A stretch of 37,563 nucleotides of DNA from Minisyncoccota bacterium (lineage in GTDB: Bacteria; Patescibacteriota; JACMRA01): contig JACMRA010000011.1 of NCBI GenBank assembly GCA_014376695.1, positions 1 through 37,563 on the forward strand. The letters run 5' to 3'. Each line of letters begins with the position of its first letter. Positions within the stretch are counted from its first letter, which is position 1. The notes beneath the pieces are model-generated. The model worked only from the letters and a program-made list of their open reading frames with translations, did no database searches and was not told the DNA's origin. Shown here one piece after another: positions 1 to 37,563 of this stretch. Position numbers and translations under genes: made by a program.

Positions 1-259
1 CATCGAGATTAGATTCGCTATCGACAAAACTTGGCATTTCGGTATAAGTCAATCGACCAACAAAGCCTTTTATCCCGTCACAGGCAATCTGAATTTGTCG
101 AGTTAACGGAAGCATATCTTGGGCAATACTTGCATTGAGAAATTCCCCCTCGTCTAACTGATTGTCAATAATATGCTCTTGGGCGATATCCAGAATTTTG
201 GATAGGGATTCAAGGGTTTTTCTAAAAGTTTGGGCAGTTTGATAGTATTGATTAGTCAT
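1..259 (-). CDS. DUF1993 family protein (C-terminus beyond window)
   Basis: The reverse strand reads open from an ATG at 259 to the window edge, giving 86 residues that begin MTNQYYQTAQTF. The pattern 'short N-terminus, L-x-x-L-S-K-I-L-D, then LNASIAQDMLPLTRQIQIACD' is the hallmark of the DUF1993 family, small helical proteins of about 165-170 aa with no established function (a DinB-like four-helix fold has been suggested for relatives). The reading frame continues past base 1, so roughly half the protein is missing only because of the window boundary. The start ATG has T at -1 and no Shine-Dalgarno sequence, as in most genes here. It is transcribed divergently from the pth operon. Confidence 0.8.
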   Translation of the reverse strand, partial: MTNQYYQTAQTFRKTLESLSKILDIAQEHIIDNQLDEGEFLNASIAQDMLPLTRQIQIACDGIKGFVGRLTYTEMPSFVDSESNLD

Positions 260-379
260 AAAATATAAGGGAATTGTAGGGCTTTTGTGCTTTTTGATTT
301 AACGACCCTAGTATGAAAAATAAAACAGATTTGGGCAAGGTCTTGCCAACAAAAAAAAGCTAATCAAGGATAGGTTAGT

Positions 380-964
380 ATGCTTCTTATATATGGTCTC
401 GGGAATAACGAACACAAATACCTCAAAACCAAGCACAATATTGGGCGAGTTGTAGTTGAGCAGCTGGCTGTCAAAATGGGTATTGATTTTACCAAAAAAG
501 ACGGTATTTGGATGGCTAGTCGCGGTCAAATTGTGTTGACTTATTCCAACGGGTATATGAACGAGTCGGGCAGGCCGCTGATAGCCTTAATTAATTATTA
601 TAAGTCGATCACCGAAGATTTATTTATTCTGATTATCCAAGATGACAGCGATCAGTTTATCACCAAAGCCAAGTTACTCCCTGCTGGCGGGACGGCTGGT
701 CATCGAGGGATTATAAGTATCAATCAGCATCTGAGTTCACTAAAGCTAGTTCCAGATCAGCTCTGGCGGCTAAAAATTGGTATTAGACAACCTCTCAATA
801 CCTCCAAATCCGAAACTTTTGTCATGAACAGAATTAGCCTTGCCGAAGAGCAAAAAGCTAACGAAATCACTGATATACTATTTGACAACTTGCAACTAAT
901 AAGTCAACTTAAAATCATCAAATTGCAAGGGGTAATCAACAGCTTAAACAAGTTGCACCAATAA
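380..964 (+). CDS. pth: peptidyl-tRNA hydrolase
   Basis: Hydrolyses peptidyl-tRNA released from stalled ribosomes, recycling tRNA. 194 aa, normal for bacterial Pth. Family motifs are visible in order: GLGN at 6-9, TKHNIG with the catalytic His at 19, YMNESG with Asn61, QDDSD with the catalytic Asp at 88, the GGTAGHRGI loop at 103-111, and LKIGIRQP. The residue after His108 is Arg, where the E. coli enzyme has Asn114 (GHNG), a position that contacts substrate. It opens a probable operon: the ABC ATPase gene starts 8 nt after its stop. Upstream bases contain AAGGAT but spaced too far to be a strong ribosome-binding site; the ATG is preceded by T. Confidence 0.93.
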   Translation: MLLIYGLGNNEHKYLKTKHNIGRVVVEQLAVKMGIDFTKKDGIWMASRGQIVLTYSNGYMNESGRPLIALINYYKSITEDLFILIIQDDSDQFITKAKLLPAGGTAGHRGIISINQHLSSLKLVPDQLWRLKIGIRQPLNTSKSETFVMNRISLAEEQKANEITDILFDNLQLISQLKIIKLQGVINSLNKLHQ

Positions 965-972
965 AATAAGGT

Positions 973-1899
973 ATGTTAATAGCCAAAAATCTGACCAAAA
1001 AATACGGTGATAAAACTATAATCCAGAACTTTGATTTGGAACTTCAATCTGGGCAGGCTATTGGCTTTTTGGGGCCTAACGGGGCTGGTAAAACCACCAT
1101 TATGCGAATGCTTAATCGGATTATTCACCCCGACAGCGGGACCGTAACTCTCGATGGTCATAGGCTTACCGACAAAGATCTAATCAAAATTGGCTACATG
1201 CCAGAAGAAAAAGGTCTTTATCCTCAAATGCGAGTCATCGATCAATTAATATATTTTGCCAGGATACGCGGATTGAGCAACAAAGAAGCCCATCGAGTCT
1301 CGTGGCATTGGCTCAATAAGTTCGAAATGGGGCAATATTCCAAGCACAAACATAGCAGCCTTTCCAAGGGCAACGCCCAAAAAATTCAATTTATCGTTAC
1401 GGTCCTTCACAACCCTGAGATTTTAATTCTCGATGAGCCGCTCTCTGGTCTTGATCCAATAAATGCCGATCTAATCAATAACAGTCTCAAAGAACTCCAA
1501 AAAGAGGGCAAGACAATTCTTTTTTCCTCTCATCGTATGGAACAAGTTGAGGCCATCTGCGACAGGATTATTTTGATAAATCAGGGTCATAAGATAGCCG
1601 ATGGAACCTTAGCCGAGCTCCAAAAGCCGTACTGGGAGAGTTCCTTAATACTAGAACTTGAAAAACCTTACAACCCCGAAGATTTCCGGTTGGCTAATTG
1701 TGAACTAAAACCATTAAATAAATTCGCTGTTCAAGTAAATTTGAGCCAAAGCCAATCAGTCAATCAAGTCATCAGTTATTGTATATCGCGACGCATCGAG
1801 CTAAAAGGATTCCATAAATCCCTGCCAACCATCAAAGAAATTTTTATCAAACTAACAGAGGCCGATAACCAAACGCAACCAATCCCCAAAATTCACTAA
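973..1899 (+). CDS. ABC transporter ATP-binding protein (NatA-like, DUF4162 C-terminus)
   Basis: ATPase half of an ABC-2 type exporter. 308 aa. Walker A GPNGAGKTT at 34-42, Q-loop region MPEEKGLYPQM near 76-86, signature SLSKGNAQKIQ, Walker B ILILDEP followed by a D-loop SGLDP, and the H-loop SSH are all present. The signature reads LSKGN rather than LSGGQ, which is normal in the NatA/YhaQ subgroup, as is the extra C-terminal region of about 80 residues (DUF4162). The cognate permease starts 5 nt downstream. NatAB-type exporters handle sodium or small hydrophobic compounds; the actual substrate cannot be read from the sequence. AAGG sits 5 nt before the start, one of the few SD-like strings in the window. 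Confidence 0.92.
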   Translation: MLIAKNLTKKYGDKTIIQNFDLELQSGQAIGFLGPNGAGKTTIMRMLNRIIHPDSGTVTLDGHRLTDKDLIKIGYMPEEKGLYPQMRVIDQLIYFARIRGLSNKEAHRVSWHWLNKFEMGQYSKHKHSSLSKGNAQKIQFIVTVLHNPEILILDEPLSGLDPINADLINNSLKELQKEGKTILFSSHRMEQVEAICDRIILINQGHKIADGTLAELQKPYWESSLILELEKPYNPEDFRLANCELKPLNKFAVQVNLSQSQSVNQVISYCISRRIELKGFHKSLPTIKEIFIKLTEADNQTQPIPKIH

Positions 1900-1904
1900 A
1901 TCCT

Positions 1905-3272
1905 ATGTCAAAAATCTGGCTCATTCTAATGAGAGAAATCTCGGTCAAAATCAAAACAGTCTGGTTTTGGTTAATCCCAGCAATTATCCCACTGTTCTTT
2001 GTGCTGATTGTGGCGGTAACAATTGCCTTCACTTATTTTACAAGTGTGAGTGCTAATGACAGGCCAATTAAGATACAAGTTGTCGACTCAACGCCAGCAC
2101 AACTATTTGGCAAATCCCTCAAAGATAGCCCTAAGCTAGATTACTCACTAACAACCGACACGCTAACTACAGCCAAAGCCAAGATACAGGACAAGCCAGG
2201 CGAATTCGTCCTGTCAGTTACCAGTAGCGTCAATAACAAAATTATCAATTACAATTCGCAGCTGTTTGGCACCACTAACCCCAAGGGGAACATCCAATTG
2301 AACATTCAAGGGGAGCTTTCGGCTATCAAACTTGAATTAGATCTCAAACGCACTGGATTATCTGGCGAAGTCCTTGACTCGCTTAATCAAGGTTTCCACC
2401 TCGAAACTGTGACTATTAGCAAAGAAGGAACCGAAAAATCTAACCTGACCTCTGTGGCCTTCGGCCTTAGTTACGTTATTGCCATCGGGATTTATTTCTT
2501 GTCCACGGTCTTTGGGACACAGATAATGATAAGCATCCTCGAAGAAAAGTCGTCGCGAGTGGTTGAAGTTCTCCTCTCGGCCGTCAAACCCTATCAATTA
2601 CTAATTGGCAAAATCCTCGGTCAATTCGCCTTAATCTCAATTCAAGCCGTTACAACGATAGTTGCAAGCGTTGTCATTGGAATTATTTCCCTGGTGATTG
2701 GAATTATAATTTTTATCCCCGGTATCGAAAATAATCTCAAATCAATCAACTTTAATCAAATTGCCAGTGGTTCTAGTCAAGTAACTAGTACTAGCGAATT
2801 TCGGGAGTTGGAGAATACTTTAGGTTTGATTAACAGCATTTTGACAGCTAATTCTGGTTGGTTATTAGTGTTATTCTTTGTGTATTTTTTGATTGGGATA
2901 ACATATTCGGCGATCTGGTTTGCGGCGATTGGAGCTAGTAGCGATAATTACCAATCGGCATCTAATTCGAGTCTGAGTTGGTTTGTATCGTTGCCAACTC
3001 TGCTTGGGGTGATATTCTTGCCTAATATTGCCAGTGATTCTAATACGGTCATTGCCAAATTCTTATCAATCTTTCCTTTTACTAGCTACATTGTAATGCC
3101 GGCTCGTTTGGCCCTCGGGGTGAGCAAATGGGAAGTGGCTTTGTCACTTGGGTGTTCACTGATAGGGCTGGCAATTTCGTTTTGGGTATGCGGCAAAATA
3201 TATCGAGTCGGACTCTTAATGTACGGGAAAAAACCAAGTATCGCTCAGATATTCAAATGGGTGTTGAGCTAA
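1905..3272 (+). CDS. ABC-2 type transporter permease (NatB-like)
   Basis: Membrane half of the exporter. 455 aa with the typical ABC-2 layout: one N-terminal transmembrane helix (about 20-48), a large external soluble segment (about 50-180), then a bundle of about five hydrophobic segments from 185 to 440. The motif ILEEKSSRVVEVLLSAVKPYQLLIGKILGQ at the start of the second half is the family's conserved cytoplasmic helix (the EEK..R..E.L..S pattern of NatB/YhaP). It is translationally close to its ATPase (5 nt) and is followed after 7 nt by an orphan membrane-anchored protein that may be an accessory subunit. Confidence 0.9.
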   Translation: MSKIWLILMREISVKIKTVWFWLIPAIIPLFFVLIVAVTIAFTYFTSVSANDRPIKIQVVDSTPAQLFGKSLKDSPKLDYSLTTDTLTTAKAKIQDKPGEFVLSVTSSVNNKIINYNSQLFGTTNPKGNIQLNIQGELSAIKLELDLKRTGLSGEVLDSLNQGFHLETVTISKEGTEKSNLTSVAFGLSYVIAIGIYFLSTVFGTQIMISILEEKSSRVVEVLLSAVKPYQLLIGKILGQFALISIQAVTTIVASVVIGIISLVIGIIIFIPGIENNLKSINFNQIASGSSQVTSTSEFRELENTLGLINSILTANSGWLLVLFFVYFLIGITYSAIWFAAIGASSDNYQSASNSSLSWFVSLPTLLGVIFLPNIASDSNTVIAKFLSIFPFTSYIVMPARLALGVSKWEVALSLGCSLIGLAISFWVCGKIYRVGLLMYGKKPSIAQIFKWVLS

Positions 3273-3279
3273 TCTTTGT

Positions 3280-4251
3280 ATGCTCAAGAAGATATACTTC
3301 GGGTTAATAGCCGCCATAACAATAATTGCGGTGGCTTCACTACTTGGTTACGGACTCGATTGGGGTGTTCGCCGCTGGAAGTTAGAGCAAAAGCTCAGTG
3401 ACATCGAGATATTCAACGGGACGGTTGCCAAAAAAAACTCACAACTTGAGCAAGTTAACTATTCGTGCAATCCCCAGGCGGTGTACAATCCACGTACCAA
3501 AGCCACCAAAACTATCTACCAGAACTGTACTCGAGAAGTGATTAATTACAGTATTGAGCTAAGTTTTGGAGACAAAATTGACTACGGGACGCTAAGCAAA
3601 GGGCAACCAGCGCCCAAACTCTGGCAAGAGATTAAGCCTGGGCAACCAGCCAGCCTCCCAAAAAATTATAAAAATTATATCAAAGCTTCCGACACCACAA
3701 TCCTCAAGCGAAAAGCCTTTTTGGATAGTTACCAATACGCCAAATTAGTTCCAGAAATCCCCAAAGTCTACGACAAGATTAAAGTCGATCAAGTAATCCA
3801 AATCAATCACAGCGACGGCTATCCAAAGTACGAAGCAGAGCAAATGGATCTATTTGATGCCGAATTGGCCAGGCTTAACGGCAAACTTGGTGAGTCGAAG
3901 CAACTTAATACCATTGTCATATTGCTACCCGATTATATGAATGATATGATTTTTGCTGTGGATCAAAAATGGATAGGCGGTAACAAAAATGAGGTAATTC
4001 TATTTGTAAATTTGGCCAAAGACAAGTCAATTACTCGAGTTCAAAGCTTATCTTGGTCAACCCAAAACGGTGAAATAGAATCTAAGCTGGACAATATTCT
4101 TGTTTATCAGATTAAGCAACTCAATACTAATCAGCAAATCACAGAGGCTATCGAGAATATCCAGACGACTTTAGAAACCTCCTTCGATCGCAAATCCATG
4201 CAAGATTATGAGTATCTCCTGCAAGAAGTCAAAAGCCGGTACGGATTTTAG
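3280..4251 (+). CDS. membrane-anchored extracytoplasmic protein, possibly TPM-like domain
   Basis: I do not recognise this gene with certainty. 323 aa: one N-terminal transmembrane segment (about 6-27, ending in the WGVRRWK stop-transfer), then a soluble extracytoplasmic region. The C-terminal third (about 195-310) reads 'IVILLPDYMNDMIFAVDQKWIGGNKNEVILFVNLAKDK', which resembles the layout of TPM/YgcG domains (hydrophobic strand, helix ending in KW, glycine-rich turn, 'N-x-V-I-L-F-V' strand); this is a weak, structural resemblance only. Four Cys are not obvious beyond two in the middle (CNPQ and NCTR) that could form a disulphide. It is the last gene of the pth-ABC operon, 7 nt after the permease, so it may assist the exporter. 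Confidence 0.75.
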   Translation: MLKKIYFGLIAAITIIAVASLLGYGLDWGVRRWKLEQKLSDIEIFNGTVAKKNSQLEQVNYSCNPQAVYNPRTKATKTIYQNCTREVINYSIELSFGDKIDYGTLSKGQPAPKLWQEIKPGQPASLPKNYKNYIKASDTTILKRKAFLDSYQYAKLVPEIPKVYDKIKVDQVIQINHSDGYPKYEAEQMDLFDAELARLNGKLGESKQLNTIVILLPDYMNDMIFAVDQKWIGGNKNEVILFVNLAKDKSITRVQSLSWSTQNGEIESKLDNILVYQIKQLNTNQQITEAIENIQTTLETSFDRKSMQDYEYLLQEVKSRYGF

Positions 4252-4338
4252 AAAAAAGACTAAGACTCAAATTAATGTTTCTCCATTGCCAAAAAATTGT
4301 TTCTTGCCCAGACTCTAAGCATACTTACCATTATTTAC

Positions 4339-4344
4339 TATAAT
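4339..4344 (+). promoter_or_regulatory. -10 box of a probable leaderless promoter
   Basis: TATAAT ends 10 nt before the ATG at 4355, so the expected transcription start falls about 3-4 nt upstream of the start codon. No convincing -35 hexamer lies 16-18 nt upstream (TAAGCA). This separates the methyltransferase from the preceding operon. Confidence 0.5.
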
Positions 4345-4354
4345 ATTATTATTT

Positions 4355-5191
4355 ATGATTCAAACTTATCAACTACTCGATTGCGGCGACAAGCAAAAAC
4401 TAGAACAAATCGGGCAATACAAAATTATCCGGCCGTGTCCACAAGCTCTTTGGCCTAAGCTCAACCCCGAAAACTGGACAAAAAAAATTGACGCCGAATT
4501 TGTCCGAACTACCGAAGAAAAAGGAACTTGGGATTGGAATATCCCAGCTGAGCGTATCCCTGAAAATTGGAAAGTCAAATCGCCAAATGGCCTAATCTGG
4601 AATATCGAACCAAATGATTTTGGGAATATTGGTATTTTTGCCGAACATTGGGGTTACGTTGAAGAGATTTCTGAGGAGTTTGCGCCTAAGTGTAGTGTGC
4701 TAAATTTGTTCACTTATTTCGGTTCTAATGCAGTTCGCCTAGTCGAAAAAGGCTTCAGTCTAACGGCTGTCGACTCGTCCAAACTTGCAATGACCAATTA
4801 TGTTGCCAACCTCGAAAACAATAAGCTGGATCGAAATGGTCAACGACTTATCAAAGAAGATGCCTACACTTTTGTTCAGCGAGAGATTCGCCGAGGAGCT
4901 AAATATCCGGCGGTTATGGCTGACGCACCGAGCTATGGAAAAGGCACCAAAAAGAACGAAATGTTCAAAATTGAAGATGATTTAATCGATCTTATGGTTG
5001 ACTGCGAAAAGCTTCTGACCGAAGACGGTAAATTTGTGCTAACTCTGCACTCACCTCGTTTTACTCCAGCAATTCTAGAAATTCTTTGCGGGCAACTCTT
5101 TCCACACCGAACTACAACTTGTCGCGAGATATTTATTGAGGCTGCCAGTGGGATTAAGCTCCCAAGCGGATTCTTGGTCAAAATATATTAG
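4355..5191 (+). CDS. class I SAM-dependent methyltransferase (RlmI/RlmK-related)
   Basis: 278 aa. N-terminal segment with GxxKIIRPCPQALWPK, then a Rossmann methyltransferase core: motif I region VLNLFTYFGSNAV, acidic end of strand 2 LTAVDSS, motif IV ADAPSYGKGTKK, and VLTLHSPRFT near the C-terminus. The DxPSYG(R/K)G motif plus 'REIRRGAKY' immediately before it is characteristic of the Methyltrans_SAM family that includes the RNA m5C/m7G methyltransferases RlmI and the C-terminal half of RlmL/RlmK. It lacks a PUA domain, so the RNA target (probably rRNA) is inferred only from family. Single-gene unit with its own -10 box upstream and a terminator downstream. Confidence 0.85.
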   Translation: MIQTYQLLDCGDKQKLEQIGQYKIIRPCPQALWPKLNPENWTKKIDAEFVRTTEEKGTWDWNIPAERIPENWKVKSPNGLIWNIEPNDFGNIGIFAEHWGYVEEISEEFAPKCSVLNLFTYFGSNAVRLVEKGFSLTAVDSSKLAMTNYVANLENNKLDRNGQRLIKEDAYTFVQREIRRGAKYPAVMADAPSYGKGTKKNEMFKIEDDLIDLMVDCEKLLTEDGKFVLTLHSPRFTPAILEILCGQLFPHRTTTCREIFIEAASGIKLPSGFLVKIY

Positions 5192-5216
5192 CTTGACATT
5201 TTCTGGCTTTTTTGTT

Positions 5217-5242
5217 ACCACTTCTGACTTGGAGTGGTTTTT
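5217..5242 (+). terminator. intrinsic terminator after the methyltransferase gene
   Basis: ACCACT and AGTGGT form a 6-bp stem around a 10-nt loop and are followed by a run of five T. It lies 25 nt after the stop of the 4355-5191 gene and just upstream of the dps promoter, so it isolates the two units. Confidence 0.65.
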
Positions 5243-5259
5243 ATGGGTTCTAGATTTGG

Positions 5260-5288
5260 TTTACCATAACAACTTTCTAAGGTACAAT
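5260..5288 (+). promoter_or_regulatory. promoter of dps
   Basis: TTTACC and TACAAT hexamers separated by exactly 17 nt; the predicted transcription start is about 5295, giving a leader near 40 nt before the ATG at 5334. Confidence 0.65.
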
Positions 5289-5297
5289 AAATTGTAC
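5282..5297 (+). promoter_or_regulatory. candidate operator over the dps -10 box
   Basis: Perfect 7-2-7 inverted repeat GTACAAT-AA-ATTGTAC covering the -10 hexamer and predicted start point. The position is right for a repressor. The arm spacing (2 nt) is unlike the 7-1-7 Fur/PerR consensus, so the regulator is not identified. Confidence 0.4.
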
Positions 5298-5333
5298 AAG
5301 ATTTTTTAATCTAAAAACCAAAATCAAAAAAAT

Positions 5334-5816
5334 ATGACTCGCTCAACTACAATAAATCCAATCATAGCTGATTTAAACAAATTATTAGCTAATCTCATTG
5401 ACTTTTATTTTACTTACAAGCATTTTCATTGGCATATCACTGGCCAGGATTTCTACCCTTTTCATTTGGAATTCGACAAAAATGCCTCGATAATTTATGC
5501 TAATTGGGATTTGATAGCCGAACGTATTCGCCAGCTCGGGGGGGAGGCTCAGGCCAGTGGCCGCCAGGTAATCAATAACAGCAATTTACCACAGTACGCA
5601 AGTTTGGACCTGACCAAGCAACTTAATTTGCAAGATTATGTACTTATCCACCTCGAAGCCTGCCACGAACAGACTATTATCACGCTTAATAGTGTTATCG
5701 AACAGGCTGGGGCTGCCAGCGACTTTTCTACGGCGGACATCTTGACCGCCATTCTAGAAGAGCAACAACAGATGCACTGGTTTATAAGTTCCAGCATTGA
5801 CAATTTGGAGGAGTAG
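5334..5816 (+). CDS. dps: Dps-like ferritin (DNA-binding protein from starved cells)
   Basis: Forms 12-subunit cages that oxidise and store iron with peroxide and protect DNA. 160 aa, usual length. The inter-subunit ferroxidase ligands of Dps are all present: His in KHFHWHI, His and Asp in FHLEFD, and Asp/Glu in WDLIAERI. The N-terminal tail is short (about 10 residues, one Arg), so DNA binding through a basic tail is not obvious. It is a single-gene unit with a good promoter and an inverted repeat over the -10 box, consistent with stress or iron-responsive control. It converges with the GtrA-like gene, whose stop lies 5 nt away. No Shine-Dalgarno; the start is preceded by AAAAAAT. Confidence 0.92.
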   Translation: MTRSTTINPIIADLNKLLANLIDFYFTYKHFHWHITGQDFYPFHLEFDKNASIIYANWDLIAERIRQLGGEAQASGRQVINNSNLPQYASLDLTKQLNLQDYVLIHLEACHEQTIITLNSVIEQAGAASDFSTADILTAILEEQQQMHWFISSSIDNLEE

Positions 5817-5820
5817 ATAA

Positions 5821-6375
5821 CTACTTAAGAGTCCCAAAAATCAGACTATATCCAACGAAGTTGCTTATCATACTAACCCCAATTAGCAAAATTTTGGCAA
5901 TTAACGGCCAGTGATGAATAACCAGGCTAGACTTTCGACTGCGGGCTGATTCGACGTAACCGACCGTGTTAACAATTTTTAGGACCGCAAGGCTACTCGT
6001 AAGCCAGTTAAGAACATATGTGGTCACTAGCCATGTAAATATCGATACCAAAAAAAACTTAATCGGTTGCCAAATATCCCCACCGCTTACATCTCGATAA
6101 GTCACAAATCGGTTCAGCGGATAGCTAACAAAAATCGTAGTAATCAAAAAAGATATACTATGAGCCAGTGTATATTGGGTTTTGACCAGTGCCGTGAGGG
6201 TAGTAAGTCTGGTGACGACTCGAGGGTATTGACTCAGTCTGTCAATCAGAATCTTGTAAATTAGAATATCAATTACTGAGTTGACCACCCCGACAATTCC
6301 AAAGGTTATAAATCTTATAATTTGCTCTAACATAAATATTGGTGTAGGTTTTGGGTATCTGTCATACTTTTTCAC
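5821..6375 (-). CDS. GtrA family membrane protein
   Basis: 184 aa with four hydrophobic helices and the GtrA opening pattern 'IIRFITFGIVGVVNSVIDILIY', then 'FLITTIFVSYPLNRFVTY', the conserved N-R-F-V-T-Y-R motif of the family. GtrA-like proteins flip or assist transfer of lipid-linked sugars during polysaccharide or teichoic acid modification. The start is GTG at 6375: a TATAAT box lies 7 nt upstream, the same spacing as at pnp, so a leaderless GTG start is favoured; an ATG at 6333 (residue 15, right before the first helix) is the alternative. The loop between helices 3 and 4 carries an extra basic stretch (SARSRKSS). Confidence 0.87.
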   Translation of the reverse strand: MKKYDRYPKPTPIFMLEQIIRFITFGIVGVVNSVIDILIYKILIDRLSQYPRVVTRLTTLTALVKTQYTLAHSISFLITTIFVSYPLNRFVTYRDVSGGDIWQPIKFFLVSIFTWLVTTYVLNWLTSSLAVLKIVNTVGYVESARSRKSSLVIHHWPLIAKILLIGVSMISNFVGYSLIFGTLK

Positions 6376-6382
6376 ACATCTA

Positions 6383-6388
6383 ATTATA
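6383..6388 (-). promoter_or_regulatory. -10 box 7 nt before the GTG of the GtrA-like gene
   Basis: TATAAT on the minus strand, preceded by TTTGACC; 7 nt to the GTG start at 6375. No strong -35 at 17 nt. It supports a leaderless transcript. Confidence 0.45.
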
Positions 6389-6444
6389 GGTCAAATAAAT
6401 CCCTTACGGGTAAGTTGCCTCCTTAGGTTAAGCCAAATTTCTAT

Positions 6445-7233
6445 ATGTCATATACTAACCAATCCCAGCAGTGGGCCAGCCTCCAGGCCTCCAAAAAGCA
6501 CTTAAGCTACGATTACCTCGAAAAGCCAGCAATGTACAAATATCTTGGCAAAGATTATGAAACCGTCTTATGTCTTGGTTCGGGAACCGGCGAGGAAGTT
6601 GAGTATATCGCTGCCAACTGCTCACCAAAAATAGTTTATGGACTCGATAATGCCGCGGGGCTGATTGAACTGGCGGGTCAAATGTACCCACGCCAGAATA
6701 CCAAACACGAGACTATTGCAATGGAAAATATTCATAAGTGGCTAGAGTATGAGAATTTAATTGGGCGGGTGGATTTGATATATTCCAGCTTAGCGGTGCA
6801 TTACATAGAGGATTGGGACAAGTTGATGGGGGATTGTTATCGCTTACTAAGACCAGGCGGCGTGCTGCTATTCTCCACTCACCATCCTATCAAGTGGGGA
6901 TCGCAGACAATCAGGTCAAAAGAAAAAAATAGCTTTTTAATGGGTTATACCAAAAATCTCAAACCAGAAAAAGGGGTTACAAGCTTCCAAGTCTACGGTG
7001 ATTATCTCACTACGAGGGCAATTTGGGATAAGCTGCTTGGCAAAATTGATATTAAGTACTATCATCGATCGATTAGTACCATTTTTAGCGAGGTCCAAAA
7101 GGCCGGTTTCTTGGTTACCAATCTTGATGAACCACTGCCAATAGACGAGGCAAAGAATCTCAAAAATGACTTTTGGGCGGTGCATAGTCAGATACCTTTG
7201 TTCCTAGTAGTTCGAGCTGTGAAACCGAATTAA
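6445..7233 (+). CDS. class I SAM-dependent methyltransferase (Methyltransf_11 type)
   Basis: 262 aa. Motif I VLCLGSGTGEEV at about 48-59, acidic strand-2 end YGLDNA, then 'DLIYSSLAVHYIEDWDKLM' and 'LLRPGGVLLFSTHHP', the classic post-motif III signature of small-molecule methyltransferases (ubiquinone/malonyl-ACP/menaquinone-type fold). The 'YSSLAVHYIEDW' string with 'FSTHHPIKWG' is common in uncharacterised methyltransferases of Firmicutes and CPR. The substrate cannot be deduced. It is followed by the exonuclease gene after only a few tens of bases. It is divergent from the GtrA-like gene. Confidence 0.87.
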   Translation: MSYTNQSQQWASLQASKKHLSYDYLEKPAMYKYLGKDYETVLCLGSGTGEEVEYIAANCSPKIVYGLDNAAGLIELAGQMYPRQNTKHETIAMENIHKWLEYENLIGRVDLIYSSLAVHYIEDWDKLMGDCYRLLRPGGVLLFSTHHPIKWGSQTIRSKEKNSFLMGYTKNLKPEKGVTSFQVYGDYLTTRAIWDKLLGKIDIKYYHRSISTIFSEVQKAGFLVTNLDEPLPIDEAKNLKNDFWAVHSQIPLFLVVRAVKPN

Positions 7234-7278
7234 TAGCCTTTTTTGACAATAGCGCGCCGCTTGGCCTTGATTATGAAT

Positions 7279-9408
7279 ATGACTACTCTCCTTCTGTTTC
7301 TTGATATCGAGACTAACGGCTTAAACCCAATTACCGACGAAATTATTGAAATTGCTGGAATTTTGTGTAGCTGGGACGGGACAAAGGCTAGAATTATTAG
7401 TACTTTTGATCAAACAATCGCTAATATTCAGCCGATCGATCCAATTGTCACTAAGATTACAGGGCTGACTGACCAGTTTTTGGCTAGTAGCCCTAGGGCT
7501 TTTGCTGTGCGGGACAAGTGGGCTAACTGGTTGGAGGGCCAAATCCAGGAGTGCGGCGAGCTATCCGAGTTGATTATCATCGGGCATTCGCTGATTGAAT
7601 TCGATGCCAAATTCCTCAAGTCCCAGAGCTGGTATTTACCAGAAAAAGCCAAGTACTTCGACACTTTTTACCTTTCCAAAATATTACTCCCGCAATTATC
7701 CGCCGTTAATCTCGAATCGCTAACGGTCAATCTCGAACTTAACCCGGAAGTTTTGATCAAGAGCGGAACTCTACCGTTAGACAAAATAGTTCCCCATCGA
7801 GCTTTATATGATACGGCTTGTTGCCTGGATCTTTGGCTGAAGTTGCTCGGATTTATTAGGCTTTATGATTTATCCGAGAGTGATAAAAAGTTACTCGTAG
7901 AAAACTTCGTAGGGGTCAAAATCTACGATTTGCATAGTACTACGGCTCGACCTAGTCCAATTCTAAGTCAATTACAAACAAGGCCTGAGCCCCAATTAAT
8001 TAGCTGGGCAGGTGAGACTTTGGGACTAAGTGTAGCCAAGCAAATCAACCAACAGGGCCAAGCGGAATTATTACATATCCAAACCAGCCTAGCCAAAATC
8101 CAACCCGATAATTCTAATCCTAAATGGCTTCAAATCTATCTCCAAGTCAAGCTTATGATACAGGCCAAGCTTCAATATAACTGGACAGTACATCTGCACG
8201 GGCAAAAATCTGATCACAGCTACATTCTAAATATTTGGCAATCAATTCAAAGTAGCCCCAGCCAAACCAAGTCAAACAATCCAAAGGCCCAAACTCCCAC
8301 TCTCGAGAATTTAATCTGGCAAGTCGATGAAATCGCTAATCGAACAGTTAATATGCAGGAGATGGTTTGGCTAATCGAGATAGTGGAGCGGTTTTCTAAT
8401 CCGCCAGAACTAAAATTGACCATCACCAAATTATTCAACAGCTACGATTTTTGGGTAATTAGTCTCAACCAGTTCTGGGTTAAGTCGCAGCACTACTATA
8501 ACCCCGGCTCAATGCCGATCAATCAAGAAATTATTTATAACAAGTTTGCAAGTTTGTGTGAGAATATCGAGGAGGCGCGCATCCAGATCACCAGCTATCT
8601 AAACACTTTCACAAAATCTGATATTGATACCAATTCAAGTCTTTTGGGGCTTAGCTGGCTCAATAATTGGCTACGCAATAACCCGATTGACTATAATCAG
8701 CCAGCTCGATTATCTCAAATACGCGAGTCAATCAAAATTGCCTACACCGAAGAGGGCTTTAATCTAATTCGCTCAATCAGTCAGCTATTACTTGATCAAA
8801 CCGTACAAATTCCCACATATCTAACCGCTAAGCAAGTCGAAAGTTTGATTGGATTATACCAGTTAGACCCGATAAAAGCTGTAATATTAGAACGGATTAA
8901 TTATTTGTACAAGTCGTCCAAGCTCCCAGTGGCCGGTCAACTACCAGTTGAATACGATACCCCGATACGCTGGATTGAGGGTTATCCGAGTCAGCTTGAG
9001 GACGAATACGATGACTACCTCAACAATCGAAGACACGGCCGCCCTAGAATTTGGCTGTGCAATACCAACAGCACACTCACCAAAGTCGCAAATATCCTCG
9101 AAAAAATTGCCACCGACCGAAATTCTTATAATATAGTTGGCCTGACGGGGAGTATTACAAAAATTAGTTCCAAGATCCGATCTGGCTTTGATGGGATAGC
9201 TGTTATCAAGCAGACGGATATTTATATGCTCAAGAATTTGATTGAGATAGATTGGGATTCAATTTCGATTATTGGCAATTACCATAGTTTTGTCAGTCCA
9301 GTATTCGATTATATCAATCAATCAATCAACGAGAACAAAAAATTACAGCTAACCCAACTCCAGAACAACAGTCTCAAGAATCAGCTAATAGTTAGCCTTC
9401 AGAAGTAG
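7279..9408 (+). CDS. DnaQ-type 3'-5' exonuclease with large, DinG-like degenerate C-terminal region
   Basis: The N-terminal ~190 residues form a DEDDh exonuclease: LFLDIETNG (Asp and Glu), GHSLIEFDAKFL (Asp), and PHRALYDTACCLDLW (His and Asp). The next ~480 residues have no recognised domain, no Walker A and no DEAH box, yet the last ~130 (GRPRIWLCNTNSTLTKVANIL ... SGFDGIAVIKQTDIY ... SISIIGNYHSFVSPVFDYI) follow the order of the DinG/XPD helicase C-terminal lobe (LFTSY-like strand, 'F..G.aV' segment, 'viI.klPF..P.dP'). Firmicute DinG is a DnaQ-helicase fusion, so this may be an inactivated relative. The open frame extends to a TTG at 7243, but that TTG is part of a TTGACA-like promoter; ATG 7279 (MTTLLLFLDIETNG) is preferred. 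Confidence 0.82.
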   Translation: MTTLLLFLDIETNGLNPITDEIIEIAGILCSWDGTKARIISTFDQTIANIQPIDPIVTKITGLTDQFLASSPRAFAVRDKWANWLEGQIQECGELSELIIIGHSLIEFDAKFLKSQSWYLPEKAKYFDTFYLSKILLPQLSAVNLESLTVNLELNPEVLIKSGTLPLDKIVPHRALYDTACCLDLWLKLLGFIRLYDLSESDKKLLVENFVGVKIYDLHSTTARPSPILSQLQTRPEPQLISWAGETLGLSVAKQINQQGQAELLHIQTSLAKIQPDNSNPKWLQIYLQVKLMIQAKLQYNWTVHLHGQKSDHSYILNIWQSIQSSPSQTKSNNPKAQTPTLENLIWQVDEIANRTVNMQEMVWLIEIVERFSNPPELKLTITKLFNSYDFWVISLNQFWVKSQHYYNPGSMPINQEIIYNKFASLCENIEEARIQITSYLNTFTKSDIDTNSSLLGLSWLNNWLRNNPIDYNQPARLSQIRESIKIAYTEEGFNLIRSISQLLLDQTVQIPTYLTAKQVESLIGLYQLDPIKAVILERINYLYKSSKLPVAGQLPVEYDTPIRWIEGYPSQLEDEYDDYLNNRRHGRPRIWLCNTNSTLTKVANILEKIATDRNSYNIVGLTGSITKISSKIRSGFDGIAVIKQTDIYMLKNLIEIDWDSISIIGNYHSFVSPVFDYINQSINENKKLQLTQLQNNSLKNQLIVSLQK

Positions 9409-9453
9409 TTGGCTAGGAGTCGCATTGCTCGCACGGCTCTATTTTAGGCCGTA

Positions 9454-10581
9454 TTATTTGTTTTCTTGCCTAACGCTTTCTAGGAGTTCTTTTTGGGCTT
9501 TGGATAGGCTTGTGGGCATCTGAATCTTGATTTTGAGGTGATGATCACCCTTAACATTAGAATTGGACAGCTTAGGCATACCGTGGTCCCGCAGTCTTAG
9601 CTCCTTGCTTGGGTCGGTTAGGGCTGGGATTTTTATCTCGACCACTCCCCAGACGGTTTCGATTTTGGCGTTAGTACCGAGCAGTAAATCTATGTAATTG
9701 ATTTCAACACTGGAGTAAATATCCATACCTTCTCGTTTGAGTTTCTTGTCTTCTTTTACGTTAATTAAGACATACAGATCTCCTGGATCGCTGCCGTGAT
9801 AACCGGCTTCACCTTTGTTTGGTACTTTGAGTCTTTGACCTGAACTAATTCCAACAGGGATATCAAGATTGATTTCTTCGACAGTTTCCTCAAATCCTTT
9901 GCCGTGACAGATTTGGCAGACCTTATCAAAAGTTTCGCCGTTGCCGTTACATGTTGGACAGACAATTTCTTGCTGAACTGTCCCAAAAATGGTTTGGACT
10001 CTTTGATAGACTGTTTTTCTCCCGTGGCAGGTAGGGCATTGCTTGCGACTAGAACCGACTTCGTAGCCTTTGCCTTTGCAGGCGTTGCAATTGACTTTGT
10101 GCTTATGCTTGAATACTTTGGCGACACCTTTGGCCGCCTCTTGGAGAGTTACATTGAGTTCCACTTCTAAGTCGACACCTTTTTTTCGGGTTCGATTTGC
10201 TTGGCCTTGACCAAAGCCACCAGCAGAACCGCCAAATGGATTACCGCCAAAGAAAGTCTCAAACATCTCTTCAACACCACCAAAGTCCATATTGCCAAAG
10301 TTAAAATTACCCTGCCCAAAGTCCTGAAAACCGCCACCAGCACCAGCTGACCCGCCAAATGGATTGCTACCGCTTGAGCCGAATTGATCGTATTGGGATC
10401 GTTTTTGGGCGTTACCTAGGACTTCGTAGGCGGCGTTAATTTCTTTGAATTTGGCTTCGGAGGCCTTGTCGCCGTGATTCTTGTCGGGATGGTGTTCGTG
10501 AGCTAATTTGCGGTAGGCTTTTTTGATTTCGTCGGCGGTCGCGTTCTTGTCCACGCCTAATAGAGAGTAATAATTGGCCAT
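9454..10581 (-). CDS. dnaJ: chaperone DnaJ
   Basis: Hsp40 co-chaperone that stimulates DnaK ATPase and binds unfolded clients. 375 aa, full length. J domain at 3-68 with HPD at 31-33; Gly/Phe-rich linker at about 70-130 (GGSAGAGGGFQDFGQGNF and repeats); four zinc-binding motifs CNACKGKG, CPTCHGRK, CPTCNGNG, CQICHGKG; then the beta-rich client-binding domains containing LDIPVGISSGQRLKVPNKGE and GDLYVLINV. The second zinc motif ends in Lys rather than Gly, a minor deviation. No CIRCE element is visible. dnaK and grpE are not adjacent. A TTGACA/CTTAAT promoter lies upstream. Confidence 0.96.
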   Translation of the reverse strand: MANYYSLLGVDKNATADEIKKAYRKLAHEHHPDKNHGDKASEAKFKEINAAYEVLGNAQKRSQYDQFGSSGSNPFGGSAGAGGGFQDFGQGNFNFGNMDFGGVEEMFETFFGGNPFGGSAGGFGQGQANRTRKKGVDLEVELNVTLQEAAKGVAKVFKHKHKVNCNACKGKGYEVGSSRKQCPTCHGRKTVYQRVQTIFGTVQQEIVCPTCNGNGETFDKVCQICHGKGFEETVEEINLDIPVGISSGQRLKVPNKGEAGYHGSDPGDLYVLINVKEDKKLKREGMDIYSSVEINYIDLLLGTNAKIETVWGVVEIKIPALTDPSKELRLRDHGMPKLSNSNVKGDHHLKIKIQMPTSLSKAQKELLESVRQENK

Positions 10582-10607
10582 ATGTTAGTACAGGTTAAAT
10601 TAGCAAA

Positions 10608-10636
10608 ATTAAGACCAACTTGCCAGAATTTGTCAA
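10608..10636 (-). promoter_or_regulatory. promoter of dnaJ
   Basis: Minus-strand TTGACA (10631-10636) and CTTAAT (10608-10613) with a 17-nt spacer; leader of about 20 nt before the dnaJ ATG. Confidence 0.5.
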
Positions 10637-10658
10637 TTTAGGCTGTTTTATTAGGTGG

Positions 10659-12335
10659 CTATGGTTTGTAGCTATTAAGGAATCTATCATATTCATCATG
10701 ATCATCAACAAACAGAACTTCAACTTGACCGCCACCGCTATCTCTGGCAACTAGCCGCCAACTATATGATAATCTAACGCAGAATAGATCTTGGCATTTG
10801 CCGTTTTGGGGTTTTTTTATATAATCTTTGGCTAGCCCATATGTACTTATACCTACTTTATCGCTTAACAGCGTTGCCATTAAGTTGCATTCAGGATTCT
10901 TTATTTGGATTTTGTTAACGATTGCCAGGAATTTTCTTAGGTTTTTTAATTCCTGAGGAGGTAAAAAATTAGGTACTTGATTCTTGTTACATTTTAACCA
11001 TTGAGGATACTTACCCAAAAGCTCTTTTGCTGTGGCTACCTCTTGGGGTATCGCCCGTGGCTGGAGTACAATCGAACTCGCGATGCAAACTACGCCTGGA
11101 AGAACAGATTGATTCTGAATGTCATTTATTATACTCATAATTTCATCCATAAACCCTTTAAGCCAAAATATATTTTGAGCAATTTTGAATATTGCAGGAT
11201 TTTGTGACTGGTGGTCTTGGTTTTCCAAGCTTAATCCTAATTCTGTTGCAATTGCCAGTAAATCACCATTGGCCCCCGCTTCCGCAAATAAATCTTCTAC
11301 CTCAATAAAAGCTTTGGCCATCTTAATACTAATTCTCTGTTTGGGCCGAGCTTGTAATATGCCTTGGATACGATGATAAGTCTTCAATTCGCTTTGATTT
11401 ACAGGTGTCCTGGCTACGGCTAAAGCGGCAAGGTCGATAAGTTGCTGGTTTATAGCCCCAGGGATATTGCTAATATTGTAATCCAGCTTATCTGAAGCTT
11501 CGTCGATGATAGTGAATAGTGCGGCTAATATTGTATAGAGGGTTTCATCAATATCAAATGGCTTCTCTCGTAGAGCATTCATAATATTATCTTGCAATTC
11601 GAATGGTATTTTCAAAATATCCCGCTGTGTAATCCCTTCGATTGTGTTTAGTAGACAATATAATTGATGCCAAAAAATAAATTGAACCGATTGCTCATAT
11701 TTTGGCGAGCAAAATGCGTGAAACTCCTTAGAATTTCGAGCGAGATAAGCATTTGTTTTTTCACTTACTGCCGCAATGCATACATGTATGTTAAGAATGC
11801 CAAAGAGCAAAAAATCCCCGTCAATAGTTCCTTGAATAAGTTCGGTTTCATAATGCTCATTAATAAGTACTAAAGCTTTATTAACCACCTTAATTATCTC
11901 ATTTAACTCTCGATCAACCTGCCTGGAAATATACCTTCCAGGAGTGCATTTAGAGGCCTCTGTCAAAGACTCCAAAAGAAAATTTAAAGTGGCCTTGACT
12001 TGATAAAAAGTTTCGGGTGTCACTTCTAATTCTTTTATACTATTTTGTGAGTCTAGAAAATTTATACGAATTAGGGAGTTTACAATTTTGGCGGCCATTG
12101 CGCCGAGGTTGGTATAATAATCTAGTTCTTTTAATTTCAGGGATGCTCTGAAAGGGTGTAATTCAGACCATCTTTGAGCAATCACCCAAACTAGATATTT
12201 AGGTAAATTTTTGACTGTAACTTCCTCTACCCAGCCTTGTATACAATATTTTTGACGGTATTGTCCTTGTTTTCCCGGGAATCTAAAGCCCCTTTCTCTC
12301 GAGGGTCCAGATTTCGCTTCTCTTTCCTCTTGCAT
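10659..12335 (-). CDS. large orphan protein with RelE/ParE-like C-terminal domain
   Basis: I do not recognise the first ~470 residues: a soluble, mostly helical protein with a basic N-terminus (MQEEREAKSGPSRERG). The last ~85 residues look like a RelE/ParE/HigB-fold toxin: 'LKNLRKFLAIVNKIQ' helix, 'KPQNGKCQDLFCVRLSYSWRLVA' (the G-x-x-x-x-x-R-L-s-x-x-x-R-L strand pair) and 'QVEVLFVDDHDEYDRFL', matching the usual 'v.v..vghhd.Y' end. No antitoxin-like gene is adjacent. The frame extends to a TTG at 12422, but the upstream terminator at 12407-12431 lies across that region, so ATG 12335 is preferred (558 aa). This is one of three starts in the window without T at -1. Confidence 0.8.
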   Translation of the reverse strand: MQEEREAKSGPSRERGFRFPGKQGQYRQKYCIQGWVEEVTVKNLPKYLVWVIAQRWSELHPFRASLKLKELDYYTNLGAMAAKIVNSLIRINFLDSQNSIKELEVTPETFYQVKATLNFLLESLTEASKCTPGRYISRQVDRELNEIIKVVNKALVLINEHYETELIQGTIDGDFLLFGILNIHVCIAAVSEKTNAYLARNSKEFHAFCSPKYEQSVQFIFWHQLYCLLNTIEGITQRDILKIPFELQDNIMNALREKPFDIDETLYTILAALFTIIDEASDKLDYNISNIPGAINQQLIDLAALAVARTPVNQSELKTYHRIQGILQARPKQRISIKMAKAFIEVEDLFAEAGANGDLLAIATELGLSLENQDHQSQNPAIFKIAQNIFWLKGFMDEIMSIINDIQNQSVLPGVVCIASSIVLQPRAIPQEVATAKELLGKYPQWLKCNKNQVPNFLPPQELKNLRKFLAIVNKIQIKNPECNLMATLLSDKVGISTYGLAKDYIKKPQNGKCQDLFCVRLSYSWRLVARDSGGGQVEVLFVDDHDEYDRFLNSYKP

Positions 12336-12362
12336 GGTAAATTGTTTATTTATTCCTACTAT

Positions 12363-12397
12363 TTGAGAACAATCAATTCTTGTCCAAAAATTCTCAA
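12363..12397 (-). repeat. inverted repeat upstream of the RelE-like fusion gene
   Basis: TTGAGAA and TTCTCAA arms (7 bp, perfect) separated by 21 nt, just upstream of ATG 12335 and overlapping a possible TTGATT/ATAAAT promoter. It could be an operator; an RNA hairpin is the alternative. Confidence 0.3.
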
Positions 12398-12406
12398 AAC
12401 CGCCCC

Positions 12407-12431
12407 AAAAAAAATCCTGCAACTAGTGCAG
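12407..12431 (-). terminator. intrinsic terminator after the SH3b protein gene
   Basis: Minus-strand hairpin CTGCA-ACTAG/loop-TGCAG (5-bp stem) followed two bases later by eight T. It lies 33 nt after the stop of the 12465-13076 gene and in its direction. Confidence 0.6.
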
Positions 12432-12464
12432 AAAATTAATTATTTTTCGAGTAAACGGGTTGAT

Positions 12465-13076
12465 TTACTTAGACAAACTAAAGGCTAGATTGTTCTCGAC
12501 GACCCATCCTTTGGTACCATCTTCGAATTCCACGAAGTACCAGGTGTATTTGCCAAGTTGGCATTTGTCGTTTGAGGCTGGGGCTATATTGACCGTTCCC
12601 TTGACGTTCCAAGGCTTATAGTTGGCAACTGTATCTCCACAGGGAGTTTTGCGGAAGTTGACTCCTGCGTAACCTGTGTTCCCATTGATAGAGGTTGTGA
12701 CGTATTTACCTTTTTGGGTTGTTGGGATTAGATTAGTTTCAACCACCTTAGAGGAAGAGCTAGATACTGCACTTGCAGAGCTTGAGTTAGATGTCGAGCT
12801 AGATGATGAGCTAGAGGACGAACTAGAACTAGATTGACTAGATGCTACGCTTGCGGAGCTTGAAATTGTAGATTTAGAGCCGCTAGACATTGAGCTGGAT
12901 GCCGATGACATCATAGCTGTGGCTTGTGAACTGGATGAGGCGGATTGAGTGACCTTATTAGCGTTTGCTTGTTCGAGGAAAGGTGAAAATAGTAGTACCC
13001 AAACCAATAACATAACACCGAGGAGCGCAAGTATCAACCAGAAAAATTTATTTAGGAAAGTTAGTGTGTTTTGCAT
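12465..13076 (-). CDS. membrane-anchored Ser-rich protein with C-terminal SH3b domain
   Basis: 203 aa. N-terminal transmembrane helix at about 10-34 (inside N-terminus, no clear cleavage site), then a low-complexity Ser/Ala/Thr spacer (about 42-112, with long poly-Ser runs), then a ~85-residue bacterial SH3 domain: VNFRKTPCGDTVANY (the canonical 'lNVRsgPs' start), then TWYFVEFEDGTKGWVVENNL, the typical 'W..V....G..GWV...yL' end. Two Cys (in TPCGD and DKCQL) may form a disulphide. SH3b domains usually bind peptidoglycan, so this probably links the membrane to the wall. It has its own promoter and terminator. Confidence 0.85.
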   Translation of the reverse strand: MQNTLTFLNKFFWLILALLGVMLLVWVLLFSPFLEQANANKVTQSASSSSQATAMMSSASSSMSSGSKSTISSSASVASSQSSSSSSSSSSSSSTSNSSSASAVSSSSSKVVETNLIPTTQKGKYVTTSINGNTGYAGVNFRKTPCGDTVANYKPWNVKGTVNIAPASNDKCQLGKYTWYFVEFEDGTKGWVVENNLAFSLSK

Positions 13077-13155
13077 AACAAAATCTGAATCATTAAAAAT
13101 ATTTGAACTGAAATAATCAGTACTATGTATTTGAAATGTAATAAGTTTTTTGTCA

Positions 13156-13185
13156 ATTATATCCTTGCTCGTGGCAAGTTATCAA
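13156..13185 (-). promoter_or_regulatory. promoter of the SH3b protein gene
   Basis: Minus-strand TTGATA (13180-13185) and TATAAT (13156-13161) with an 18-nt spacer, which itself contains the inverted repeat TTGC-CACGA-GCAA. The predicted leader is about 75 nt. A second TTGACA overlaps the -10 box but has no good -10 of its own. Confidence 0.5.
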
Positions 13186-13187
13186 TG

Positions 13188-14000
13188 CTAAAGCTGTCTC
13201 ATAATCACTTCAAAGTCGGGCCAGCTGTGAGTTTGCCCTTTGTTGCTTAGTTCGGTAAAGGTCTTATCAGGAGATTTAAAGGCCTTAAAAAGTTTTTGAC
13301 CCTCGCCAAATGGTATTGTGGTGTCCCCAGGATAGGCGAATTGCCTTAGTGGGATAGTCACTTCGCGAGCGTTGGATTCGGAATTAAATATTCCCCCAGT
13401 AAAAATACAAAATGGCCCGTAGCTTCTAATACACATAGATTGAACGCTACTAAAGGTATTGATAAGCACCAGTTGCTTGGCTTTTGGTTTGGATTTGGCA
13501 AGGTAGGTTGCAGGACTGCCGCCTAGAGAATGGCCCAAAATTGTGATTTTACTCTCAGGTATACCTTTGGCAACCAACCAGTCATAAGTTGCAACAGCCG
13601 TAGCATAGACATTTTCAACATCGGGTTTGCCCTCCGATTCGGAATATCCTGGATAAGCTGGACTGATTACATTAAATCTGGCAGTCAGGGCCGGATAAAA
13701 ATTGAGCAGTCGGCCCGCGTTTCCGTGGAGATATATTAGATACTGGTCTGTCTTAGGGTTTTGCATTTCCCAGATAGAATAATTGGTTGTAACTCCGCTG
13801 GATGTAACCTGATTCCAGCTTTGGTTATAAACTAGGCTTGGAGATTTTGGAACCGAAGGCCAGCTAACTTGATTGAGAAAAACTAGGCTTGCAGCCTGTC
13901 CCGCAAGATAAAATGAGATAAGTAACCAAATGGCAACAGTGGCGATAAGAGAGCCTAAAGACCATTTTAGAAATGTGATTGATTGGACGCTAGAGATCAT
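13188..14000 (-). CDS. membrane-anchored alpha/beta hydrolase
   Basis: 270 aa from ATG 14000. One N-terminal transmembrane helix, then an alpha/beta-hydrolase fold of the BEM46/ABHD13 type: YLHGNAG (oxyanion-hole strand), SPAYPGYSESEG, nucleophile elbow GHSLGG, acid residue in YPGDTTIPF and the catalytic His in GQTHSW. Such proteins are esterases or lipases of unknown substrate; the anchor places the domain outside the membrane. A TTG at 14033 would add 11 residues, but it lies inside the upstream gene's terminator hairpin, so the ATG with T at -1 is preferred. The gene ends 2 nt before the promoter of the SH3b gene. Confidence 0.86.
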   Translation of the reverse strand: MISSVQSITFLKWSLGSLIATVAIWLLISFYLAGQAASLVFLNQVSWPSVPKSPSLVYNQSWNQVTSSGVTTNYSIWEMQNPKTDQYLIYLHGNAGRLLNFYPALTARFNVISPAYPGYSESEGKPDVENVYATAVATYDWLVAKGIPESKITILGHSLGGSPATYLAKSKPKAKQLVLINTFSSVQSMCIRSYGPFCIFTGGIFNSESNAREVTIPLRQFAYPGDTTIPFGEGQKLFKAFKSPDKTFTELSNKGQTHSWPDFEVIMRQL

Positions 14001-14019
14001 AAAGAATATTAATTTAGAT

Positions 14020-14041
14020 AAAAAAAACTCCAAAAGGAGTT
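14020..14041 (-). terminator. intrinsic terminator after the 14058-14537 gene
   Basis: Minus-strand AACTCC-TTTT-GGAGTT (6-bp stem, 4-nt loop) followed directly by eight T. It is well formed and placed 17 nt after the stop codon. Confidence 0.75.
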
Positions 14042-14057
14042 AATGAGGGCAGTGTTT

Positions 14058-14537
14058 TTAATCACTGGTGGATGGAAGGCTATCGTTGTACTTATTGAGA
14101 TTCACACAGTAAGCGATGTGCAAACCTAGAATTAGTAGACTTGGCATCAACCAAACCAGTGTAAATGGGAACCATTTGATAAAGTTTCGCGGGTCAAACA
14201 TAGAGTTGCCAACAACACTAACAAAGGTTGGGAATAGGAAATAGACTACGCCAAGTACCATAATCAAGCCCACGTTGTTTAAGACCTTTTTTTTGGTGAT
14301 AATTTCGGGGACGCTGTTAAGGATAAATAAGAGTAATATCCCAAGAGTTAGACCAACAAAAGCCCCGACAGACCCAAATAGCCATTTACCAATCTCGGCC
14401 GGATTTTCGGTTATATTAGAGTAGCTAGCCAATTTATACAAAAAGTCGCCTATGTTAAAAGTAACCCAAAGGACAACCCAGACTGTGAAAAATGCTCGAT
14501 ATCCTGATTCAAATTTTTTACTATATTCGTGAAACAT
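14058..14537 (-). CDS. four-helix membrane protein, unknown function
   Basis: 159 aa with about four transmembrane helices (near 15-35, 50-72, 88-112, 120-145) and a short hydrophilic C-terminus (NLNKYNDSLPSTSD). I see no family motif. It is followed by a strong terminator and preceded, on the same strand, by two small paralogous membrane proteins. The start codon sits in an AT-rich context (TAATATAATATATG) with no Shine-Dalgarno. A function in the envelope is all that can be inferred. Confidence 0.72.
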   Translation of the reverse strand: MFHEYSKKFESGYRAFFTVWVVLWVTFNIGDFLYKLASYSNITENPAEIGKWLFGSVGAFVGLTLGILLLFILNSVPEIITKKKVLNNVGLIMVLGVVYFLFPTFVSVVGNSMFDPRNFIKWFPFTLVWLMPSLLILGLHIAYCVNLNKYNDSLPSTSD

Positions 14538-14608
14538 ATATTATATTAATTTATTACTAATTATTAGATTAAGTTATAGCATGATTAAATTTTTTTGTCT
14601 AGAAAGTT

Positions 14609-14920
14609 CTACTTATAATCCTTCATCCCCAAGCCGAAGGCTGCGAAACCAAAAATATAATAAACTAAGTTATGAAAGAAGCTTAAATCTCGCTGCAAAA
14701 AAATCATAAAGCTATTTGGAACAGCCAAAACAGCCAATCCTATCACCACAGTTGTAAGTGTCATAGCCCCAAGTATTTTGCCGAAGTGGCTAATAGTCCT
14801 CACGACAAAAGACCAATTAAATTGAATTTCAACTTGAATCAGTCCGTTAAAAATATGTGCAAACAGCCCGATTAAGCAGCCGACCAAAGAATAGAAAAAA
14901 CACGAAATTATAAAAGTCAT
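14609..14920 (-). CDS. small membrane protein, tandem paralogue B
   Basis: 103 aa from ATG 14920 (a longer frame to 14986 exists, but alignment with its neighbour fixes the start at MTFIISCFFYSLVG). It has three hydrophobic helices. It is clearly related along its whole length to the 14987-15292 product: both have MTF-C-FYS--GC--G-FAHIFNGL-Q--IQF-W, then RT---FG--L-MTL/MSLAT, then FAAF--G-K. Identity is roughly half by eye. It is probably co-transcribed with that gene (66-nt gap). The family is unknown to me. Confidence 0.75.
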   Translation of the reverse strand: MTFIISCFFYSLVGCLIGLFAHIFNGLIQVEIQFNWSFVVRTISHFGKILGAMTLTTVVIGLAVLAVPNSFMIFLQRDLSFFHNLVYYIFGFAAFGLGMKDYK

Positions 14921-14986
14921 ATAAAAAATTATTTTGTTATTATACTTGATTTTAGCATTGATAATCGCAACTGTCAACGAGCGCAC

Positions 14987-15292
14987 TTAGTTCTTGAGAC
15001 CAAAGTCAAAGGCTGCAAAAGCCAAGAGATAAAAAACCAGTTGCCGAAAAAACATAGTATCGGTTCCCAATATGGCCAAAAAACTATCCGGGACAAACAG
15101 AATTAAGATGGCTGTAATTAGGGTTGCAAGTGACATAACACTTAGCACACGGCCAAAACCCCGTACGGTCCTCAAAATGTATTGCCAATCAAATTGAATC
15201 TGAGATTGAACCAACCCATTAAAAATATGGGCAAAAAAACCAGTAACACAACCGATAAACGAATAAAATAGACAGGCTAAAACAAAAGTCAT
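14987..15292 (-). CDS. small membrane protein, tandem paralogue A
   Basis: 101 aa, three hydrophobic helices (about 3-24, 45-72, 80-97). Paralogue of the next gene downstream, starting with the same MTF--ACLFYS-IGC motif and sharing FAHIFNGLVQSQIQFDW. It is first in the transcript: a near-consensus promoter lies 19 nt upstream. No known domain. The pair arose by tandem duplication and then diverged; they could form a heteromeric membrane complex. Confidence 0.76.
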   Translation of the reverse strand: MTFVLACLFYSFIGCVTGFFAHIFNGLVQSQIQFDWQYILRTVRGFGRVLSVMSLATLITAILILFVPDSFLAILGTDTMFFRQLVFYLLAFAAFDFGLKN

Positions 15293-15310
15293 ATAAGATT
15301 TAATAGGCTA

Positions 15311-15339
15311 ATGATAGCCCGTTTTGGGTGTGATGTCAA
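15311..15339 (-). promoter_or_regulatory. promoter of the paralogous membrane protein pair
   Basis: Minus-strand TTGACA (15334-15339) and TATCAT (15311-15316), 17-nt spacer. A GGCTA-ATGA-TAGCC hairpin overlaps the -10 box. Predicted leader about 12 nt. Confidence 0.65.
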
Positions 15340-15363
15340 TATTCGGTTCCCAAGACTGGAACC

Positions 15364-15392
15364 TTGACCAAAAGTTGAGTAGAGTTTATAAA
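15364..15392 (+). promoter_or_regulatory. promoter of pnp (leaderless)
   Basis: TTGACC (15364-15369) and TATAAA (15387-15392), 17-nt spacer. Only 7 nt separate the -10 box from the ATG at 15400, so transcription should start at or next to the A of the start codon. Confidence 0.6.
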
Positions 15393-15399
15393 CTACTAT

Positions 15400-16956
15400 A
15401 TGACCCACCGAACCAAAACCATAAATCTAAACATAAATAAAGTCGAAAAGTGTTTTATTGACTACTTGAATCTATCCAAAGTTTTGATAGAAGATACGCT
15501 GTTTGCAAAATCAACCAAAGAAGATAAAGATAGCACTTTAAAAGCTATGATTACTAATTTTGTGGAGAATTTGGTGACTAGGCAAGAGGCCTTTGTAAGA
15601 TTGCAAGCCCAACTTAACGACCCAAACTGCCAGATAAAATCCGAGCTAATGGCCAAATTACTAACTTTTGAATTGCTTGAAAGACAAATATTCGGGCTTG
15701 GATTAAGCTCCAAAAGCACTAATTACAAAATCAACCAGGCGATGTACGAGGTAGAGACTGCCATTGTCATCTCAAATATCTTGGACAAAGGACGCAGGGT
15801 TGACGGCCGAAAAACTGATGAAATCAGGCCAATCACGACTCAAGTTGGCGTCTTGCCAGAAGTTCACGGATCTAGTTTGTTTAACCGCGGCGAGACTCAA
15901 GTACTTAATGTACTTACCCTTGGGACGCTAGATGATGCTCTGCAACTCGATGGAATAGAGGATATTTACGTGACTAGCAAGCGATATATCCACCACTATA
16001 ATTTCCCTAGCTATTCGGTAGGCGAAACTGGGCGATATAGCGGAACAGGGCGACGCGAAATTGGCCATGGGGCTCTTGCCGAGAAGGCTCTAATGCCGGT
16101 ATTACCAACCGAAGAAGAGTTTCCATATACGATGAGACTTGTCAGCGAGTGCCTTGGTTCCAACGGCTCAACTAGTATGGCCTCAACTTGCGGTTCTAGT
16201 ATGTCACTTATGCATGCGGGAGTCCCAATCAAGGCGGCTGTTGCTGGGATTGCTATGGGGGCAGCTCTTGATGAAGCTAGTGGTCGCTTTGCGGTTTTGA
16301 CTGATATTCAAGGGATGGAGGATCACCACGCTCATATGGATTTTAAGGTGACTGGAACAAGCCAGGGGGTTACGGCAATACAATTAGACAATAAAGTTGG
16401 TGGACTTACGGTCGAGGTACTTAGTCAAGCCCTAAACGATGCTAAAAAGGGTCGGATTTTTATCCTTGGTAAGATGGCTGAAAGTATTAATAAATCAAAT
16501 CCCGAGATTGCAAGCTCGGCTCCAAAAGTCAAAATAATCTTAGTCCCTCAATCCAAAATCCGCGAAGTTATCGGAAGTGGTGGTGCTGTAATCAATGGCT
16601 TGCAGACTGAGTTTGGCGTGCAAGTATCCCTCGAGAACGAAACTGGCAAAACTGTTATCTACGGTACTAATAGTGCAATGGTCGAGGCCTGCTACGCCAA
16701 AATCGCCTCAATGATCCACGAGTTTAAGATCGGCGAAACAATCACCGGGCCAGTAGTTCGTATCGAGAAGTTTGGAGCCTTTTTCCGAATTGATAACAGT
16801 GACAAAGACGCCATGGTGCATATTAGTGAGCTAGGCAATGGAAAGCGGCTCGAGACGGTCGAAGAGGTCTTGAAATTAGGCGATAGGATTAGCTGTACAA
16901 TTATGGAGATTAACGACCGTGGCCAGTTCAAACTCAAGTTTAACGGGAAGATGTAG
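15400..16956 (+). CDS. pnp: polyribonucleotide nucleotidyltransferase lacking the first RNase PH domain
   Basis: 3'-5' phosphorolytic exoribonuclease. Only 518 aa against about 700. Residues 1-130 match the helical linker domain of PNPase; 131-370 are the second RNase PH domain (GRRVDGRKTDEIRPI, HGSSLFNRGETQ, HYNFPSYSVGETG, RREIGHGALAEKAL), with the catalytic set corresponding to E. coli Asp486, Asp492 and Lys494 kept as Asp308, Asp314 and Lys316; then a KH domain (IREVIGSGGAVI, 387-398) and an S1 domain (445-515, GPVVRIEKFGAFFRI). The first RNase PH domain (~210 aa), which carries RNA-binding loops and builds the ring, is absent. It is not cut off by a frameshift: a promoter and a divergent gene lie directly upstream. 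Confidence 0.93.
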   Translation: MTHRTKTINLNINKVEKCFIDYLNLSKVLIEDTLFAKSTKEDKDSTLKAMITNFVENLVTRQEAFVRLQAQLNDPNCQIKSELMAKLLTFELLERQIFGLGLSSKSTNYKINQAMYEVETAIVISNILDKGRRVDGRKTDEIRPITTQVGVLPEVHGSSLFNRGETQVLNVLTLGTLDDALQLDGIEDIYVTSKRYIHHYNFPSYSVGETGRYSGTGRREIGHGALAEKALMPVLPTEEEFPYTMRLVSECLGSNGSTSMASTCGSSMSLMHAGVPIKAAVAGIAMGAALDEASGRFAVLTDIQGMEDHHAHMDFKVTGTSQGVTAIQLDNKVGGLTVEVLSQALNDAKKGRIFILGKMAESINKSNPEIASSAPKVKIILVPQSKIREVIGSGGAVINGLQTEFGVQVSLENETGKTVIYGTNSAMVEACYAKIASMIHEFKIGETITGPVVRIEKFGAFFRIDNSDKDAMVHISELGNGKRLETVEEVLKLGDRISCTIMEINDRGQFKLKFNGKM

Positions 16957-17011
16957 TTGACGCCTTTTTATAAATCAGGTACGTCTTAATACAGAAATTT
17001 TAATTGTAAAT

Positions 17012-17200
17012 ATGCCTGATATCTTGACATGCGCCTGCGAAAAACCGCCCACAGTAGTACCGACCGTCGAAGATTTCTTGTATGAACTGTTGTGGCGATA
17101 TAATTTAATTTTAGAAATTCAAAAGACTCCGTATGCGGATATGATGAAGCCGATAAGCTTTCAAATGACGACAGAAAGCGGTGGGGGTTGTATTGGATAA
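17012..17200 (+). CDS. small hypothetical protein (may be first half of a frameshifted gene)
   Basis: 62 aa, beginning MPDILTCACEKPPTVVPTVEDFLYEL; no recognised domain. The start has the local 'ATATG' context. Its 3' end overlaps the next frame by 20 nt at a run of five G, and the C-terminal residues (TTESGGGCIG) are low in complexity. Either this is a separate small protein translationally coupled to the next one, or the two were one ~165-aa gene broken by a 1-nt change in the G run. It lies at the left edge of the accessory block, right after pnp. Confidence 0.5.
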   Translation: MPDILTCACEKPPTVVPTVEDFLYELLWRYNLILEIQKTPYADMMKPISFQMTTESGGGCIG

Positions 17201-17504
17201 GCATTTTGATTATATACTTAAAAAAATTGGGAAGACCTTTGTTTATATGGAGCAAAATGCCTTTAGTTTATTACTTGAAAGTGATGTTAAATGTATTGAT
17301 GAGATGAATAAAGCCTATGATAAATTCTGGGCATACTATAATATTGGTATAGCTGTTGACCTCGAAAAAATTACGCATGATATTTATCATCAAGAGGTAA
17401 ATGCAAGAAGCTATCAATTTGATGATGCTTTGAGAGAGTTAATACCATTCACGTATGAATTATGTCAATTAACCTACTTAGTTAAAACAAAAGAAGTTTT
17501 GTAA
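17181..17504 (+). CDS. small hypothetical helical protein (overlaps upstream frame)
   Basis: 107 aa from a GTG at 17181 (a TTG at 17193 is also possible); neither start has the T at -1 that marks most starts here, which argues that this is a downstream half rather than an independent gene. Mostly helical and acidic: DKHFDYILKKIGKTF, ESDVKCIDEMNKAYDKFW, DDALRELIPFTYELCQL. No recognised family. It is AT-richer than the core genes around it. Confidence 0.5.
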   Translation: MGVVLDKHFDYILKKIGKTFVYMEQNAFSLLLESDVKCIDEMNKAYDKFWAYYNIGIAVDLEKITHDIYHQEVNARSYQFDDALRELIPFTYELCQLTYLVKTKEVL

Positions 17505-17747
17505 GAGTTTATTGATCGGTTAAAATAATTCAGTTTTTGTACCGGTTGTCGAAGGTCCGGGGTCATCGGTATTCAGCGACTATTGAAATATTCTAAAGTC
17601 CAACGAGAAAATGCACTAGCCAAAGATTAGACATAAATCAAAAAATTACAATTAATGGCATTAATTACCTTGTTTAACAAGTATTTTATCAAGTTACTGT
17701 AAATAATTTACAATTTATTGTAAAAACTAATCTAGTTATACCTCTAT
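17505..17747 (+). other. 243-nt non-coding leader of the ATPase/TOPRIM unit
   Basis: No convincing frame. The first part holds a small GC-richer patch (TCGAAGGTCCGGGGTCATCGG near 17548); the rest is very AT-rich with overlapping inverted repeats just upstream of the ATPase start. A shared 11-mer, TTGTACCGGTT, occurs here and in the infB upstream region near 23492, probably by chance. Confidence 0.4.
17698..17724 (+). promoter_or_regulatory. candidate operator: overlapping TGTAA/TTACA palindromes
   Basis: Two overlapping perfect inverted repeats: TGTAAAT-A-ATTTACA (17698-17712) and TTTACAA-TTTA-TTGTAAA (17707-17724). They end 23 nt before the ATPase ATG, where promoter and operator of the unit should be. 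No regulator gene is adjacent, so autoregulation or a host factor would be needed. Confidence 0.45.
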
Positions 17748-18962
17748 ATGATTACCGAATTACGCATTTCTAACTTCTATTCATTTGGCGATGAACAAAC
17801 CGTTATCCAGTTTTATAAAGGTGGCAAAAAACCAGAGAATGGCTATTATCAATACAAGGATAAGAAAATTTCTTTGATTCAAGGATTTTTTGGAGCTAAT
17901 GCCTCGGGGAAGACTAATGTGCTTAGGGCGATTGAGGCCTTGAGTTATTGGATAATAATCGGAGAGTCATCCACCAACACTCAACGCGTAATTAAAAATT
18001 TAAACGAGCCAAATTATTCAAAAACAAATAAAAACAAACCGATAAAACTCGGGGGAAACTTTTTAATAAATAATAATCTGTATAGCTATGATATAGAGTT
18101 AACGGACTCCCTCATATTAAGAGAGACTCTAAAAACTATAGATATAAAATCGGGCAAAGAAGAGATGCTTTTCTCAATAGAAGAAGAAGGGTACTCTTTT
18201 AGTAAAAGTCTCATAGATGCGAAAAGTATTTTTGGGTACACTAAAAAAAAGACTAAAACAGCGCTATCTTTATTACTACTCATCGAACACCCTGTCGTTA
18301 AGGAGCTACAAACTTTTTTTAACGGCGTAAGCTATGTATCAATTATAGATAATAGTAATGTATCTGATGTAATTTCATATATATTTAACAAATTCAATAA
18401 AGATGACATACAGGAAGTGGAGACAAACCAAAATTCAGTAAATTTAGCACTGACCTTCCTTAAACTATTCGATGATTCAATCATAAATCTTGATTTTAAT
18501 ACAGATGACAATAAGTCGATCAAAGTTGAAATTGAACATAGAGATTTTTATTCTAAAGTACCTATAGCTATGGAGTCTAGAGGTACTCAAGAGCTATTTA
18601 GTTACATAGTTAAAATAATCAATTGTTTAAAAAACGGCGGGATAGTAGTCTACGACGAAATTAATCGCTATTTCCATCCGCATATTCAGATGGCTATTAT
18701 TAAGCTATTTCTAGACCCAGACCTCAACAAAAATAATGCCCAATTATTCTTTTCGTCCCATGATCACCAAATCCTTAACGAACTAGCGCTCGATCAAATC
18801 CATATAGTCGAAAAAGAGGATGGATTTAGCACGGTTACCAAGCTATCCCAATTTGACAATTCTGCTACTCGGGACAATATTACAAAAAAATATTCATTAG
18901 GTGTTTTTGGTGGAGTGCCTGATATTATTGATTTTAAGCATGGACTCAGACAAGTATTATGA
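17748..18962 (+). CDS. AAA15-family ATPase (RloA/AbiLi-like), putative anti-phage system
   Basis: 404 aa, OLD/SMC-like ABC-fold ATPase. Starts with the typical ITELRISNFYSFGDEQ; Walker A GANASGKTN at 49-57; then a divergent middle; Walker B GGIVVYDEINRYFHP near 296-310; NAQLFFSSHDHQIL (H-loop) and the family-typical tail 'KKYSLGVFGGVPDI'. This order is that of COG1106 proteins such as RloA and AbiLi, which pair with a TOPRIM protein (RloB/AbiLii) for phage defence. The partner gene follows with an ATGA overlap. It ends in TGA, a stop otherwise unused in this window, and is AT-richer than its neighbours, which suggests transfer. The antiphage role is by analogy. Confidence 0.82.
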   Translation: MITELRISNFYSFGDEQTVIQFYKGGKKPENGYYQYKDKKISLIQGFFGANASGKTNVLRAIEALSYWIIIGESSTNTQRVIKNLNEPNYSKTNKNKPIKLGGNFLINNNLYSYDIELTDSLILRETLKTIDIKSGKEEMLFSIEEEGYSFSKSLIDAKSIFGYTKKKTKTALSLLLLIEHPVVKELQTFFNGVSYVSIIDNSNVSDVISYIFNKFNKDDIQEVETNQNSVNLALTFLKLFDDSIINLDFNTDDNKSIKVEIEHRDFYSKVPIAMESRGTQELFSYIVKIINCLKNGGIVVYDEINRYFHPHIQMAIIKLFLDPDLNKNNAQLFFSSHDHQILNELALDQIHIVEKEDGFSTVTKLSQFDNSATRDNITKKYSLGVFGGVPDIIDFKHGLRQVL

Positions 18963-19189
18963 AACAGGTTAATAAAATAATTCACAAAAGTTTGAAATAT
19001 CAATATGTTTTTTGTGTCGAGGGTAAAGCAGAAGATGATTGGCTGACTTTTTTAAAAACGTTTATCAGGCCGAAAAAATGTTTCAAAATTGAAAATATGG
19101 AGGGGTTTTCCACGTTTGAAGGATTTGAAGGAAAATACAAAAAAGTTTTAAAAACTTGGGACATAAAACCAAAACAGCCTTTTCCCTAA
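18959..19189 (+). CDS. RloB/AbiLii-like TOPRIM protein, N-terminal part (frameshifted)
   Basis: 76 aa ending at a premature TAA. The start overlaps the ATPase stop (ATGA). It contains the first TOPRIM signature, YVFCVEGKAEDDWL, with the conserved Glu followed by Gly. The frame is broken at the T run near 19181-19184: the continuation of the domain is in the -1 frame (next entry). Together the two parts would make about 190 aa, the usual RloB size. In the pair, the TOPRIM protein is expected to be the nuclease effector controlled by the ATPase. Confidence 0.6.
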   Translation: MKQVNKIIHKSLKYQYVFCVEGKAEDDWLTFLKTFIRPKKCFKIENMEGFSTFEGFEGKYKKVLKTWDIKPKQPFP

Positions 19190-19530
19190 TTTTTATATTT
19201 GACAATGATCTGGGAATTGAGTCAACCAAAATTCAAAATTTCATAATTAGCAAAGAGCGTAATCATTTTGTAACCGACCCAAATATTGAAGGGCTATTTT
19301 TAAAACTTAAACAAAAATATAATCTTACCAACGACGGAACCGTACAATTTCGTGAAAAATGCAAATATCAGTTCGCATTGCAATTTAAAAAGGGGGTCGA
19401 TGAATTAGGTGTAAGAGACAAAAATTATATTGAGATACTCGGTCGAGACATTGGCTCAATTATCAGCAATGCCAAAATTTGTCCTCATTATACTGCCTTA
19501 TTAAAACCATTTTTGGAGGATAATGATTGA
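19156..19530 (+). CDS. RloB/AbiLii-like TOPRIM protein, C-terminal part (frameshifted)
   Basis: The open frame begins at a weak TTG at 19156, with no initiation context, so it is best seen as the rest of the upstream gene. It supplies SLIFIFDNDLG (the D-x-D TOPRIM motif) and FVTDPNIEGLFLKLKQKYNL, which corresponds to the 'SNP.fE.W.L.H' helix of RloB proteins. It ends in TGA. If the frames are joined by one extra T (or by -1 slippage on TTTT), a continuous RloB-like protein results. Confidence 0.55.
   Translation: MGHKTKTAFSLIFIFDNDLGIESTKIQNFIISKERNHFVTDPNIEGLFLKLKQKYNLTNDGTVQFREKCKYQFALQFKKGVDELGVRDKNYIEILGRDIGSIISNAKICPHYTALLKPFLEDND
19178..19190 (+). other. frameshift site in the TOPRIM gene
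   Basis: Frame one reads CAG CCT TTT CCC TAA; the conserved continuation needs TCC CTA ATT. Re-reading one T of the four-T run (a -1 shift) restores the domain without losing any residue of it. A natural mutation, a homopolymer sequencing error and programmed slippage all fit. Confidence 0.55.
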
Positions 19531-19600
19531 TTGTCCATCTTTCAATTTCTTCAATCTCAATCCCCTATTTATCTAAAATTATATCAAAAATGATTTTTTT

Positions 19601-20080
19601 ATGAGTAAGCATTATTTATATTTTTTATTTATTCCATTTATCTGTTTGTTAGTATTTCGGCAACTCTTATATATATTCCCAGAAATATCGAATATTTATT
19701 ACCAGTTAGGAATTTTTATTTTATTTGGTTTATCAATCACAGTAAGTTGTTCAATTGAATTTTACAAAAAATTTAATAAGAGTAATGGTTATATATTCGG
19801 TTCAATCTTCCCTTTGATTGTCGGAGTTTTTATGTTAACTTTTTGCACTTTGCAAATAAATGAAATTAAAATATACTGTGGGAAAATTGATGGGAAAATT
19901 GCAACGTTTTCTCAAAAAAGAAATAATACTTTATTAGTATTTAAAATTCAAACAGAAATAGGTGTAAGAGAGATAAAGATAAGCCCCCAAGCGAAAATTT
20001 TAGATCATACAGACAGAAAAATATGTTTTCGAGGGGTTCCTAAATTAGAGATTTGGGAAATATTAACTATCCAAAATTAA
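19601..20080 (+). CDS. membrane protein of unknown function in the accessory block
   Basis: 159 aa; three hydrophobic helices (about 5-25, 34-52, 65-85) followed by a ~70-residue soluble beta-rich tail (TLLVFKIQTEIGVREIKISPQ). I do not recognise it. The gene is the AT-richest in the window, with Ile/Phe/Lys-rich composition unlike the resident genes, in line with the adjacent ATPase/TOPRIM pair. It lies 70 nt after that pair in the same direction. It might be a third member of the defence unit or an unrelated passenger. Its stop is TAA. Confidence 0.68.
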   Translation: MSKHYLYFLFIPFICLLVFRQLLYIFPEISNIYYQLGIFILFGLSITVSCSIEFYKKFNKSNGYIFGSIFPLIVGVFMLTFCTLQINEIKIYCGKIDGKIATFSQKRNNTLLVFKIQTEIGVREIKISPQAKILDHTDRKICFRGVPKLEIWEILTIQN

Positions 20081-20112
20081 TCACTTTTAAATGATGAGTT
20101 TAACAATCACCT

Positions 20113-20181
20113 ATGGCCAGAACTAAATTAATAAAAAATCTAAGAAAGCAATCCGCTTCTTTATTGGCGAGGCGGCCTTAG
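20113..20181 (+). CDS. possible 22-aa basic peptide
   Basis: ATG in the favoured context (CACCTATG) opens a 22-codon frame with seven Lys/Arg (MARTKLIKNLRKQSASLL...) ending in TAG. A GCTTCT/AGAAGC hairpin (20155-20185) with a GC-rich loop covers its 3' half. It could equally be a gene remnant or an RNA structure at the right edge of the accessory block. Confidence 0.2.
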   Translation: MARTKLIKNLRKQSASLLARRP

Positions 20182-20237
20182 AAGCTAAGTGGCAGTTACT
20201 GCTTTCAACAATGATTAAAATTAATGTCAACCCCTCT

Positions 20238-21257
20238 ATGAAACTAGCATTCTTCACTTCCTCCGACTTTACTATCCCGATGATTCAATCGATCCTTGAT
20301 TACCAGGGCAAGAGTCTAATTACCGTGGCCAAAGAGCAGGCCAAAAATCTCAAACAAGAACTTACTCAAGATCAAATATTTGCCCTCAAAAAAATCTTAA
20401 TGGGTCGCAAAAAAATTCAATTGCAGCTAATTGTCAGCCAACCCGAAAAGCTAAATCGAGGCAAAGTCGTCAAAAATCCAATTCTAGAATACGCCAGGGC
20501 CAGCAATATTGCAATTTACACCCCCGAAAAGCTCAACAAAGAAATCAAGTCCGAACTGGACAAAATTGATCTAGCTATTGTCGCCTCCTACGGCCAGATA
20601 ATCAGCCAAAAAATTCTGGATACGACCAAATTCGGCTTTGTTAATTGGCATCCCTCCCTCTTGCCCAAGTTCCGTGGGGCCAGCCCTATTCAATCGAGTA
20701 TTTTGTCTGGAGAGTTAGAGACGGGGTTGAGCTGGATTGAGATGACAGCTGGGATGGATTCGGGAGATTTACTAATGCAATTACCCTGTGAGATTGAGGA
20801 CTACGACAATTTTGACACTTTAAGTAAGCATTTTGGGCTGGTTGGAGCTGGTAGCTGGGCTTTGGCAATTGCCTACAAATTACTCGGTCAAAAAACCCCT
20901 CAAAAGGAGGTGTTAGCAACCTACTGCACCAAAATAACCAAAGAACAAGCCTTAGTAAATCCCGCCGAGCTGACGGCAGACCAAATTCATTGGCATTATC
21001 AAGCTTTTTTTAGCTATCCATTTACCAAGTATCAAAGTCTTGCCCTCAATCAGGAAATCAAAATTCTGGATTGCAAGCCCAAATATGAATCTGGGCCAAT
21101 TGACGCCGGTAGCGTCGAACTCAAAGCCGAGTTAATCGTTATTAAGGCCAAAGAACAAGAAGTGTATTTGAGGTGTGCCAATAAAACCTTACTCGAACTC
21201 AAGCAAATCCAATACCCAAACGGTCAAAAAACCTTTGCCCGAGATATAAAATTCTAA
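20238..21257 (+). CDS. fmt: methionyl-tRNA formyltransferase
   Basis: Transfers a formyl group from 10-formyl-THF to Met-tRNAfMet for initiation. 339 aa from ATG 20238 (MKLAFFTSSDFTIPMIQSI); an ATG at 20211 would add nine residues but lacks the T at -1. The formyltransferase core is clear: LAIVASYGQII, NWHPSLLPKFRGASPIQ with the catalytic Asn and His, and MTAGMDSGDLL with the catalytic Asp. The C-terminal OB-like domain follows (QIHWHYQAFFSYPFTK). A ~35-residue lysine-rich insertion after the first strand (LITVAKEQAKNLKQ...) makes it longer than the E. coli enzyme. The next gene starts 16 nt downstream. Confidence 0.93.
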   Translation: MKLAFFTSSDFTIPMIQSILDYQGKSLITVAKEQAKNLKQELTQDQIFALKKILMGRKKIQLQLIVSQPEKLNRGKVVKNPILEYARASNIAIYTPEKLNKEIKSELDKIDLAIVASYGQIISQKILDTTKFGFVNWHPSLLPKFRGASPIQSSILSGELETGLSWIEMTAGMDSGDLLMQLPCEIEDYDNFDTLSKHFGLVGAGSWALAIAYKLLGQKTPQKEVLATYCTKITKEQALVNPAELTADQIHWHYQAFFSYPFTKYQSLALNQEIKILDCKPKYESGPIDAGSVELKAELIVIKAKEQEVYLRCANKTLLELKQIQYPNGQKTFARDIKF

Positions 21258-21273
21258 AAAATCAATTAAACCT

Positions 21274-21585
21274 ATGACAGTCGAACAACTAATTTTTGAT
21301 ATCCCGCCTCAATTTCAATCGAGCTTTGTAGAATTAGACGAGCAAATCTGGACGCCGTATCTCTCAAGCTTCGCTTTTTTTGTTAGCAAAGAAGTATGGA
21401 CTTGCCCGGCCAATCCAAGCTATTTATCTATCATAGTTCGTTGGAGTAGCCAGGCCGAATGGAAATCAATTCCGGTAGACAAACTTATGGAATTAAGTCG
21501 AGAATTTGACAAGCTCAGCCAACAGAAATTTGGAGAAGTTTTTGCAATCAAACAGTCTCTAAGCTACGAAGTAGAAAAGCTTTAG
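21274..21585 (+). CDS. TIGR03792-like small protein
   Basis: 103 aa. The pattern 'V.F.IPPQF...F...DE-IWTPYLSS..FF.SKEVWTCPANPSYLSIIVRW.S..EWKSIP' matches the small alpha/beta-barrel-like family TIGR03792, first described from cyanobacteria and of unknown function (its fold resembles antibiotic-monooxygenase-type dimeric barrels). The residues D-E-x-I-W-T, K-E-V-W and W-K are the conserved ones. It is probably co-transcribed with fmt. Its stop overlaps the stop of the convergent LPXTG gene by 3 nt. Confidence 0.72.
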   Translation: MTVEQLIFDIPPQFQSSFVELDEQIWTPYLSSFAFFVSKEVWTCPANPSYLSIIVRWSSQAEWKSIPVDKLMELSREFDKLSQQKFGEVFAIKQSLSYEVEKL

Positions 21586-23303
21586 ATTTTTTCTTGGCTA
21601 TTTTTTGCATTTAGTTTTAGGCCTATTAGTCCAAGGCTATTTATCGTGAGCAATAACCCCCAAAGAATCGGGGCGTTTCCTGTTCGCGGCAGGTCAATGC
21701 TGGCTGCTGAAGTCGATATGATTTGCGATGGGCTATTTTGGCTTGAATTACTTAAATTAGTTGGCGGCAGAATCAACGGGCTAATATTGAGTAAGCTGCT
21801 GGATTGACCTGAACTAAGGCTCGCGGTAGCTGACTGGCTACTGTTTGGCAGTGGGGCGCTTGCTAATTGGGATGAACTTATTACACCTGTACTTGCTGGT
21901 GAGCTTAAGGCACTACTTACTTGACTTTGGCTTGATTGGGCGGAGCTAGAAATTCGGGTATTATCAGGTATTACTTCTCTAAGTTCGGTAATTACCTTTA
22001 TCATATCTTGGTAGTAGGTATTATTGCTATTACTCGGTGTTACGTCTATCCCCGTAGCCTGTTGCACTTCTTCTTGGACGCCCAATTCCATTGGCATATC
22101 ATAGTGATTCCATCCTGAATCGTCAACGATGTAGCCACCGTAATCTTGAAAGGCTTGGAAGAGTTTTTTGGCGATTGGGTTGGTTAGCCCCAGAGATTCT
22201 GCCGTCATATTCTTTGGTAAGGCGGTCAAAGCTCCCATTTTTAACTTGGCAAACTGGCCCCGATAGCCTCGATTCCCGTCTCTGCACCCTGCATAACTAT
22301 CCGCGCGGTTGGCCGGGGCTTGAAAACCGCTAGGGTTGTTGGGATTATTACACAGTACCGGGTCGGCGTACAAATAATATTTGGCAAATACATTAAGCTT
22401 GATCGCGTGTGTAATTTTATCATTGGAGATTAACTCACCTTTTCGGATTGACCCGCCGATGCCGCTAAGTCCAGATCCGCCATGACCACCCTCGTTGCCT
22501 CTCTTGTTGAGCCTGTCATTTTCATTAGAAGTGTAATCATACACGGCAATTTTATCCTTGCCGCAACTTGCGATGGCATTAAAATGGAATATCGACCCAT
22601 CTGGCTGGACAAAAGCCCCTGAATAATTCGGGGTGTTACTACTTCCCCTTGGATCTTTGTAATTGACACCGGCTGGTACTCGGACTTTTTTATTCAAGCT
22701 TTGAGCTCCGTTACATCTATTTGCCCAGTCGGTGATTTGATAGACGCTAACCAAAGGATCGTTAGTTGTAGTTAATGCAATCGGCTCCTCGTCCACTCCA
22801 ATACCGCCTTGCCCATCTGGGGCAGTATTTGGAAAATCTTGAGGGTCCCGAAAGCCAATTCTGGGGCTGTATCTACTCTCCGCTGGTATGGCTTTGTTCC
22901 AGATAGAGTCGCTATCAAAAGGTTTTTTGAAGAGGTTTGATAAGTCTTGCGGAGTATTTGAAGCACTTGTAGAGTTTGAGGATATTGCCCCAGAAGACTT
23001 AGTCAATGTGAGTTTTGGGATTGAGCTTGGATCCAAATTATTAATAGCTTGAGCAATGAATGAGATCTCAGTTGGTGGCATAATTACAGCTGCAACATCG
23101 TCAATCCAAGGTGCGTTAATTAGTTCGGGGCTGTCCCAGTTTTTGTTGTAGGGTAGATAGTAACCACCTTCTTTTTGAGCATAATTGATAATAAATTTTT
23201 TACGCGACATTTGAGATTTGAACAATTCATTAGCCAGTCCAAAAGGCGATATACAGAAAGTAAAAATCAGAAGAATTACAGATAAAGGTCGATAATGTAG
23301 CAT
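21582..23303 (-). CDS. secreted LPXTG-anchored surface protein
   Basis: 573 aa. N-terminal signal peptide (hydrophobic 5-24, cleavage probably after LANE). C-terminal cell-wall sorting signal: LPRTG at 538-542, hydrophobic stretch to about 563, then a short polar tail with Lys residues. A Ser-rich spacer (about 445-530) would span the wall. The central region (about 115-430) has IWNKAIPAESRYSP, SIFHFNAIASCGKDK, GGHGGSGLSGIGGSIRKGEL and HAIKLNVFAKYY; a G-x-G-L-S-x-x-G-G-x-I-R-x-G-E-L ... H-A-(I/L)-x-x-N pattern recurs in secreted actinobacterial and plant-associated proteins, but I cannot name the fold. Six Cys suggest disulphides. It needs a class A/E-type sortase, which is not in the window. 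Confidence 0.85.
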   Translation of the reverse strand: MLHYRPLSVILLIFTFCISPFGLANELFKSQMSRKKFIINYAQKEGGYYLPYNKNWDSPELINAPWIDDVAAVIMPPTEISFIAQAINNLDPSSIPKLTLTKSSGAISSNSTSASNTPQDLSNLFKKPFDSDSIWNKAIPAESRYSPRIGFRDPQDFPNTAPDGQGGIGVDEEPIALTTTNDPLVSVYQITDWANRCNGAQSLNKKVRVPAGVNYKDPRGSSNTPNYSGAFVQPDGSIFHFNAIASCGKDKIAVYDYTSNENDRLNKRGNEGGHGGSGLSGIGGSIRKGELISNDKITHAIKLNVFAKYYLYADPVLCNNPNNPSGFQAPANRADSYAGCRDGNRGYRGQFAKLKMGALTALPKNMTAESLGLTNPIAKKLFQAFQDYGGYIVDDSGWNHYDMPMELGVQEEVQQATGIDVTPSNSNNTYYQDMIKVITELREVIPDNTRISSSAQSSQSQVSSALSSPASTGVISSSQLASAPLPNSSQSATASLSSGQSSSLLNISPLILPPTNLSNSSQNSPSQIISTSAASIDLPRTGNAPILWGLLLTINSLGLIGLKLNAKNSQEKI

Positions 23304-23540
23304 AAAATATATTTTAGGGGCATCCTAATCCTTGCACCTCAGCACTAAACACTCAATGCAAAACATCGATTTGTCAAACTATAGGTCCAGAGATTATAAT
23401 GAGGAAAATTACATTTAAATTATTGCGTTGTAACTATCCAATGTTGTATCTTTAAAAAATTAAGCCCGCAGCTACCTAACCAATTTTGATAAAGATTGTA
23501 CCGGTTACCGTTTTTTATTTGACATCAAAATCAAGTTGTA

Positions 23541-23558
23541 GCCTTTTGTCCAAAAGGC
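23541..23558 (+). repeat. perfect 8-bp hairpin upstream of infB
   Basis: GCCTTTTG and CAAAAGGC arms with a 2-nt centre. No T run follows, so it is not a classical terminator; it could be an operator or part of a leader RNA structure about 115 nt before infB. Confidence 0.35.
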
Positions 23559-23619
23559 CGCCAGTGTCCAGAGCGGGATATCACAAGCAACCAGAAATGA
23601 CTTTAGGATAGCCCTTGAT

Positions 23620-23628
23620 TGTTATACT
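23620..23628 (+). promoter_or_regulatory. extended -10 element upstream of infB
   Basis: TGTTATACT (TGN plus TATACT) with a weak -35 region; predicted leader of about 38 nt to the ATG at 23673. Confidence 0.4.
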
Positions 23629-23672
23629 CGTATGTTTGACATAAACCGCGATATTAAGAACCATTTACATAT

Positions 23673-25646
23673 ATGAATATTTCAACCCTAGCCAAATTAT
23701 TAGGAGTCAGTATTAACGAGCTTAGAGACACAGGTACCAAGAACAATATCTATGGCTTCTACGGTCGCAACACTCGAATCCCATACAAATCTGCCGAAAT
23801 GATTACCAAATTGGTACGGCCGGACAAGCTGGCCAAGCTTAAAAACGATGACAGAATTTATTTGCCTGCCCAGGTAAGCGTCTCCGAATTAGCCGAAACC
23901 ATCGCCGTTCCAGTCAGTCAGGTTATACGAACTCTGATGCTTAACGGAGTCATAGCCACCATGAACGAAAAGCTTGACTACGATACCGCCTCTTTGATTG
24001 CTGGGGAGCTGCGAATTGAGGTCTTTCCAGAAGATGGTGAGGATTTCGAGGCTATTAGCAGTAATGAAGTCGAGCAACTCATCAAGATGGTCGAATATAA
24101 GGACACCAACGTCTCAAAAAATTATGTCCTCAGACCACCCGTCGTTACGGTTATGGGTCACGTTGATCACGGCAAAACTACATTATTAGACACAATTCGC
24201 TCCACCAATATCGTGGCTGGCGAAGCTGGTGCCATCACTCAGCACATTAGCAGTTACCAGATAGAATACAAGCCAGAAGACAACAAAGAATACAACTTAC
24301 CCAAAGGAGACAAAGGCTACAAAGTTACATTTATTGATACTCCTGGCCACGCGGCTTTTACAGCGATGCGCGCGCGCGGTTCTCAATTAGCTGATATGAT
24401 TATTCTAATGGTTTCGGCAGTCGAAGGGCCAAAGCCTCAAACGATCGAAGTTATCGAACGAGCCAAAATCACCAAAACTCCAGTTATCGTAGCTCTCAAT
24501 AAGGTTGATTTACCTGATGCCGACATCGAAAAGGTCAAGACAGCAGTATCGGCGTATGGACTTGTGCCAGAAGATTGGGGCGGAGATACGCCATTTATCC
24601 CAATAAGTGCCAAAACTGGACAAAATGTCAATCAAATATTAGATACTATTTTGACCTACGCCGAAATTTACGAACTCAAGGGCGAGATAGACTGCCAAGG
24701 CCAAGCCGTAGTCATTGAGAGTCATCTCGATAAGCAATTAGGTGTAGTCACAACCGCCTTAGTAGTCAAAGACAAGATTAAGGTTGGTGATATAGTTCGC
24801 TCAGGTATGTCGGTAGGCAAAATTCGAAAGCTGACAACAACCGATAACCAAATCCTCAAAGAAGCTGGAGTGGGTATGCCGGTCGTAATCCTCGGAATAT
24901 CCGAAGCTGTGCCAATTGGAGACCCAATAATCTGTTATACTTCTGTCAAGCAAGCTAATAACGACGCAAATATCGAGAAGCTAGCCAAGCAAGCCAGCAA
25001 AAAATCCAGCAACATCGCCAAGTCAGCCGCCACTAGCGAAAATACAATTAATATCATTATCAAGGCTGATGTAGCAGGCTCCCTAGAAGCTATTAAGGAA
25101 TCCATTCTTAAGATCCCCCAAGACCACGCCAAGGTAATTATCAAGCGTGAGGAGGTTGGGGCTGTTAATGACGGTGATATAGAATACGCCCAAACAACAG
25201 ATTCCACAATTCTAGTATTTCACACAGATGTCCCGTCAAAACAAGAACAATTACTCAAGAATCGCAAGATTAACTACGTCCAAAGCGACATAATTTACGA
25301 GCTATTGGAGTGGGTAGAAGAGCAAATACTGGCCAATATCAAACACGAAATCAAAGAAGTAGAGATTGGAAAAGCCGAAATCCTAGCTACTTTCAAGAGT
25401 GAGAAAGCCCATATTCAGATTTTTGGAGGTAAGTGTATCTCGGGCAAGTTAGAGGTAGGCAAAGAATTCAAGGCAATGCGTGGTACTCAAGATCTCGGTA
25501 AATTAGAGTTAATCCAAATGCAAAAATCCAAAATCGAGGCCAAAGAAGTCTACGACCCGCAAGAGTTCGGTATGTCAATCAAAGGCAAAAACAAAGTTCA
25601 AGTCGGCGACATTTTAGTCTGCTTCGACGAGATTATGGTCAAGTAG
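23673..25646 (+). CDS. infB: translation initiation factor IF-2
   Basis: GTPase that places fMet-tRNA on the ribosome and promotes subunit joining. 657 aa, the short form without the long N-terminal linker of E. coli. Two IF2_N-like helical segments (about 1-30 and 68-110: VSVSELAETIAVPVSQVIRTLMLNG), then the G domain: GHVDHGKTT at 162-170, DTPGH at 222-226, NKVD at 276-279, SAKTG near 301; domains II-IV follow, with the C2 tRNA-binding domain ending in GKNKVQVGDILVCF. Lys/Ser-rich linker at about 430-452. Its presence with fmt shows formyl-Met initiation, relevant to the SD-poor starts here. It is a single-gene unit. Confidence 0.96.
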   Translation: MNISTLAKLLGVSINELRDTGTKNNIYGFYGRNTRIPYKSAEMITKLVRPDKLAKLKNDDRIYLPAQVSVSELAETIAVPVSQVIRTLMLNGVIATMNEKLDYDTASLIAGELRIEVFPEDGEDFEAISSNEVEQLIKMVEYKDTNVSKNYVLRPPVVTVMGHVDHGKTTLLDTIRSTNIVAGEAGAITQHISSYQIEYKPEDNKEYNLPKGDKGYKVTFIDTPGHAAFTAMRARGSQLADMIILMVSAVEGPKPQTIEVIERAKITKTPVIVALNKVDLPDADIEKVKTAVSAYGLVPEDWGGDTPFIPISAKTGQNVNQILDTILTYAEIYELKGEIDCQGQAVVIESHLDKQLGVVTTALVVKDKIKVGDIVRSGMSVGKIRKLTTTDNQILKEAGVGMPVVILGISEAVPIGDPIICYTSVKQANNDANIEKLAKQASKKSSNIAKSAATSENTINIIIKADVAGSLEAIKESILKIPQDHAKVIIKREEVGAVNDGDIEYAQTTDSTILVFHTDVPSKQEQLLKNRKINYVQSDIIYELLEWVEEQILANIKHEIKEVEIGKAEILATFKSEKAHIQIFGGKCISGKLEVGKEFKAMRGTQDLGKLELIQMQKSKIEAKEVYDPQEFGMSIKGKNKVQVGDILVCFDEIMVK

Positions 25647-25662
25647 GGCCACTAAAAATTCC

Positions 25663-25677
25663 CCCTTTTCCAAAGGG
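25663..25677 (-). terminator. hairpin between convergent infB and the sppA operon
   Basis: CCCTTT-TCC-AAAGGG perfect 6-bp stem. On the minus strand it is followed within 5 nt by TTTTT, so it can terminate the sppA operon; on the plus strand there is no T run. Confidence 0.45.
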
Positions 25678-25716
25678 TTGGACACGGAGCGGACGGGGTA
25701 TGAATGGGGTGTAAGC

Positions 25717-26358
25717 TTAATCCAGTTTGAGTAACCAACCCTGGAATGCTTGCAATGCTGCCAAATTTACCGCATTAGGATTTTTCTTAAATTCAAAAGG
25801 TTTGGTTAATTTATCAAGACTTCTTCTGTTTTTTAATGAATCTAAAACTGTTTGACCTATCTTAACATCATTCTCTCTCTTATAAAATTTTATGAGTACT
25901 TCCAGTAGACTTGAAGAGCTTAATTTAGACAGACATTGGTTGAAAAGAGTTAAGTCCCAGTTATTATTTGGCCTAATACTTGAGATCGTTTCCTCGATAT
26001 AAGTTCTAAGGTGAAGTTGGATGTGAGGTTTTAAATATGATGAGTAGGCTTCAAAATCACTTACAATCTGAGCTGGATACCTTATCAATTGTTGAAATTT
26101 TTGAAATTCATCGTGAGCAGGGGCATTTTCTTTACATTGTCTGATTAAGTCATCTACGAGAGAAATTAAAGTAGGGATTTTCTTAGGTTCTATCGAGTCG
26201 TATACTAATTGGGTTTGATTAAGAGCGATTTGAGTCAGGAATGCTTTTGATAAAGGGGGCTCCGGAATTGGAGGTAATCCAACAATATTGGAATTTCCAA
26301 TTCTATGACGTCTCAAGCGATCTTGATAGCTTGGTTGCGTTTTTATATCTGTATCCAT
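25717..26358 (-). CDS. hypothetical soluble helical protein downstream of sppA
   Basis: 213 aa; Pro-rich start (IVGLPPIPEPPLSKAF), then almost entirely amphipathic helices (TLISLVDDLIRQCKE, LHLRTYIEETISSI, SLLEVLIKFYKRE). No signal peptide, no transmembrane segment, no recognised motif; a HEAT-like helical repeat fold is possible but not demonstrable by eye. It starts 24 nt after sppA on the same strand with no promoter between them, so it is co-transcribed; a role with SppA is a guess from position only. Confidence 0.7.
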   Translation of the reverse strand: MDTDIKTQPSYQDRLRRHRIGNSNIVGLPPIPEPPLSKAFLTQIALNQTQLVYDSIEPKKIPTLISLVDDLIRQCKENAPAHDEFQKFQQLIRYPAQIVSDFEAYSSYLKPHIQLHLRTYIEETISSIRPNNNWDLTLFNQCLSKLSSSSLLEVLIKFYKRENDVKIGQTVLDSLKNRRSLDKLTKPFEFKKNPNAVNLAALQAFQGWLLKLD

Positions 26359-26382
26359 AGTAGAAATTTAAAAAAGTTTATG

Positions 26383-27456
26383 TTAATACCTCTCATCCAA
26401 TCCATACATAACGCCGGATTTGGTTTTGGCAGTGCTGTTAATTTTGTCGAGGGCTTGATTGGACAGGCCTAGCATATTCCCCAGATTGGATTCTACTCCT
26501 AGGTTTTGGAGCAGGCTTTTGACTGACTCGACTTTGACGGTTTGATAATTAGCTACATTGACATCGAGACTTGCCTTAGTCACCGCTTCCTCCATGGTTC
26601 CGACTTTGTCGATTAGGCCACTTGTTACCGCATCATTATTGAAATATACAAAACCATTAGCGAGGGCTTTGACTTTTGGGACATCCATTTTTCGACCCAG
26701 GGCTACAATATTTATGAAGTCATCGTAGGTTCGATCGACCATTTTTTGGAAGTAAGCTAATTCTTCTGGCTTAGTTTGTCGAAGTGGGTTACCAATATCT
26801 TTATTCTCGCCAGCTTTGATGACTGTTTCTTTGTAGCCGATATTGTCAGCTAGTTTTTCGAAGTTTGGTAGAGACATTCGGACGCCGATTGAACCGGTTT
26901 CACCGTATAGATTACCTATGATATAGTTTGGGACTTTGTAGGTGGCAAGCAGCGCCCCTGAGGCTGCAATTTGATCGAAGTAGAATACGCCCGTGGCAAT
27001 ACCCTTGGCTTGCATTAAGCCTCGAATTTGGTCACCGAGCATTTGACTCGCGTAGACTTCTCCACCAGGCGAATTAAACCTAAAAACTACATTCTTAATA
27101 GTTTTGTCTTCTTTGATTTTTTTAAAATCGCTAGTAACCTTGTCTAGATATATACCGTCTCCGACATTCGATGTTCCGATTCCAGAGCTAATAGCCCCGC
27201 TTAGGTCATAAATTAAGATTTTGTTATCGGCGGACTTATCTTGCCCAGCAGTAATCGTATAACTCAGAGGGGTATTTCCAGCACTAGATTGCTTATTGGC
27301 ATTACCCAAGCCCGCAATTGCACCAAAGACAATTACAATCAAGAGTATCATCCACAAAAAGCTACTAATAATCCCAGGAATTGCTGACAAAAGATATACG
27401 GCAAAAAAGCCTTTTAATTCTGGTTTAACGGTGATTTTTTGGTTTTGCTCGTACAT
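26383..27456 (-). CDS. sppA: signal peptide peptidase SppA (S49 family)
   Basis: Membrane serine protease that degrades cleaved signal peptides. 357 aa, the short single-domain form found in Gram-positive bacteria. N-terminal membrane segment(s) at about 16-52; ClpP-like fold after residue 78: IYDLSGAIS, FRFNSPGGEVYAS, QIAASGALLA with the nucleophile Ser166, GETGSIGVR, and VIKAGENKDIG with the general-base Lys214; the Ser-Lys spacing fits the Bacillus enzyme's Ser147/Lys199. It is first gene of a two-gene unit with a near-perfect promoter. Confidence 0.93.
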   Translation of the reverse strand: MYEQNQKITVKPELKGFFAVYLLSAIPGIISSFLWMILLIVIVFGAIAGLGNANKQSSAGNTPLSYTITAGQDKSADNKILIYDLSGAISSGIGTSNVGDGIYLDKVTSDFKKIKEDKTIKNVVFRFNSPGGEVYASQMLGDQIRGLMQAKGIATGVFYFDQIAASGALLATYKVPNYIIGNLYGETGSIGVRMSLPNFEKLADNIGYKETVIKAGENKDIGNPLRQTKPEELAYFQKMVDRTYDDFINIVALGRKMDVPKVKALANGFVYFNNDAVTSGLIDKVGTMEEAVTKASLDVNVANYQTVKVESVKSLLQNLGVESNLGNMLGLSNQALDKINSTAKTKSGVMYGLDERY

Positions 27457-27494
27457 AAAAAACTAAAAAGATATAATAAAAATTTATTGCTCAT

Positions 27495-27523
27495 ATCATA
27501 CCGACTATTTGTCAAAATGTCAA
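27495..27523 (-). promoter_or_regulatory. promoter of the sppA operon
   Basis: Minus-strand TTGACA (27518-27523), 17-nt spacer, TATGAT (27495-27500). Predicted leader of about 30 nt. One of the best sigma-70-type promoters in the window. Confidence 0.72.
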
Positions 27524-27576
27524 TAATGTGTTTGATTAATTTATTTCGCTCGTAACCCCATTCTAATTGCTATCGT

Positions 27577-28218
27577 ATGTCAAATCAAAACCCGAATAAG
27601 CCAGCCGCCGCTAACTTGTCTAATCAATTGGCCCTAGTAAATAACCAGCCACATACTACCCCTGCACCAGTCAAGCAAAGCCAGTATAAGAATCTAGGTC
27701 AAAAAATCAGAAAAGTCCTATTTTTGGGATTAATGATCGGATTTGTAATTATAGTTTCGGGTTTTGGCTATGTTTTGGCTAGTCAAGGTAGCGACGCTAA
27801 TAGTTACCAGTTTGTAGCTAGATTTCGGACGGCCGCCAAGTCATTTCAAGATTTAGGTGAGGTCGGTATTGGAGTGGCAAGTAGCAAGCCCGAAACACGT
27901 GCAGTCGATGCAGAGATTGACGACAGCGCGATTATTAACGCCAATAAGGCTTTTTACAATCCTCCAATCCCGGATTCACCCGATAATACTAAGCCCGAAG
28001 TTATCAAATCCACCAGTCAAGCAAGTAGCTCATCCAGCAGTGAAATTAGCTCGAGCAGTTCCCAGGGCGAGGCTCTAATTATCGAACCTGCACCAAAATC
28101 TTCAACTACAAGCATATCGGAGACAGTACCCCAAATCCCAACTAACCCAACCAGCGCAATAAGTAGTAGTATAATTTCAACTAAACCCGTAGGTACACAA
28201 ATTTTTAGGAGCCAATAA
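27577..28218 (+). CDS. single-pass membrane protein with Ser-rich extracytoplasmic tail
   Basis: 213 aa: cytoplasmic Asn/Pro-rich N-terminus, basic stretch KNLGQKIRK, one transmembrane helix at about 47-69, then a ~140-residue outside region whose last half is low-complexity Ser/Pro/Thr. No enzyme motif. Like the SH3b protein (12465-13076) and the LPXTG protein it uses a poly-Ser spacer, but it has no C-terminal domain after it. Divergent from sppA. The function is unknown; a structural or glycosylated surface protein is plausible. Confidence 0.75.
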   Translation: MSNQNPNKPAAANLSNQLALVNNQPHTTPAPVKQSQYKNLGQKIRKVLFLGLMIGFVIIVSGFGYVLASQGSDANSYQFVARFRTAAKSFQDLGEVGIGVASSKPETRAVDAEIDDSAIINANKAFYNPPIPDSPDNTKPEVIKSTSQASSSSSSEISSSSSQGEALIIEPAPKSSTTSISETVPQIPTNPTSAISSSIISTKPVGTQIFRSQ

Positions 28219-28499
28219 ACCTGTAATAGAGATTAGCTTTTACACAGTTTTTGATGGTAACATTGTTACTCCCTAAAATATAATTTCAAGCTCGACCCCA
28301 AAAAATCACAAGGTTAAAAGGCATAATTAAGGATTGAAAAATCCAAAAAAACTAGTTTGATTAAAATTTTTGTTACAAGTTAAAACTTGATATAAGCACT
28401 CTTTTGATTGACAAACTCGCAATTGTTAGCTAATTATAAGTCAAATAACAAATCAAAGAAATATTAACGATTAACTAATTGATACTAATTCTAACTCCT
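28219..28499 (+). other. 281-nt AT-rich intergenic region
   Basis: No frame and no strong promoter. Immediately after the 27577-28218 gene, CTGT...ACAG followed by five T (about 28219-28256) could be a weak terminator. A TTGACAAAC (28409-28417) has no good -10 at 17 nt. Nothing else seen. Confidence 0.4.
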
Positions 28500-29723
28500 A
28501 TGGCTGTCCTTCGAAATATTGATGTCTCAAACAAAATTGGTGTATCTCCCGCCACCGTCCAGAACTGGATAAAGTATTCTCTTGGCGGTAAAATCCACCT
28601 TGACCTGACCAAAATTGGCAACCGCCACTTCATCGAAGATAATCTCGAGAATATGGACAGGATGCAAAAGCTCAAAAATCAGGGAGTCAAATATCGCTCC
28701 AAAACTGATTGGTCATCTCACAGCGTCAACGACAAACTCTATGAGGTATTTACGGATCTGGAAATTGTGGATTTGATGCACCAGATCTCCTTTCACAAAT
28801 CTATCCCGCTCAAATATAGCTACACCGACGCTGGTATCAAGCCGTACCGAGAGGCCATCTTAGAAGAAGTTAAGAATAAGACCTTATCAACTTCGCTCGA
28901 GCAAAAGGCTACAGAGGGATTTTTGGATCAGATAATTTCCGGTTATGTTAACGATGGTTACAAGATTAATTTTGTGGAAATTGGTTTTGATTACCAGACT
29001 TTTAACGTCGGAGAGAATTTAAAAAAATTAGTAGATAACGGTCATTTACATAAGTATATCTCAATTAGTCATTCGGCCGAAATGCATCGTATTCGCAAAA
29101 AAGCTATTCATGAAGATATGAAATTACCGCAAGTCGATTTTGTGGCTGTTAAATTGGATTTTGAGACTGAGTCAATGCAAGAAGTGTTGTGGAGGCACAA
29201 ACAATCAGACAAAAATGAAAAAATTGCCAATATTTGCCTACTATTTAAAGGGGCGATAAGTAACTTTAAGCAACCAGAAACTATTATGGCCAAGATTGCT
29301 CAGTCATTGACCGGAGATGATACGTTGCTTATATCGACATATCTTACAGATCTTGACGGCAGGGACAAAGTTGAACGGGATATTAATATCAGCGCTAATC
29401 GAGCCAAACGACATGACTGGCTATTTAAATTACTAAATGTTTACAAAAATGCTGAATATAAAACCCACTTGTATGATACTAATAAAAGTATCCGTACACG
29501 GGAAGCTTGCTTTAAGGACTTTGTAGAGGTCAAATACAAAGTTTTTGGATACGACAGATCGATCAAGATTAAGAGGGACGATGTTATAACTTATTTTTAC
29601 AGCAAACGATTCACAGTTAATGAATTTACTAAAATCATACAGAATTCATTTAGGATTGACCAACTCAATCTTATTAATGACGAACAGATCATATTTTGCG
29701 CATTAAGTCTGCGCTCTATGTAA
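28500..29723 (+). CDS. HTH (MerR-like) - EgtD-like methyltransferase-fold fusion
   Basis: 407 aa from ATG 28500 (MAVLRNIDVSNKIGVSPATV); a TTG at 28479 would add seven residues. Residues 1-60: a MerR/excisionase-like winged helix (VSNKIGVSPATVQNWIK recognition region, then IGNRHFIEDNLENM). Residues 85-330: similar in order to histidine-specific methyltransferases of the EgtD family (Methyltransf_33): KYSYTDAGIKPYREAIL near the N-terminus, INFVEIGFDYQTFN in the motif-I position, HKYISISHSAEM for the 'piDiS' strand, and LFKGAISNFKQPETIMAKIAQSLTGDDTLLISTYL for 'lG.tIGNF'. The glycine-rich SAM loop (normally E-x-G-x-G) reads EIGFDYQ, so catalysis is doubtful. It is a likely transcription regulator with a ligand-binding methyltransferase fold. 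Confidence 0.75.
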   Translation: MAVLRNIDVSNKIGVSPATVQNWIKYSLGGKIHLDLTKIGNRHFIEDNLENMDRMQKLKNQGVKYRSKTDWSSHSVNDKLYEVFTDLEIVDLMHQISFHKSIPLKYSYTDAGIKPYREAILEEVKNKTLSTSLEQKATEGFLDQIISGYVNDGYKINFVEIGFDYQTFNVGENLKKLVDNGHLHKYISISHSAEMHRIRKKAIHEDMKLPQVDFVAVKLDFETESMQEVLWRHKQSDKNEKIANICLLFKGAISNFKQPETIMAKIAQSLTGDDTLLISTYLTDLDGRDKVERDINISANRAKRHDWLFKLLNVYKNAEYKTHLYDTNKSIRTREACFKDFVEVKYKVFGYDRSIKIKRDDVITYFYSKRFTVNEFTKIIQNSFRIDQLNLINDEQIIFCALSLRSM

Positions 29724-29724
29724 C

Positions 29725-29746
29725 AAAAAACCTCCTAAAAAGGAGG
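29725..29746 (-). terminator. intrinsic terminator of the Mur-ligase-like gene
   Basis: CCTCCT-AAAA-AGGAGG (6-bp stem, 4-nt loop); on the minus strand it is followed by six T. It ends the unit 29958-30482 and lies directly behind the stop of the convergent HTH fusion gene. Confidence 0.6.
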
Positions 29747-29759
29747 ATATAGAGTGAAA

Positions 29760-29795
29760 TTATTAATAATTTTTGTGGTAATTTATTATTAATAA
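29760..29795. repeat. two copies of palindrome TTATTAATAA
   Basis: The self-complementary 10-mer TTATTAATAA occurs at 29760-29769 and 29786-29795; together the two arms make an 11-bp inverted repeat with a 14-nt centre. It sits in a convergent intergenic region (29724-29957) that is otherwise empty AT-rich sequence. Confidence 0.5.
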
Positions 29796-29957
29796 CTTGT
29801 AGGGATTACGAGCAGTCAACTTGAGTCATAGCAATGGTTTATATGTAGTTAATTACATATTGCATAATTCTGTACAATGATTTTGTTTTAATGTCAAGTA
29901 AATTATTTTAAGTTAACTTATAAATAACCTTTTAATCAATAAATACGCAAAGAAAAA

Positions 29958-30482
29958 TTATTTTATTCTCATCAATTCTTGGAAGCTTTTTTCCCATTCT
30001 TTGCTTTCGTTCCACTCCATAATTCCACCAGGTTGAGTTAAACCGTTCTCGCTACCAACCCCCGTTGAGACAATTAGGATTTTTAGCGGGTCAGGAGTAA
30101 GCCGACCGTAGTTTTTTTGTAGATCAATAGCCTTTTTTATGGCCAAATCGAAGGCCTTCTTGCGCGAAGCAGTTACTTGATACTTTATGTCTTTTTGTTC
30201 GGGTGGTAGTTGCTTGCACAGCATTGCTAGTATTTCAATAGGATTGTCGCTGGCGTCGTAGTTATCGAGCGTCACCACCGAATAATCAGCGATATCGTAG
30301 CTGATCTTGCCCATAATTTCTTTTTTCCAGTTGTCTCGGCCTGCCCCATCGCACGAGACGATATGGATAATGCAGTCGTAGAGACCACGCGTGCGCCACG
30401 AGGCAATGGTCGTGAGCAGTTGCTTCATACTTTCTGGTTCGTGTGCGTAATCAACAAGTACGGAGATATTAGGTTGAGACAT
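29958..30482 (-). CDS. stand-alone Mur ligase C-terminal domain (MurE-like)
   Basis: 174 aa. Starts at ISVLVDYAHEPESMKQLL, the first strand of the MurE glutamate-ligase C-terminal domain (VDYAHTPDSL), then SCDGAGRDNWKKEIMGKI for 'GCGGDRD..KRP.MG', ADYSVVTLDNYDASDNPIEIL for 'AD..i.TsDNPR.E.P..I', AFDLAIKKAI for 'AI..A', and ILIVSTGVGSEN in place of 'aGKGHE'. The ATP-binding central domain and N-terminal UDP-binding domain are absent and nothing of them is upstream. The DNPR amino-acid motif and GKGHE are altered, so free-standing ligase activity is unlikely. It probably partners with another protein or serves a new role. Confidence 0.8.
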   Translation of the reverse strand: MSQPNISVLVDYAHEPESMKQLLTTIASWRTRGLYDCIIHIVSCDGAGRDNWKKEIMGKISYDIADYSVVTLDNYDASDNPIEILAMLCKQLPPEQKDIKYQVTASRKKAFDLAIKKAIDLQKNYGRLTPDPLKILIVSTGVGSENGLTQPGGIMEWNESKEWEKSFQELMRIK

Positions 30483-30712
30483 AGTCTAAGTATTAAAAAC
30501 AAAAAATTTGTCTATGGCAAGTTCGGTAAAGATTCTGGAATACTTCTTGCCAATAATCAAATTCCATTTTAGTCTTATGGACATAACTAATTATTGTATA
30601 GCCTATAGTCAAAACATTGTTAATAATTATGCTCGCCTAAACTCTTATATTTGTATTAGCTATAAGAAAAACTACTTGACAAAGTCATAAAAATAGTTCT
30701 TTATACAATTAT
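30483..30712 (+). other. intergenic region between divergent genes
   Basis: AT-rich, no credible gene. It contains the start-proximal promoter of the GGDEF gene; toward the minus strand only a weak TTGCCA/TTAATA pair is seen. Confidence 0.4.
30676..30706 (+). promoter_or_regulatory. promoter of the GGDEF protein gene (probably leaderless)
   Basis: TTGACA at 30676-30681 and TTATAC at 30701-30706 (19-nt spacer). The ATG at 30713 is only 6 nt beyond the -10, so the mRNA would start at the start codon. Confidence 0.45.
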
Positions 30713-32491
30713 ATGGATACTAAATTCACAGAGAGGCGACTCCAAATAAGACGGGCGGAACCAAATCCTGGTCCAATTTTCGAGAAACAACCTCATGGAT
30801 ACCCTGGGACATGCCCTACCTCTAATCGAAGAAGCTCAGACAGACGTACAGACTTAACAGAGGGGACTAAGCTATGGTTACAAGAATACTTTAGGGGTCT
30901 CGGGGTGCCCGAAAATGATTTGCCCCAAACTCTTAGATACCTTCTGGGAACTAATTTCAAACTTGGATTAGAAACAAGACAGGGACTGACTGAATTTTTT
31001 TTGGGGAGGGGTTTATCGGATTTTCCGCCTTATGAAGAACACGAGAAAGATTGTGTATATGCTTTGTATGTAGATACTGAGAATCTCGGTAGTATTAACG
31101 TTGAGTATGGAATGAAAGCTGGAGATGCAGTGGTACAAGAGCAAGTAAGGCAAATAATTCTTTCTTTGTTGGGTTTTTTAGGTTATTATGTGATTATTTC
31201 AACGGGTGGAGATGAGGCTATGGCCGTTTCACGAAATAAACAAGTTATGATGTCGGTTGAAAACAAACTAAACCTCCAAAATAGTTTAAACCACACAGTC
31301 AAAGGAGGTGCGCCAGTGAATTTCTCCGTGAAGAGCGTCTACCCAGAGACTCCGGAAGAACACGAGATTTTGTCGGCGGCTTTGTCTATGCAGTCCCCGA
31401 TGGAGCTTAAAGAGGTTACAGCGATTGCAGGTAATAAGATCGAATACGAGGCGTACTTAGAGAAGGCTAAACAATGGAAGAGGTTTTACACTTACCTAAA
31501 CGAGAGTGTTGAGAATCAAGACCGTGTGTTAGAATTAATGTCCAGAACTAATGCGACAATTGGTCTATTCATAGATTTGATCAAAAAGCTGAATATTCAA
31601 AAAGAGGTGATTACCAGCTGTATCTCACCAATGCTATTTACAGACCAGACTTTAATACCCAGCGATATCGATCAGCTAGTGGCAAATATCTGCCGAACTA
31701 ATGTTATCAAGTCTAATGCCTTGGTTGATTTAGCTCTGTCCCTTGGTAGGTATGTTTTGGTTACCGACCCCAAAGTAAAAGTAGCTAATAGCCTTGGGCT
31801 GCAGGCAGGCGATCAACTCCTAGCCCAGACTCTTTGTCAGCAACAATCCCAATTTACGGAGGCTGAGTTGCGGTATCTTACTCCAATTACAAAAGGCCCT
31901 ATCCAAGTCTTTAGCCTCTTAGGTCTCGAAAATGCCAAAAGGTTGTCAGAATTCGAGATTGAGACTTACCGCAAATTAGAAGCTAGATTCAAACAAAAAT
32001 CAAAGCTCATCCAAGAACCTATAATCATAGAAGCCCCTGTGGCCATGCCGGTATCCCAAGCATATATAGATAGGCTTTCTAGGGAAAATATGCAAAATAT
32101 GCAAATTATGATGGAGTTAAATGAATCAGGTCTCAAAGTCTCTCAAATAATGAAGATAATCCAAACGAATATCGATTTGCAATGGTCACGGGATCTTATA
32201 AATCTTTTGAATACTCCAGAGAATCTAATCCTCCTAGAAGACCTAACTCATCAATTACAGAACCTAGGCAATCGAGAAGTTAAAGAATACTACTCAGACT
32301 ACATAGAAAACCTCGAATCCGCAAACGAACTAAGTTTTGTTAAGGCGATTATGATGATTAACCGAACCATGAGGTATATGGATGCGATGATTAGTATTCT
32401 AGAAGTTCAATCGCCCGGTGGTCGATTATTAGACTTATTAAAAAAGCACCATGCAGTTCTGTCGCTTAACCAAAACTCCCAACGACCTTAA
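30713..32491 (+). CDS. double GGDEF-domain protein (one nearly intact, one degenerate)
   Basis: 592 aa, soluble. Residues 1-50: basic, disordered (RRLQIRRAEPNPGP, NRRSSDRRTD). Domain 1 (about 112-245): ALYVDTENLGSINVEYGMKAGDAVV equals the 'D.D.FK..ND.yGH..GD..L' half, and ISTGGDEAMAV the GGDEF turn, here GGDEA; metal Asp121 and Gly-Gly-Asp-Glu 165-168 are kept. Domain 2 (about 340-405): YVLVTDPKVKVANSLGLQAGDQLLAQTL keeps the first half but the active loop is lost (LTPITKGPIQVF). C-terminal ~190 residues are helical. It may make or sense a cyclic dinucleotide or nucleotide; no membrane segment. Its end overlaps the convergent gene by 26 nt. Confidence 0.78.
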   Translation: MDTKFTERRLQIRRAEPNPGPIFEKQPHGYPGTCPTSNRRSSDRRTDLTEGTKLWLQEYFRGLGVPENDLPQTLRYLLGTNFKLGLETRQGLTEFFLGRGLSDFPPYEEHEKDCVYALYVDTENLGSINVEYGMKAGDAVVQEQVRQIILSLLGFLGYYVIISTGGDEAMAVSRNKQVMMSVENKLNLQNSLNHTVKGGAPVNFSVKSVYPETPEEHEILSAALSMQSPMELKEVTAIAGNKIEYEAYLEKAKQWKRFYTYLNESVENQDRVLELMSRTNATIGLFIDLIKKLNIQKEVITSCISPMLFTDQTLIPSDIDQLVANICRTNVIKSNALVDLALSLGRYVLVTDPKVKVANSLGLQAGDQLLAQTLCQQQSQFTEAELRYLTPITKGPIQVFSLLGLENAKRLSEFEIETYRKLEARFKQKSKLIQEPIIIEAPVAMPVSQAYIDRLSRENMQNMQIMMELNESGLKVSQIMKIIQTNIDLQWSRDLINLLNTPENLILLEDLTHQLQNLGNREVKEYYSDYIENLESANELSFVKAIMMINRTMRYMDAMISILEVQSPGGRLLDLLKKHHAVLSLNQNSQRP

Positions 32492-32885
32492 TATCTTTTT
32501 GGTAGGGTTTGAGTGCGTCTCGGATTAGTTTGGCAGCTGACTGGAGCTGTGGATAACGGACTAGAAATTCACTTAGAGGCTCCTTGAAATTGTTATGTTT
32601 GGGATAGATAACCATACTTGCCAAGACAAAATCCCCAGTTTTTTGGAATTCGACCGCCGAAGTTAACAAGTCCAGGCCTTGAGTAACTAGATAGTCTTTG
32701 AATTCTTGCCTTGTGGTGATAATCTTCCCAGTGGCTTTGCGAGTGGTTCGACTGTTGGCCACCATTTGTTTTTGGCGTTTTTCGCGTTCTTGACCCGCCG
32801 CCGCGCCCACTTGATTAGGGGTCCCAATGTCGGGACTATTACTCACGCTATTGGCTAAATTCTCAAAATTGCTTCCTTCTGACAT
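32466..32885 (-). CDS. hypothetical protein
   Basis: 139 aa, no membrane segment. N-terminal 45 residues are Asn/Ser/Gln-rich and probably disordered; the rest is helical (TTRQEFKDYLVTQGLDLLTSAVEF, SEFLVRYPQLQSAAKLIRDAL) with one hydrophobic strand (DFVLASMVIYP). No family recognised. Its 3' end overlaps the 3' end of the convergent GGDEF gene by 26 nt. The start follows the local CTATG pattern. Confidence 0.68.
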   Translation of the reverse strand: MSEGSNFENLANSVSNSPDIGTPNQVGAAAGQEREKRQKQMVANSRTTRKATGKIITTRQEFKDYLVTQGLDLLTSAVEFQKTGDFVLASMVIYPKHNNFKEPLSEFLVRYPQLQSAAKLIRDALKPYQKDIKVVGSFG

Positions 32886-33136
32886 AGTTTTCTTATTTGA
32901 TTTAGGTTAAGTCGGATTGATTAGATTGTCAAAGAGGCTATTCTTAGGGTTGGAGCCATTTAAATTACAACAATTGAATATTTCACCCAACCTCTCTAAT
33001 TTTTTGAGGCAATTTTAAGCTTTAATATTTGCTTTTGAGTATGATTACCAATCTAAAACCTCTACTTAAAAATTTTATTTTGACATTTCTTGTTTTTTTA
33101 TTCAACAATAAGACAACTAAAAACTAGTTACAAAAT

Positions 33137-33149
33137 GTTAGTTACTAAC
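33137..33149. repeat. small inverted repeat upstream of the HhH membrane gene
   Basis: GTTAGT-T-ACTAAC, perfect 6-1-6, 31 nt before ATG 33181. It is in a 295-nt AT-rich gap (32886-33180) that also has TTGACA at 33080-33085 with a poor -10. Candidate operator or chance. Confidence 0.3.
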
Positions 33150-33180
33150 TACTATCAAAATTTAACCAATTATTTCTATT

Positions 33181-33792
33181 ATGAATGCTACCCAAACACG
33201 CAGCTTGCACCCATACTGGTTCACTAGCAAATTAATCCCCGCCAAAATCACCGGCTTTTTGACTTATGTCATTTATGCAATTTTTAATGTCTGGAATTTC
33301 TTTTTTTATAGCCCCGCCCGCTTCACCAATCATGACGCTTACTACTGGGGGTACGCCATCACAGGACTTATTTTATCCAGTTTTGTTCTTGCCTTAGTTG
33401 TAGTTGTCAAAAAAGATAGAAAATTTATTTCATCTCGGGTCATGCGAGCCTCCAAGACCGATGATGTAATTGTTCAGGATGTAACTTCCCAAGATTATGT
33501 CGGAGTGTCAGTTTCAAGCGGCACCAAAAAAATTGACGGTATCAAAGACGACCTAAAAAATGTCGAAGGTATTGGCACAAGAATCGAAGAGTTGCTTAAT
33601 GGAGCCGGTATTACAACTTTTCGAGAACTAGCAGTGGCCAACACTCTGGATCTTAGGAATATTCTGGAGCAGGCTGGGCCACGATTTAAGATGCACAATC
33701 CAGAATCATGGGCAGTACAAGCCGGACTTGCACGCGACGGCAAGTGGGCCGAACTCAAAGAACTCCAAGACCGATTGGTTTTGGGCAAGTAA
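33181..33792 (+). CDS. membrane protein with C-terminal helix-hairpin-helix domain
   Basis: 203 aa. Two transmembrane helices (about 20-42 and 53-78), a linker, then a soluble ~80-residue domain from 120: LKNVEGIGTRIEELLNGAGITTFRELA is a helix-hairpin-helix of the type seen in DUF4332 and 'flap endonuclease-like' proteins, continuing RNILEQAGPRFKMHNPESWAVQAGLARDGKWAELKELQDRL, a tail common in Bacteroidetes and CPR membrane/ribosome-linked HhH proteins. HhH domains bind nucleic acid non-specifically, so this may tether DNA or RNA at the membrane. Terminated by a good hairpin. Confidence 0.83.
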   Translation: MNATQTRSLHPYWFTSKLIPAKITGFLTYVIYAIFNVWNFFFYSPARFTNHDAYYWGYAITGLILSSFVLALVVVVKKDRKFISSRVMRASKTDDVIVQDVTSQDYVGVSVSSGTKKIDGIKDDLKNVEGIGTRIEELLNGAGITTFRELAVANTLDLRNILEQAGPRFKMHNPESWAVQAGLARDGKWAELKELQDRLVLGK

Positions 33793-33816
33793 CTACTTTG
33801 ACAGTCCCAAAAATAT

Positions 33817-33847
33817 TCCCCTGATTAACTTCAAGGGGATTTTTTTT
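33817..33847 (+). terminator. bidirectional intrinsic terminator
   Basis: TCCCCT and AGGGGA form a 6-bp stem with an 11-nt loop followed by eight T on the plus strand; the minus strand has ATATTTTT after the stem. It separates the HhH gene from the convergent 33850-34293 gene. Confidence 0.78.
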
Positions 33848-33849
33848 GG

Positions 33850-34293
33850 CTAGTTTTTTGGTTTGGTTTTTGTAGGTAGTGTAGGTGCTTTCATGGGGAA
33901 CAATTGACCGTTTTGGTGCTTTGTTTTAAAAACTAAGACTTCTTTGCTTTCCCCCACGCAATAGCGGATTCCGTACTGTAAGTCGAACCTTATAATTGTG
34001 GCGTCTGTAATCCCAGCTTGAATTAGCATGTTCATAGCTAAAGCCTCTAATACCGGATTAGTAACCAAATCATTGGGGAAACTTTTCGGCGGGTTGATTT
34101 CTAATGCTCCGTCATACTGAGAATGTTTAAAATCTGATGACCTGCTCTCAACTCCCGCAGTCGCTGTCTGGGCTAGATATAGAATTGATAGGACTGCAAT
34201 AAGTAAGGGGGGCAATAATAAATCGCCCCAGTCTTGAAGCGCAGATTCTAGCCCTGGCGGTATAAGTTGTTCTGGTAGTTTAGGTTTTTCCAT
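33850..34293 (-). CDS. hypothetical membrane-anchored protein
   Basis: 147 aa. A proline-rich start (KLPEQLIPPGLESALQDWG), one transmembrane helix at about 28-47 (LLLPPLLIAVLSILYLAQ), then an extracytoplasmic alpha/beta segment (about 60-130) with RFDLQYGIRYCVGESKEVLVFKTK, ending in a Lys/Pro-rich tail. No known family. It has its own promoter at 34327-34355, directly after the gltX stop, and it shares the terminator at 33817-33847. Confidence 0.68.
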   Translation of the reverse strand: MEKPKLPEQLIPPGLESALQDWGDLLLPPLLIAVLSILYLAQTATAGVESRSSDFKHSQYDGALEINPPKSFPNDLVTNPVLEALAMNMLIQAGITDATIIRFDLQYGIRYCVGESKEVLVFKTKHQNGQLFPMKAPTLPTKTKPKN

Positions 34294-34326
34294 AGTAAAT
34301 AATATCCGGTAGTGGTTATTCCATTG

Positions 34327-34355
34327 ATACTAAATACTTTGCGAAGGTTTGTCAA
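34327..34355 (-). promoter_or_regulatory. promoter of the 33850-34293 gene
   Basis: Minus-strand TTGACA (34350-34355), 17-nt spacer, TAGTAT (34327-34332). The -35 box abuts the gltX stop codon, so this gene has its own transcript. Confidence 0.6.
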
Positions 34356-35315
34356 CTAAAAATCCGCCTGGTCAAGAAATAATTCTTTTTCTCCACCTGG
34401 GTTCCACCCGAGAAATGCTAGGTAATTAACAATGGCCTCAGGTAAAAAGCCTTGATCAAGATAGTCCTGTATATTGACATTGCCGTCGCGTTTGGACATT
34501 TTTTTGTTGCCGGTGGCGCCTAAGACAAAGGGTAAATGGAGGAATTTTGGCAGATTTTGGACTCCCCAATAATCTATAAAGGCCTGAGTATGGAGTGGAA
34601 ACGACGGATACCATTCTTGAGAGCGGATAATCATTGAGACTTTGGTCAAATGGTCGTCAATCAAATGGGCTAAATGGTAGCTGGGGAAACCATCACTTTT
34701 GAGAAAGGTTGGATCTTCGAGTAGATTCAAGTCAAATTCAGTATCTCCTAGCAATTCATCGTGGCATTTTAGCTTGTTATCACGCTGTAATCGGTATCTT
34801 AGCACTGGTTTTCGGGGGTCATTGAGTGCTAAAGCTACGCTAGTTTGCAATAATTCTTGGTTGGTTCTGGACAGTGACTCTAAGTACCAATTGATCGGTT
34901 GCTTGGTGATTTGTTTATTTGCTTGGATTTCTTGGCGGTCTTCTGGGGTGAGATACGACCAGTAACAAAGCTTGGAGTCAATCATTTTTTGTGCATGCTC
35001 GTGATATATTGATAATCGCTCCGATTGGATATAGGGGCCATAATCACCTTTTTGGTAGATGTTGTATTCTTGGCTGTACGTGTCGCTTAAATCTAAGGTG
35101 ATTCCCTCAGCAGCCTCTAATCCAAGGGATTGTAAGGACTCCAAAAGTGGAGTCACCGCTTCCAAATTGAGACGGTTTTGGTCGGTGTCGTCCAGGCGAA
35201 TGTACCACTGTCCGCCTTTAGTAATTGCCATAAGTTTGGTGTAGAGAACTGTGCGGGCTGTTCCGAGGTGGAGGTAACCGGTAGGCGATGGAGCTTGTCG
35301 AGTGCGAAAGGTCAT
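34356..35315 (-). CDS. gltX: glutamyl-tRNA synthetase catalytic part, lacking the anticodon-binding domain
   Basis: Class Ib synthetase charging tRNAGlu. 319 aa against the usual 460-490. Rossmann core with RQAPSPTGYLHLGTART (HIGH-type HLGT at 17-20), YIRLDDTDQNR, YGPYIQSERLSIY, CP1-like insert, YHLAHLIDDHLTKVSMIIRSQEWYPS, and KMSKRDG (272-278). It ends at LGWNPGGEKELFLDQADF, the junction where the C-terminal helical anticodon-binding domain normally begins. A promoter immediately follows the stop, and no continuation is found in any frame. A glutamyl-Q-tRNA synthetase is similar in length, but those have a KLSK-type motif; the KMSKRDG and EDQ... patterns here are those of true GluRS. Confidence 0.9.
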   Translation of the reverse strand: MTFRTRQAPSPTGYLHLGTARTVLYTKLMAITKGGQWYIRLDDTDQNRLNLEAVTPLLESLQSLGLEAAEGITLDLSDTYSQEYNIYQKGDYGPYIQSERLSIYHEHAQKMIDSKLCYWSYLTPEDRQEIQANKQITKQPINWYLESLSRTNQELLQTSVALALNDPRKPVLRYRLQRDNKLKCHDELLGDTEFDLNLLEDPTFLKSDGFPSYHLAHLIDDHLTKVSMIIRSQEWYPSFPLHTQAFIDYWGVQNLPKFLHLPFVLGATGNKKMSKRDGNVNIQDYLDQGFLPEAIVNYLAFLGWNPGGEKELFLDQADF

Positions 35316-35345
35316 ATGGTCATAGTAAATTCTAGGTACGAATAT

Positions 35346-35374
35346 TTGTCAAAAGGTGGTTATTAGAATATAAT
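35346..35374 (+). promoter_or_regulatory. promoter of the 35423 gene, sharing its -35 with the gltX promoter
   Basis: TTGTCA (35346-35351), 17-nt spacer, TATAAT (35369-35374), driving the gene at 35423. The same bases read in reverse give TTGACA (35347-35352) for gltX, whose -10 would be TTTACT/TACTAT. The two divergent promoters overlap in the -35 region. Confidence 0.65.
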
Positions 35375-35422
35375 AGTTAAAATTACGCCACCGAAACATC
35401 AAAATCAAACAAAAATTGCTGT

Positions 35423-35812
35423 ATGGAAATACCCAAAACTCGAAACTCCCAGATTGGAAACCCCTCCCCAAGTCGAGATAGGTTAAATAGGGCTAGGGCC
35501 AAACTCGAAAGACCTAGTATAATAAATCTGAAGAGAGCACACCAATTGCTCAAAGTTGCGGAAAACCCTGTTTTAGATATAATAGATCAACCAATAGAAC
35601 CTGGCGATCTGCAAGCCCTATTAAAGAGGCTTTACGAACGAAAAGTATTGCCAAACACAATTATTACAGATCTAAGCATTGTCCAAGAACCTAATAACAC
35701 AAGCACCCCAGGCCCAAGCATTGACACAACACACGCTAACACAATTAAATTTGGCCCTCGACACCAAGGCCGACTCGAGGCTTTAAGGCAGAAAAAATCA
35801 CTAGTAAGCTAA
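35423..35812 (+). CDS. hypothetical small basic protein
   Basis: 129 aa, hydrophilic, no membrane segment. Arg-rich and probably disordered N-terminus (SPSRDRLNRARAKLERPS), a helical centre (LKRAHQLLKVAENPVLDII, LQALLKRLYERKVLPNTII) and a Ser/Thr-rich end. No family recognised. It has a strong own promoter, divergent from gltX. A nucleic-acid or ribosome-linked role would suit the charge, but there is no direct evidence. Confidence 0.68.
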   Translation: MEIPKTRNSQIGNPSPSRDRLNRARAKLERPSIINLKRAHQLLKVAENPVLDIIDQPIEPGDLQALLKRLYERKVLPNTIITDLSIVQEPNNTSTPGPSIDTTHANTIKFGPRHQGRLEALRQKKSLVS

Positions 35813-35950
35813 TTCAACGCGTGCCAAATCCCCATTCAAGTCAATAATAACAAATAAAGAACGCAAATCAAAATTAATAACTAGGCCTTTGACAAGGATT
35901 GGTCTATACACCAGGCTCCTTCAAGCAATTAATCTAATGAAATCATCGTA

Positions 35951-37288
35951 ATGACTATCGCCCAAGAAGACAAGAACAAAATTAATTATTTCGGCAAAAT
36001 TAGAGATGGAGACACTGATAAATCCTTTGGGATTCTGGACGTGGACCGCAACCGTCATTTTTATCTCCTCGGCAAAACTGGAATGGGCAAAAGCACGATG
36101 ATGCAAAATATGTGCCTCCAGGATATTTATAACGGCAAAGGGGTTTGTTTTGTGGATCCTCACGGTGATTCCGTTGAATATATACTTGATAAATTACCCA
36201 AAAATCGTCAAGATGACGTTATTTACTTCAATCCAGCTGATATAGATTTTCCTTTTGGGCTAAATGTACTGGAGCTAGAACGCGATGAGCAGAATTTTTT
36301 GGTAGTCTCGGGTTTGATGTCTATATTCAAGCGGATTTGGTCTGGAATGTGGTCAAGCAGAATGGAATATATTCTCAATAACACGCTGCTAGCCCTCCTC
36401 GAGCAAAAAGACAGCACTCTGCTGAGTGTAATTAAGATGCTTAGCGATGACAGTTACACGGCCGAAGTCGTATCCAAAACCAAAAATCCTCTGGTTCGAA
36501 ATTTTTGGATTAAGGAATATGCCAATTTTCATGACAAATATCGCCAAGAGGCCGTGGCCCCAATTCTGAACAAAATCGGTCAATTTTTTAGTTCGGAGGT
36601 GATTCGAAATATCTTAGGCCAAACCACAAGTTCATTTAGTTTTAGAGATGTAATCGATAACAAAAAAATCCTACTGGTCAATCTGTCAAAAGGTCGCTTA
36701 GGCGAAGATAACTCAAATCTCCTTGGATCTCTTATAGTCAATAAGATTCAATTGGCAGCCCTTGGTCGAGCCGATATTGGCGCCCAGCATCGATCAAATT
36801 TTTGCTTATACGTTGATGAATTTCAGAATTTTACCACCGATTCTTTTGCCTCTATCCTTTCTGAGGCTCGTAAATACGGCCTTAACCTAACTTTTGCCCA
36901 TCAATATCTTCATCAATTAGTTGAGAGTGGCAACGAGAATGTCAAGAATGCGATCTTTGGTAATGTTGGATCAATGGCTATTTTTCAGGTTGGGTCTCCT
37001 GACGCTCGAGAATTGGGATTAGAATTTGACCCAACAATTAGCAAGCAAGACTTAGTCAATTTGGACAAGGCTGAGATAGTAACCAAATTGTCAATTTTTG
37101 GTCGAACTAGTCAGCCATTTTTTGCTCGAACCATTGCCCCATTGTTCGATAATTTCGGTGGTAAAAAGGACTATTTTATTAAGCTATCTCGCAGCAAGTA
37201 TAGCCGAAGCCGCACCCAAGTAAATAGTCAAATTAGCCAATATCTCAATGGAGAAAAAGTCGCTACCAAACCCCGGAAAAAACGGTAA
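35951..37288 (+). CDS. VirD4/TraG-like P-loop ATPase (type IV coupling or DNA translocation)
   Basis: 445 aa cytoplasmic ATPase. Walker A LLGKTGMGKSTMM at 39-51, FVDPHGDSVEYILDKLP (the D-P-H-G-D motif typical of these proteins in CPR and Firmicutes), Walker B FCLYVDEFQNF, and an Arg/Gln motif FAHQYLHQL, GNVGSMAIFQVG. The combination is that of TraG/TraD/VirD4 coupling ATPases and related HerA/FtsK members. No transmembrane region precedes it, so it is probably a soluble form; a C-terminal basic tail (RSKYSRSRTQ...KPRKKR) may bind DNA. Such genes, with pilins and PilB-like ATPases, are common in CPR genomes, but no other T4SS gene lies in the window. The start lacks T at -1. Confidence 0.85.
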   Translation: MTIAQEDKNKINYFGKIRDGDTDKSFGILDVDRNRHFYLLGKTGMGKSTMMQNMCLQDIYNGKGVCFVDPHGDSVEYILDKLPKNRQDDVIYFNPADIDFPFGLNVLELERDEQNFLVVSGLMSIFKRIWSGMWSSRMEYILNNTLLALLEQKDSTLLSVIKMLSDDSYTAEVVSKTKNPLVRNFWIKEYANFHDKYRQEAVAPILNKIGQFFSSEVIRNILGQTTSSFSFRDVIDNKKILLVNLSKGRLGEDNSNLLGSLIVNKIQLAALGRADIGAQHRSNFCLYVDEFQNFTTDSFASILSEARKYGLNLTFAHQYLHQLVESGNENVKNAIFGNVGSMAIFQVGSPDARELGLEFDPTISKQDLVNLDKAEIVTKLSIFGRTSQPFFARTIAPLFDNFGGKKDYFIKLSRSKYSRSRTQVNSQISQYLNGEKVATKPRKKR

Positions 37289-37295
37289 AGATATT

Positions 37296-37563
37296 TTAGA
37301 GAGAGGTACTTATGACACTCTCTTTTAGAGTCCCATTTTCATTTAGGAACCATGTAATAACTTGGCCGCTTAGTGAGCTCTGCCAAACCAAATCGACAAC
37401 CCCGTCCGAATTCATATCTTTTGTATCCATAATCTGCCACTCAGGTGCGTTAAACCCAGGATAGAGAGATTTGTAAGACTTCAAACTTCCATCCCCATTA
37501 ATATACCAAACATATGGTTCACCAGTTTTTTTGTTTTGCCAGATAAAATCGGGGAATTGATCG
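37296..37563 (-). CDS. FG-GAP/VCBS-repeat protein, C-terminal end (5' end beyond window)
   Basis: The minus-strand frame is open from the window edge to a TAA at 37296 (88 residues visible). It contains two repeats of the integrin-like FG-GAP/VCBS type: DFIWQNKKTGEPYVWYINGDGSL and DTKDMNSDGVVDLVWQSSLSGQ, the second with the calcium loop D-x-x-D-x-x-x-D-G-x-x-D. Such repeats form beta-propellers in secreted or surface proteins. The N-terminal part, which should hold the signal and function, is off the window. Convergent with the VirD4-like gene, 8 nt apart. Confidence 0.75.
   Translation of the reverse strand, partial: DQFPDFIWQNKKTGEPYVWYINGDGSLKSYKSLYPGFNAPEWQIMDTKDMNSDGVVDLVWQSSLSGQVITWFLNENGTLKESVISTSL

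Follow-up and report, generated by a model that had tools for sequence, protein, structure and literature searches.

A gene in the window, the 37,563-nucleotide stretch of DNA analysed here, joins an N-terminal MerR-like HTH to a domain with the fold of EgtD, the histidine N-alpha-methyltransferase. Its product is probably a derived, SAM-blind member of a new, EgtD-derived family of one-component regulators. We hold with moderate confidence that it acts as a transcription regulator of this undescribed Patescibacteria family, and that its sensor has lost SAM binding.

The window is contig C5 of a 956-kb genome that is 78% complete. The fusion gene (Table 1), for which an upstream TTG at 28479 is a possible alternative start, is a real coding gene, since its codon usage (0.038) equals that of the neighbouring genes (0.009-0.079); random synonymous recodings score at most -0.005. 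The preceding gene (27577-28218) lies on the same strand across a gap of 281 bp. The window holds no Rfam elements, and the fusion protein matches neither PADLOC nor PHROGs. Directly past the stop codon, a terminator-like hairpin on the minus strand (29731-29746) probably ends a convergent gene. Further downstream are an orphan Mur ligase C-terminal domain of 174 aa (29958-30482, minus strand; Pfam 1.3e-9), which lacks the catalytic domain, and a 592-aa protein (30713-32491, plus strand) with a weak and probably degenerate GGDEF match (8.8e-4).

Table 1. Features of the fusion gene and loci of the divergent partners in relatives
Feature	Position or loci	Strand	Remarks
HTH and EgtD-like (Methyltransf_33 fold) fusion gene	28500..29723	+	407 aa; single open frame, ATG 28500, stop 29721-29723
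Promoter-like TTGACA-18-AATTAT 5' of the fusion gene	28408..28437	+	10/12; such sites not clearly above chance frequency in the region
HTH, wing and following helix, residues 1-66	28500..28697	+	Family V15, W23, I24, N51, L58 and K64 all kept
EgtD-like domain, residues 75-404	28722..29711	+	AlphaFold2 model and Foldseek to EgtD; Pfam Methyltransf_33
Degenerate SAM motif I, residues 158-169, FVEIGFDYQTFN	28971..29006	+	GxG lost, one residue longer
Ser190 where EgtD has the ribose-binding Asp D113	29067..29069	+	Residue census and alignment to EgtD
Asp220, equivalent to EgtD D141, kept	29157..29159	+	Residue census
Phe249-Lys250 replacing conserved Leu-Gly (EgtD L160-G161)	29244..29249	+	Residue census
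Partner A	L049, L082 (twice), L083-L086, L088, L089, L095, L097; L087		L087 on the same strand
Partner B	L091, L092, L094, L096		
Partner C	L090, L093		

An HTH fused to an EgtD-type fold

Scanned alone, the HTH matches Pfam MerR_1 over residues 8-63 at 25.1 bits (cut-off 21.6), and the window protein matches a RacA-type HTH at 7.4e-7. This head is conserved across all 24 fusions that we collected, with a mean column identity of 54%. MerR_1 is matched by only two of the 24; most fit other generic HTH models, which beat MerR_1 in half of the family. The MerR-type dimerisation coiled coil is not present after the HTH: the model has a single helix (residues 49-60) and then the EgtD domain. The RacA-type match raises the prospect of a nucleoid or chromosome-anchoring protein, and in a PDB search with the HTH profile RacA also ranks first, though without significance (E 0.086). 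We consider this reading most improbable: RacA beyond its HTH is a coiled coil, only the MerR-like HTH is common to both proteins, and an EgtD domain and divergent partner genes fit regulation better.

Residues 75-404 are modelled as a Rossmann-type methyltransferase with the extra lobe of EgtD (AlphaFold2, pLDDT 84.6). In a Foldseek search with this model, PDB ranks 1-15 are all EgtD (E 1.8e-17 to 1.3e-14, target TM 0.75) and the first other fold appears at 5.9e-10, while the family profile picks out the solved structures of EgtD (E ~1e-27; next match 4e-5); the alignment behind both profile and model included one canonical EgtD, which slightly helped the fold call. Pfam Methyltransf_33 (PF10017) matches residues 170-383 of the window protein at 9.7e-5 and 22 bits, just short of its cut-off (23), and the relatives score 41-120 bits. 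TIGR03438, the EgtD equivalog, finds no match in the window protein and gives 24-94 bits on the HTH-fused and other relatives that it does match, against a cut-off of 290.9. By its sub-cut-off Pfam match, its relatives and its top structural match, EgtD, the window protein has the Methyltransf_33 fold and homology at the level of the domain. The original prediction of an HTH ahead of an EgtD-type fold is thereby upheld by the MerR_1 and RacA matches, the family profile and the structural model; the searches found EgtD and favoured no unrelated fold.

The SAM and histidine sites

The glycine-rich SAM loop had been described as broken, and so it is (EgtD residues are numbered as in M. smegmatis EgtD). 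The window loop reads EIGFDYQ with one extra residue, where all relatives but one have [DE]xGxG; G88 has become Asp164. A recent frameshift as the cause of the altered loop was ruled out: the flanks share one frame and the fold is continuous. We found two further losses in the SAM site, D113 to Ser190 and L160-G161 to F249-K250. In addition, F47, a Trp in the family, is Tyr116. The copy keeps Y39, E84 (as Glu160), G86 and D141. From the EgtD set of [DE]xGxG, D113 and D141, it fully keeps D141 only, and most relatives keep all. Because GxG and the ribose carboxylate are lost, ordinary SAM binding by the window protein is unlikely, by analogy with known class-I methyltransferases.

The family as a whole looks different. 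Across the 24 fusions, motif I is intact in 22, G86 and G88 in 23 each, D113 in 22, D141 in 23 and G161 in 21. The idea that the fusion was built on a dead methyltransferase does not stand: with motif I and the ribose Asp each intact in 22 members, a domain that binds SAM is normal for the family, and the window copy has departed from that state. Two other members show losses as well. L057 has lost D113, and in L071, the second tandem copy of genome G642, VNICIG replaces motif I, so motif I has decayed more than once. The tandem HTH-EgtD pair of G642 (L082:7923-10935, contig C11) comprises one intact and one motif-I-less gene, each with its own divergent partner A.

Leaving each member out in turn, we compared profile scores by region: the window HTH reaches 0.80 of its expected score, the SAM core 0.36 and the C-terminal part 0.17. 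A second fusion in the window's own genome (C14:28299-29489), with the intact motif IIDIGCG, reaches 0.40 and 0.17 in the latter two. This paralogue scores nearly as low as the window copy; overall divergence is thus a trait of the class, and only specific residues mark the window copy. The window copy is the longest branch of its clade (2.83-2.94) in a methyltransferase tree that supports the HTH clade, with a few HTH-less members, at 99/97 to 99/99, and its HTH and SAM-core scores are both the lowest of the 24. No close orthologue was found, so dN/dS is not computable. The long branch, the low scores, the lack of a partner or operator and the intact second copy elsewhere in the genome would suit a gene that is decaying into a pseudogene. 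We judge this improbable in view of the full-length frame, normal codon usage, conserved HTH, confident fold and many retained core residues.

The histidine site of EgtD consists of Y56, N166, Y206, E282 and S284 (PMC8593015 and PDB alignments). The window copy has lost Y56, Y206 and E282; S284 and an Asn near N166 are present. In the HTH clade E282 is never kept, and S284, Y56 and Y206 only rarely, which leaves the proposal of a histidine-type effector unsupported. The position of E282 is a Trp in 17 of the 24 fusions, mostly inside LLWRxxH, and other residues mostly stand in for S284 and Y206. The ligand of the HTH clade, if amino-acid-like, is therefore unlikely to be histidine. One genome speaks for a sensor of histidine, hercynine or ergothioneine: in the Patescibacterium G004 (L019:6560-11137, contig C7), an HTH-EgtD fusion adjoins an MscS-like channel gene and an apparent ergothioneine locus, formed by an EgtB-like gene (TIGR03440, 321 bits against a cut-off of 360) and an EgtD-like gene (264 bits against 291). 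This neighbourhood keeps the histidine-type ligand alive for G004 only, as a single case. For the window protein we rate such sensing as very improbable, given that EgtB occurs in only one of the eight genomes checked, that neither EgtB nor canonical EgtD is seen in the 78% of the window genome available, and that EgtD's residues for the histidine side chain and carboxylate are for the most part missing.

Relatives, divergent partners and a candidate operator

About 40 relatives were found, the 24 HTH fusions (window copy included) among them. The searches covered 380 genomes of the phylum, 393 genomes of the Saccharibacteria-like class (the class of G051, its name inferred from the labelled relative L049) and, by a degenerate DNA pattern, the GTDB set; the pattern gave 21 loci, some of them false (e.g., L035, L039, L040, L045 and L048). 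Pattern-based searches for the window protein in genome contigs and for its own-genome paralogue in viral contigs matched nothing. No relative was found in phages, and plasmid matches were mostly ordinary EgtD genes. In the set found, HTH fusions are confined to Patescibacteria, mostly to the one Saccharibacteria-like class, with up to four copies per genome. Stand-alone relatives of ~315 residues occur in Patescibacteria, Micrarchaeota, Pacearchaeota and Woesearchaeota. HTH-less copies include one in the cyanobacterium Anabaena azotica, and HTH-less or differently headed relatives also occur in DPANN archaea; no common neighbours were seen for stand-alone DPANN/CPR relatives. Three EgtD-like proteins carry other heads: Pfam HTH_17 in a Patescibacterium (L013:1474-2577) and, by inspection, a winged HTH (L033:4949-6166) and an IS1634-like N-terminus (L046:759-1871) in Micrarchaeota. 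The DNA-binding heads of L013 and L033 count for the regulator reading.

Almost every fusion gene at the Saccharibacteria-class loci has a small divergent gene of about 95-195 aa as its upstream neighbour, mostly across 70-350 bp. Three unrelated small-protein families (A, B and C; Table 1) provide the divergent partners of almost all these fusion genes, and the partner proteins tested have no convincing Pfam match. The model of partner A is a small beta-sandwich, with a pLDDT of about 92 for residues 31-108; a fold search returned no significant match or solved relative (best E 0.19). It occurs in 10 of the 393 class genomes, all within the 16 that hold the EgtD-like family (P about 2e-14, relatedness ignored), and 11 of its 13 strong matches adjoin a fusion gene while two do not.

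The intergenic regions share two patterns. TTGACA-18-TATCAT, on the partner's strand, has perfect copies in 7 of the 22 regions, and 6,600 shuffles, which preserved base or first-order composition only, gave none; it occurs nowhere else in the context loci or the window. The dyad ATGnTAC-11-GnAnCAT is present in 10 of the 17 regions, where 0.013 would be expected, with spacing off in one or two; both patterns were first found by eye, so the figures overstate the surprise, yet the margin is large. Perfect (11/11) long dyads stand in L049 and L085 (TATGCTACAC/GTGTAGCATA). In the relatives the dyad seems to lie between -35 and -10. The arrangement as a whole is that of a regulator of the back-to-back neighbour and perhaps of itself. 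The conservation of these motifs could be partly due to the partner's promoter alone.

Conserved candidate operators were thus found beside relatives, as a promoter and dyad between fusion and partner genes, and not at the window gene: its 281-bp upstream interval has no divergent partner, no TTGACA-18-TATCAT promoter and no dyad, and partner A is absent from its genome. Because of these absences, its regulatory role would be carried over by homology, from relatives at 20-25% identity.

The intact members may instead be SAM methyltransferases tethered to DNA, their substrate a protein or small molecule and perhaps the divergent partner itself, with the window copy an inactive duplicate and not a sensor. 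Retention of motif I, D113 and D141 in nearly all relatives would fit an enzyme, as would the HTH-less stand-alone relatives, which keep the whole SAM site and the EgtD-like N166, S284 and Y206. We regard this as unlikely, though not far-fetched: the HTH fusions have mostly lost the EgtD substrate residues E282, S284 and Y206, with varied residues in their place, and the repeated occurrence of an HTH and an operator-like promoter favours regulation.

Proposed mechanism and comparison with known systems

On the regulator reading, the N-terminal MerR-like HTH would bind an operator, and the C-terminal domain, a descendant of an EgtD-like SAM methyltransferase, would serve as a sensing or dimer module. 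In most members this domain should be able to bind SAM or SAH, and we infer that the signal is probably SAM or SAH combined with a second ligand other than histidine, because most members keep motif I, the ribose Asp and the adenine Asp. The window copy most likely works without SAM, because its DNA-binding part is kept and its SAM site is degraded in three places. It may be a constitutive regulator, have a changed ligand, or act together with its intact paralogue on C14. The view of a dead fold as the sensor of a transcription regulator is therefore right in part: a regulator with a defective SAM loop fits this copy, but a dead enzyme is not the design of the family.

A more specific version has the SAM-blind window protein and its SAM-competent C14 paralogue share DNA sites or form mixed dimers, their ratio setting the response to SAM or SAH. 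Such an arrangement would have arisen more than once, as the G642 tandem suggests, in a family controlling small back-to-back genes; we offer it as a speculation that is quite likely wrong.

Known systems resemble the window protein in parts. EgtD (PDB 4pim, 4uy6) has the same fold and domain order, and the window protein keeps the equivalents of Tyr39 and Asp141; unlike EgtD, it adds the N-terminal HTH, has lost GxG, D113 and G161, and does not keep E282, Y56 and Y206. With the MerR superfamily the family shares an HTH with a wing and, in the relatives, a dyad that seems to sit within the spacer of the divergent gene's promoter. It has neither the MerR coiled coil nor a known effector domain, however, and the relatives' spacer is 18, whereas that of MerR-regulated promoters is 19-20. 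Transcription factors in which an enzyme has been turned into a sensor are well known: an HTH is joined to an aminotransferase-derived domain in MocR, to one from a sugar kinase in ROK and to a biotin ligase in BirA. The enzyme fold here is instead that of an EgtD-like SAM methyltransferase. The window protein is neither a MocR nor a ROK regulator, but its mode of action is probably like theirs.

An EgtD-type SAM methyltransferase in such a role was not found in the family libraries and papers searched, and the literature search returned no HTH/Methyltransf_33 regulator. The family is directly testable, because it is multi-copy, has a candidate operator and is linked to three small-protein families. 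Should the intact relatives prove responsive to SAM or SAH, they would give host-dependent bacteria, a group about whose regulation little is known, a protein-based means of sensing methylation status.
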